Shown in pieces: positions 1-64,000 of a DNA stretch of 64,000 nucleotides. Source of the stretch: Zychaea mexicana (Eukaryota > Mucoromycota > Mucoromycetes > Mucorales > Lichtheimiaceae); NCBI RefSeq assembly GCF_025766255.1, contig NW_026516669.1:682001-746000 (forward strand), written 5' to 3'. The translations under genes were made by a program, and so were the position numbers. A model generated the notes under the pieces. The model was not told the DNA's origin, did not search any database, and was given only the letters and a program-made list of their open reading frames with translations. Position 1 is the first letter of the stretch. The number at the start of each line of letters is the position of its first letter.

Positions 1-11
1 AAGCAGAGAAG

Positions 12-1122
12 ATGCTTTATTCATATTTCGTGTATTATGTAACGTTATTGGCTGTTGTTGTTTGGACATGCGCCGCTGCAGATCCTCAAAAAAACCAACT
101 GATCGTGTTCGGTGATTCATACACTGGTAAAATCAGATATCCTGTTCGATGTTTTTTTCATAGGCAAGTGTCTCACACATTATCCCATTCACTTGTTGCA
201 ACGCGATGTGACATCAGCCGATGAAACCGACCTGTGTAATGGCCCGAAATGGGTTCGGCAACTGGGAAGCACATGGAGTAACGTTTCGATAACGAACTTC
301 GCTGTGGGTGGTGCATGTTGTATGAAGAGTGAAAATACTCCCAGCCCACCAATTACCCAACAAGCAGACAGCTATCTTGCCGAAAATCCAGACAACGACC
401 CGGCTACCAGCGTATACAGCATCTTTGTCGGCATCAATGATATGATTGCAAACGAGGGTAAATACTTGTTGCTAGTATTGGTAAATTTGGAATGTGATAT
501 TAACTTGTTGTGTGGGTCACCAGCACCCAACGACGTTATTTCGTGTATTCAAAGTCAGATAACTAGATTGAATCAACAAGTGCAGGGCAAGCAGTTCTTG
601 ATATTCAACATGGTTCCTTTTGATCACAGCCCTCGGATAATACAAGACAACCAAGCCAATTCTGCGGCACAGTGGATTGATGAATTCAACCAGAACCTCC
701 ATACATCCATGTCCTCTTTGCAGCAGCAATACTCGAATTTAACAATTGTCGTGATTGATACGCATGCCACGCTCCTCAACGTACTCAATCATCCAGCCGA
801 CTTTGGAATCACCAAAGGCGTCACTGATTATTACACGCATGTGAGCCCAGACCCTGGATCTAGCGGTGGCCAGATGCTCCAGAATGGCAACAAGTACTTT
901 TGGTTTGATAATGCGCATATCACCAGCATTGTCCACGAGCAAATTAGCAAAGCTGTCGTTGCCCAGCAACCGTTCCCATATCTTCCACTCATGGGTTCTC
1001 CTAGCTCGCCCAGCAACCCAATGGATCCTCACTATACATCTCCTCCTTCTACAGCATCCTCCACTGCACACCGTAATTACGCGCTGGCCACGTTCTTGAT
1101 CGCTCTTGCTTTACTGTCATAG
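12..1122 (+). CDS. GDSL-family esterase/lipase, probably GPI-anchored
   Basis: Exons 12-126, 218-457 and 524-1122, with GT-AG introns of 91 and 66 bp. The N-terminus has a hydrophobic signal peptide (about residues 1-23), followed by the GDSY block that carries the nucleophile Ser of SGNH/GDSL hydrolases. Downstream blocks are NGPKW, the GIND block with its conserved Asn, and FDNAHIT near the C-terminus with the Asp/His pair. The last 15 residues are hydrophobic behind a Ser/Pro/Thr-rich stretch, which suggests a GPI-attachment signal and a cell-surface enzyme. Substrate is unknown; acyl esters or lysophospholipids are family possibilities. An alternative acceptor at 163 would give a 37-bp intron and an insertion after GDSYT, so 217 is preferred. 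Confidence 0.8.
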
Positions 1123-1252
1123 AAATTCCCATCACTGTCATCATCCACTTTTTGTTTTATATCTTTCTCACATGTTAATGCTTTGTAACTTTTCTCTGTC
1201 TTTCTAATGTACAAAATTCTATTCCTTATTTTACAACCTATTTCCAAGATAG

Positions 1253-1611
1253 TCATGATGATTTTTTCTGCTGTTGGTCACTGTTGCTGCTGTTGGTATT
1301 GTCGCCAAAAGAGGTCGAAGGGAATGGTGCTTCTTTGCGTGACTCGTCCAAAAGCTTATCGATGCCTTTTTCTTTCAAGGTAACCTAAAAAAAAAGAAGA
1401 TACGAGTTAAATAATCGTTTATGGCAGCAGGGGCCCTGTCAAAAAATAAACTTTTACACTTTACCATAACGCATGCGCGATAATCCTTGAACAGATCTTC
1501 ACATTCGGGTGTAGTGTCACCCTTGAGAAACTTTTCAGAATACCATTTGTTGAAACAATTGTCGTATTTTTGCTTTAATTCTGTGCAATCGGCACCAACA
1601 CTGGAAGACAT
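1253..1611 (-). CDS. MDM35: Mdm35/TRIAP1-like mitochondrial intermembrane-space protein
   Basis: Exons 1465-1611 and 1253-1384 (80-bp intron) encode 92 residues. A twin CX9C motif is visible as Cys9/Cys19 and Cys37/Cys47, with the family hallmark WYSEKFLKG between them and [10 protein letters not shown] in exon 2. Mdm35 folds through the Mia40 pathway and partners the PRELI/Ups proteins that move phosphatidic acid and phosphatidylserine between mitochondrial membranes. The start was set at the Met of MSSSVGADC because Cys spacing and family length fit there. Upstream in-frame sequence (to 1692) lacks conservation and is probably 5' UTR. The gene ends 131 bp from the stop of the GDSL gene, in convergent orientation. 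The Ser/Gln-rich tail is divergent. Confidence 0.88.
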
Positions 1612-1833
1612 TTTGTTGTAGAAAAAGAAAGGTAAACGAATAAAAACAGCCCAGCCGGGGTTCATCTCCCAAGCAGGAAAGTTTGTGTCCACGCTTTTCG
1701 GATTAATGAAGTACCGAAGTCAAATAGATAGAGGGACCACAGGTCTAATTCTTTAGTTCAAACATTTATGAAAGACTCAGTGACCTTGTGTAATTGGTCA
1801 TTTCCTTGCGGTACAATTGGAAGGAAAATTAAG

Positions 1834-2214
1834 TCAGGACTGAGAAGAAACTGCGGATGTTTCAAATCGTCGTTGAAAGTGTGCGAGGCTAGTTAAGAGA
1901 ATAAAAGAATTCTTAATCAGGGAAAGAAGGGGACGGATAATTAGAATGAGAAGAAGGCCATTTTGGAATATGCTGTAAGGACGAGTATATACGTGTGTGT
2001 GTCTAGAGGAGGGCACCTTCTGTAGCAGGTTCTGGATCCGATGTATCATAGTCAACACCTGGATGGCTGAGACGGTCACACGGAGCAGAGTCGGCCGAGC
2101 TCTCCTCCATCTGCCACACAAAGATTTGACATCAGAGCGGGATAGATGGTTCAGAATGTAATCCAGTGGTTGCATATCATCGGGTAGCAATTCTGGGAGT
2201 GGTCTGAAAGCGTC
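1834..2214 (-). other. possible F-box-like fragment
   Basis: An open frame with no clear ATG at its head reads like a degenerate F-box: LPELLPDDM, then a leucine/isoleucine-spaced helix, SRSDVKSLC and a terminal RWRRA. This resembles the usual Leu-Pro start, 'hiLsyL..sDLkslc' middle and 'crrW' end. The remainder of the frame is hydrophobic and unconvincing. No splice sites that extend it were found. It may be a decayed F-box gene, a family that is abundant in Mucoromycota, or a chance match. Confidence 0.2.
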
Positions 2215-2658
2215 AAGGAGCTGGTCTAATCCTTATATAATATCAGACAAATCCACCAGCTTTAAGAACCGGTAATAAAGTATTTTTAGCAAATGTCCAG
2301 ATCATTCGTAAAGAGTACTCAAGGTACATCATCGTTTATTATCCACTTGCTTAACATCATATTTCAACAAGTGTACCAGTAACAAACTACTGCTTCAAGA
2401 TTAATAGATAGCAATAATTTTATATGGACGTACTATGTAGAGAGCAATATCCGACCAAGCGACAGTTATATTCATGCTTTTTTTGAATAATAAACCAGGC
2501 ACCATTAACTGCTATACGTAGGTCATGTAGCGGTAATATGTGAGTCAAGGGAGTGGTTTCTTTCAGCTCTTTATATATACACATCGTTGTATGATAGATA
2601 TAGCAATCTAGAAGAAATTAGTACATTACCTAGGATAAATGGATAGTGGAACCTCCAT

Positions 2659-3849
2659 TTATGATATACAACAGATTTTTTCAAACGAATTTTTATTGTG
2701 GATACGATTTGCGAACGTGATTCGTGTGGCAGGGGTGTGTGGATGGTGACAGCATAAAATCATGACTCTTCCATGTAGGGTTCCAAACCTAAGTCCTATT
2801 CCAGCAAACAGTAGAATCTCTCCCCCCTCATCATCAAACGTTTTCTTCAAAATAATATATCTATCATATGTAGTGAATCCGGACGCTAGCAAGGCAAGCT
2901 TGCAAGCCTTTACCCGGACATGTCGCAGCCATATTCTGTCGGCAACATTGTCCTTACAATCCATATGATAGAAGTGATCTCTGTTTAGATCGCCAACTTT
3001 ACAGAGGCTTTTGACCCTGTATGTGTAATCTCTGATGGTTATGCAAATGAAATAATTTGACATCCTATGTCACCAGCCCTATTTTTTTTCTCTCAGAGCA
3101 GTAGAAAGAAGGTTGGTAGGTAAGACAGCTCTTACCGACAAACGTATTGTTGGTGACACCAGGTAAAACAGCTTTGCATAAACGTTGCGTTACATCGTCT
3201 CCTCGGAATTCTGTGCACGAATTCCGGAATGTGATGCAGGCCTTTCCTTAATTGTTGTACTTTTGTGTCAAAGTGCAGGTTAAAAAGCAAACAAAGCTCA
3301 GAAGTGGTATGCTGGTTCGGTCGACGCTACCCCATCTGACCCGCGACACATTGCTAGCCTGGTAAGACGTGCCCAAAGCCTTAAACGATATGGTATATGA
3401 AAAGCAGTGTATGAACTAACAGCAGCCTCCAACGCTTGTATAATTCGAATCGATTGTTCAAAGACAGGTGGGTTGGCAAAGTTGGATACATAAGGCGGCT
3501 TAAACGTTGTGTCGATTTCATACAAGGTGCAATTCTTAAAGCATAACTGGTAGACCACTACACACATCCTTCGTTGTTGACTGCCTAACAATTTACTCGT
3601 GCCGGCTAACGAAGTTGCCAGATGGGCCATAGTATCCTACTAGTGGCGAAACCTTCTGTTAGCGACTTTAACATGCTGGATTGAAGCTGGGCTTGGAAAA
3701 AGCCGACGGAAGATACGGATTAGGCTAGACAAGGCTTGACTGCAGAGATCGGAGGGAATCTGATACCTTCCTTGTTGCACGGCGATAACTACACCACAAC
3801 AACGGAAAATGCTGAATCTACCGATCAACATAATTGCAGCTTCCGTCAA
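2659..3849 (-). other. cluster of unidentified minus-strand ORFs
   Basis: Three ORFs follow one another on the minus strand: 3849-3640 (no ATG), 3630-3298 (ATG start, 110 codons) and 3063-2659 (ATG start, 134 codons). Amino-acid composition is not extreme and the second and third look protein-like, but no motif was recognised and no convincing introns join them. They could be one eroded gene, possibly related to the F-box-like fragment downstream, or chance frames. Confidence 0.2.
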
Positions 3850-4724
3850 AAGAGCAACATCAATGATACATTACCATTTTCTTGATATTTTTGTTGAATC
3901 AGGAAACGGGTTGCTAAGAAGTTTGCATTCATGCACATGCACGATATAAGTGCCTACTTAAACTCAAGACGCCTTCTTGCTTTTGCCAAGAATAACTGAG
4001 GGTGGATCGATGTGAAAAGTGAAACTCTTTTTCTCTCTAACTTTTTGTTGTGTGTTTACATAAATAAAAGGCTTGTAACACTTAAGTACAAGACCACTAA
4101 AAATAGTGCCTCAATCGCTTCAGAAAAATCGTGGTACATGTTAGATTTCATATATAAACTCCCAGGGTTATTGCTACAAGTAGTCTGGGCGACAACATCC
4201 ACGCTGTAATAGCGATCATTATCTCCCGCACAAGATCGTAGGGGGTGCAATTAATGCTCTTTGCGTTTTGTTGGTTTTAATTTTGAAATTGCGAAAGAAG
4301 CGACTACAAGTGGTTAGCATAAGCATAGTAATTCAGTTGATAAATTGAACTCACTCAACGAAGACGATGTTCACTTTAATGTATGGCAATCACGTTATTC
4401 TACCTATCGTCATCAACATTACTAGCAACATACTAATTAATAATGTCAAGCTGTCGTATAGTGCCTTGATGACACAGTCATCGGATTTTCTATACTTAAT
4501 ACGCATTTTACAGGCAGTCGCTCCGTTATCAATAAGCATTTGCTAAATTGTAATCACATTTCTTCCAAGTCACTGTGGCATCTTGTATCATGCTTGTGGT
4601 ACATGTATTTAGTGGGAGTAATACACAGTTTCTTTGGACGAATCTGGCAGGGGTGCTTATCAATACAGTATGTGATGATCGTTACGGAGACTATAGTAAT
4701 AATCAATATAACGGTAATAATAAT

Positions 4725-5086
4725 CTAAAATTGTAACAACAGTATAGCAGCAGATCGTTTTGGAAACTTGAACATGTTTCTTGCAAGTATGACGGCGTCG
4801 GCATTGTCTGTTTTAATTGTATGGATGTTTGCATATTCTTTTTCAGCCCTCATAGGGTTCTCGGTCATGTATGAATTTTGTGTCGAGCCTTCCAAATAGT
4901 TTGTATCTGGCTCCACCTATCATAGTGGGTATTGTGGGCATTTATCTCTACCCCGGTCTCGTGAATTCCAGATGCTTTTGCAACTTTTGTGGTCGCACTA
5001 CCAATTACTGCCAGTAGTGTGGCAACTGTCCGTGGGTTTGCAAGCGGCTCGTTTTCCTTATATAAGACATCAGCGGGAAGTGTCAC
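4725..5086 (-). other. frameshifted unidentified ORF pair
   Basis: Two minus-strand frames overlap at 4865-4916. One holds about 70 residues with a hydrophobic ATLLAVIGSATT stretch. The other continues for 63 residues to a stop at 4725. Joined through a frameshift or short intron they could be the 3' end of one gene. No ATG begins the upstream frame, whose first codon is GTG. No family was recognised. Confidence 0.15.
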
Positions 5087-5218
5087 TACTCTTCGTGTAC
5101 AGAGAATGACTGGCTAAAGTTTAATTAACGAATAAAGAAGGGAGCTGAGAATTATTTTCTTATGATGCCCAACGATTTTTCGAAACTTTTATTCTTTTCC
5201 TACCACCAAGGAATAACC

Positions 5219-7084
5219 ATGTCTTCAAATGCCGAATTGTTGCAACGCATTGAACAGTTATCGGGTGCCATCAGACAGCATCAAATTAATCAGACTTCCA
5301 GTAACAGCACCAGCCATCGTGGCGGCAGCATGTATCGAGGCAGAGGGGCTCATCGCGGTGCACCCATTCTGCGCGGCAGCTCATGGACCCGTGGTGGTGG
5401 TCGTGGGGGAACCGTCCATCGCTCGCTAAACAACACTACCTCTCGTCCAATACCACCGCGTACACACCACAAGACGCTCGTTCTTAATCAGCCTCGATTA
5501 ACCTCATCCACTTTACCATCAACGACAGCAACAACAACAACTACTACTACCACCAAAAATGCCAGTTACCCCAGTACCAGCAGTTTGTTCACTCATACCC
5601 AACCAACGACCGCAGCACGCTCTCCTGTCAACCCCCGGCAACCCTCTATACCGCCATTGATAGAACCTAAACGTGTTTCCATCGATGGTGCCTCTTTTCT
5701 CGTAAAAGGCAGAAAGTTGATTCGGGAAGACAGATTAGGGGCACGACCGGCGAAATTGCCTGCCACAGGGTCTCATGTGCTAGTTTCAAAGCGACTCATT
5801 CACGGGTAATGTACTTCCAACATAGAAAGTTCCAAAGAAAATGACTACTAATCTAGTTTCAAAACTATAGACGACGTGATAACAACAGAAACATGGTTCT
5901 TGGTCAAATACCCCCGCCAGTACGTCGTAAAATTGTCAAGAAAGTTAAAGTACAACGAAGCAAGCGTGGTAATATGATTTTGATGCGCGAACCTGAAGGA
6001 TATGTTCGTCAAGGACGCTCTGGTAAATCGCTTGTATTGAAAACAAAACGAACCACAAAGCGTTACTGTGGTATTTTCACACGATATGGTATATCCTTAT
6101 TTTTCTATTAGTCAAGTCAAAGGGTCAATTTTGAAAGCAAACTTCTTTAATTGGTTATCTATTTCTTCTATTTTTTCAAACATAGGCAAATGCCCCAAGG
6201 GCCCCCGGTGCACATTTTTGCACGATCCTAACCATCGCGCCATCTGTCCTCGATTTTTGCAAGATCGGTGCCGTAAATCAGCGTCTGAGTGTCGATTATC
6301 GCACACGCCCAACCCGAATATCATGCCCCATTGTGTGCACTTCCAACGTGGCAGATGTACTAACTCTGAATGTATTTTCATGCATGTACGCGTGCGCCCA
6401 GATGCGCCCGTGTGTCGCGCCTTTGCCATGGAAGGATATTGCTCCAAGGGCTTGGAATGTCGCGAGAAGCATGTTCACGTATGCCCGGAGTTTGCAGAAA
6501 CTGGCAAGTGTTCGAATGCCAACTGTCGTCTGCCACATGTTGCTCGACGATCCGCCACTGAAACGGAGAACAGTAAATCTGCTGCTGGCGTTGTGCGTCC
6601 TGGAAGTTGGGTGAGTGCAGCCTATTTCCATGCACAGAAGGATGCCAAGCGCAAGGCAGCTGAGGAAAAACAGCAAAAGATGGCCAGTATGCAATTACAT
6701 TCAGCAATGCATCATAAACAAAAACTACAGCAGCAGCAGCAGCAGAAACAACAACAACACATTCAACAGGAAGGGTCTGCAAAAGAAGCTGTTACCAAAC
6801 TATCTCGAGAAAAGGAAGAAGAAGAAGAAGGGTTTGTACGGCTCTTTGACGATAGCGACGACGATGAAGAAGGTTGGGCCCAGTACTCTTCTCGGCCAGA
6901 AGATTCACAAGGAAACAATGAGCTGCGCTTTAATGAAAATGATGTAGAAGAAGAGAGCGACAGCGAAGAAGAAATTGAAGAAGAAGAAGAAGCAGAGGGT
7001 GGTAGCGGTAGTGGAAGCGAAGACGATTATGAAGAATACGAAATAGTAGATGGAGATGGAGATACTATTATTGTTCAAACATAA
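5219..7084 (+). CDS. CCCH zinc-finger protein, ZC3H3 type
   Basis: Exons 5219-5805, 5871-6088 and 6186-7084 encode about 567 residues. The N-terminal third is RG/RGG- and Ser/Thr-rich, followed by a short conserved block KRVSIDGASFLVKGRKLIR. The centre holds five consecutive CCCH fingers. The first straddles intron 2 (YCGIFTRYGKCPKGPRCTFLH) and the fifth reads CPEFAETGKCSNANCRLPH. This five-finger array is characteristic of metazoan ZC3H3 (Smicl) and fungal relatives, which act in mRNA 3'-end processing and nuclear export with the CPSF complex. The tail is coiled and Gln-rich, then strongly acidic with Glu/Asp runs. An in-frame ATG at 5162 exists, but 5219 (MSSNAELL) sits in better context. 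Confidence 0.85.
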
Positions 7085-7149
7085 AAAAGAAAATCGAAGA
7101 AAAAAGCAAAAATAAAATCATTTGTTACAAAAGAGAGAATATGGTACAG

Positions 7150-8751
7150 TTAAGGCTCGATATCATCGTCATCAATATTTTCTTCCTCTAGTTGTGGGTT
7201 ATCATCTAATAGGTCGTTATACGTCAGTTCCTCGATCGTATCTCCGGCAACAGCACCTTCACCGAGGACCGGCTCAGCAGGTTCGTAAACGGGTATCCGC
7301 GATTTGGAATACACTTTCATAGTATCGATCGTGTTTCCGTGGAGGTCATATGTGTCCCACACCAATTCCCAAGGTCGGCCTTGCATTGTAGGAGGTCTGA
7401 ACTCGAGAATAACGTAATGGAACTCCACAGACCGTGCTTCATACATTTGCCAATCCTTCACACGCTCAAAGTCCAAATCCCCACCTGCACCACCGATAAT
7501 CGTATAATGGATTCCGTTCCGTTGGCCGCGTTCATAATTATGCTGATGGCCCGAAATGACGAGATCCACGCCATACTTTTCGAATAGGGGAACAAACCGG
7601 TCCTTGACAAATGCGCCCCACTTGCTCTGGCCTTTTTTAAACCATCCGTCTGGTTCCCAGTATTCAATAAATGGCGGTACATGCACCACAACGACCCGCA
7701 TCTCAGCATTTTGGAATGCAGTGCTTGCGAGCTCATGCTTGAGCCAGGTATCTTGCTGCTCCCAATCCAAATTGCTGTCCAATACCACGAATCGAATGGC
7801 GCCTCCTGCCATAGAGAATGCGAACCATGGATCGCTGGACGGACTCACGCGTGTGTAATGATACTCATACGTAGGGTCATGGTCATGATTTCCGTGAGCA
7901 TAAATTATGGGCATACGCTGGCCGAGTCTAAAGAACGTCAAAGGGCCCACGAAATCGGTTTGCCATTGCCTTAAAGAAGGGTAGTTCTGGACGGCGTCAC
8001 CAGCATGTAATAGATAGTCCACGTTCTTGATACGTCGCAAGAGCGAAACAAATGTCCTCAATCCAAACTGGTTGTCGGCCATGGCAGCCATGCGTATCGG
8101 CTCTCGTGTCGTTGCGTGCCATCGAAATATATGCTTAGCCATCAGGCGCCTTGGCCGCTGCGTTTCAATCTTGTAAACGTACTGGCCACTAATGTCGAGC
8201 GGGCCAATGGTTGCCTTGTAGAGTGCGTGCCGATCGTCCAGAACAACAGCATCGACCACTTGCTCTGTCACTTGAGCTTCCAATTGATTCTTGCTCCACG
8301 CTATTGTCATGTCTCTCGGGCAGTTCATTTCCCAAACTACCTGAATGTGCTGTGTATCTTGGACGTACAACATTGGTTGCTTTCGTAGAACGCCGCACGG
8401 TATCCAGCCTCGGTCAAAAAGTGCATTGTCAAACTTAATGCGAAAGAATGCAAAGTATATGGCGATTGTGTTTTGGAAGCAGTACAGTAAAAGTAATAAG
8501 CCCAGTAGTGCAAAGAGGATGTGTTGTCGATATCGTCGCCAGCGCCATCGTCGTAATTTCGATGTCGGCTTTGTTAGTGTTGGAGTAATTACTTGTGGTC
8601 GGCTGTCCATGAGGGCATCGAGAAAGGCTTCTCGATGACGGGTATTGCTTTTGTTGTCATCGCTGACGGCGTCAGGGTGTGGAGAAGTTGGTTGTTTGTG
8701 TTGAAATGATACGGACGAGTAGGGTTCATAACTATTTGGATGCAACATCAT
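7150..8751 (-). CDS. membrane-anchored calcineurin-like metallophosphoesterase
   Basis: A single uninterrupted exon of 533 codons on the minus strand. After a basic N-terminus (RRWRWRRYR) there is one strongly hydrophobic segment (ILFALLGLLLLLYCF), so a type II membrane protein is likely. The catalytic domain shows the metallophosphoesterase blocks in order: MADNQFG, HAGDAV, YAHGNHDHD, VVVHVPP and SGHQHNYERG. The first metal motif is D-x-Q rather than the usual D-x-H. The fold order and GHQHNYERG resemble purple acid phosphatases. The C-terminus is acidic. The first in-frame ATG is the MM pair at 8749-8751; the frame stays open a little further upstream but has no ATG. Substrate is unknown. 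Confidence 0.82.
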   Translation of the reverse strand: MMLHPNSYEPYSSVSFQHKQPTSPHPDAVSDDNKSNTRHREAFLDALMDSRPQVITPTLTKPTSKLRRWRWRRYRQHILFALLGLLLLLYCFQNTIAIYFAFFRIKFDNALFDRGWIPCGVLRKQPMLYVQDTQHIQVVWEMNCPRDMTIAWSKNQLEAQVTEQVVDAVVLDDRHALYKATIGPLDISGQYVYKIETQRPRRLMAKHIFRWHATTREPIRMAAMADNQFGLRTFVSLLRRIKNVDYLLHAGDAVQNYPSLRQWQTDFVGPLTFFRLGQRMPIIYAHGNHDHDPTYEYHYTRVSPSSDPWFAFSMAGGAIRFVVLDSNLDWEQQDTWLKHELASTAFQNAEMRVVVVHVPPFIEYWEPDGWFKKGQSKWGAFVKDRFVPLFEKYGVDLVISGHQHNYERGQRNGIHYTIIGGAGGDLDFERVKDWQMYEARSVEFHYVILEFRPPTMQGRPWELVWDTYDLHGNTIDTMKVYSKSRIPVYEPAEPVLGEGAVAGDTIEELTYNDLLDDNPQLEEENIDDDDIEP

Positions 8752-9156
8752 CGATGCATTATACTTTGTTTTACTCCAGTATTCTCTACGGTTTAAGTAC
8801 AAGCAACCAAGAAAGATCGACGGTAAGTGAAGTTTTTCAGGGCTATATTAAGAACTGAGGTTACACGGAGCAAACTTTATAGTTTTTAGATGCATTTATA
8901 TCTTGCAGTGCATCATATTCTATCACTGCGATGTCGATTTGTATAAGTATGCGACCTGTCAGGAAACAATATGCATAATCGTGCTGGAAAGCCAAGGTTT
9001 ATAAGCTCTTAACATAATGGATGTATGCTTTATTAATAATGCTTTAGATGCTTTGTATACATTATAAATTTGGAATACAACAGAATAACAATAAGGTGGA
9101 AGTTGTGCAGTACTAGATATTATAGCGTGGTTGAAATACTCGTGTCGATGTTCGCA
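8752..9156. other. intergenic spacer
   Basis: 405 bp between the phosphoesterase start and the ABC-transporter stop, which lie in tandem on the minus strand. AT-rich. No coding or repeat signal was seen; it should contain the phosphoesterase promoter and the transporter 3' UTR. Confidence 0.5.
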
Positions 9157-12100
9157 TTACTGCGTGGCACTTAAAGATTGCTCGCGAACAAGAGTACTGT
9201 ATTGACCGTCAAGTCGAAGCAACTCCCAATGAGTGCCTTGCTCAACAATGCGCCCCCTTTCAATTACGCAGATAACATCAGCATTCTATAAGTTAAGATA
9301 GACAATCAAATACTCGTTAGCCTATGCAAACATACCACTCTTTTTTTGAGAAATAGAATGATTACCTGGATCGTGGAAAGACGGTGAGCGATTGTAATGG
9401 TTGTTCGTCCACCTTCTTGGATTACGTTGTCGATAGCAGCTTGGACTAGCTTTTCTGACTCAGAGTCAAGCGCAGAAGTCGCCTCATCCTAAATTTTGCA
9501 TGTCAGAACATTGGATACTTGGGAGACATAACAAAGCAAAGGCAAAAAGGGGAGGTTATTTGAAAATAGCATACCAGAAGCAAAACACGTGGGTTTCGCA
9601 GCAGGGCACGTGCAATAGCAATACGTTGCTTTTGACCGCCAGAAAGTTGTGAGCCCTTGTCGCCAACGGGGGTATTATATTTTTGGGGAAGACCTTCGAC
9701 AAAGCGATGGATATTGGCAGCAGTGGCGGCTTTGATGATGTCGTTTTCCGTGACCTTGATATTCTCCGGAGCACCATACCGAATATTATCTTCGACAGAC
9801 ATGTTGAATAGAACGGGTTCTTGGCCCACAAGCGACATGTGACTTCTTAGGTTGTCAAGCGAGTAGTTCTGCACATTCTGCTCGTCCAGTCGTACGGTTC
9901 CGCCGAGTGTGTCGTACCATCGTTCCAAGAGAGCAATAGTCGTAGACTTGCCACATCCGGATGCACCTACCAAGGCAATGGTCTTGCCAGCCATACCGGT
10001 GAAATCAAAATCACCGGTGAAAATTGGAACATCGGGTCGTGCTGGGTATCGGAAAGAGACCTTCTCACATTCTACTTGGCCTTGTACTGATACGGGCTCG
10101 ATGCCTTCAAGTTCCGGGTCAATCAATGGTTGGCGCTCCAGGGTTTCAAATGCAGAGAGAGCAGCGTATTTGGCCTTGGCGATACCCGAGACAAGAGCAG
10201 AACTTCGGCCGAGACCAAAAGCTGTGATCATCATGGCCATCAAGGTAACCATCATGTCCTCAATATTTATCATGTTGATACCAATCAATCGCACACCTGC
10301 ATAGAAGCAAACTGCATACATGTACATCATCATGCCTTGACTAATTGCATAGCCGATGGATCCAAAATATGCCTTGCGTTGTGCCAGTTTGTGGGGACGT
10401 AAGCCTGCTTTGTCGTACTTTTCCTCAAAGTAACTCTGCTTTGTCAATGATGCGACTGTACGGATTGTGTTGATAGCTTCGCTGGCGACCTCACCGGATT
10501 GTATATTCGCTTTTTTTGTGTCATCTTCAAAGTTCATTTCGACTTTGGCTTCGTACGCAGAGCCAAAAATAAGGAAAGGTACGCAAGCAAGAACAATCAG
10601 ACTTAGTGTCCAGCTGTAGACAAATGCGATAACGAAACCTTATGTATGAAATTTCTGGTTAGAGTGGGCCTTGCTGAAAATACAACACTAAAACATACTA
10701 ACTTGATATGATGCTTACCAGTAACGCCTGTGGAAATGATACTTGAGATCTCACCAACAATCTTGGAGATAATCTCGTTGACATTTTTCGCGTCAAGAGC
10801 GAGCATCGACGTGAGTGCACCAGTGTTGTTTGTTTCTTCGTCGTAAAATGCGACTTCTTGTTTCATGAATGCCTTAAATAAGCGCGACCGAAGTCTCCTT
10901 GTGTACCGCTCGCCAGCAACTTCAAAAGCTCCAACTTGCAGGGTCATACCAATCATCACCACAAGGGCAACAATCACAAACAGAAAAGCGTACAGGTTGG
11001 ATCCCGCCAGGGGACCTGGGCGGATGCTCTCGACGGTAGGATCGATCATGATCGTAATACACAGGGCAATCAATAAACCACTGATGGGGAAGCCCGTTCC
11101 AACCAACGCGCCACCAATGACACCGAGAACGACGAGAGGCCATTCAGGTCGCATATCCTTGAACACCTTGTAGAATGGTGTCTTGCTCGTCTTCCATTTC
11201 TGCTCTTGTTCGATCTCTCTTCGGCGTTCGACACCCACATTTTCTATGGAGGATGCAATGCTGTGTCGCTTGGCCATGCTGATAACAATTTCCTCTTTTT
11301 CGTCAACCACGCTGCCGTCGTCAACAGGTGTCGCATCATCGTCGTTGTGGCTGTCATCCGACTTTCCGTCTTGTTCCTCTTCCATGGCAATCAACTGCTT
11401 GCGTACCAATTCGGCATACGCACCGTCTTGTGCAATCAAGTCGTAGTGGTTGCCTTTCTCCACTACTTCGCCTTGCTTCATGACGATGATCAAGTCTGCG
11501 TTTCGAATGGTAGATAACCGATGGGCAATCATAAGTGTCGTGCGGTTTTGGGAAGCAACGTCGAGAGCGCTCTGTACTATTCGCTCAGATTTTGTATCTA
11601 AGGCAGACGTAGCCTAGTAATCATGTAACATAAAGAACAGAGTTATTTAGTGCTATGATAACATATAAAAGGTGGTAGGAATCCTACTGAATTATTTCTT
11701 GTTTACCTCATCAAGTAGCAAGATGGAGGGATTCTTGAGAATCGCTCGAGCAATGGCAACGCGTTGTTTCTGTCCACCGGAAAGCATGCTACCCTGCTGC
11801 CCGACCATTGTATCATAGCCTTTTGGTAATTGGGTGATAAACGAGTGGCAATTTGCCTTTTTACATGCTTCGATAATCTCTGTGTCCGTTACTTCGCGCA
11901 TTGCACCCATCAGCAGATTTTTTCGCAGGCTCATGTTGAATAGCACGGGCTCTTGTGACACCACACCAATTTGGCTGCGCAGCCACTGTACGTTGTAGTC
12001 CTTTATGTTTCGGCCATCGACTAGGACCTCACCGTCCATGGCATCATAAAAGCGCTGTAGTAGTTGTACTGTGGTCGATTTGCCAGAGCCTGAAGAACCC

Positions 12101-13586
12101 ACGAGTGCGATACTTTGACCGGGTCTCACCTCTGCAGAAAATCCCTTGAGCACCTGAATATCTGGTCTTGTTGGATAGCTGAAATCGACGTTACGGAACT
12201 CAATATGGCCAGATAGTTTGCCGTCTTTGATACCTCCTAACGCATCTGGATCAATGTCGGGGACCCTGTCGATTATAGCGAAAATACGGTAGCCAGCACC
12301 GCAGGCACTAGCTACAGCAGCCAGATTCATGGGCAGAGACAGCAGTGACATTGTACCCATGAGCATGGCAAAGAATGCAATCAAGACAATGTCGCCAGTG
12401 AGCGTGCCCTCGTCAACGAGCTTGCCGCCGTACCAGAACGATAATGCATATGTGCAGAACAGAACGAACATGAAGACACCTATCTGGATGCCCATAACGA
12501 CACCGCGTCTAGAGCCTGTGGCTTCGGCCTTGTCGAGCTCTTTATCATACCTCTCGGAGAAACGGCCTTGTAAGGAAAATGCATACACAGTACGGATACC
12601 AGCAAAGGCTTGTTCGGCGATCGATCCAGCTTGTGCATAGGAGTCCTGAGCGGTCTGCGTGAATTTTGAGTAGTAATAGCCCATGGCACCACCGACAATG
12701 CCCAGGATAGGGACGGTGGCGAGAATGATAACGGCAAGTTGCCAGCCTTTGACGAAAGCAATAACAAAGCCGGCAATGACTTGGGCGGTCATCTGGATGA
12801 CCATGCCCAGCTTTTCAGAAATACCCTCTTGGACCATCTGTGTGTCAGTAGCCAAGCGCGTCGTCAAAGAGCCTTCCTCGGCTTTATCAAACCCTAATTC
12901 ACACATCAAGTATATCATATTCATTAGCGCCAAAATCCTTTTATCATTTTACAAGGGAAACAAAGCACTTAATCAAACTCACAAGCCATGTCTTGACGTA
13001 GAATGGAGTGGACGTAGAGTTGGCGAATCCGTTTGGCCTGATTTTCGCCTGACAAGACCCAAAGCATGTGTGTGAAATACCCTCCCACAAGCATAGCGGT
13101 GCCAATGTATACGAAGATGAGAATCATATCAATCGTAGAATCAAGTAGCTGGGCAGGGTCTGTTATGGATGAGCCAAGGCCGGCAAGAAAGTCACCAAAG
13201 ATGATAATCTGCCAAGTTGTAAAAAGTATAGAGTTAGTGTTTGACAACCCAGCAGGTACCAACGGCAGTGTGGTTCGCATTAGCTGTGTTACCGAAACGG
13301 GCTGCAGCACACCAATGGCGGCAGAGCCAATGGATGCAAAGAAGACTGCAAGGAGGTCAAATGCAGAGGCGTATCGAAACAGCTGGTGAGGCTTCAGTGA
13401 AGGCTTCTTTTCTTTCTTTTCCTTCTTCTTCATTTCCTTGTCTTTGCCATTGCCGTCGTTGTGTGTTGAGTCTATTCTCTCGAGCTCCTGCTGTTTCATC
13501 TTCAGCTGCTGCACTTCCAGTTCAAGGAGCTTGTCCTCGACCAGATCGGATTGAGATGAAGGTGTACGGTCTTTGATATCAGTCAT
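9157..13586 (-). CDS. full-length ABCB/MDR-type ABC transporter
   Basis: Six exons: 12983-13586, 11707-12893, 10719-11613, 9575-10638, 9366-9488 and 9157-9285, about 1333 residues. Architecture is TMD-NBD-TMD-NBD. The N-terminal cytosolic stretch is Lys/Glu-rich. The canonical WFD turn is rebuilt across intron 1 (DMA-WFDKAEEG). NBD1 has Walker [10 protein letters not shown], signature LSGGQ and Walker B LLLDE split from ATSALD by intron 2. NBD2 has [14 protein letters not shown] and a [11 protein letters not shown] likewise split by intron 4. Both H-loops read IAHRLSTI. All ATPase residues are present, so both sites look competent. This is the P-glycoprotein/STE6 class; it may export hydrophobic compounds or a peptide, and the substrate cannot be read from sequence. 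The linker is acidic. Confidence 0.93.
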
Positions 13587-14054
13587 CGTAGAGTGATGAT
13601 GACAAAGATGACGCTATTAGGATGGAGTATGTAATTAAGAGGATCAAAGAAGGAGAAAGTAAGGGTACACGGAAGAGAGAGTGTCAGACAGCGAAAGTGT
13701 GTCTTGCTTTTAAAGAATTTCTTCGCCGCAGCACAGAAAGCTTAGAAGGGTAAGGGGACGGTCAAATGGTTGACACACGCACGCGCTTCCCTTTCAAGAT
13801 TGGATCATTTCAGACTGTGTGGGTATGCGGTGTACAGGACAAAGGAGACGTCCTTAACGCGTCTTCCCACCCATACTGCATATGCAGTAACTGTTGTTGT
13901 TCGCATATAATGACCGTCGCAGCATTCCTTTGTTTACATTCTCTTCTTGACCTGTACGATGTCTGTTTTTTTCACGAACTTTTTTAATCCACTCACGCCT
14001 TTTGTTATTGTTTTGTAATTCAAGTGGAAAACTAATTTTGTTTGGATTGTTCAT

Positions 14055-14150
14055 TGGCCGGACGTGTCGCCGGCCCCGAAGAGCGTCTGCTAGCGTCCCG
14101 TTCCGTGTGATTCATCGCTTTTGCGTCACCTGAGGCGACGCTTCCGGCCA
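14055..14150. repeat. GC-rich imperfect inverted repeat
   Basis: Arms 14055-14070 (TGGCCGGACGTGTCGC) and 14135-14150 (GCGACGCTTCCGGCCA) pair at 13 of 16 positions around a 64-bp loop, in an otherwise AT-rich region about 0.5 kb upstream of the ABC transporter start. It could be a small foldback element or a regulatory dyad. Confidence 0.5.
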
Positions 14151-14914
14151 CCCCAGGTTTGAATGGAAGCGTAGTTCTATTTTGCTGAAAGTGTGATCCA
14201 GATCAGACGTGGTGCTTCCTTTGTCATTTCCTGATAAGCGCTTTGAGTCATAGTTAAGACGCCTAGTTCATGTGGCGGGAGATCATCCCCTGTTGCTCTT
14301 CACGTAATCTATCGCATAGCTTTCGTCTGGAAGTGTGGCATATTTTTCGTTTTTTATAAAACGGAATCTGAATCTTGCGGCGACCTATCCGCCACACAGC
14401 CTCTCTTTTCCCAATTAAGGCAGCAGGCGTGGCTTGTACTACCTGTCTTAATGTAGCACTTGTTCGGCTAGAAGTGCCGATGACGCTTGCAATCCAGCAA
14501 TGTTTCGTTATCAACCTTTTGATGCTTTCTTTTGTTCAAGCGTTACTTGGCATTACAAGAAAGATTTACTTGGTTGGTATTCACAAGTGAATTTAAACCT
14601 CAAGCCGGTTTATACACTGCAATAAAAAGGGATGTTTCCTGCATTGTTCTCCTTTTGATCAGCCCTCTTTTTGTGTTATGTACTGTTGCTGCTGTCTTTT
14701 ATGTTTTCGATTCTACTAGCTTCTATAAACACTTGAGCTTTATCACTATAAATAAAGAGCATCATCTAATAACATAATCGCTAAGATTGGTAACAAGTTC
14801 AGAGGAGCGACACCCTGGGTTCAGTAACACTTGCTAGGAGAAAATCAAGGAGCCGATCGACGTACATATCCTTTAAGTCTATCCAAAACGGTAGCATAGC
14901 TAAAATTCAATCAA

Positions 14915-14938
14915 ATATATATATATATATATATATAT
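14915..14938. repeat. AT dinucleotide microsatellite
   Basis: An uninterrupted run of about 12 AT units. Similar short AT-rich runs follow at about 14969-14980. Confidence 0.85.
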
Positions 14939-15719
14939 TATATCTCCTGACAAGTAGATGATTATCATCAAATATATATTTATTGCGTCTGTTGTCATCT
15001 AATCAAATACATCAACGCTACGATGAAACAGCAGCGATAGAGTACTGGTATGTACTTTTTAGAGATAGTAAGGAGAAATCAAAGGTTAAAATCGGGGGTT
15101 GGTTTAAAATTTTCATGCAAGCATAATGGCGTTCAAAGTAAAGGAAGGCTTCCTGTAGTGATCATCATTCCCGATATTAGAAAAATCTGACCAGGATAAA
15201 GCAATAATGTGCTACACTGCGGACCGCGCTGCAATATTACTGAATAACGACTCTTGCTGTTTATACGCAAAAGACATCAATAACAAGAGGTATCTCAAAG
15301 CAGGGTATAAACTGCCATCTCGATCACTTGTCCATCTTGACCGTGAGTGTTTAGTTGATAGGGATGTCAAATCCCGCAAGACTCCTCAGTTTTGTACAGT
15401 ATGTACACGTTTAATCCCTTGCTCACATCACTTGTGAGAATCTTTTAACACAAAAAAGATTATTGGGGTCACATTAATTAAGCTATATTAATTCAAGAGC
15501 CTCTAGATGGCTATGGCAAATTTTGTGCATGACACATTTGCTCAGCAAAGGATCTAACATCAATTGCTTTATGGCATCATCTTCTACATGATCTTTTACT
15601 AATATACTTTTGAGTTTCTGTCCACTAAAATTTTAATCGCTCCAGATAGAGGAGAGCGGTCATCATCACACTTAATTGTATTCTTTTACAATATGCACCA
15701 ACCGGAGTCAATATGCATA

Positions 15720-16164
15720 TTATGTTCCTAAATTTGGTCCAAGTTGAGTCGACCGGCAGATAGATTTTATAGCCGTTTCAAAGCCGTAATTTGATATGGT
15801 TTCGTGATTTTCGTTAAAGGTGAGCTGTTTGGCAATAGCTTCAGGTGAAAGCTGAGTGTGCATTTCCTTAAGGATCGAAAGAGCGATACGCGAAGCGGCC
15901 TTGATAGTTGACAACAGTGGCTAGGCGCGTGGAATAATCACCTTGCTGGTAACTAGGCTCATTGACGAAGGGAAACTGGCTCACTTCGAGGTGACGGTAA
16001 AATTGGTTAGCCATACGAAGCGTACGCTCTGGGATGCTCTTTATGTCGACAAATTCACCTCAAGAAAGCTGGGCCCAGACTTGCATAAAATCAAGGTAGC
16101 TATGTAGATCCGCGATACGATGAGTTACAGAAGCGGCAACCACAAGGGTGCCATAAGAGAACTA
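15720..16164 (-). pseudogene. decayed HXXXD-type acyltransferase fragment
   Basis: Read on the minus strand from 16164, the translation runs FSYGTLVVAASVTHRIAD and on to a WAQLS block. This is the H-x-x-x-D active-site region of the PF02458-type (BAHD/trichothecene) acyltransferases; HRIAD is encoded at 16108-16122. The frame is broken by a TGA at 16060-16062 (WAQLS-stop-GEF, where family members have an Arg). A frameshift near 15915 then moves the reading into a further 64 codons ending at 15720. Both ends of the gene are missing. Two independent lesions plus truncation indicate a pseudogene rather than an intron-containing gene. Confidence 0.6.
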
Positions 16165-16296
16165 TGATTTTGCTCTTGGCAATAAAGCTTGAAAATAACG
16201 TACTGTAGTTCCATTCACTGTAATGTGACAATGAGTATAGTCTTATATGTTAACGTGTTCCTTCTTTTACTTTAATTGTTCTAACCACAAATACTG

Positions 16297-16487
16297 TACA
16301 GTACCCGCTCGTTAAACCGATCACCTCTGTTTTTCGAGAAAGTGATCGGTTTAACGAATGATCGGTTTATAGATTGAGGGTCCACTATATGACATACATA
16401 CTGCCTACCAAGCTGGTATTTTGGGGAAGTGATTGGTTTAACGAAATATCGGTTCAAAGGAGATCGGTTTAACGAGCGGGTACTGTA
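16297..16487. mobile_element. pogo/Tc1-like MITE with perfect TIRs
   Basis: A 187-bp element (16299-16485) is flanked by TA dinucleotides. It has perfect 24-bp terminal inverted repeats, 16299-16322 and 16462-16485, beginning CAGTACCCGCTCGTTAAACC. Inside are further copies of the motif ATCGGTTTAACGA or close variants. The CAG terminus and TA target duplication are typical of pogo/Tigger-class Tc1-mariner elements. There is no room for a transposase, so it is a non-autonomous element. Identical termini suggest fairly recent activity. Confidence 0.8.
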
Positions 16488-16949
16488 TGCTCGATCGCGA
16501 TGGTGACGAACTAATACCTCGTGGCAACAATTCTTCCATGGTACGGATAGGCTTTAATTTCAGAGGGAATTTATTGACGTTTTCTGCTATCTATATCAAT
16601 GTACGAGCCATCACCATCGTCATCGCTGTGGTGTACGGTGCCCATCTACGGAAGTTAGACTTGAAGTGCTTCAGCTAGAGAATCTTTGAATATGCTAATA
16701 AATGCATAAATGCGGCTCGGAAAAAAGTGGAAGTACCAGTAAAGGGGCAATTGGACCAATACAAAAACAATTATCTGTCAGTAATAGTGGAATCCAGGAA
16801 GGAGGAACTTTTAGTCCATGCTTAATAGTCGGGTCTTATCATATATACAGATGTTGTGGTATTGTTACCCTGAGAACCACCTATAACAAATATACCAAAC
16901 ATACAAAAGAAGCACACACCAAGCGGCATATCAGAATACAATACATAAC

Positions 16950-17164
16950 TACCGCAGCAACCGCAGCAACTCTACAGCTCTCCCGCACCCCCCAAATTAT
17001 CAGAAGGAACAAACGGATTTTTTACCCTGTAAAGATTCGATGAACAGCTTGTTGAATAAGAGCATTACCGCAGCATCCGCAGTAACAACAACTACCGCAG
17101 CATCCGCAGTAACAGCAAGCTACCGCAGCATTGGCGTTGCGCAGCAACCGCAGCAACCGCAGCA
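16950..17164. repeat. CCGCAG-rich short tandem repeat region
   Basis: Clusters of ACCGCAGCA(A/T) and CCGCAG(C/T)AAC units at 16950-16970 and 17066-17164, including two copies of a unit beginning TACCGCAGCATCCGCAGTAAC. It is probably non-coding, since no frame is open throughout. Confidence 0.6.
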
Positions 17165-17363
17165 TGAATTATCTTAGACATTATTTAATAACCAGAAAGA
17201 TATAAATACCCCATCGAATAAAGACATTGAATTTTTACCTCCCACTTTTGACTTAACTTTTCAAGTGTTGTTTTCAATCACTCAAGACTAAACACGGCTT
17301 GTTTTATTTTACATTTTGTTTATTGCTCATAACTGAAGCCAAATAAACTCTTCTAGTAAGACC

Positions 17364-17476
17364 AGACGTAATATTCCTGCTCTTATTTCTCATTTACTTG
17401 GACAGACGTAACATTCTTGATCCTTATTTCTCATTCAACTTGGACAGATGTAACATTCCTGATCCTTATTTCTACT
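17364..17476. repeat. three direct repeats of about 41 bp
   Basis: Three imperfect copies start at about 17364, 17404 and 17446. Each runs AGACGTAACATTCCTGATCC (with changes) and then TTATTTCTCATT..ACTTGGAC. No gene is evident in or beside them. Confidence 0.65.
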
Positions 17477-18169
17477 CACTGAGCTTAATCAAGACATCAG
17501 CTCATTACTATTTACAACCTTGAACATAACCCATACACATTTTTACTTACTTTACACTCATATCACTTCACAACTCGTCTGTAATAAACGATATTATTAC
17601 TGGTGCTCACTACATAACATACACATAAACCGTTACGTAACTACCTGGCATGCCCCAAACTCAGCGTAACAGTATCATAGCAGCGGTCATGTAGGTCTCC
17701 GCTGCTCTCTTTAAAGTGTATGTAAAAGAGCATTTTACTTGTTTATATATGTTTTTTCATGCATCTTCATGTGACATTACTGAATAACGAACTTGCGTTC
17801 TTATGTAAGCATAGCATTTGTTTCTTATGTATTATACGACTTGATAAAAAGCAGCTGTATACGCTTTGTGCCAACGTTACTATATATCTCATTGAAAAGT
17901 GACAAAAAGAAGAGACCTTGTTAATGCATTATGTATGTCTCAGTTTCCATTGCTTATTTTTTGCTCGTTATGTAGTAAACCGAATCCCAATTATACGATA
18001 TATGCACCGGTCTGAAGCATACTTTGTGTACAACCTAAAACGTGAAGCGATGACAGTTGTAAAGTATGATACATCTCCTTTTAATATAACTGTAAGTCTA
18101 TGGCAACTTACTGAGCACTTCCGGGTTTCCCAGAGCCAATCAGCTTATTGTTAAGTTACATGATTTTTA

Positions 18170-19902
18170 GGGCGTTCTGTACGAAGTTAGCGACGACGTC
18201 AGTCGGAGCGTGAAACGCCCTATTACATACATGCTGTCCGTTTCCTGTCACGCTTGTGTATCTTGTAACGCTTGTTGCCATGGTGTTGTAGGCCAGATCG
18301 TGTGTCGGAGAACAGAATAGAACTCAACAAGAACAAATGCAGAGAAAACGAAGAACGAAGTAGAGGGGTGTAGGGTGATGTAGCTCTTTTAGAATCTGGG
18401 GTATTGATGATAAGTGGGTTATTAAAGTCCAAAACGACCCTCTAATCCCCTCTAGAAAAGCTCAAAAAAAACAAAAAACAAAACAAAACTCAAGAAAAGG
18501 GGAAGAACTCTCTTGTTTATTGTATTGTGGGAGAAAGTGGTACATATGGCTGGGCTGGACAATGCATCGCCTACGTCACTAGGCTATTTCTGCCTCACAA
18601 CAATGGTAACCGGTAAAACGTCAACCCGGTTTCCGCCCCTCACTTTCTCGATAACGTACTTTCGGTTTCCTTTGCTACTGTTCCACTGCCAAATGAGACC
18701 AAATTTTCGTTTTCCGTTCTATCACAATATCAAGCGCTGGCACATATATGTCGTTATTAGATCATCGTTCACCCTAATGGTTCCGTTTCTCTCGCTGAAC
18801 TTCTTCCAATCAAAATTACAGTTAACTGATACGTTACCACATCTACACTAGTTAGTCCCATCAACAAATTTTCACTTCATGCGTGCTTATCGTTGTTTCA
18901 ACCAAATCAATTTACAGCTCCAATAGTACACCATTCATGTAAATATTCTCTCACTAAAAACCCATGTCGTTTCTATCTCTTCAATCTTCCCAATCATCAT
19001 GAAAACGATGCAAAACCGTTCAACAGAATATCTATTAAAGTTCGACTTCCTACTGGTTTTACATTCCATCTGCCTTCTTCCTCTTTCTCATTCTGCAATA
19101 TTCCCGAAAATACGCTTTAGCAGACATAAGAACCCTAATTACCCAGTGGTAAAGGATTATTGCCCTTAACGACTTGTGCAAAACCCATCTTTAACTTTCT
19201 TTACATAGGACGACTTTCCACCTTCCAAACAAAGAGTCAACTTCAAAGACCCACTTGTAAATCGCTATTTCTTTGCATAACTCTCACAGTCTAAGTGTTT
19301 TCTTACCGTGCCTTACGCCTACGCAACGATCCTTACTGCATCAAAAAGCTTTCGCCCTACTTTGTCCTGGAGTGACTTACAACTATTGGTCCACCAAGAT
19401 GAGCACAGTGGCTTTTGGACCTCTTTTTTCAAAGGTATAACACATAGGACAATTGATGTTGCCAATATAGCACCACTTTTTCATCCGCACTAGACGCAAA
19501 CACCTCCACCAACACCACTCCGTTTCAACCTCAACATATTCCACCATCACCACAGCCATCACCACGGACTGGCAACAAGGCTGTCCTAACAAGATCCCCG
19601 TCACCTCCTCCGACACACAGTGCCGGCGTTCAAGTGAACTTGCATCGCATCACACAGTCGCAAAAACATTGTGCCCGCCGTTTACTGGAACATCCTCAGC
19701 GAATAATTTCAACTTTAATACCATCCAACGATCCCCTTCTTCTCCATACGTTTTCCTTCACCATAAGTACACCGCAGTCGATCCTTTTAAAGATCACATA
19801 TCTCAATTCATAGACAGCTTTCATATCGAACATTAATCCCTTCACACTCGATTCAATCTCTTCTTTTTTCGTTAATAAATTCTTTGCGCGTACAGAACGC
19901 CC
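18170..19902. repeat. inverted 14-bp repeat pair spanning 1.7 kb
   Basis: GGGCGTTCTGTACG at 18170-18183 recurs as its reverse complement at 19889-19902. The left copy is also part of a local hairpin, TAGGGCGTT (18168-18176) with AACGCCCTA (18214-18222). No target-site duplication is obvious. The enclosed sequence holds coding-like plus-strand frames, including an open frame at about 19460-19811 rich in Ser/Pro/Gln/Thr without an ATG. It could be a degenerate transposon or a coincidental pair. Confidence 0.35.
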
Positions 19903-21459
19903 CATTCCTGATCCAACGCGTGTTCGGAAGCTGATTTTTTTATATGTAATTGAGGGTGTCGCAAATAAAAACAAATTTCGGATTGTATCTACCAGCATAA
20001 AATGACAAATATAATAATCAAGGAATTCACAAGCGAGCTGAATTTTTGAGCGATTTTGGGGTGAGTGCCTTAACCTATATACCTCACGAATAACAGCAAT
20101 TAGTAGATATAAAGAAAATGTATAGCTACTAGTAGAGTTGCAGGATGAAAGTTTTGCATGTAATGTACGCGGAATGGGTGATGTAATTGGACTACTTAGA
20201 AGAATGAACTGGTAGACCGAAATGGCCGTTCCTCTGAGCGTTCTTCTGTATATACATTAACCAAAAAATCTGACTTGCACGTATCAGTGGCTCATACAGA
20301 TGCAGATATGCACTAGAAGTTCATATGGTTGAAGTACTCGTCGTATTTTTTTATTAGCTATGATAAAACAGCGATTGTTGGTAGCACACCATCAAATGTA
20401 CCACATTTCACAATATGTAAGATTTAAGTATTTTTTCCGCTTGATTTTTCTTTGACGCATTTACCTCGGCTTACACTGGAGCGTGAGAACAAGTTGTCAA
20501 TTTGCATTGAGTGCCCTACTGGAGGAAGTAAGATATCTTATACTACCCAAATCGTACTATACACAGTTTTCGCTTTCTATTATAAAATAAATAGCGCATC
20601 ACGAAGATGTAAAAACTGGGTGCTTGTAAATATGACGAGATTAACTCTTGAGAGAAATTTATGTACAGTACAATGTATAAGCATCAGAAGAGTATCAGTA
20701 CATTTATTGCAAGACGCTATCTCTGTGAGCCTGCTTTATGGTTTACTTGGCGACTTATCCGGGAATTCTCAAAAAATCATGGACATACGAGGGTAACAGC
20801 AAAAGAAAAGATCCGGTTTTTGTACGTAACACATTTATTCGTTCAGAGTTAGGTCTGCTCCACCGTACTTTACTATATAAGACTATTTGGAGACATGAAG
20901 AAGGGCAAGAAGCATTAAACGCAATGCCCAAAATCTTAAGCAACTCTCTTCAAGAAGCCAAAAACATGACATCTTATATGATATATCACTATAAAAAATA
21001 GGCAGACTAGTGTATACAGTTAGATGAAAAGTATCATATATTTTTTATATACAGTACTGCTCGGTGAATACCAACTGTAACACCAACGCAGACACAAAGT
21101 TAGCGGGGAGGCTTCTGCTAGGCAACTCTGTATGAATGCTTTGCGGAAAATTATATCGTAACACACACAAGCGGATGTAGTAAATACGGGGCCCCATATG
21201 GTACAGCTATATATATTGTGCTCTCCAGATCGCAACTATGATCGGTATATTAGTTTATAATATGTCATTAGCATTAGCATTATGAATTTTTGATATTTTG
21301 GTGTTATATAAGAACTTCGTATATAAGAGAAAGACAAATAATTACCCAGTAAGTCTTTTATGATGGATTGAGCCTTCAAAGAAGCCGTTGTACCAGCTTA
21401 TTAAACGTAGTTACATAATAACGGATTATTTATTAAAATAATTCGCAGAATAATTTACT

Positions 21460-21494
21460 CCGGGGAACACGCACCATCATTCTGCGATCCCCAG
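21460..21494. promoter_or_regulatory. putative CreA/Mig1 site pair upstream of GH43
   Basis: Two matches to the carbon-catabolite repressor consensus SYGGRG: CCGGGG at 21460-21465 and CTGGGG (minus strand) at 21489-21494. A perfect 9-bp inverted repeat overlaps them, TCGCAGAAT at 21443-21451 with ATTCTGCGA at 21479-21487. The position, about 350-380 bp before the arabinanase ATG, suits glucose repression of a plant-polysaccharide hydrolase. This is motif-level evidence only. Confidence 0.35.
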
Positions 21495-21760
21495 GTACAC
21501 AACAGCACACACAACAACCATTACCTACGATATAGGTACCGGAGAAATATGCCCCTTTAAGAATCTCTCCGTGACAAAAAAGTCATTTTTTTTTCTCATG
21601 ACAAAAGAGACGAGGCAACATGATAGAGCGAAAGAAAACTAGGCGATGACAACAGCAACTAGCGGCATAATCCGAGACCACTATTACACTTTAGAAAAAA
21701 AAAAGTATCGAGAACAAGCGACCACACAACCCGCGGCAACTCCCGACCTTCTCATATGCA

Positions 21761-21768
21761 TATATAAA
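21761..21768 (+). promoter_or_regulatory. TATA box of the GH43 gene
   Basis: TATATAAA lies 75 bp before the arabinanase ATG, a fitting distance for a fungal core promoter. Confidence 0.55.
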
Positions 21769-21843
21769 TGGGTGTGTCTTTTTCGACCAACTTACTTTTT
21801 TTTCTTCGTCATCGCCTTTTAATAACACACGACAAAAAAAATC

Positions 21844-23132
21844 ATGCATCTCGGCAAGTCGTCTTTGTTATTGCTATCCACCGTCTTTGCCAAGTCGGCC
21901 TTGGGCGCGTTCTGGAATATGACTGGGTACACCTACTGCCATGATCCAGTGGTCTATGAGGAAGAAGGAAGATGGTACGGTTTCTGTACAGGCGATGGTA
22001 AGTATAGTTTGTTTGCTTAGCATTATTTATATAAATATCAAACATAAAGTGGACAGGGAACTGTTAGAACATTGGTTGATGGCGACTAACCAGCAAAAAC
22101 ACTTAGGTATCCAAATTTTGAAGAGTGAAGATGGTGGTAAAGAATGGGAACTTGCTGGTCAAGTCTTTGACGAACCACTCAAGATTTGGGCCGAAAATGT
22201 CCCCCCTCATCGAGGTAAACGAATGTATTCTTTTATATGGATATTTGCAATATCAACTTTTCAAAAATACGATCATTAAAACTGGATACGATTGCAAATG
22301 ACTTTAGGTTTGAACGTATGGGCACCCGATATCGAGTACTATAACGGTCGTGTTTGGTTGTATTACTCGATTAGTACATTCAATTCAGGTACCTCTTCTC
22401 CTGATTGATCTCTATGTATGCCACGTACCCTTCTAACACGGCGCGCCTAAAATTTAGGTACCAGCGCTATGTTTTTGGCAAGCGCAGACAGCGTTGGAAC
22501 AGGCTCTTGGCGTGACGATGGCGTAATCCTCACGTCCTCTGATGATGAATACAATGCCATCGATCCCAACTTGGTGATTGACAAGAGCGGTGACCCTTGG
22601 TTGTCTTGGGGCTCGCACTGGGGTGGTCTCATGATTGCTCGTGTCGACCCTGAAACCATGCACATCACTGGCGAACACACTGTTATTACTCGCCGTTCTG
22701 GCATTGAAAACCCCATTGAGGCACCTTCTCTTATTTATAACAAGGAGCACGACTACTATTACTTGTTTGCATCAATTGATTATTGCTGTGTGGTATGTTT
22801 TAATTGTTCATCGAGGAAGCACGGGACCAAGAAAGTTCTTTCTAACTGAAATTTATATTATGTAGGGTCTTGACAGCACTTACAAGATGATTGTCAGCCG
22901 ATCCAAGGATATCACCGGCCCATACTTGGATAAGGAAGGCAACCCTGTCATTGATTCAAAGAATGGCGGCAGTATCTTTGATACTGGCAATGAGAGATAC
23001 GTCGCGGTGGGCCATCAGGATGTGGATGACAAGGTTATTGCCCGTCATGGCTATGATGCAGAAGAGAACGGCGCATCCAAGCTTCTTATTAATGACTTGT
23101 TATTCGACGAGGATGGCTGGCCCACTTATTAA
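21844..23132 (+). CDS. secreted GH43 arabinan endo-1,5-alpha-L-arabinosidase
   Basis: Exons 21844-21997, 22107-22214, 22308-22388, 22458-22792 and 22866-23132 encode 314 residues. A signal peptide (about residues 1-21) precedes a five-bladed beta-propeller domain of family GH43. Family catalytic residues are visible: Asp34 in CHDP (base), Asp150 in AIDPN (pKa modulator) and Glu202 in IEAPSL (acid). NVWAPDI, SWGSHWGG and the Cys-Cys/STYK block match arabinanases. The length equals that of single-domain arabinanases, with no binding module. The enzyme would cut alpha-1,5-linked arabinan of plant pectin outside the cell. It sits alone at the edge of the repeat-rich island, with CreA-like sites and a TATA box upstream. 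Confidence 0.92.
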
Positions 23133-23261
23133 GTAAAATAGTAGTAAAAACAGCAGTAGCAGCAGTAATATGTAGCAGAAGTAGTAGAAAGTTGAAAGAC
23201 AAAGTGTAGTATTATTTACAATGATGTAGTTCTTATATATATATACATACAACAGCCCCTA

Positions 23262-24686
23262 TTATAAACCATCTTCCTTTTCAAGTTCTTCCAGTCGTTT
23301 TGCTTCTTCTTCCTCTTTGCGAACTTGCTCCACCATTTTGCGCATTGTTGATGTGAGTTTGAGAATATTCTTTTCATAGCGAGCCGATACCGTAACGATG
23401 GGAATGTCATTGACTTGGGCTTGTAGTCGTTCAAGGTTATCCTTGGCTCGACGAACTTGATCCGCCTTGTTTGCGACAATCAATGACTGTCGCTTCGTCA
23501 GTCCGGGTCGATAAGCTTCCAGTTCGTTCTGTAACGTTTGCAGGTTTTCCCAAGGGCTTTCACTACTGAGATCAACGACATAGACGAGAATTTTGGCACG
23601 CTCCACATGTCGCAAAAATGCATGCCCTAACCCAATGTTCCGATGTGCGCCTTCGATCAAACCCGGGATATCCGCCACGGTTAGCTGATACATGTCCGCA
23701 AAGTCTACGGTACCGACAAACGGATGGAGGGTTGTAAATGCATAGTCGGCCTGCTTGGGGTGGGCATTGGAAATAGCACCCAGCAATGTCGACTTGCCAG
23801 CATTGGGCATACCGACCAACCCAATATCAGCAATGGTCTTGAGCTCCAGTTCGAATTCGCGGGTTTCGCCTTTGCGTCCACGTGTAGCAAATTTGGGCGA
23901 GCGGTTTTCATTTGTGAGAAAGTGCGGATTGCCGTATCCTCCTGCACCGCCACGACATACAACGATTTCTTGATCAGGTTCGGTCAGGTCTGCATGAATC
24001 AACGAGCTATCTTCATGACGTGCGCGCCATCTCAAGTACTTGTCTTCCTGTACCATGGTGCGTTGTGCTTGTTTGAAAAAGTCGACTTTGCCAGCTGGAA
24101 GATCGCGCTGTTCTTCACGTGGGAAAAACACCCATCGATCTTCCAACGCCTCTTCGTGCTCTTGTTCTTCCTCCTCGTCTTGTTGCCGTGACTGCACAAC
24201 GCGCTCTCGAACAACCGTGCCCACGGGCACCTTGACAATCAAATCGGCACCCGTGGTACCATGGCGACCACCACCCATCCCGTTTTGTCCACGTTTGGCT
24301 GTGCATACGCGTCCAAGATGACGCAGGGTTGTTTCGTCGGCACACGCGCGAATGATCACGCTGCCGCCTCGACCGCCGTTGCCCCCGTTTGGTGGACCCT
24401 TGGCCAAAAACTTTTCGCGGTGAAACGATACGCAGCCGTCCCCACCATTACCACCTTTGGAAACAACGCGGACAAGATCAATAAACTGTCGGCCCTTTTT
24501 ACGTCATAATGATTGTCAATCTCGCAATGTCTCGTATGATGTTTTTGTTATTGTTTATTATGATTTCAGACTCACTTTGCCACGTAGTTTGTAGTGAAAT
24601 GCAGCATCGGCACCAGCACACCTTACTAGACAAGTATGAAATTGACGACAAGACAGAAATCGTCGTGGTAATCCGGCACTGAACAT
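23262..24686 (-). CDS. MTG2: mitochondrial Obg-family GTPase
   Basis: Exons 24576-24686 and 23262-24494 (81-bp intron) encode 447 residues. Exon 1 starts MFSAGLPRRFLSCRQFHTC, an Arg-rich amphipathic leader typical of a mitochondrial presequence. The intron joins RGK to GRQFIDLVRVVSKGG, the start of the glycine-rich Obg fold. The G domain has P-loop GMPNAGKST, switch/G3 DIPGLIEGAH, G4 NKAD and a G5-like SAR. An acidic Glu-rich insertion interrupts the Obg fold at about residues 115-130. Obg GTPases of this type (Mtg2, human MTG2/OBGH1) assist assembly of the mitochondrial large ribosomal subunit. The C-terminus is a charged coiled segment. Confidence 0.9.
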
Positions 24687-25370
24687 GGTTAGGGTACTTT
24701 GTAAAGATAAAAAAAAGTACGATATGCTTTGTGAAGATAGAAAGAGTCACAAGCGTGAGTTGGAAATTAAATTGGTGCACGCATTAATCAAAGAAATATT
24801 TTTGTTCACATGCGCGTCTTGCCATGCAACTTTGTATCCAATGCCCTATTCTCTAATTTATTGTCAAACATCGAGCACCGAGCAGCTCATAATAAGGCAA
24901 ATGAAGGAAATAAACATGGTACATCCAAAGAGGTGAAAAATGTTCCACAATGCGAGAGCTACTTAATAGTAGTACTATGTATATAATGGTTCGGTTTGCC
25001 GGTAAAATGATGCACCTAATTGTATATGTCGAACAACTCTGTATAGCTCTGTATACGTGTAAATTGAAATGTACGGTGAATCGAGAGAAATTCGTATGCA
25101 TAAATGTTAAGCGCTTTACCGTTGCCCCAACCTTAATTCGTCGTCTGTAAGACCATGTGTTAATTGTCAATGCCGTGAAGCAGTTTGCCAACAACATATT
25201 AGATCTATGATGCTTAAATAACAGCAACAGTACCATACAGCTTTAGCAATAACAACATCACTACAAACAGCAGATACATCATAGGTGATATCTATAACAT
25301 GTGCCGCAACTTTGAAACCAACAACTTCCTACGTTGGTACGCAAAACTTTATTTTGTACTGAAATAATCT
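24687..25370. other. intergenic spacer
   Basis: 684 bp of AT-rich sequence between two minus-strand genes. Open frames on both strands (for example 24853-25236) have no recognisable domain and look like chance frames. No repeat or RNA gene was seen. Confidence 0.45.
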
Positions 25371-27039
25371 TTAAGACATGTATTTCTTTTCAAAGTAGTT
25401 CATAGCAGCAGCTTTAGCCATCTTCTCCATCAAGCCACTCTTCTTCTTCTGCTTTTCTTCCTTCTTCTCTTCATCCTCATCCTCATCATCTGAGTCGCTG
25501 CCACGTTCTTGAATAAGCTTTGTGATCTATAGGTAGCCAACAAGCATTTATGGTTTAGTCGTGGATTTGCGGACGTACTAAGCTGTTGTGTAACAGACAT
25601 ACCTCAGCTGCAGCAAAGGTGGCGATCAGTTTCTTTGCCATAGCGTGCTCCATGGGCTGGCCGTCTTCCTCTTGCTTGTTCTCCCATGCCTTAACGGCAG
25701 CAAAGGCAGCGGCACCGGCCATCAAGTTGTAGCTATTATACAGCTTCACAGTTAGTAAATTAGACTCACTATCTCTATGTACATTCAAAGGAGCTGGAAG
25801 ATTGCATACCTCATATGGGATTTCTTCTTCTTTTTCTTCTCAACCTTTTCAGCAGCTCGTTCCAGGTCACGCTCATTCAAGGCCTCATCCTTGCGCGATT
25901 TCTTCCATCCAGACCACGATCCAAACCAAGCGCTCACGCGAGCCGAAGTGCTATATCGTTTTTGAAAATTTTGAATTAATATATTCCCTACAATACTTAA
26001 AGCAAGAGTTACGCTGGCTATTATACAATATGATGCATACCTGTCTTCTTCATCAGATGAATCGTCCTCATCTGCAGGGCGTGGTGGATCACTAAGCTCA
26101 AGAGTCCATAACTGGTTGGTTGCTTCAGAAAGGTCTTCCTTGCGCTTGTAAACCATAACGCGACCGCTTTCCTCCTCCTTGGAGCCCTTGATATCGAAGA
26201 CAGTCTTGGGGTCAGCGAGCGAGTAGATGAATCCGTGCTCGATATCGTAAGCGAAGCGTTGATCCTCGGCCTAATGTTTTCAAAAAACCGCTCATTAGCC
26301 CACAAAATAGTATACTACCCCCAATTGCCCATCTGATGGATTCACCGTATGGAATAAAAAAGTTACACTTACATCATCTGCCTCCTTCATACCGTCCAAG
26401 AACAAGTGCTCTTCGCCAGTGAAGATGGCTGGGATGCAAGGGAGGGTGACACAAATTATTAGCTATTGCATTTCTAGAATAACTATTTTCAGATATGCTA
26501 ATACTATTTACCCATGAAGGTGCCCGATCGGTCAATGTCCAGAACATGACCCGTAAGCTTGTTTGTCAAGAATCCTAAAGTGTTTCAAGAAAAAAAAAGA
26601 GTGGGGGCGTAAACAGTGTGAGCTGTTTATGTTCCATGTAGACCAATAGGGTCTGCGGAAAGCATGACCGACGATCTTTTTTTTCCCTCCCTGAAAAAGA
26701 TATTTTCTTACCGTTTTGGTGGATGAAAAGCTGGCTATCGCGCTCAGGCGACTCGGGCTTCTTTGTGGCCATGACAATGTGGGATCCAACCTAGTATTGA
26801 ATGGGAGTTCGGGCTTAAGCTTGCCTGAAATCAACCGACCGAAGAGTACAAACGCGTGCTTGGTTGCCCTTAGCAACGCCGAGACCTCTGTACAAGCGGT
26901 GCAAGGGTAAAATAGAGCAAAGTGAACTCTTCCGATACATTACCTTGGCGTTCTCGGGATCCTGAACATCCACAACCAAACCATTCAGTCTGGAGACGAT
27001 GTAAAAGTAGCCGATGGGGAAGTTGTTGCTGATAGTCAT
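25371..27039 (-). CDS. ricin-type beta-trefoil protein fused to a CipC-like (DUF3759) domain
   Basis: Eight exons: 26944-27039, 26712-26790, 26512-26574, 26373-26428, 26041-26270, 25810-25950, 25603-25732 and 25371-25526, 316 residues. The first half (about residues 1-160) shows three repeating blocks (GLVVDVQDPE, GHVLDIDRSG, TVFDIKGSKE), the pattern of a ricin B-like beta-trefoil. An acidic linker and a WFGSWSGWKK segment follow, then a Lys-rich coiled stretch. The last part contains MAGAAAFAAVKAWENKQ and HAMAKKLIATFAAAE, which match the short fungal CipC/DUF3759 domain. No signal peptide is present, so the protein is probably cytosolic. Function is unknown; the trefoil could bind a glycan or a protein. 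Every splice junction keeps phase. Confidence 0.78.
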
Positions 27040-28182
27040 GGTTGAAAGAGGAGTGTAGAGAGAAGAAAGAAAAAGAAAGAACGGGGCTGAAGCGAATATT
27101 TATGGACCATGTTAAAAAAGCTCGACATGTCACATTTTGCAAATCCGCGCCAAATTGTGCAACAAGGCCTTACATGATCTCGGGGCGCTCGGATGCACAG
27201 GATCAGATGCGTTAATATAAGGAGTGTGTAAATGCATGCGTATCATCACATTAGTAGACAAACAATACATAAGGACCTGTGAGCTACTGCGAAAATAAAA
27301 CCATGTCAACATGAAACAAGGCTTATTCTTGTCGACTTTGTCCTGGGTATGGAGAACACAAGTGCCATCCTGGACGAGAAAGAGAGGTTTCGCAACTGAT
27401 GGAAAATCTCTGTAGCATTTTTACTAAAACGGTATAGTAATAAGAAAACAGGAGGAAGCAACGAATTTGGATAAAGAAGAACGTTCATGCGTGAGCGTAT
27501 TTGCATATTTATGGGCAATATGTAGCACTGTGTAACAATCAGGCATGTAGGCGATGATGTCTAGCTTTACTGTGTATGCGGTGAGCACTTGATAAAAAGC
27601 CTTTTGCTGTCCTCTGACACTGTCGACACTTTGCTCAGCTTTCTGACTCTCGACGATGCCTGGCTGAAGCGGTCTAACAAAAAAACGTTGCTTCTAAGCG
27701 TCTTGCGGAGAAGGAAGCATCACCGTGGCATATAGAACTACATAATGCGCAGAAACAACACATAAGGAGAGGACGCTGTGTATTAGTGTATGCTTTGCAA
27801 AAATACGCACAATATCGACATTGTCTTGCTGGTTGAGATGGAGGCAGTCGATTTATGAGTCTTGATGCCCTCGAGAAACAAGAGGCAAAGAGCATGTTCT
27901 TTATAAATTATTACTTTAGAGAATTTGTGTGTGCGCACTGTGCATGAAAAAGATATATCGTACAAAAGGTAGGAGAGTGAGGTGGATACTCCATAATAAA
28001 TCAAAACAAGTGTTTTCTATATATAGACGGGCGAAAAAAAAGCATACAAAACTAGAAGAAAGGAAAGGAAGCGAGCGTATGTGTGTGAAAGTGGTAGTTA
28101 GTAGTGTCGTGAGATGGTCGGTTGTGTATGTGTGTAAAGGTAGGGTATGGGTAATAAGTTGTAGAATATATAGTTGGCGATT
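27040..28182. other. intergenic spacer
   Basis: 1.1 kb between the trefoil/CipC gene start and the acyl-CoA oxidase stop. Short frames on both strands show no domain. A GT-rich stretch occurs at about 28080-28140. No RNA gene or transposon terminus was recognised. Confidence 0.45.
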
Positions 28183-31011
28183 TTACTCATCATCCTCCTC
28201 CTCCAAGCCTGCTTCCTCGTCCTCGTAATCGCCACCATCAATCTCGCGTTCCAACAAGGGCTTGACCAAGCGGTTAAAGTAAGGGTGGTCGCCCTGAGGG
28301 TTGGATCGCTTGACTTGGTCAAAGTAGTGGACATAGACGTTGCCATCGGCACGGCCCAAGGGGCTGTTGATGACATAGTCGGAGAAGTTGAACGAGTCGA
28401 TGAGGGGGATGGCCTGATCACGGACAGCCTTGCACAAGACGTTGGTCTGGGCGCGGACATATTCGATCTGCGTGGGAGTGAAATACTCGTATTGGAGGAA
28501 AGCGCCAGCATTCTCTTCAACAGTGTAAAGACCGTACAGCATGCATACGTCCATCAAGACGGACTTGAGGTCACCCTGCACCTTGGAAACGCCATCTGCG
28601 AATCGTTGGAACAAGTAGCCATACGAATGCAAGCGGGCTGCATACAAGCGGGATTGCGCTATATTAAGAAATTTATTCGGTCAGTCTTTTTTTTCCTCAT
28701 GTAACACGAGGGCGGCGGTGGAGGATGATCCCCAGAGGCACTTACAGCATTGTTCATATGCATCATCGGCATCGAGACCGTTCTTCAAGCATTCTTCAAA
28801 CTCCAAAGCGGCGTTCTTGACCACGTTGGCGCACACGACCTGCCAACCTTCAATGATGATTTCTGGAGTGACGATATCTTCGACTTTAGAGACGCCACAG
28901 CGCTTGCCAATAAGTCTGTTCAAATTGTTCAAGTAGCCAACACCAGGAGACAGCTTCTTGCCGTCAACGGCTTCACGATAGCTGCTGATCAAGTAACGGC
29001 CAGATTGAAGAGCCAAAATGGTATTGTCACCTTCCCAGGTGCACTGCACTGCGAAGTCGTTGTACATGCTGGCCAAGCCGGTGTAAGCAGAGTAGCCGTG
29101 GCCACCGCACGACTGACGGCACTGTTCAATGGTATTCAAGCAGTTCCATGTGCAGAAAGCCTTCAGACCGGCACTGGTGGCGTGGGTCTCCTTGAGCATC
29201 TCCAAGACTTCTTCCATGTCGGCATCGCCGGGGCTGGCGCTGTCCAAGCGAGTCATCATGTTATTGTACATGGCAGTCATCTCGGCACCAGTAAAGTGCA
29301 TGGCGAAAGCCTGGGCCAAAAGAGGCATCAGACGGCGTTGGTGGATGGGGTAGTCGAGCAACTTGGTTTCGACGCCGTTGGCCTTCGATTTGGCGAATTG
29401 ACGACGGACGGCAGCATAACGGGTGGCGATGGTCAAAGCCTTCTTGGAGACGTTGCCGCTGTCAACAACCATGGCAACGCGACCCTGCAAAAGGGCACCG
29501 TAGGTCTGGACATGAAAAGAAAAAGCTTGTGAATAACACACTTTTACAACACACGAGGCATAAGAAATTCTTGTTCTTACCAATTGCTGAAGCTTAGGCT
29601 CAGTGACAGTACCGCTGCGCGTCACCTTGGCGTGCTTTTGCAACATGTAGCCACGGGGAATGCGGACGTTGGTGAACTGTATCCAGCCGTTATCGATACC
29701 ATCTCTGCCCATCTTCTTGCCGATATCGCCAATGTTGACGCCAGGCAAGAGGTTATAAGTCTTGGGATCACGGAGAGGCACAACGAAGCACTTGGTGCCA
29801 TAGTTTTTGCCCTTGACAACGAGCTGTGCGAAAACAGCAGCGTGGGTAGCACTGTGGGCAGCACCACCGATCCACCACTAAAATGATACACGTATAGATA
29901 AACCCCCCACCAGTAAGTCCTTTTCCCACAATACTGAAGACATCCTCACACCGAAAAGAAAATATGGAAGCGTAAACGAACCTTGGTAGCCGTCAGGGTC
30001 GGGGTATGGATGATGAATTGATCAGAAGCTTCATCAAAGGTGGCGGTGGTCTCAAGACCAGGCACGTTTGATCCGTGACCGATTTCAGTCATAGCAAAGC
30101 AACCAATCATGCCGGTCAAGGACAAGGCACCCTTTTCAAACCAGTATGAGAGCTGGCCAGGGCTGGCATTGCTCTGAAGTGCACCGACGAACAAACCGTC
30201 TATACAAAAAAGCACTATTAGCTCATAATCTCCCCCTTTGCGCTTTGCTCTGCTTTGCTTTATATATCACACTGATATAACTTACAATGAACACCAAAGC
30301 GGGTCCAGAAACCAGCATCAATCAAACTGATCACTTCCATTCTCTTCTTGAATGTATCAACCGACTCGTTTTGCAAGTGATGGATCATGCTGCGGAACTA
30401 TATCATTAAGTGAAAAAGAGAGTCTTTGTTAATCGAACATGCAGCAAAGAGAGGGGAAGAAAAGGAAAGGGGGATCTCCCTTGTCTCGTAGTATTTCATT
30501 CTGAACGAACCTTTTCCATGGTACGTTCACGAAGCTCGCCCTTGGTAAGATCATGGACATCGTGCATAGCGAAAAGAGGGTCGCGCTCAATTTCCAGCAT
30601 CATACGTTCTCGCAACTAATATTGTTGAATATCTGGTAAGTTATAAGCGTTCGCTAATACGAAACGATCCGTTGTTTTCGGTTTACCTCGGTTGCGTGCT
30701 TGCTGCCGTCCAGCAAGTATGTAAGATCGCGAACGTTGAAGGAAGCTTTGGCACGTTCCTCGTTCATGCTGGCCACTGGACTATAGTCAAAGAACGTAAT
30801 GAGCCATTCAATGTCAGCCTACAGTTTCTTTCATGCTTGTGATTTGTGGAATGTCACCACAGATCTGCCGCATACCGCCCCCCACCCGCACACACACACA
30901 CACACTAAAGAAGAACAATAGGAAAGAGAAAACTTACTCTACGGCATTAGCACGTTCTATTTCGGGAGTCAAGTGCTGCTTGACAGCATTAAGTCTTTGT
31001 TGTGCAGACAT
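28183..31011 (-). CDS. POX1: peroxisomal acyl-CoA oxidase
   Basis: Eight exons: 30938-31011, 30687-30780, 30511-30615, 30286-30397, 29982-30199, 29581-29877, 28746-29505 and 28183-28658, 711 residues. Family blocks are clear: [42 protein letters not shown] and [18 protein letters not shown], the last including the catalytic Glu region. The enzyme oxidises acyl-CoA to trans-2-enoyl-CoA with FAD and makes hydrogen peroxide, the first step of peroxisomal beta-oxidation. The protein ends in an acidic tail, EEEDDE, with no SKL-type PTS1, so import would have to use another signal, as in yeast Pox1. Three introns begin GTTCGT instead of the usual GTAAGT. The symbol follows the yeast orthologue; several paralogues may exist. 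Confidence 0.93.
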
Positions 31012-31525
31012 GGTTTTCTAATATGTTGTTTATGTTGGAATGAAGAGTAGAAAGGAGCGAGACGAGCAAAGCAAGAAAAAAGGGCGAAGGCTATTTTATA
31101 TTAACTGTCCAGACTGGTTGGAATCGCCATATTTGGCGAAGTTAGCTGACATCATTTTCATTTCACGTGTGGAAAAGGCTGCAATAGCTGGCATGTGAAT
31201 ATGCTGAAAGGACTGTATGCACTATATTTTCACTTGACACTATGAGTACGTACTAAACGCTCATACTTGCTATAGTACACGATCTGATTAGGTGCCTCTG
31301 TTCTACGTCAGAGATCTTTCCAACAATATCCTCTCTGTCATCTATATAACCGCCTCCACATTTTCAGCGTATCGCATCCGAAGAAATCATTTACGTTTCC
31401 TGTGGGGCATGACAGAATACAATTGACCTCCGATGTTCTACTACTTCCCTCTTTGGTCTCTCACAACCCCCACCCCGCCACCACCACCAAGACCGACTCT
31501 CTGTCCGCGCTTAGTATATAACCTT
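31012..31525. other. divergent promoter region of acyl-CoA oxidase and BRL1
   Basis: 514 bp between two genes transcribed away from each other. An in-frame ATG at 31433 could extend BRL1 by 31 residues in a proline-rich reading, but 31526 is preferred. No other feature was seen. Confidence 0.5.
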
Positions 31526-32471
31526 ATGCACGAGCCGTCTGGCAAACGACGGAAAACTAGTCATCCACAACCGCCTGAACAAACAACTTCTCGATCCTCA
31601 ATCCTTTTCTCTCCTCATGGCCCTCTTATATTTTCAGGGTAAGCACCTCATAGATGCACAAGTGCATGTCGCAAAACTCATCCGTCACAAATCGTTTCAT
31701 ATACAGTTACTTAAAATTGTTGCTACATGCTTGTGGCCTACTCATTTTACTACTTGCAATCGGGTTCATCGTGAGTGCGTCACACCGAGAAATTGACGGA
31801 CGCGTCACGCAGCACATTCGAGGTTCGTACAAAACGGGATAAAGAAAGTGACAGCTGAAGAAAGATAATGTGTGGTTACTACTAATTTTACACGTGATAT
31901 TTACATCGAGCTAACACAATCATAAACGACGAATGACGAACGGAACTATAATCAGACCTAGAGGAGGAGAAAATGCAATGCGCACAGAAATATCGAGAGA
32001 ACCAATGCGATCTATACGCTCACCAACCCTTTTTTGGCACATTTTGCAACCAATGGGAACAATATCCTTTTTTTTTCCCTTAAAAAAGCTGATGATATAT
32101 TCCCCCCTCCACCCATCGCGATGATATTAAGCCTTAACCAGAATGTCTTAAGAAAATACGTGTATGAAGCGTGATCTTCGAGGAATCGGCAGGTAAACCC
32201 TCTGTGATTCGATGGACTTAATAGAAAATAACACACCTTGCTGCTATGCATACTTTAGAGCCAAAATTACAATGACAGTCTATGGAGAGCTTATCAATGC
32301 CCTCGTGGAACCGCTTACTGTCAAAGCAATGGTAATCTAAGCGATATACACAAATAATGTCAGAGTGATAAGATACGCATATAGAGTTATACTTACTGGT
32401 AAACTATTTCTTAGTTAACGATCTGTCTTTTGTTATTTGGTATCTTTGTCGGCTCTACGCTCGCTTTCTAA
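31526..32471 (+). CDS. BRL1: Brl1/Brr6 nuclear-envelope protein
   Basis: Exons 31526-31638, 31707-31822, 31956-32061, 32160-32192, 32259-32331 and 32415-32471 encode 165 residues. The Brr6_like_C_C domain is complete. A membrane segment follows YLKLLLHACG. Four conserved Cys are Cys85 and Cys94 (CAQKYRENQC) and Cys107 and Cys113 (CNQWEQCMKRD). The family block GRAK..ELINALVEPLTVKAM leads into a second hydrophobic stretch ending in a C-terminal Phe. Brl1/Brr6 proteins act in the inner nuclear envelope in pore biogenesis and lipid homeostasis. Introns 1, 2, 4 and 5 are GT-AG (68, 133, 66 and 83 bp). Intron 3 fits only an AT-AC U12-type intron. The gene converges on SF3B2, 128 bp between stops. 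Confidence 0.85.
32062..32159 (+). other. U12-type AT-AC intron (BRL1 intron 3)
   Basis: 98 bp starting ATATCCTTTT and ending AAATAC. The first nine bases equal the AT-AC U12 5' consensus. CCTTAAC at 32132-32138 matches the U12 branch-site core, with its adenosines 22-23 nt from the 3' end. Removing this segment restores codon Gln112 (CA+G) and joins the two halves of the conserved WEQ-CM motif. No GT dinucleotide occurs between 31956 and 32143, so a GT-AG donor is not available. Confidence 0.85.
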
Positions 32472-32599
32472 CTCCAAGAACATCCACGATCGATAGATAC
32501 TGCGTAAAAACAACCACCTGTACCATAAACCAAGTCCTTCAACTTAAAGCAATAGTACATGGCGCCATTGGCAATATTTTTTTTAATTGACTATTCAGA

Positions 32600-35174
32600 T
32601 TAAAACTTAAATTCTCTCTTTTTGCCTTCCTTCTTGCTATCCTGCGATCGCATCTTTTTCGCTTGTCGGCCAGCAGCATGCTCGGCATACATATCAGACA
32701 GATCTTCATCCGCACCCGGTAATTTAGACTTCATTTGCTGTTCGTACTTGGCACGCAGCGTGGATTCATCCAGTCCACTTTCCAGCTCACTTGGATCGAT
32801 GGCAACATCTACATTCTCACCCATCTTGCGCTTGGATGACCGGACGGTACCAGCAACCGATGGTGCTTCACCCTTCTTTTCGACCGTCGACATATCATAG
32901 CCGTGCTGTGAACCCATGTAACCCGAGATATTCTTTTGCACTTCAGGAAGAACCTGGTACAATTGTCGCGACTGTTGTTCGTCCTCTTCTTCATCTTGTG
33001 ACCGTCGTACGTCCTTGCGCAACTCGATAAAGTCGGGTGTTTCCAATCCAGAAGCAACAGAGGTCATGCCAGAAGGCGTAACAAGACCTTCTTTAAGTGC
33101 TTCGTCGCCTTGTGCTTGTTCTTCCTCTTCGTTCTCCTCCTCTTCTTCTTCCTCCTCCTCTTCCTCCTCTTCCTCTTCTTCGTATTCTATATGGATTTGC
33201 GATAAAGTTAGTCACCAAACAAAAAGTTCACATGGTTGCTAGAGTCGTTAGTTATCTACCTTCTTCGGACTCCAATTCACCCCACAAGTTCTTTTCAACC
33301 GGTTCCACAATCTTTTTTATGGGTCATAGGGGAAGATAAAATCACATTAGTAAAAGGATGATCCTTGATTGACCTCGATATACTCCAATTAATATCTTAC
33401 CTCTGGAGGGGCAACCTCTTGTTGGGTCACACCGAACACATCACCATATAACGGTCGATTGAACTTTTTTCATATTAAAATAGGCAAGACGTGTAAGTAT
33501 TGTTTACCATCTTCCCAGTTTTTGCCTCGTTTTTGCATGATTGACCCCTCTTACCTCATCCACAGGTGGTCTACCCCAACCGCCAGGATGGTAGCCCCAT
33601 TGAGCTCCATCGGGTATAGGCGAATTCAAGCCAGCAATCTTCAAGGTTGGGTAGCTGGGCGGAGGGCCGTACCGCTGCATATTGATCAGCCATGGTGGAG
33701 GCGCCAGTGGTGGCATATTAAGCGCAGTTTTTAAATCTTCAGACAAATGTCCTGGCTTCTTTTCCTTGAGCTTGGTCTCAAACTCTTTACCTTCGTAATA
33801 CCTTACAAATGTCAAGCAACAATTAGCATTTTATTGTTTTACATCAAGATAACAACAACCTCTTCGCATTGCGAAGGGTACCGACTTACAATTCACCGTG
33901 CATTGTCACCTTTGGCTTGCTTTGGAATCTAAAGAACGCATCGTGCAATTTTTGGTAATCGATGTCTAGTTTGCCCATTTTAGGTGCCACACGCTCGCGT
34001 GTCTTTGACTTGAGCTTGGCTGCATCTTCTTTTTCTTTTACTGCATCACGCATCTCCATGATACCCGTGTCCTTGATAAAATCTAGTGATCATCTGTTAA
34101 CTACCATGTCCTATTTCTCTCTCTCTATCCCAAGCCCAGCCCACCATAAAGTTTCTCCCCCTTCTACTTACCAGGCAGTTCCCACGGTGGTTTCTCAATA
34201 CCACGCTTTCCCTGTAGATATTTTCGCTTTTGACTCCAATGTGCTGGTACAGGAACGGTGTTACGGTACGATTTGAGATTTACCAAAAGCTTTGGATCTG
34301 CGGCTGTGACATCCCACCACTATAAAAAAAAAGTAGTTCAGCAAGGTCAAATGCAAACCAAATACCCTAATCACTATCATCGTGGATATATGTTTTACCT
34401 CGACAGCTTCTGGCTTCTTCACCAACTGCTTTAATTCTGCCACGTCCAGACGCTGCAGTTTCTTGAGTTTCTTTTTTGACAATGGCTGATCTGAATGGAT
34501 CTCCTTGTCATCGTCGTCAGAGTCGTGATCGGCGTCTTCATGTTTTACTTTGTCCTCAGTAGCAGTGGTCTCGTCTACTTCTGCTCCTTCGTCTTTTTTG
34601 ATTTCAATCTAAATGATAGTCAACAAGGGTATCAATAATGATTATGTGTATGCGAAAAAGAAATAAATTGGCAGAACGTAATCGTTTGACGCGAAAATCT
34701 TCTTTTCTCTTTCTTTCTCCTTAGATTATGAATACCTTTTCTTCGGCTTCATCATTGCCAATCTGATAATGCTTAAAGACGTCAGAAATTTGTTGAAGTA
34801 AATCTTGGTCTGCATTTGCCAATGATTCAACGTTTTTCAAGCTTTCGGCGTCGACGGATTGAGCAACGTATTCAATTTCGACATCTTTAAGTGAATCGTC
34901 TCGTTCCGAGCTTCTACTCTCAAATTCCTAGATTAAGAAAGATAACACAACAATTTTTTTTTAAATACAGGAAATGTGATTAAATATTGCACGAAATTAT
35001 TGTAATGTGTTTATTATATTTTACCTTTCGCCATTCAGCTTGTTCTTGTTCACGTTGCTTTTTTGACTTTTTCCGCCTTCGCTGACGAGTCAAATTCTTA
35101 TTTACAGCACCATTGGTTTTCTCTATCGCACCATTGTTGGGGTTGTTGGCGTTGTTTTTGGCTACCTCAGCCAT
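32600..35174 (-). CDS. SF3B2: splicing factor 3B subunit 2 (SAP145/Cus1)
   Basis: Nine exons: 35025-35174, 34736-34927, 34399-34608, 34172-34319, 33890-34082, 33555-33801, 33401-33463, 33260-33311 and 32600-33186, 613 residues. After a Lys/Arg-rich N-terminus comes the DUF382 core (WWDVTAADPKLLVNLKSYRN, VPVPAHWSQKRKYLQGKRG). The PSP domain follows (KPGHLSEDLKTALNMPPLAPPPWL, then YPTLKIAGLNSPIP and GWGRPPVDE). A poly-Glu run and the LYQVLPE block end the protein. It is the U2 snRNP SF3b component that contacts SF3B4 and pre-mRNA near the branch site; SF3b is also part of the U11/U12 di-snRNP. Start set at MAEVAKNN. Confidence 0.93.
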
Positions 35175-37681
35175 GGCGATCAAGTCGAGAGTGGTTTGAA
35201 ATAAAAGAGTGGTTGTGCGGGTTTCCCACTGGCGTTCTTCTTTTGGGATTTAATTTCAGTCACAGCTGCGATTGCGATTGTCATACTGCGGCACCTGGCG
35301 ATAAATGGCAGGCATCACTTTTGACAGTTTACAACCAAGTTTTCGATCGATGAGAAAGCACTTGTGATATTTTTCAAGAGATTGCTGAATTGTGGTGGGG
35401 TATTAGAAATTAGCGGATAGTACATCGGTATGTAAGAGGTATGGAATGCAAACATTTTCTGGAGCACTTAATAAAGAGATGTTTGTTTATTACGATACTT
35501 TAACATTAAGAAGGGTATAAAAAAGGTAGCATGCCTTATCAACAAGAAGCATTTATGATATGTTAATGATAATGACATGTTTCAAGATAGAAGAAGGGTG
35601 CTCTCCTACTTTATTCATGATACATATCCTGGCGCAAGCTGCAAAAGTATTAGTAGAAGTAATCATACATGATCAGGATTGCCACAGTCTATATTAACCA
35701 TTTAATGGTGTATTATGCCATGAAAAATAAACCTTTGAATTAGCTTCTTTAGACTAGTACAGCTCAGAGTTACAATTAAAATAATATCATTGCATGTACT
35801 GTATGTAGTGATTTTGGGACGACAAGAGAATCCAACATGAGGACTGCTATACCACAGGATTCATCGTCGCGTCAGGAACAACTAAAACAGCAATACTGTA
35901 TGGACATTTGCATCTATTACAAGTCAAATCGTAGACCCTCTTTTTGCTTTTTTTTCTTTTTTGTTTCACGGACACACCCGACAGTTCCTCCTACAGCAAT
36001 AACTGAACAGCGAGTGGCCATTGAAGATCAGTTTCAATACATTATCAATGCCAAGTTGGATAATATATTGGCGAACAACAGTAAGGTAAATGAGCAGCTG
36101 AACGAAACAATAGTGCTAATAGATTTCTCCATAGAAAGATAAAATGAGAGATGAAACCATAATGAACTACGGCGCCGTAGATATCACCTGGCATAGAATA
36201 ATACCGAAATTTTGTATTTTTATAGACATCGATAAATAGGTACAGCTACTGTACATAAGCATTACTCTTTCAGAATGTTGTTATTTACTCATTCTAATAC
36301 GTTGCTGGCGTATACTAGCCTTTGTGTATATCATGCTGCGCAAGGTGGTGGAAGGTTTCACGTCCTCACAAGATTGCAAAGGAAAGCAAACGAACCATCG
36401 TTCAAATCACGAAAAGCGATCATTACTCAAACACTTGATGCACGTTGACTCGCTTTTCGTCCTAAAGAGCCGTCAGTTTCATTATCTCATCTTTATCGTT
36501 GCTCACATATTCGTGTTGCACTCGAGTTAACAACCAGCAAGATGACAATAGCAAAAGCCATGGCTATCTCCATTAGCTCATTCTTCTATGTCATATTTAG
36601 GGCATTTATTAAATTGTGCATTATTTCTATTATAAGCATCGGCTCACTTATTTTGTGTGTTGTATGCGTACGCTTCAAATTTTATGATACACTTTATTGA
36701 TTTCTTCAATAACACTGCATCATGTCACGAACATATCACAGTAAGAACAAAGCATCGAACATTACTGTCTCACTTACTGTACACCTTACACCTGCTCATC
36801 AGAATTCGAAACAAGCATCTGCTGCATTTGAGCGTGTACTGAACTACTTCTAAACCTTCAAGTTGTCGCATATCTAGTTTTGCACGTCCTATTCATTTTT
36901 GAAATATAATTGGATAAGTAAAAGAAACTGTCTGTGGCCGAGAAAAGCGTTTTAAATATGTAGCCCTTCTATTTATATTCTATGTACCTTTTGCCCTTGG
37001 CTCAACCGCGCATCAAAACAAAGCGCCAATACAGTGTCAAACTAAAAAAAAGGCGAAATGCAGTGTTAGCATTGTATTAAAAACATATGTCTATGCTCGT
37101 TGTCACCGTTTTCATGAAGCAAAGTGCGGCAAGACTTTAGAGTTTCTTTGCAATCCATTTTAATTACATTACAAACGCGAAAGCTCACGCGCATTATAAT
37201 GAACAAAAAGCCTGGTTAGAAGGCATTCCATACTGGGTTGTCTTTTGCATCAATCTCTGGCCTGAGTCATAGTTTTCCAAACGAAACATTGTCATTGCTT
37301 TCAGAAGAATCTCGGGATGAATTTGATATGGTCGTTTTTGTTGATCCTGATGATTGACTCAAAATAGAGATTGTGCGCGCTCCTGCACTGCATATTTTTA
37401 GGAAGTAGATGCGTTGTTTAATTCTTTGAACGACAAGAAGTAAACCCAAGAAAAAGGAAGTCAATGCTTTTCCTCATTTTCTTGTTGTGGTATGGCTTGC
37501 CGTCTTTTCGCAAGTCATTCTTGCCAGTTCCTGAGACACCATTCAACAAAAAAATGGTATTGTCACAGATTCCGCAGTATGTCATTAATGTGTCAAACGG
37601 GTTGTTTCAGAAGAAAGAGAAACGCGTCTCCTTTTCTCCCTTTCTCATCTCCCTTCTCCTCAACCATGCTTACATACTACC
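35175..37681. other. gene-poor interval
   Basis: 2.5 kb, AT-rich. It contains one weak two-exon candidate (35837-36142) and scattered short frames such as 36324-36530 and the minus-strand frame 37267-37464. No repeats or RNA genes were recognised. Confidence 0.45.
35837..36142 (+). CDS. weak small hypothetical protein
   Basis: ATG at 35837. Either one exon of 101 codons, or two exons (about 35837-35898 and 35985-36142) with a GTATGG donor and a CCGACAG acceptor that removes a low-complexity Phe run. The C-terminal part (QFQYIINAKLDNILANN and following) looks like a short amphipathic coiled coil. No family was recognised. It is listed because the composition is protein-like, but it could be a chance frame. 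Confidence 0.25.
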   Translation: MRTAIPQDSSSRQEQLKQQYCMDICIYYKSNRRPSFCFFFFFVSRTHPTVPPTAITEQRVAIEDQFQYIINAKLDNILANNSKVNEQLNETIVLIDFSIER

Positions 37682-39346
37682 ATGTCAGATCCACCAACTC
37701 AAACAGAAATCCTACAAGACCTTGCATCGGCTGTACGTGATGTGTGATCCCAGCTTGCCACTCAGCAACAGCAACAGCAGCAATCATCATCACTACCGCC
37801 GCGACAGCCACGTACACAGCCAACAGAAATAATCAGACGACCGAATCAATCAAACAATAAAGGCCGTACTATTTTCAAAGGTATAACCAAGCGTCACATT
37901 GTCGCTAATTACAAAGGCAGCATGAATGAAGAGACAAAAGAAGCAGTTTACAATACACTCAAATCCCACGCCAACTCTCTCATTAGCAAACGTGCAAAAA
38001 AGTATGGATCGGGTGGCGAGGAACTTTATCTTACTACGTGGAGCAAACTGGATGTCGACGACAAGGAAGAAGCCATCGCTACATTGAACTCACTAGCACA
38101 AGAAAAAAAGGATGTGATGTTTGAAACGTGTGAGGTCAATCGGTGTGCTGATCACCTGCTGTCTGAATGCTGGAACAACAGATATAGGCAGCGTAAAGGC
38201 AAACAACAACGCAAGTAAGCATAATGACTGGTATAATTGTAAGCACGGTCTACTGCTCTTTTACAAACTCACATTGATTTATGACAAGGCTACAGCAGCA
38301 AGTAGTAGCAGCAACAACGAGTATGATATTTTGCCTTGTCTTTTTCTACATTTTTCTATATCTTATTTGCACTGACGAGTATTATAATCAATATCTAGAA
38401 CGACAGCCACACCACCCATGTCCCCCAATGAATACACAACTGCAATCGAAACTAGCGACCATGCTACATCGACAGGGTAAAAGATACTTTTTAAATGTAT
38501 GAAGTCAATAGATTTTAGACTAGTAGGTAGCTGCGTCTTGGATCAGTATTTACACTTTATGGATGATTCAGACCGCCCAGACCTGAGCTAAGCAACGACT
38601 CACGGTAAGATAGTGTTTACTTCTGTTCCTTAAATTTTTCATGTCTTATTGTCTCACTTTAAACACTGCGAGTATATAGATCATCAGGCACGAGGTCAAT
38701 TAACACAGTTCCTGTCACGTAAGTCATGTCCTTTTTGGTGCTTAATTCGACACTCTTTATGTGTCCTCACACGACCTCAAACCCAATCTAGATCATCCTC
38801 TCCACAAGAAACCACTGCTCAGACTATTCAAAGTGCTAGCGAGTATGTTTACTATTCTTTAAGAAAGAAGAGATCGGTTTTGCACAATTTGCTTTTAACG
38901 ATACCATATACTATATAGTATCTCAGATGCGCAAGAAACTGTTGCTCCCTTGAACAAAACCGTTTGCCAGTAAGTATATAATTTTAGTTAGGAAAAAATA
39001 ACAACAAGACAACTCCCCTAACCAGCATTTCTCACTGAATTTCCATATAACCCAGTGATGCTCTCAGCTCGAACCAACGATGCCGTCGAACAAGACAAGC
39101 AACGTAAATTACATTTTCGTAAAATGCATATTCAAGAGATAAGACGGAGTAATGTATGTACATTTCATTTACACTGTTTATCATAGATCTGTACAAGACG
39201 AACAGCATCGAGAAGGAGGAGCAACAGAAGGATTACGAGCATCAAGCAATCGAAGAGCAGGACGTGGACGTGGTGGTAAAAAACGTCGTAAGAACGTCAT
39301 AGTAACAGAAAGAAATTCCTCCACAATGTACACAAGAGAGCAGTGA
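37682..39346 (+). CDS. unidentified multi-exon protein with basic RG-rich tail; N-terminus uncertain
   Basis: Exons at 37682(?)-38214, 38399-38476, 38680-38718, 38792-38842, 38919-38969, 39056-39103 and 39187-39346 join in one frame through six GT-AG introns. The first exon carries a poly-Gln run and then a conserved-looking globular block (MNEETKEAVYNTL to LLSECWNNRY). The middle exons are Ser/Thr/Pro-rich. The last encodes a RAGRGRGGKKRRKN tail suggestive of nucleic-acid binding or nuclear location. From the ATG at 37682 the frame meets TGA at 37745-37747; the next in-frame ATG is 37922. Between them the reading still looks coding, so either the gene is damaged, the start lies elsewhere, or a 21-nt segment (37733-37753, GT..AG) is removed. 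No family was recognised. Confidence 0.5.
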
Positions 39347-39476
39347 CGATGACACGCCTATAAAAAAGAAGAGCCGCATGTAGTAAAGGTGTAGTAGTGA
39401 TAAGGTTTAGTGTGGTAAGTTCGCAAAAGAATAAAACGTAGTTCATGTGAGGAGGCGCTTAATTTGGGTTACTTCT

Positions 39477-39625
39477 GGTAAATTACTAGTAATGAAGGCT
39501 GGTGAATATCGGTAGATCCTTGTGAAAGTTATTTTTGGTGGATCTGGGTAAAATTGCTATTTTCACCTTAACAAAAATCAACCACGTTTAACGAAAATCA
39601 ACTAAATATCACTAGAATATTTACC
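39477..39625. repeat. possible small MITE or foldback
   Basis: GGTAAATTACTAGTAA at 39477-39492 resembles the reverse complement of TCACTAGAATATTTACC at 39609-39625 (GGTAAAT plus CTAGT, with a small gap). Two similar internal units (AAAATCAACCACG and AAAATCAACTAAA) lie at the right side. Imperfect, with no clear target duplication. Confidence 0.25.
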
Positions 39626-40485
39626 GTGGTGTAAAGACGTGTCATATTTGTCCTGATGATGGTTAATGATGTGTCGAGCTTATATATGATCAAATTATCA
39701 GATGGTAGCGATGATAGCTTAATCAAGAAGCAAAGCAACAAGAAGAATCCAGACAGCAATGATAATAACACTGCAGCCAGGTACAAGTTCTTTGGGAAGA
39801 ATAAGAAGTAGGAAAAGGCGAGCAAGATGGCTCCTTTCGTAGGTGGCTTGTTGAATTGAAGGCGTCTATTTGCGCCCCTCAAACTTCAGTAATTCCATCA
39901 AGCAGGTATCTATACATAAATCAAAGTATGCAAAGCGAGATCTACTCATTATTATTGACCTTAGCACTGCCGATTCTTTGTTGTTTCCCTCAAATGTTTT
40001 CGTACCACACTGACATAAGAACCACTCACTAACATCAAACTACATTTATAATACAGACGTCATCATCAATCTACTCAAAGGATACAAATTCGAGCAGACC
40101 AAAGAGTTTACAGCGCGGTCAACATGCTTAAGAACTATTATGATAGCACGGTCATTGCGCAAGCTTTATCGCCTTCTTGTCGCCTCTTGGAAGTGACGTT
40201 TGGTCCAAAAACAGGCGCATTTTTCAAAATGACAAAAAGATCCTGTTGTGATAAGCTACTAATTGCAGGAAAAGAGAGAGAGGGAGACGAGCAGCTGAAA
40301 ACAGACTTTCCAATTTTAAGATCTAGCAGTTATACTAGCTTGTTGGCGTATGCTCTGGTGTTGCCTCTTATAAAATAACCCCTTTTCACAAAAAGGTCGC
40401 ATCATATCTGCGGTAACAAGCAATGTAGGCGAACACAGAAAGTGAAAAGGAGTGTCAAAGTGTGATAAAGCGCGTTGTGATCGTG

Positions 40486-40845
40486 TTACTGTCGTCTGTC
40501 ATTGTTCCCCGCTTTGTTTAGCACGGAGCTGTGGGTGGGAAAAAAAAATAAAGCACATGAAAAAAAAGGCAAAGCAAAAAAAAATAATAAAGCGGTAAAA
40601 ACGTTTATGAGAAGAGTGCGAAAAGAAAAAGATTGTTTTATTTTGTTTATCATTTTTTTATTTGTGTGTAATAAATAATAGTAATAATAATCTGTTCGTT
40701 CCTCACCCTCCACTGACCCGCACTGGTACATTGCAGTCATCTCTTCATGGCGGACCACTGAGCCCATCCAATCATCAGAAGAATCTGTACAATCGCCAGC
40801 ACTGGCACGGAACTGATCATAGCACGGACAGTGACTCCCGCGCAT
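40486..40845 (-). CDS. weak small hypothetical protein behind a TATA box
   Basis: ATG at 40843-40845 opens 119 codons. The first 60 residues are Cys/Ser/Asp-rich (MRGSHCPCYDQFRASAGD) and protein-like. The rest is Tyr- and Phe-rich, derived from A/T-rich DNA, and could be a misread 3' UTR. A CTATATAAAGC box on the minus strand at about 40916-40926 lies about 70 bp upstream of the ATG. No family was recognised. Confidence 0.25.
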   Translation of the reverse strand: MRGSHCPCYDQFRASAGDCTDSSDDWMGSVVRHEEMTAMYQCGSVEGEERTDYYYYYLLHTNKKMINKIKQSFSFRTLLINVFTALLFFFALPFFSCALFFFPTHSSVLNKAGNNDRRQ

Positions 40846-43800
40846 ACAGCCCAACGCCTTTCCAAAACGAACTAAAGTGAAGAAAAAGAAAAAGAAAGGA
40901 AAAGCGAAACTGCTCGCTTTATATAGACGTTTTTTGACTGTCACGCTCGGGACTTCAAAAAGTTCCACCAAGTTCCATGGATTTTCATTGGCTTTTGCTT
41001 AATAGTATGGCTTTCAGCATATGATATGGCTCAAAGGGACTATCACAAAAGGAAAGGAAAGGGGGTGTACTTGGTGGTCATCTAAACAAGTGTGCTGCGG
41101 CGGTAGTGGTACGTGTCTCTCACCATGGGCTGCTGTACCTCCGACGACGTCGCCGCTTGTTTGTGAGTGGGGCCGTGCACGGCACCGTGTCAAGCAAAAA
41201 CAAAAACACGAATGCGAATGAGCATGTAGATTCACGGAAGAAATGCTTTTATGTGAGCAGTAAATGACGGAAATAGGAGTGACTGACAAAGTAGACAATT
41301 TACCATCAGTGAATGCTGAGAACACACTCCACCCAGCAGCCAGTTTACAGTCCTTCAGCCAACAAGGCAAACAGCGTGTGTATATAGCGTAGTTCACAGT
41401 ACTTTAATATTATCTTTTGACTGTGTGTGTGGCACGTAATGTTATGTGTGTGCGGAAAAAGATGCAACCATCGCTGCACTTTATAATAAAGACCCGTTAT
41501 CTTCTATGTTCAACCGTGCTCGTCAACTGTTGCTTTACCATCTTCGCTATCCGCCAACAGTTCTCTGAATCACGCCGTATAACCTCCTCCCTCCATCCTC
41601 CATCCCAAGTATGTGCTGCTGCAGATAAGTTGGCCCGCTCATAGATAAGTATCCGCTGCCGCTAGTGAATTCGACTCATCCTTCATTGTTTTCCATTGCT
41701 GCCGATAAAGTAAATCGGTTCGTTTGTTTTTGTGCGGTTCTACGTTCTTTTAAAGCAGCGTTCAAGATCCATTGGGACGATCAGAAGAATAACACTACAA
41801 ACGATGACTTCCTCCAACGTTTGACACTTTTGCGCATATTGTTGCTCCATTGATCACCTTGTTCACTCGCCATCCCTTTGTGCATTTCGAGTGCGAAGTC
41901 AAATGGCCAAATCGCTGCGTCACAATGCGCATAGTTTTCGTTTCAGGGGAAAGCTGTTGGAACGTTCAAGGTTTGGCACACGCGTAACTTCGTCACTATC
42001 CAAAAAAGAAAGATCTGTGTTGTGCTCTTCCTGATTTTCTTCATTCCTAGACTACCTTTGCTTCCTGCTGATTTACTTCCGTTATGCTTATCGTTAGTGT
42101 GGGTTTGTGCGTACGCGTTCATAGCCTTCGTTATGTTTGAAAAAAGAGAGACGTAGCGAATTTTCCCCTATTGTTGCCTATTTCCACAGCAAAATACACA
42201 TTGTGTCTCTGATCGTCTCTTTGCAGACTACTTGTCGTAGCCGAATTAATGATGTTATACAGTAATAAAGCCCGAGAGAAAATCCTGCTCTTTTGCAGTT
42301 GCTTTTAATATACGTTACGAGCACCGTTTACTGTACATTACGTCCCACTTAGCTTAACATATAGTCCCTTTTAGTATAGATTACGATCCGCTTAATTTTT
42401 ACCAAGTCTTGTCTTTAGATGCCACAGAAAAGTGTGCTGGGGACGAGCAGCTTCTTTGCTACAAGACTTCTCCCAGCAGTAATCCCATTCACGACTGATG
42501 CATTGACTGGTGGCAAGGTGGCATATCAATTAAAGTTGGCAGGGATAGTAATATGTGTTTGCTCTTGGACTACATGCGTCTTTATGTAGGGCTTGCCGTA
42601 AAATGGACGCTCCAAAGCTACGTTTTTGGTTTGAGTCACTGATTCGGTCAGTGTACGGAAATGTTCTCCAAGGTCATGTCACCCTTTACCAATAGGTCAA
42701 GAAGGACTTAGTCTCTGGATCGCTTTCAAAGGCATTGCATACTGTGGACGACGACTGATAATGAGCGCCGAAATGACTATCTGTCCCTCCAAGAGGGATC
42801 GTCGCTTAACAGAATTACTCATAATTCCTAGATTTCAATGGAAGTTTTCCCAACAGTGGAATATGATGTTTGGGGAATCGTTTGGTCATATAAATGTGTG
42901 GACAGTAGCATATCATCAAATAGAAAATCAAGGAACAAGATGGGCAGTGCACGGGTGCCGTCCCACATATCAATTACGGGTCCATTGCTGCCAGGCCAAA
43001 TACTATGCCAGCTCAACACCATGCCATAGCAAGATCAGCAACAGCAGTAAGTGATAACAATGGCCATACCAAACAGCAAGGGTTCTATGCAGAAAAGTGG
43101 TAGCAAAGAGCACACCAGTACATATATGTGTAAACTCTTTATCATAACAAAGAAATGACTGGAAGAGGCTCATTGTTTTGTAGTTAATTTCTATGCAGCT
43201 GCCACTCCAAAGACATCCACTTAATAGCAACAACAATTGAACCGTCACGAGCAATGGCACAAGAACAAATGCTACTACTACTACTGCTACTACATACTAT
43301 CGGACGCTCTATATTAATAGATGCAACAATAAAGCAAAATTCTATGGCCAAGTGATGATGGAACTTCTTGAAGAACTCGAAAAAGAATTTAAACATCAGA
43401 ATGATCGACAAAAAGGTGGATAATCTCGATGCTAAGATCGATGAGAAGTGACTAAAAAACTTGATATCATACCAAGTTTCCAAGAGCAGCTCGAAAAACG
43501 GGAAGAGATTTACGAAGATCTTGAAGCTCTTTCCATCCTTCAGCTTAGATGTTAAGGGAAAAAAACGAGGCGTTATATCAGCGCTGTAGTAAAGATCATG
43601 ATAAACTTTGCTTTTTGCGAAACTCGCAATTCTTTCTATAACAAATGTGAGCGTGGTGCTATACAACATTAAGTTGCTCACTTTAGTCTTGTGCTTGTTA
43701 TAGCAGGCAATTCGCGCACAATGGTATTAATACAGTATCACCATAGCAATAAGTACATTTAATATCTATAAAAAAACATAATAAATCTCATTGACAACAA

Positions 43801-43985
43801 ATACTAAATTGAGCACCAACAACGTCAACGCTTGATCACGTCTCACCCGTTTGTCTAATTTATCCTTCTTTTCCCTTGTTTCCTTTCCCATCTGTACTCC
43901 AATCATTTCTACTACTGTACTTCTTGTCCCATTTTTGCAAATACTTTTACCACTGCTGTTGCCTAGCCATCTTAAGAGCCCAAAC

Positions 43986-45018
43986 ATGAAAAAAGTGTAT
44001 CTTGCAAACAATTATGTTGTGGATGACCCAGTGCTGCATGGTACCTATATAGAGCTCTCAATAAAAACGGAGGAAGGTCAAGTCCTTGTGTGCGTTGTCG
44101 AGGGCCCAGAGTTGATGTCCACGATACACGAGTTGCGAGTATCTCGCATGTCTAAATTAGACATAAAAGGTTAGTATTTCAATATGGAGATGCGTTTGCT
44201 ATCTTTGTGAACCCCTACTAGTTGTATCTTTTGTAAAGTTTCACGCGTGTGTGTTGTGTGTTCTTCAGCTAAAAGTAAATTGCATCTGGATACTAGGCAC
44301 GCTCCTGCACGATATAAAGGGTCTCGACCGCCCTACACTCATGGTCACTAAGCTCGAAAGAAGTCCAGTGTCGCCCTCTTTAGCTGCCAGCAGATTGGAA
44401 AACTCTGACGATACCTTTGTAAATAAATTAGACTATGACAATGAAAGTTACGTTGACAACAATGACGGAGAGAACAGGAAACGCTCATACAACAGACGCT
44501 CACTTTCACCACCACCCGGAGAGTCAGCGAATTACCCTGAAAGAGCTGATATGGAAGACGACACGGATGAAGAAGAAGAAGAAGAAGAAAGAAAAGAAAT
44601 GAATGGAGAAGAGTACGAAAAGGAACGACAGTCTAAGCGTTTCAGAACGGATGCCATGGAGATGACGGAAGATGACGGCCTAGAGATGGTTCCATCCGCG
44701 AGGTCGAATAATTGTCCTGGTAACTTATTTTATAATCTCTACGGTCGACTGCACGTGTTGAACAGCCATGCTCCCGATCACTTGCAGCCGCAGTTGGCGC
44801 TTCTTTACGATCTGCTTACTTGCATGGCGAACATGGAGGAAGGAATCTCATCGCACACGCGGTTATTTATCGAAAAAATGAGCGAGTTTCACTCTCGGTT
44901 GAAGGATTGCTACCGGGAATGCCCTGATGCCCCTTACCCTTTGGATACAAACGAAGTCGAGCTTCCGCATTGGATCTATGAGTTTTTACCTAAAAAGAAA
45001 CGGTTGCAGCAAAGGTAG
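43986..45018 (+). CDS. unidentified protein, possibly with an N-terminal OB-like fold
   Basis: Exons 43986-44169 and 44276-45018 encode 308 residues. The acceptor at 44275 is the one that keeps the frame open (IKVNCIWILGTLL). The first 95 residues alternate beta-like hydrophobic runs (GTYIELSIKTEEGQVLVCVV, then an IHELRVSRMSKLD stretch), which I read as a possible OB-type barrel. The middle is acidic (DTDEEEEEEE) with basic SKRFRT, perhaps a nuclear signal. The C-terminal 110 residues are helical (NLFYNLYGRLHVLNSHAP to PHWIYEFLPKKKRL) and look conserved. No family was recognised. A nuclear role is a guess from composition. Confidence 0.65.
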
Positions 45019-45398
45019 CCTCCTTCCAAGCCGTCATTTCCGTAATATACAACAAGTTTGATGTCAAAATACTTTTATGACCCAATTTGTCATCTCTTTA
45101 ATGTGTATCTGAAAAGCTGTTCTTATACATATTTTTTAACACTCTCGCCTACAGCTACATACAATAGTCCATATTGCTCTGATATTTACGCAATGTCACT
45201 TCAGCTCGACTATGTAGTGACAGGCCGTTGTTCATTAATAAATATCCTTCTTCTTTAATAAGAAGTTGGTAGTTAACTCAGTCCAACCGAATTTGGGAAA
45301 TTGAGTATCACACGCAAAAGAAAAAAGTTCATGCAGAAACCAAATTCGGCTGGTGGCTTGTGGATATACTTCTTTATCTTAAACTACGATCGATCCCA
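45019..45398 (+). other. spacer and SPB4 promoter with inverted repeat
   Basis: 380 bp. It contains an inverted repeat CCAACCGAATTTGG (45283-45296) with CCAAATTCGGCTGG (45340-45353), one mismatch, 43-bp loop, about 50 bp before the SPB4 start. It may be a palindromic regulatory element or a mini-foldback. Nothing else was seen. Confidence 0.45.
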
Positions 45399-47623
45399 AT
45401 GACAACGGCTGCACCGAATACTGCTGGTGCCTGGGGCACCCTTGAAACACCTTTAAGCACTGAAATGTAAGCCAAAATATATATTCTGAGAGGTTAAATT
45501 CAATGCTTGTGTGATGCTGATTTGTCGAAACTAGCCTAGATACCCTTGCAACAATGGGATTTGACACCATGACACCTGTACAAGCAGGTGCTATACCGTT
45601 ATTTATGAAAAACAAAGACGTCGTTGTTGAGGTAGTATATCAACATAGGAAGGAGATAGAGAGAGAGAAGAGCGAAAAAGAGTTGTGGTTTAAGACTGAC
45701 TATTGTTCAAGGCTGTTACTGGCTCAGGCAAGACACTCGCCTTTGTCATTCCTATTATAGAAAAACTGTTACGACGAGAAGACCCACTAAAGAAAAATCA
45801 GATTGGTGCAGTTGTAATTACGCCAACTCGGTAAAGCGAATGGAGTGACTATAAGTGTTTCTATAGATGGTTTTGCCAGTTTCCTAACCCGGGAAACGTA
45901 TTTGATAGTGAACTAGCGCAACAGATTCATTCAGTGTTTGACTTGTTTACTCGCGACCATCCACGAAAAGATCAGCTCACTGTTGGCCTTTTTATTGGCG
46001 GCACGACATCACTCTCACAAGACGTCGAACGATTCCACAAATCCGAACCACGGATACTAGTCGGCACACCGGGTCGACTCGAAGAACTCTTGAAAAGCGG
46101 CAAACTCGTCAATACGAAAGAACTCGAAGTCCTCGTCATGGATGAAGCCGATCGATTATTGGATATGGGTTTCTCACAACAGCTAAGCAGCATTATCGCA
46201 CAATTACCCAAACAGCGACGCACAGGTTTGTTTTCAGCAACAATGACCGATGCCATCTCAGAACTCGTTCGAGCAGGTCTCCGTAATCCAGTCCGTATCG
46301 TCGTCAAAGTGCAAGATCTCGTACACAACCAGCAACGTACACCAAGCACGCTCCATATCAATTACATCGTATGCGACTCCGATCAAAAACTCCTTCAGCT
46401 TGTGCGATTACTAGAAAACGAGACAGGACAAGATCAGGGTGCACGGAAATTCATTGTCTATGTCGCCACATGCGCCTGCGTCGATTATTTCTACAAGCTG
46501 CTTTCCAAGTTATTAAAGGAGCGCATGCAGGTTTTTTCGCTACACGGACAGATGGATACAAAGCGACGGACGGCGACATACACGAGTTTCACACAACTGC
46601 CCCCGGCTGCACCTGCTGTGCTTTTGTGCACAGACGTGGCATCCCGCGGTCTTGATATTCCTGACGTGGACTATGTCGTTCAAGTAGATCCACCGCAGGA
46701 TCCCAAGGCATTTGCACATCGTGCAGGTCGTGCAGCACGTGCTGGACGACAGGGCCGTGCCACTGTCTTTTTGTGTCGTGGACGAGAAGAAGTTTACGTT
46801 GATTTTCTGAAACTTCGTAAAGTGCCCATGGTCCGTGCGCAATACCGCCTTGCAGACAACACGACAGTTGATAATAAGCACACCGAGGTGGATCCAGAGA
46901 GTGGCGAAGAGAAAATCGTTTCGGAACGTGTAGATCAAGACGACAGCAATGTGGACACGTTCATTCAATCGCTTCGAAAAATTGTCAAGGTAGATCGCGA
47001 TATGCATGATCGAGGCATGAAGGCGTTCGTGTCATGGGTCCGCTCCTACTCCAAGCACGAAGCCAGCTATATTTTCCGTATAAAAGATCAGGATCTCGGT
47101 CGCGTGGCGACAGGATATGGTCTATTAAAATTACCAAGAATGCCCGAACTTCGAGATGCAAAGGATGTTACATTCAAAGCGGAAGAGATGGATTGGGACA
47201 AGTACAAGTACCTTGACAAGAATCGAGAAGCAAAGCGGCAGCGAGAAGCTGCAAAACCACAGAAGCAGCAACCCGCTAAACCGAAAAAGTACGTTCAAAA
47301 TATCTATTTCGAAGAAACGGCACTGTTGTTCTTATGATCAAGTCTATTATAAATACGATAGATCAAATGAAGCTTGGTCAGCAAAACGCGATGCAAAAGC
47401 ACGAAAAGTGGATCGACGGACCAAGAAGGATCGCAAAAAGGAATTCTTGAAAAAACGAACGCATGAAGAAAAGGAACAAGCAGAGGATGATAACGACGAC
47501 GGAGAAGATGACTGGAATGAGTTAGCAAGGGAAGAGCGGATGGCTAAAAGGGTCAAACGCGGTCGGATGGATCAAAACAAATTTGATGAAATGTTTGCCG
47601 GTGATATGGACCAAGACGAATAG
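45399..47623 (+). CDS. SPB4: DEAD-box RNA helicase Spb4/DDX55
   Basis: Exons 45399-45466, 45535-45631, 45712-45830, 45909-47288 and 47362-47623 encode 641 residues. DEAD-box motifs in order are Q-motif [20 protein letters not shown] (split by intron 2), Ia PTRELA (split by intron 3), Ib [25 protein letters not shown] and [12 protein letters not shown]. The block [16 protein letters not shown] and the C-terminal AWSAKRD plus Lys/Arg-rich tail identify the Spb4/DDX55 branch over other DEAD proteins. It acts in the nucleolus in 60S ribosomal-subunit assembly (27S pre-rRNA). Start chosen at [15 protein letters not shown]. It converges on PSMG3 with only 26 bp between the stops, so the 3' UTRs probably overlap. 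Confidence 0.93.
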
Positions 47624-47649
47624 CAATAATAAACGGGATTTTTTGTTGT

Positions 47650-48156
47650 TCACCATACGGGACATGTCATTACTTTATCAATAACTTGATCAAATACTTG
47701 GCGTTGTTGGGCCATATCTTCTACTGGTTTTAATGCTATGCCTAACAGAACTGGTCGTTTTTCGTGTGGATTCATGGCTGCCACTGTTTGCGAAATTGAC
47801 GACGCGTACAACATGTATAAATCGCTTTGACTGCCCGAGGATTCGCCAAACAGGAACTGCGACGTCGTTGGTACAGCAGCAGGGTTGCTGGCTAGATGGG
47901 GTGCAATGTCAACTGTTGTTTTGATCTATGAATTAAAACAAACAAGGGAAAGCGTGCCAACATTAATATAGAGAGTATATACCTTGTTAGAGGTAAAAGC
48001 TTATCTGTCGTTTATTACCAGACTACCGATTCTGCCATACTGCGTTACAACAACAAAAATCTTGTCGGCAAAGCCGGTGACGAGGATCTCGGTGTGGTGA
48101 CCATGCACGACACATGCAGTTTGTTTATTATTCAAAGGGAATCGAACGTCATCCAT
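47650..48156 (-). CDS. PSMG3: proteasome assembly chaperone 3 (PSMG3/PAC3)
   Basis: Exons 48019-48156 and 47650-47925 (92-bp intron) encode 137 residues. The N-terminus MDDVRFPLNNKQTACVVHG, followed by TEILVTGFADKIFVVVTQYG, matches animal PSMG3 closely in length and pattern. Exon 2 holds the FLFGES block and RPVLLGIALK, ending CPVW as in the family. PSMG3 works with PSMG4 as a chaperone that guides the alpha-ring of the 20S proteasome. It lies just downstream of the methionine synthase gene on the same strand. Confidence 0.85.
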
Positions 48157-48274
48157 GATTACTTTTTCTAAAAAGGTACAGAAAAGAAGGCAAGTGTATA
48201 AGTGTAGGAAAACGGGATAATAAAGAAAGAAAATGGAACGTGTATATATGCGGTTTTCAGAGAGGGAGGAAATT

Positions 48275-51200
48275 TTAATGATCATAGGCCAAAATGGTGC
48301 CGAGCCATTTTTCGACGTCAGCGACATCCATCTTCTTACGGGCGGCATAGTCATTGATTTGGTCCTTGTCAATCTTGCCAACGGCAAAATACTTGCTCTG
48401 CTCGTGAGCAAAGTAAAGACCACTGACACTGGAAGCGGGTTCCATGGCGAGTGAGTCGGTCAAGATCATGCCAGTCTTCTTAGCGATATCACCAAGCTCC
48501 CACATGGTCGTCTTTTCAGTGTGATCCGGCTGCGAAGGGTAACCAGGAGCAGGACGAATACCTTGGTAACGGACAGCAAACATATCAGCCGAAGAAATAC
48601 TTTCTTCCGATGCATAGCCCCAGTCATTCTTGCGCACTTCTTCGTGAAGCCACTCTGCGAAAGCTTCAGCAAAGCGATCGGCCAATGCCTTGGCCATAAT
48701 GCTCGAGTAGTCGTCGTGGTCCTCTTCAAACTGTGCAACGAGCTCGTCACAGCCGAAACCCGTGGTCACGGCAAACATACCCAAGTAGTCGGGCTTGCCT
48801 GATTCTTTGGGAGAAATGAAATCAGACATGCAGTAGTAGGGCTCGTCATTCTCCTTTTCGGATTGCTGACGCAAGCCATAGAACACAGCCTTGACCTTTT
48901 CGCGCGACTCGTCTTCGTAGATTTCGATGTCGTCGCCGTTGCTGTGGGCAGGATAGAAACCGACAAGACCTTCAGCGCGCAAGAGTTTCTTGGAAATAAT
49001 TTCCTTGAGCATGCTTTGTGCATCTTCAAAGACACGCTTGGCTTCAGCGCCGACGGTTTCGTCATCAAAGATCTTGGGGTAGCCACGGTTCGGGTAACGG
49101 CCACGAAGCTGGAAGACTTGGAAGAAGGGATTCCAGTCGATATGGCTGACGAGCTTCTCCAGAGGGACATCCTTATACACCTTTTCGCCCAAATACTTGG
49201 GAGCGTGCACTGGCGGGTTCAGGCCCCAGTCGATACGGAACTTCTTTTCCCGGGCAGCATTGATGGACAAAATGCGTTTCTCTTCCAAACCTTCATAGTA
49301 TTCCTCTCGCAGCTCGGCATATTCTTCCTTGATATCCTCAAAAAAGTCTTCGCGTCGAGCATCACTGATCAAAGCAGCCGCAACAGGGACACTGCGAGAA
49401 GCATCCAAGACGTGCACAACAGGATGCTCATATTGAGGAGCAATCTTGACAGCAGTATGCATCTTGCTCGTTGTAGCACCACCAATAATGATTGGAATGC
49501 TGAGGCCAGCCTTTTTGAACTCCTTGGCAACGATCACCATCTCTTCTAGCGAGGGCGTAATCAAACCAGACAGACCGACGAGATCGGCTTTTTCTTCGAT
49601 AGCGCGTTTGATAATGACGTCGAATGGAACCATGACACCCAAGTCGACAACTCGGTAGTTGTTACAGCCCAGCACGACACCAGTAATGTTCTTGCCGATA
49701 TCGTGCACATCACCCTTGACGGTGGCTATGACGATGGTACCGTTGCCCTTGGCTTCAACGCCACCGTTTTTTGCCATATCTTCTTCCTTTTCAACCAGAA
49801 TGTAGTCGATCAAATGAGCGACGGCCTTTTTCATGACACTATATACCAATTATTTCTTTTTATGAGCACACTAACATGGAGTACCGCTCCCGAACCTAAA
49901 CCGCAGTAAGCCTCCGCAAACTTACCGAGCAGAACGAATGACCTGGGGCAAAAACATCTTGCCCTTACCGAACAAATCACCAACGACGTTCATACCGTCC
50001 ATCAAGGGTCCTTCAATAACGTTCAAGGCTCTGGGGTACTTTTCCTTGTCCTGACGCGCAAGCTCGGTATCTTCGAGGATAAACTTCATGATACCCTTCA
50101 CAAGGGCGTGCGTGATACGTTGTGTGACAGGCCAAGAGCGCCATTCTTCTTGATCCTCATCCTTCTTGGCGTCCTTAGAATGACGTTTGGCATAATCCAA
50201 CAGTTTCTCGGTAACTTCAGGATCCCTGTTCCAGACCGCATTTTCACACAACTCCAACAAGTCCTTTGGAATATCATCGTACACGGTCAAGAAACCGGCA
50301 TTCACGATACCCATATCCATGCCAACCTTGACAGCGTGGTACAAAAAGACAGAGTGCATGGCTTCACGGACCTTGTCCATACCACGGAACGCGAACGATA
50401 AGTTGGATACACCACCGCTGATCTTGGCACCAGGCAGGGTTCGCTTGATCTCACGACAAGCATTAATGAATTCGACACCATAGTTGTTGTGTTCCTCCAT
50501 ACCAGTGGCGATGGTCAAGATGTTGGGATCAAAGATGATATCGTAGGGGTTAAAACTGGAAAGGAGGTAGAACCATGAATTTAGTTTTCATCTCTATTGA
50601 AACTTTGGTTTTCCACCAATTACACTTACCCAACCTGGTCCACAAGAATGCGATACGAGCGAGTACAGATCTCAACCTTGCGGTCCGCTTCGGCAGCCTG
50701 ACCTTCTTCATCGAACTATATACAAGATATCATCCTGTATCTTAACATCCCGTAACATCTCGTCGTGTCTCCGACGCATTACCCATTACAGTGACAAATT
50801 TTAACAAGAACTTACGGCCATGACAACAACAGCGGCACCAAAGCGCTTAATGAGCTTTGCCTTGCGGATGAAATCCTCTTCACCTTCTTTGAGCGAAATG
50901 GAGTTGACGATACATTTGCCCTGTGCGCACTTGAGACCGGCTTCAATGACGCTGAATTTGGACGAGTCGATCATGAGTGGCACGCGCGAACAATCAGGAT
51001 CGGAAGCGAGCAAGTTCAAAAAGCGCGTCATTGCAGCATGACCATCCAACAAACCCTCGTCAAAGTTACAGTCAACCACCTGGGCACCGTTTTCGACCTG
51101 AGCACGCGCAATTGCCAACGCTTCTTCGTATTCACCCTTCAAAATGTGTCTGCAGAACTTCTTGGAACCAGCCACGTTACAACGTTCGCCGACGTTGACA

Positions 51201-52759
51201 AAACCAGTGTTCTCATCAACACGCAACACTTCAAGACCTGAAAGAATCATGACGTCGCGGTTGTATGCAGGCTTGGGGCGAGGGCTGTACTTGCGACAAA
51301 CATCTGCAACAGCCTAAATATTACAAGCAAGTGTGAGTAAACCTGTGATCAGTTGTGTTCAATAAGAGAAGTATTTACCTTGATATGTTCGGGAGTGGTA
51401 CCACAGCAACCACCGACAATGGTGACGAGACCTTCCTTGGCAAAGGGCTCGACATTCTTTGCCATCTGTGCAGGAGTTTCATCGTACTCGCCCATTGCAT
51501 TGGGTAAACCCTAAACGAACGAACGGCAAAGGGCAAAACACACGTCAAGATCAAAATACACAAATATGTCAAACAAGTAGCACTTACCGCATTGGGATAA
51601 CAGATGATGTGTGCATCTGTGAAGCGACTGATGTTTTGGATGAAAGGCTTCATCTGAGGAGCACCCAAAGCACAGTTGAGACCAATGGCCATGGGATTAG
51701 TGTGGCTCAGTGACGTGACAAAAGCTTCACCGGTCTGACCAGACAAAGTACGACCACTCTGATCCACAATGGTACCGGAGATAAACACAGGCACCTTGGG
51801 TCGTCTATGTAGTATATCACGTCATTTCCCGAAATTAAAACCGGTAATCCTTTCCATTTTTTGGGTTGTTGTTTAAACACTTACTGATCCTCTTCCATCA
51901 CCAAGTCAATGGCATAGACGACAGCTTTGGCGTTCAATGTATCGAAAATCGTTTCAACCAACAAGATATCGGAGCCACCATCCAACAAACCACGAATCTG
52001 CTCGGAATAAGCAACGACAAGCTCGTCAAAGGTAACGTTTCTAAAAGCCGGGTTCTCAACCGAAGGTGAAATTGAACATGTTCGGTTCGTAGGACCGATG
52101 GCACCGCAAACAAAGCGCGGGATGCCCGTAGCTTCAGTGACCTTTGGAATTTTTTAAATTTTTACTTTAATTATAAAATAACTTTTTTGGTGGTGGTATG
52201 CCCATATGATAAGCCCAAAAACTTACATCTTTACAGGCACGCTTGGCCAACTCGGCACCTTCCTTGTTCAAACGATATGCATATTTCTCCAAAGCATAAT
52301 CAGCCTGAGCAATTGAAGTTGAACTGAACGTGTTGGTTTCCACCATATCTGAACCGGCTTCCAAATACCAACGGTGAATGTCATAGATAGCATCGGGTTT
52401 GGTCAATGTCAACAAGTCATTGTTGCCTCGTAGATCACGAGTGTGATTCTTAAATTCCTCAGCTTTACAAAAAGAGAGAACAAAAAAACAGAATGAGAAG
52501 ACAAATTTTTCAGACTTGAAAGGGCTACCACGTTTAGCTTTGAATGTGGACGACTTACCGCGAAAGTCTTCTTCTTCTAATTTGAGACGCTGGACCATGG
52601 TGCCCATGGCACCGTCCAAGAACATAATACGCTCGGTAAGCGTGTTTTCCAGATACTTGAAGATATCTAATTGTTAGTCGTATTGTTTAGTTAGATTGGA
52701 GCGCGCCGTTTCTAATCAATTTTTATGGAGTGAGTGGCCCTACCTATCTTGTCCGTCAT
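48275..52759 (-). CDS. metH: cobalamin-dependent methionine synthase (MetH)
   Basis: Ten exons: 52744-52759, 52559-52666, 52227-52462, 51885-52141, 51588-51804, 51379-51510, 50816-51313, 50630-50715, 49926-50555 and 48275-49838, 1247 residues, close to the E. coli and human enzymes. Four modules are complete. Homocysteine domain: LDGAMGTM, with zinc ligands Cys250, Cys313 and Cys314. Methyl-THF (pterin) domain: [13 protein letters not shown]. Cobalamin domain: DVHDIGK with axial His772, then SGL and GGATTS. AdoMet activation domain: [12 protein letters not shown] from Arg1155. It transfers a methyl group from 5-methyl-THF to homocysteine through B12. The first exon is only 16 nt. Codon use is like its neighbours, and ten exons argue for a long-resident nuclear gene. 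Confidence 0.95.
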
Positions 52760-53258
52760 GGTTGGTGTGGTGGGGAAAGAAGAACAACAAGAAATGTCTT
52801 GTATTGCGCAAATGTGATACGATCCAATCGGCGTCGAAGGAGATTGACTAAAAGATTGACATCTACATTTTTTAAGATTATAACTCCACTCTCCACATTC
52901 GGTTACTCCGCGCACAGTGCAGCATTGATGTGGAAGGAAAATAGGCGCTTTACATTATCATGAATGGCTGATGGTGATAATGTGGTGGTTCGGTACATTT
53001 ACTCGGTACTCTGATCAAATGCCGTGCAAGGCATCCTCACAAATGTAAACTGCGGAGTGCTAGTTGACACAGGGTCTCACGCTCATGTTTATGAGAACCC
53101 CCTTTCTTTTTTACAGTTCGAAACAGCTTAGCAGGATCCTTTTTTTTTCCTTGTTTCTCGTATTTTTTTGACGCCCATTTTCTTTCTTTCTTTCTTCTTC
53201 TATAGCGTTTTCTTGTAATACTATTTACTAGCTCTTATTATTGTATTTAATTTCATTA
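52760..53258. other. divergent promoter region
   Basis: 499 bp between MetH (minus) and the low-complexity gene (plus). The side near 53258 is pyrimidine-rich (runs of T and TTTC), typical of fungal core promoters. No riboswitch-like structure was recognised. Confidence 0.5.
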
Positions 53259-54446
53259 ATGGAAGAGCCAGCTCCATTGTTACCCTCCGTTATTGACCTC
53301 AAAAAAAAGAAAAAAGTTGAAACCAAGTTTGTTATCGGCTTAGACGAACACACCACGCCGCGACCGCCGCCACCTGAAGGAATCACCAACTCAGCAGCAA
53401 CAGCAACAGCACCACTACTACGACGGCAGCCACCACCTCATCGTCACCATCAACATCATGTTAAGAGGCGGACAGCAGGACGAATGCATAAAATGACCAA
53501 AGCTCACTTGAGTGACAGTGAAGCAGACAGCAGTAAACCGTCTATAGCAACCGTTGCTATGCGACGGTCTCAGTCGCAACGGTCACTACAGCAACAAGTA
53601 CAAAAACGAAGGTGGTCACCGCAACAACAACAACAACAACAAAAGACATCGCCATTAGAAACAGATGAGCAGCGACGAAGAAGAAGCAGTGCAAGCAGCA
53701 GCAGGAGCAACCCAGCACTATTTGTATCACAACAACAAATGGCTGCGCCAATCGAGCAGACGTTCAACGCTATAGCCAATAATCTCGTGTCTCCTAACGG
53801 GGCTGCGTACCCGGCGTGTGTGCATGCAGCAGCAGCGTCTCCCGTTGTCTCCTTGCCTGCGTCTCCACAGCGGTCATCCTCCTCCTCCATAGCGAAACAT
53901 GTGCTGCGGTCGCAATTTATCAGCAATGATAGTAGTAGAGGTGATGGTGCTCAGCATCAGCAGCAGCAGCATCAACATCAACATCAGCATCAGCATCAAC
54001 AACAGAAAGAGGAGGAAGGGGAGGGGGAGGAGAAACGGCCGCCAGCATACATTGCTCGGGAGCTGGACCGGATAGACCGAGAGTACCAATGTCTGAAACA
54101 ACATCGGGACCCAATGATGGAAAGTCTTGTACGGTGTATGCGAGTCATCCGCCGATCAGCACCACTCACGCTGCCTATCCACCAGCACTTCAATCGAACC
54201 ATGTCAACCTCCGCTATCCCCTCATCATCATCATCCAAAGCACTGCATTCGGGTCATCGGCAGGCTGCCGCAGCACTTCGTCGTCGACAACACCATAATC
54301 AACAAATCATCGCCAATAGTGCTAACGGACAACAGCGACTTTATTCCTCAGCAACAACCCTTGTCGCCGCCTCAGGTGAAAGTAACACGTCGCACGGAGG
54401 AATTCTCAGTGCATTGTGGGACCGTATGCTGCAAAGTGTCAACTAA
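53259..54446 (+). CDS. low-complexity Gln/His/Ser-rich protein of unknown function
   Basis: A single exon of 395 codons. ATG at 53259 (MEEPAPLLPSVIDLKKKKKV) is preferred because upstream frame is T-rich UTR. The body is dominated by Gln, His, Ser and Arg tracts (QQQQQQQ, HQHQHQHQHQ, RRRRSSASSSRS) with few hydrophobic runs. Small non-repetitive islands are the N-terminal TKFVIGLDE, the central AYIARELDRIDREYQCL and the C-terminal GGILSALWDRMLQSVN, which may be short binding motifs. Composition suggests an intrinsically disordered regulatory protein. No family was recognised. The long open frame could be helped by CAG-type repeats, but start, length and terminal motif favour a real gene. Confidence 0.6.
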   Translation: MEEPAPLLPSVIDLKKKKKVETKFVIGLDEHTTPRPPPPEGITNSAATATAPLLRRQPPPHRHHQHHVKRRTAGRMHKMTKAHLSDSEADSSKPSIATVAMRRSQSQRSLQQQVQKRRWSPQQQQQQQKTSPLETDEQRRRRSSASSSRSNPALFVSQQQMAAPIEQTFNAIANNLVSPNGAAYPACVHAAAASPVVSLPASPQRSSSSSIAKHVLRSQFISNDSSRGDGAQHQQQQHQHQHQHQHQQQKEEEGEGEEKRPPAYIARELDRIDREYQCLKQHRDPMMESLVRCMRVIRRSAPLTLPIHQHFNRTMSTSAIPSSSSSKALHSGHRQAAAALRRRQHHNQQIIANSANGQQRLYSSATTLVAASGESNTSHGGILSALWDRMLQSVN

Positions 54447-55094
54447 TAATAGCAGTAGAAGAAGTGTGTTCAGGAGTGTTGTATATATATTATTTCTTTT
54501 TCATTCTCGTAACAGTAGTACGCAAAGCTGTACATAGCAGACCATGAATATACATTGGCTATCCATATATATCATACCTCTTCTGGTTTACATCGCTATG
54601 TATCTCGCCTTATCAAAGGAAGGAGGGGGATATGCGTCGGGTCGGGCCTGTTGGTTTGACTTGTTATTCTGCTATGCTTTTGACATTTTGCACGCGACAT
54701 CAGGAATGGTGTAACAGAAACAGGTGCAGTATGTACACTCACGTACAAAGTGAAAGCCCTGCATCAGGTCTCCACTTATTATGTAGAGCATATATTCCCC
54801 AATCCATCTGTCCCTCACCAAGTAATAGCAGACTGTTTTCCCCCATCCCCACATTCCTCTTTCTGATCGACTTTTTTTTAAATCCCGTGACAAGGAAAGT
54901 GTGGGGTCGGCTTTTTATTTTCTCTCGCACGTGTAAATTTTTTTAGTTTCATGCTGGTCCCCACACACACACACACACACACGCACGCACGCACACCTTA
55001 AAGAAGTCGGTGTGTCTTTGAGAATTTCTTGATTTCTTTTTCTTTTACTTTCCTTTTTCTTGACTGCTGAAATAATAAAAAACTTAATTTAGCA
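54447..55094. other. spacer with CA/CG microsatellite
   Basis: 648 bp. It contains a (CA)n run continuing into CGCA units at 54961-54996, followed by a T/C-rich stretch just before the aldehyde dehydrogenase start. Otherwise nothing was recognised. Confidence 0.55.
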
Positions 55095-57519
55095 ATGGCT
55101 GTAGCTCGATTCACTGTGGAAGTTCCTGAAACGCTCGAATACACCTCGTTAGACACCATCGAGGATAGCGTAAGCGTTGTCCGTAATAACTACATTACAG
55201 GTTTTTTTCTGTCGTTCCCAAACATGATCTCCGTGACGCATAAACATACCCAACGACAACGCCTAATCTTTTTTAATCTAGGGAGACCGCGCAACATGTA
55301 CTGGCGCAAGTTCCAACTTCATCGTCTGCACCAGTTGGTCAAGGATCATGAAGAAAAGTTCTATGAAGCCCTGGCGAAAGATATGGGCAAATCTCGGCAT
55401 GAAGCTTTGATGGGCGATATCAGTCCATTGCTCGAAGAATGTCTTTATTTTCTCGACGTAAGTCTCTCCCACATTAGTTACCAATGTTTCCTTTGCAAAT
55501 ATGTTTACTTATGAGTGATATTCAGAATATCGAGAAATTGGCAAAGGACGAGAAAGTGCAGCCGCGTCAGATCACGAACCGATTCGATCAATGCATCATT
55601 CGCAAAGATCCCTTGGGTGTAGTGCTTATTCTCGGTAAGTTATGGCTGCACCACTACCCTTTTTTTTCACGCTTTGAGAATTGGCTTCAAGAAATGTCAT
55701 GTCTGACTTTAGCTATTTCGACTTAGGTTGCTGGAATTATCCTGTTCAGGTAAAAAAACACAAGTCATGTGCCAAGATTTTCTTAATTTATGCTCTAACG
55801 CGCTTCATGTATTGCTATTAGCTTCCGCTCGTTCCTCTTGGTAAGTAAAAATACCTTACATACGCTTTGATGAGTTAATACTAATATATAGCATTCAAAC
55901 ACTATACCAGCCGGTGCAATTGCAGCTGGCAATGCTGCCATCATCAAGGTAAACGTTCTTTACTTAATCTTACTAGACGCTATGACACCTTCTTGTTAGG
56001 TGAGCTTCCTAAATCGTTGGTGATTGTTTTCATCACAGCTGTCCGAGACTGCAGTTCACACCTCTGCGCTCATAACGAAACTATTTCCAAAGTACATGGA
56101 TATTTCCTGCTATCGCATCGTGAATGGTGGTGTGCCCGAGACGACGGCCTTGCTCGAGTACAAGTTTGACCATATCTTCTACACCGGCAGCTCTACCGTC
56201 GCAAAAATCATAATGACTGCTGCTGCAAAGCATCTCACTCCAGTCACGCTCGAATTGGGCGGCAAATCGTAATGTCATTACTTTTAGGATTAAGCCTAGA
56301 AATACAATACTTGTTTACTGACGTTTACTTTTGCAACAGACCCGCTGTCATCACGGCAGACGCCAATATAAAGACTGTTGCCAACCGTGTTGCATTCGGC
56401 AAATTCTTTAACACTGGTCAGGTAAGAAGAAAAGAAATGCAAGGCTATCGTTACACAGCATGAACAGCAACATGTCCACTGACATTATGCTTACCTTTCT
56501 AAATATATAAAAAAAAACCAGAGCTGTGTCGGCGTGGACTACGTGCTGATCCCCAAAAACAAGTTGGAGCCATTTGTTGACGCTCTCCGCAAGACAATCA
56601 CCGACTGGTTCGGCGCCAATCCAAAAGAGTCCAAAGATTACGGTCGGATCGTTTCGGTCCGACACTTTGATCGCATCATGGACCTCCTGGACCGTCGGCA
56701 AAGCGGCAGCATTGTTATTGGTGGCGACACGGACAGAGAGGCACGCTACATTGCGCCCACTGTGGTAACAAATGTAAGCTTTAACGATCCTGGATTGATG
56801 ACCGAGGAAATCTTCGGTCCTATTTTGCCCATCGTTACATACAACGAGCTTGAGGATGCCGTTGCCATGATCAAGCGCCAGTAAGTCCTAGAAAAGCCCC
56901 GATTATCCACATTTTCAATAGTACTTAGCAACAATGATGGAATCATGCTATATACAGGGAGCCTCCATTGACCGTGTACGTGTTTGCCAACAAAAAGGAA
57001 GACCAGCGAAAGGGTAATTAAAAGCAAAAAGAGTAATTACAAAGTTACATATGGCTCATCACAAGGGTGGTTGCACTGTTGCTTTTAGTCATTGATTATT
57101 TGCCCTCGGGTGGTGTGTGCGTCAACGATACATTGATGCAATTTGCCGGTAAGTTTTAGACTTTTGCGCTGCTATCTTCGCCATGTCGCAGATCTGACAC
57201 TTGATAAACAAAAAAATTAATAGAATTCTCGCTGCCATTCGGTGGTGTGGGTAACTCGGGCCTCGGAAAATACCACGGAAAGCGTTCCTACGAACTCTTT
57301 ACGCACGAACGTTCGATGCTCATCAAGAAGCAACGGTTCGAATTCTTGATGCGTGCTCGCTATCCACCTTACTCTGCGCACACGCTCAAGCTGCTTCGGG
57401 CATCACTATTATCATCCTCGCTTACTACCAACCGCATCATCTACAAGCGAGGCATCAAGAACACATTCATATTCTTCTTGGTGATCCTGTTTTTCTATAT
57501 CAGAAAGCGGTTGTTGTAA
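55095..57519 (+). CDS. HFD1: membrane fatty aldehyde dehydrogenase (ALDH3 type)
   Basis: Twelve exons: 55095-55200, 55282-55457, 55526-55634, 55727-55749, 55822-55840, 55911-55948, 56039-56268, 56340-56421, 56522-56880, 56958-57013, 57089-57148 and 57224-57519, 517 residues. ALDH blocks are present: [35 protein letters not shown] with the catalytic Glu, and NTGQSC with the nucleophile Cys split across intron 8. EEIFGPILP and [11 protein letters not shown] follow. The C-terminus ends in a hydrophobic anchor ([13 protein letters not shown], then RKRLL), as in mammalian FALDH and yeast Hfd1, so it is tail-anchored. It oxidises long-chain fatty aldehydes with NAD(P). Exons 4 and 5 are only 23 and 19 nt. 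Confidence 0.92.
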
Positions 57520-57610
57520 TGAACGGAACTCATGTCGTACAGGTTTTCCCACGCGTGCAGCCTGTCAACAGGTGCGCCCATTTTTTAATTTTTTTTAAAA
57601 CACAGCAACG

Positions 57611-57618
57611 TATAAATA
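57611..57618 (+). promoter_or_regulatory. TATA box of arginase
   Basis: TATAAATA 86-93 bp upstream of the arginase ATG, in the 184-bp gap after the aldehyde dehydrogenase stop. Confidence 0.5.
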
Positions 57619-57703
57619 AAGGAGAAACTCTACTCCCGCTGGTTCCCGTCTTTCTACTCTGTTCTTTGTTTACTTTTTCCCTTCTTCTTTTACTGCCGTT
57701 GCC

Positions 57704-58846
57704 ATGACAAACGCCTGTTCACGTTTCATCAAATCCAAGAACGTCTCTGTGGTAGGCATTCCAATCAATGCTGGCCAACCACGAGAAGGCGTCGAAAAGG
57801 GTCCTGCCAAGCTCATCGAATTCGGTCTCTTGAACCAACTCGAAGAAATGGGATGGACTACTGAACACAAGGATAACGAAAAACTCGTTGCCAGCCTCAA
57901 GCCTTCAGACGATCCTGATGTGCTCAATCTTAAACAGCCCAAATGGGTCTCTGCAGTCACCCAATCTATCAGTGAACAGGTCCGTCAGAGTGCAATGGAC
58001 GGCAAGTTTGTTCTGACGCTGGGTGGCGACCATTCTCTTGGCTTGGCTTCAGTCTCTGGCATATTTGCAGCTTATCCCGACGCATGTCTTATCTGGGTTG
58101 ATGCTCATTCTGTAAGTCCCCTTTTTCTTTACTGCTTGCGGTTGCGTCGACACTGTAATTTCCACTGTTTGCAGGTACTAAAATTTGCACTTATGATCCT
58201 GGGGCTCGATATAGGATATCAACACTCCTGCATCTTCTCCTTCGGGTAACATTCATGGATGTCCGATTGCATTCCTTACCGGTATTGCCGAAGATCATCC
58301 AGATTTCCGGTGGGTCAAGCCCTGCTTGGATGCCCAGCGACTGGTGTATATCGGTTTACGTGATGTAGACGTCGGTGAAAAGAAAATCATCAAGGATCAC
58401 AATATCAAAGCGTTCTCGATGCATCATGTGGATAAGTGGGGTATTGGCAAGGTGCTCGACATGGCATTAAACCATGTTAACCCAGACCGTAACCGGCCTA
58501 TCCATCTCTCTTTTGATGTGGATGCACTAGATCCATCTGTTGCACCTAGCACAGTAAGTCTCTCATTTACCCTGGTCGATCAATTTGATTTCCTGATCTG
58601 CTCCAACCCTTGTTACTTACTCATCTACCCTTGACGATTATTAACACTTAGGGCACACCTGTACGCGGTGGATTGACGTTCCGTGAAGGCCATTACATCT
58701 GTGAAGCCCTCGCAGAATCCGGATTGCTGGTTTCGGCCGACATTGTCGAGGTGAACCCTGACTTGGAAGATGAAAATGCTGCATTTCAGACCATTCAAGT
58801 GGGCTGCTCTCTTGCTCGCTGTTGCTTAGGCGAAGCATTGTTATAG
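57704..58846 (+). CDS. CAR1: arginase
   Basis: Exons 57704-58111, 58215-58553 and 58652-58846 encode 313 residues, the standard length. Mn2+ ligands are visible: His110 in GGDHSL, Asp133, His135 and Asp137 in DAHSDINTP, and Asp237/Asp239 in SFDVDALDP. The C-terminal ADIVEVNP block is intact. Intron 1 falls inside the DAHSD motif; family members usually have DAHAD or DAHTD, so Ser here is a mild variant. The enzyme hydrolyses arginine to ornithine and urea in the cytosol. No mitochondrial leader was seen. A TATA box lies just upstream. Confidence 0.95.
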
Positions 58847-59400
58847 TAGCGACAACAGAAGCCTATTCTTTCATGCATCCCTCCCCTCCACCGTCTCTTT
58901 CTCTCCAGTTCAAGCATACATTACCTACATTCTACTATCATCCTTTGTTTTCTAATCTATCGTCTGTAGGTAGTTATAACTACATATTGTGTGTATAGAT
59001 AGCCACCGCCCCGTGTTTTCTTTTTCTCTTACAATACCACCGTATAAATATGCGTTTTCAGTTACTGCTTAGTGCGCATTGACGTTGCACAGCATTTTGC
59101 TTGGGGCTGTCTGTCCGAATTGAGCTCGCTTTGTATTATGTGCACAATTGCACATGTTTAAAACTATCGTGTCTGGTTGCGTGACTAAAATTGCTCTCGG
59201 TATATTGCTAGCCTGCTGCTCTTCATTGTACTATTATAAGCCAACGTGCCATTCCCAAACTGCAAACTTGCACATCATACACCTTTGTGATACATAAAGT
59301 ACACAGATCGATATCATTTTATGACATTAAGATATATATATATTACAAATATGATAGTGATGATGCTTCTAAAAGCCACCACAACCCGAGAATCGGGGTA
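58847..59400. other. convergent 3' intergenic region
   Basis: 554 bp between the stops of arginase and the thioesterase. C/T-rich after the arginase stop, then AT-rich. No gene-like signal was seen. Confidence 0.5.
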
Positions 59401-60318
59401 CTATAGCTTTGCAGCAGGCAAAGCGACCTGCTCAGTCCAACTATACGAGTCCTTGGACAACGCATCCATCTGGAGAAGCTTTCCTGCAGCCTCCCAATTG
59501 TTCTTGCGCCGCTCTTCAATGCCCGCAGCCTCCAGATCATGTCCGCAGAGTTCAAACACTTGGGCCGGAGGCACGGTTTTTCCAGATGTCTTTTTGAACA
59601 CCAGCTTGCTTACAGCATAGCATGCAATATCGCCGTTTGGCAGGACGAATCGGTGCTGCAGCCACATCCACTTTTCGTTCCACGTCCAAATGCGTGTCTG
59701 GATAGTGTAGTTGCTCAAAGGTGGGATCTCCTTTTTGAACACGCACATCACGCCTGCGTTGTGACAAAACAAGTGATGATGCGGCTCCATCATGACACGT
59801 GGAAGGACGGTGTAGAGGATATGGATCCGTCCAAAGTCGAGATTCTTGTTGTACATGCTGACAGATGCAAAATGTTTTGTGTTTTAATTTCCTCACGCTT
59901 CCCTTGAAAGCGTATCATTATTCTGCTATAATACCTATTGTTCTAAACCACAAAGGTTATAAGTATTCGATGGACTTTAGCTGAGTGATCAACGTGAATA
60001 AGGGTAGTCATGTACCATGTGTTGGTTGTAATCGATATCGTCGTACAGGCATCGATGTTCTTCGGAAACGACAGTGAAAAGGGCTATGTATAAAACAGTG
60101 TGTAGTCTCAGTTGTAAATGCGATATAATTCCTGAGATTCACGTTTGACGTTTACGTTCAGGCTTTAGCTTGTTGGCTTTGGCACGCTTAATGACAGTAC
60201 GCAATAGCCACCATGAGCGAAAGGTGTATGCTAAAGGCAGTGATTTAATATGAGTCAATAGCAGTAAAAGCGCTGGCACGCCAATGGCGGCTGAGGCTGT
60301 GGTCGCAGTAGACGGCAT
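59401..60318 (-). CDS. THEM6-like hotdog thioesterase
   Basis: Exons 60156-60318, 60016-60083, 59935-59942 (8 nt) and 59401-59857 encode 231 residues. The N-terminus carries one hydrophobic segment (VPALLLLLTHI) and SLPLAYTFRSWW, similar to the membrane-anchored start of animal THEM6. The hotdog active-site helix reads DIDYNQHMNNSMYNKNLDFGR, close to the family pattern D-x-D-x-N-x-H-M-N-N-S, and is assembled from three exons. Strand blocks YTIQTRIWTWNEKWMWLQHRF and IACYAVSKLVF follow. Substrate is unknown; acyl-CoA thioesterase-like activity is inferred only from the fold. It shares a 341-bp divergent promoter region with VMA2. Confidence 0.85.
59935..59942 (-). other. 8-nt micro-exon of the THEM6-like gene
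   Basis: AACAATAG on the minus strand, preceded by ..GGTTTAG and followed by GTATTATAG. It codes for Asn78, Asn79 and the first two bases of Ser80. Without it exon 2 (phase 0) cannot join exon 4 (which needs two preceding bases) in frame, and the conserved NNS is lost. Confidence 0.75.
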
Positions 60319-60659
60319 TCGGGTGGGTGAAATGAGTGAGAGGAAGGAAGGGGAAGGAAAGAGTTGGAGGGAAAGAATATCAGGATAAAATTCTCGTGTG
60401 CCAGCGAAAACAAATGCACATGAAAAGCTATGAGACGGGTCAAGTCACCACCACCTAGAAAAGCAGTTTGTTGCCGCGCTCCGAGCTCATACGGAATGAT
60501 GACATGCTGGTGGGTGCAGCGGAATTTGATCTTAAGAACCGTCGCATCGCTGCAGACAGCCGACTCGTCCTTTTCCAACAGGAACTTCTCTTACTCGTTT
60601 TCTCCTCTTCTTTTTTTTCCCGTCTTCTTTTTTCCAACTTCCTCTCTACACGTTTTCTC
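60319..60659. other. shared divergent promoter of the THEM6-like gene and VMA2
   Basis: 341 bp. The VMA2 side has a strong pyrimidine tract (about 60590-60650) directly before its ATG. No TATA box is clear. Confidence 0.55.
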
Positions 60660-62972
<2,313 letters not shown>

Positions 62973-63107
62973 AAAAAACACTACAACCAACAAATTGTAA
63001 CAATTTCTGTATAAAAAGGAAGGATTCTTTTTTTTTGTTTTTAATGTTTGAATGGCCAAATGATATATGCTACAAATAAGAGGAAAATGATTACTACACT
63101 ACTACAA

Positions 63108-64000
63108 TTACAAAGTCCATTCGCATGACTCTGGCTTCTCGAAAGCCATAGCTGGCTCTCGTTTCCGTTTGCGTTCAATCTCGGTTTTGAAAAACTAGAG
63201 AAAATGACAGAAATTGTCTTAGTATACACATGTGTTTGATTAAAGATGACTGTCGAAAAAATGCAGACATTACCGTTGAATACGTATGATCCATAAAATC
63301 TTCTAGGTTATACTTTGGTTTTAAGAACTTTTCAGAGAAAATCTTGGCGAGTGTAGAGACATTGGCGTAGTAGTGTTCGGACAGAGTCTGTATTTCCCAG
63401 AGGGATGATTCTAAGGCCTTGGTCTCGTATGGATTCTTTTGGTTGAAATCATATGGGTCTTCTGCTTCACCGCCAGCATCGTTCTTGTGGATCAGCTTCA
63501 TACAGATAGGATGGCGACGCAGGAGATTGTAAATGAAGGGGATGATGATGACACTTGCTGCTGGTGGAGCGGTGAGCGAGAGACGAGCAAGACGCTTGAT
63601 GAATGCTGCAATCATGTTTGCAGGTAGTAATCTGATCACATAACGGCTGTCAGATCCAAAACAGTTCCAAGACACTCTCCTATATTCAGTCGACTTACGT
63701 AGATGACAAAAAGATATCAAGTAACCGGAAGAATCTTGACCGGTACTTTACGTGCATGACATCGCGGTCCAAGAGTGTATATAATTTGGGATAGAAATCA
63801 GGATAGTCCCTACGTATAACGATCGTTGTCAGTCTTCCAAAGTTCATTCATGTAATTCCATGTAATTACAATAGCGGCTTACAGGTTGTATTCGGTGATG
63901 AGAACGAAAAGACCATTGAGAGCCAACAAGCTAACAGATCCGCCTGGATATCAGTGTATACATTAGTTCATATGTCATATGAAACAAATCAAACGTTATT
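63108..64000 (-). CDS. NOC4: Noc4 nucleolar complex protein, 3' part (partial)
   Basis: Four 3' exons are visible: 63883-63943, 63699-63809, 63274-63631 and 63108-63194. The rest of the gene lies beyond the right edge. The CBF/Mak21 domain is clear: VSLLALNGLFVLITEYNL, DYPDFYPKLYTLL, RFFRLLDIFLSST, LLPANMIAAFIKRLARL and ALESSLWEIQTLSEHY, ending FEKPESCEWTL. Noc4 pairs with Nop14 in the small-subunit processome and is needed for 40S subunit maturation and export. It converges on VMA2 with 135 bp between stops. Confidence 0.9.

Follow-up and report, generated by a model that had tools for sequence, protein, structure and literature searches.

A BRL1/BRR6 orthologue and its convergent neighbour

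The window analysed here, a stretch of 64,000 nt from the genome of Zychaea mexicana (C262:682001-746000), contains an orthologue of the nuclear-envelope gene BRL1/BRR6 on the forward strand, followed by a convergent SF3B2-like gene on the reverse strand. Joining six exons across four GT-AG introns and one AT-AC intron yields a product that is identical, letter for letter, to the deposited Z. mexicana protein P0001, and the borders of the gene listed below are those of this join.

31433..31638, + strand: exon 1 of the BRL1/BRR6 gene; the ATG at 31526 encodes the second Met
31639..31706, + strand: intron 1, GT-AG, 68 nt
31707..31822, + strand: exon 2, with a hydrophobic segment
31823..31955, + strand: intron 2, GT-AG, 133 nt
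31956..32061, + strand: exon 3, last residues ...FCNQWE-CA
32062..32159, + strand: AT-AC intron, almost certainly U12-type, 98 nt, phase 2; the only recognised splice pair, of the cuts tried, restoring CNQWEQCMKRD, its junction also present in P0001
32160..32192, + strand: exon 4, G-CMKRDLRGIGR
32193..32258, + strand: intron 4, GT-AG, 66 nt
32259..32331, + strand: exon 5
32332..32414, + strand: intron 5, GT-AG, 83 nt; absent from the model that stops at ...KAMVI
32415..32471, + strand: exon 6 including the stop, LTICLLLFGIFVGSTLAF
32600..33830, - strand: section of the SF3B2-like gene that converges on BRL1; its ORF at 33504-33830 has a PSP domain scoring 78.2 bits

The Brr6_like_C_C domain (PF10104) spans the AT-AC junction with a Pfam score of 90.4 bits (cut-off 25), and the motif CNQW..CM.RD is unbroken in the proteins of three relatives (P0002-P0004), the comparison with these relatives being one of proteins only. 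An earlier reading of this DNA from its sequence alone had proposed the same AT-AC junction, which stands, within a gene model that is shorter at both ends than the deposited one: P0001 has an upstream ATG and an additional terminal exon. The junction codon, Gln112 when counted from the ATG at 31526, is accordingly Gln143 in P0001, which starts 31 codons upstream. Because AT-AC introns are seldom proposed by gene finders, we infer, from the junction itself rather than from any record of the prediction, that the model of P0001 drew on transcript evidence.

The PSP domain bears out the earlier naming of the neighbour as SF3B2. This protein is a subunit common to both spliceosomes, and its adjacency to BRL1 is probably a matter of chance.

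Sequence and borders of the AT-AC intron

The intron starts with ATATCCTTTT and ends in ...AAAATAC, and the two A residues of its CCTTAAC motif lie 23 and 22 nt ahead of 32159. The start motif at 32062, the place of CCTTAAC and the AC terminus had all been reported by the sequence-only reading, and on rechecking each detail was as described. When 32061 is joined to 32160 the result is ...FCNQWEQCMKRD..., which restores Gln112 and fuses CNQWEQ to CMKRD, as had been claimed and as is found in P0001; without splicing, the frame of exon 3 meets a stop six codons beyond the junction codon. Within the intron, three elements can be distinguished:

32062..32076, + strand: U12-type 5' splice site, consisting of ATATCC and then nine T, with complementarity to U11 (GG after up to 8 A) and to AAAGGA of U6atac
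32132..32138, + strand: U12-type branch site CCTTAAC; the candidate branch A is 32136 or 32137, and GUAAGG in the U12 candidate is able to pair with the motif
32139..32159, + strand: 21-nt spacer and AC acceptor; two AG nearer the branch (ending at 32141 and 32152) are unused in P0001

A possible explanation for the AT-AC ends is that they are an annotation error, or that the true intron is of the GT-AG or GC-AG kind with different borders, for which the GC dinucleotides in exon 3 might be thought to offer donors. But there is no GT anywhere from 31956 to 32144, and the first one beyond the beginning of exon 3 occurs at 32145 (the claim had been that none occurs between 31956 and 32143), and therefore neither exon 3 nor the first 83 nt of the segment contains a GT donor. 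In a scan that combined all donors from 31956 to 32149 with all intron ends lying at least 30 nt downstream and no further than 32199, CNQWEQCMKRD was restored by three cuts (AT-AC, TA-CG and AT-GT), which represent a single junction slid by 0-2 nt. Among the cuts tried, AT-AC is the only recognised pair that restores the motif, and it is the one present in P0001, which leaves other borders very improbable.

The signals of the intron are those of the U12 class. For the 5' splice site of this class, /RTATCCTTT, the intron offers ATATCC and nine T at 32062; its branch site GCCTTAAC is one letter away from the U12 consensus TCCTTAAC and lies 22-23 nt before the intron end; and of the two kinds of matched termini, AT-AC and GT-AG, it has the first. 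It lacks a distinct polypyrimidine tract, its spacer being 38% pyrimidine (71-82% in 4 of the 11 other introns described below). The branch-to-acceptor distance of 22-23 nt is beyond the optimum of 11-13 nt and within the range of -40 to -5 by which PMC2846911 classified U12 introns, and a short distance is an important, not a definitional, property of the class. A second and weaker branch-like motif, TCTTAAG at 32146-32152, has its A 8-9 nt from the intron end and may serve as the branch site instead. Across both strands of the window there is a single instance of RTATCCTTTT, 14-74 letters, CTTRAC, whereas 200 dinucleotide shuffles gave 0.005 on average.

Components of the minor spliceosome

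From the AT-AC intron, the sequence-only reading had gone on to propose that this organism retains a working minor spliceosome, naming four snRNAs and the 65K, 35K and 48K proteins as the components to look for. The genome assembly (50.34 Mb in 305 contigs) was searched for the snRNAs with Rfam families and their gathering cut-offs, alongside 14 control genomes. Two of the four RNAs are over their cut-offs. U11 is encoded at C232:324205-324340 with 72.7 bits (gathering 39), and 3 of the 14 controls matched at E up to 10, none of them over the cut-off. U6atac lies at C262:166089-166232 with 55.4 bits (gathering 33) and contains AAAGGAGAGA; no control matched at E 0.001. This U6atac gene is on the same contig as the BRL1 intron, about 548 kb apart, which is probably coincidence.

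The third RNA is represented by a candidate below the cut-off. The putative U12 at C295:483548-483686 scores 33.9 bits (E 0.00101) under a gathering score of 53, and matches at E up to 10, all below the cut-off, also occur in 7 of the 14 controls; it carries the branch-pairing UAAUGAGUAAGGA, a GGGUAACGCC loop and a U run like that of an Sm site. With the limit at E 10, RF00007 returned this candidate and a second match at E 6.95. At E 0.001 it returned no U12 match in the genome, a search that could not show U12 to be absent since none of the 14 controls matched either. A 20-letter core of U12, allowing up to 3 mismatches, gave 13 matches in the genome, none convincing, versus 14 in the control; and an alternative pattern would miss the candidate, because it specified GTAAGGAA where the candidate reads GTAAGGAT. 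U4atac was not found in the Rfam search of the genome: the best match (22.9 bits, E 1.9) was rejected because 11 of the 14 controls likewise match at E up to 10, and because, judged by eye, the pairing between its 5' end and U6atac is poor.

Two proteins that would act with U11 are encoded. For 59K, an ORF with a PDCD7 domain (27.4 bits, cut-off 27) is contained in the deposited protein P0005 (PDCD7 at 50.2 bits), and there are homologues in Fennellomyces and Phascolomyces. For 35K, two exon matches on contig C35 have 61% and 63% identity to the human protein, the first of them including one stop, at a read-through intron; the best solved match of the hand-assembled RRM is U11/U12-35K at 137.3 bits, compared with 108.8 for the best chain with U1-70K. 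Of the other proteins that had been named, neither was found: the C-terminal RRM of human 65K, used as a query, gave 8 genome matches that include a U1A/U2B''-like gene and PABP-like ORFs, and the 48K zinc finger had no match in the genome, a weak test in that 2 of the 14 controls matched, one of them over the cut-off. Non-detection of U4atac, 48K and 65K in these searches is not equivalent to their absence from the genome. With U11 and U6atac over their cut-offs, a U12 candidate, and 35K and 59K encoded, the proposal that Z. mexicana has kept its minor spliceosome is supported.

If these components act as they do elsewhere, U12 would pair with the branch site CCTTAAC, after U11 together with 35K and 59K had recognised the 5' site ATATCCTTTT. 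U11 would then give up its place there to U6atac, acting through AAAGGAGAGA. As acceptor the first AC beyond the branch motif would serve, the two nearer AG being skipped. The order of these steps is that of the known U12 mechanism, from which it is taken.

It might be possible for the major (U2) spliceosome to remove the intron, for AT-AC ends are not restricted to U12-type introns (review PMC3584512). But the two sites that define the class, the 5' site and the branch site, are both near-perfect U12 matches, and minor snRNAs and proteins are encoded in the same genome, so that removal by the U2 machinery is highly unlikely. The motifs, the sole recognised junction among the cuts tried, its presence in P0001 and the encoded components together make it nearly certain that 32062-32159 belongs to the U12-type (minor) class of spliceosomal introns, and to its AT-AC subtype, as the sequence-only reading had proposed. 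That it is spliced in the living cell we infer from its sequence, from the junction, from components recognised at the sequence level and from the same anatomy in other genes.

AT-AC introns in other genes and in other fungi

Searched genome-wide, RTATCCTTTT..CTTRAC gave 37 rows, against 7 for a reversed-pattern control, and these correspond to 36 distinct 5' sites (33 AT and 3 GT), several of which must be chance given the control rate. The 3 GT sites were inspected, and none was provable as a U12-type intron. Another genome-wide pattern search gave 48 rows against 7 control rows; 13 of the 48 came from one coding repeat and were set aside, as were other coding-looking rows. This repeat, at C168:230844-241404 (loci L031-L040), is a coding-looking tandem array in which the spacing of most units is about 640 bases and every unit matches the intron pattern by chance in the same way.

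With RTATCCTTT and CTTRAC there were 39 distinct candidate sites besides that of the window, of which 23 were sent to Pfam; the remaining 16 were coding-looking, had no convincing join, or were GT. The 24 introns (BRL1 and the 23 others) were thus run against Pfam with an AC acceptor, and half of them are supported by homology across the junction. Ten have Pfam support (BRL1, DCP2, CLP1, PIGB-like, FANCD2, VPS11, an RNB-domain protein, GAA1, MIOS and importin-9-like) and two, PPME1 and IPMK, are supported by solved structures, which also support the importin-9-like gene (IPO9). The genes are named after families or best matches, and we take the Alg9-like mannosyltransferase match to be PIGB. 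The other 12 of the 24 had no usable match; they include an intron in an NADPH diflavin reductase-like gene, whose solved match is weak (E 0.22) and stops before the junction. Comparison with deposited proteins covered BRL1 and IPMK, and the deposited IPMK protein, P0009, has the same AT-AC junction.

Homology across a junction fixes the frame and not always the exact acceptor. Acceptors were chosen by taking open joins first and favouring AC, and those of PIGB, IPMK and IPO9 were changed after the family had been recognised. An alternative AG acceptor was scored for two genes only, in both of which AC did better (107.3 vs. 94.0 bits in DCP2; 119.5 vs. 113.8 bits in CLP1), and in-frame alternatives exist for some of the others.

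All 12 homology-supported introns are AT-AC, all having been picked by strong motifs with a preference for AC, and their median length is 100 nt (n = 12). The T run following ATATCC has a median of 7 and a range of 4-12 (n = 12), its minimum being set by selection (at least 3 in the candidate filter, at least 4 in the stricter pattern). The branch motif finishes a median of 22 nt before the end of the intron (range 11-34; n = 12), which places the branch A at a distance of 12-36 nt (n = 12; median about 23), compared with an optimum of 11-13 nt for U12 introns (PMC3584512). The BRL1 distance had been described as a little longer than the usual optimum; longer it is, but this is not peculiar to BRL1, since the branch A is at least 22 nt from the end in 8 of the 12 introns. 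An AG between branch site and AC is skipped in 3 of the 12 (BRL1, CLP1 and IPO9), and a nearer AC is skipped in FANCD2, IPMK, IPO9 and PPME1. That BRL1 is a decaying gene with a broken or retained segment, or that the assembly is at fault, is the least probable explanation of all, with no observation in its favour, as the remaining gene is intact and conserved in three relatives and 11 other genes with homology support share the same intron anatomy.

Nearly all minor introns found here, in one genome and by selection on pattern, seem to be of the AT-AC kind. Their T runs can pair with the 5' A run of U11, if its transcripts start that far upstream: AAAAAGGGC aligns to the 5' end of the family, and three further A precede it in the genome. 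The U11 locus (L041, 1491-1520) thus has eight A ahead of GGGC, three of them beyond the 5' end of the Rfam model. One tentative reading, somewhat less likely than not, is a lineage-specific variant of minor splicing in which the spliceosome would be near AT-AC-only, an extended 5' T run would be matched by a longer U11 A run, and a branch-acceptor spacing of about 22-30 nt would be tolerated or preferred, with AG passed over for AC. Both the AT-AC predominance and the long spacing may have been favoured by selecting strong motifs and preferring AC acceptors.

The second (minor) splicing machine has been lost from many fungi, and Rhizopus and Phycomyces, which retain it, are members of the Mucorales. 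As the sequence-only reading had stated, U12 introns are on record in early-diverging fungi: in Rhizopus and Phycomyces (PMC2846911) and in Rhizophagus (PMC10639083). Rhizopus oryzae and Phycomyces blakesleeanus share with Z. mexicana the U12-type splice and branch motifs, minor snRNAs, the AT-AC subtype and a place in the former Zygomycota, for which minor-spliceosome RNAs are already in print (PMC2846911). In the same paper, one of two methods, based on ESTs, counted 1 AT-AC and 2 GT-AG U12 introns for R. oryzae; for Phycomyces the numbers were 9 and 8, respectively. RPS13 has a GT-AG U12 intron in both fungi, according to that paper. Against these mixed subtypes stand the 33 AT and 3 unproved GT sites of our pattern search, some of them chance, a contrast that is a lead only because the methods differ. 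Rhizophagus irregularis, likewise early-diverging among fungi, has minor introns together with RNAs and proteins of the minor spliceosome; its 205 minor introns are described as having motifs closely like those of animals and plants (PMC10639083), whereas the strict pattern gave far fewer candidates in Z. mexicana (a lower bound), almost all of them AT. An enrichment of AT-AC also occurs in Blastocystis (77%, 196 of 253 minor introns; PMC10639083), where minor introns are very short (mean below 42 bp) compared with the Z. mexicana median.

A U12 intron in Z. mexicana is therefore not new in kind, its kin being already known to have them; what might surprise a specialist is that AT-AC predominates and that the spacing is long. 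In a literature largely without subscription papers, we found no paper naming Z. mexicana, none joining minor introns with Mucorales or AT-AC introns with zygomycete, and only PMC10639083 for minor introns, AT-AC and Mucor together; this survey of over 3000 genomes may include Z. mexicana.

With Z. mexicana, the Lichtheimiaceae gain a place among the fungi in which the second splicing machine is kept, its introns here lying in conserved genes, and gene callers restricted to GT-AG would break genes such as BRL1. Should the bias towards AT-AC and the long spacing hold, this genome would offer a natural test of two questions, why AC is the partner of AT and how the acceptor is found, which animal introns, mostly GT-AG with short spacing, cannot easily settle. 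The pairing of U6atac with U12, whose candidate starts UAGCCUCAA, may also differ from that of animals, because after GAGA (locus L001, 1521-1529) U6atac has UCUUUGGCA in place of the family consensus AGGUUAGCA.
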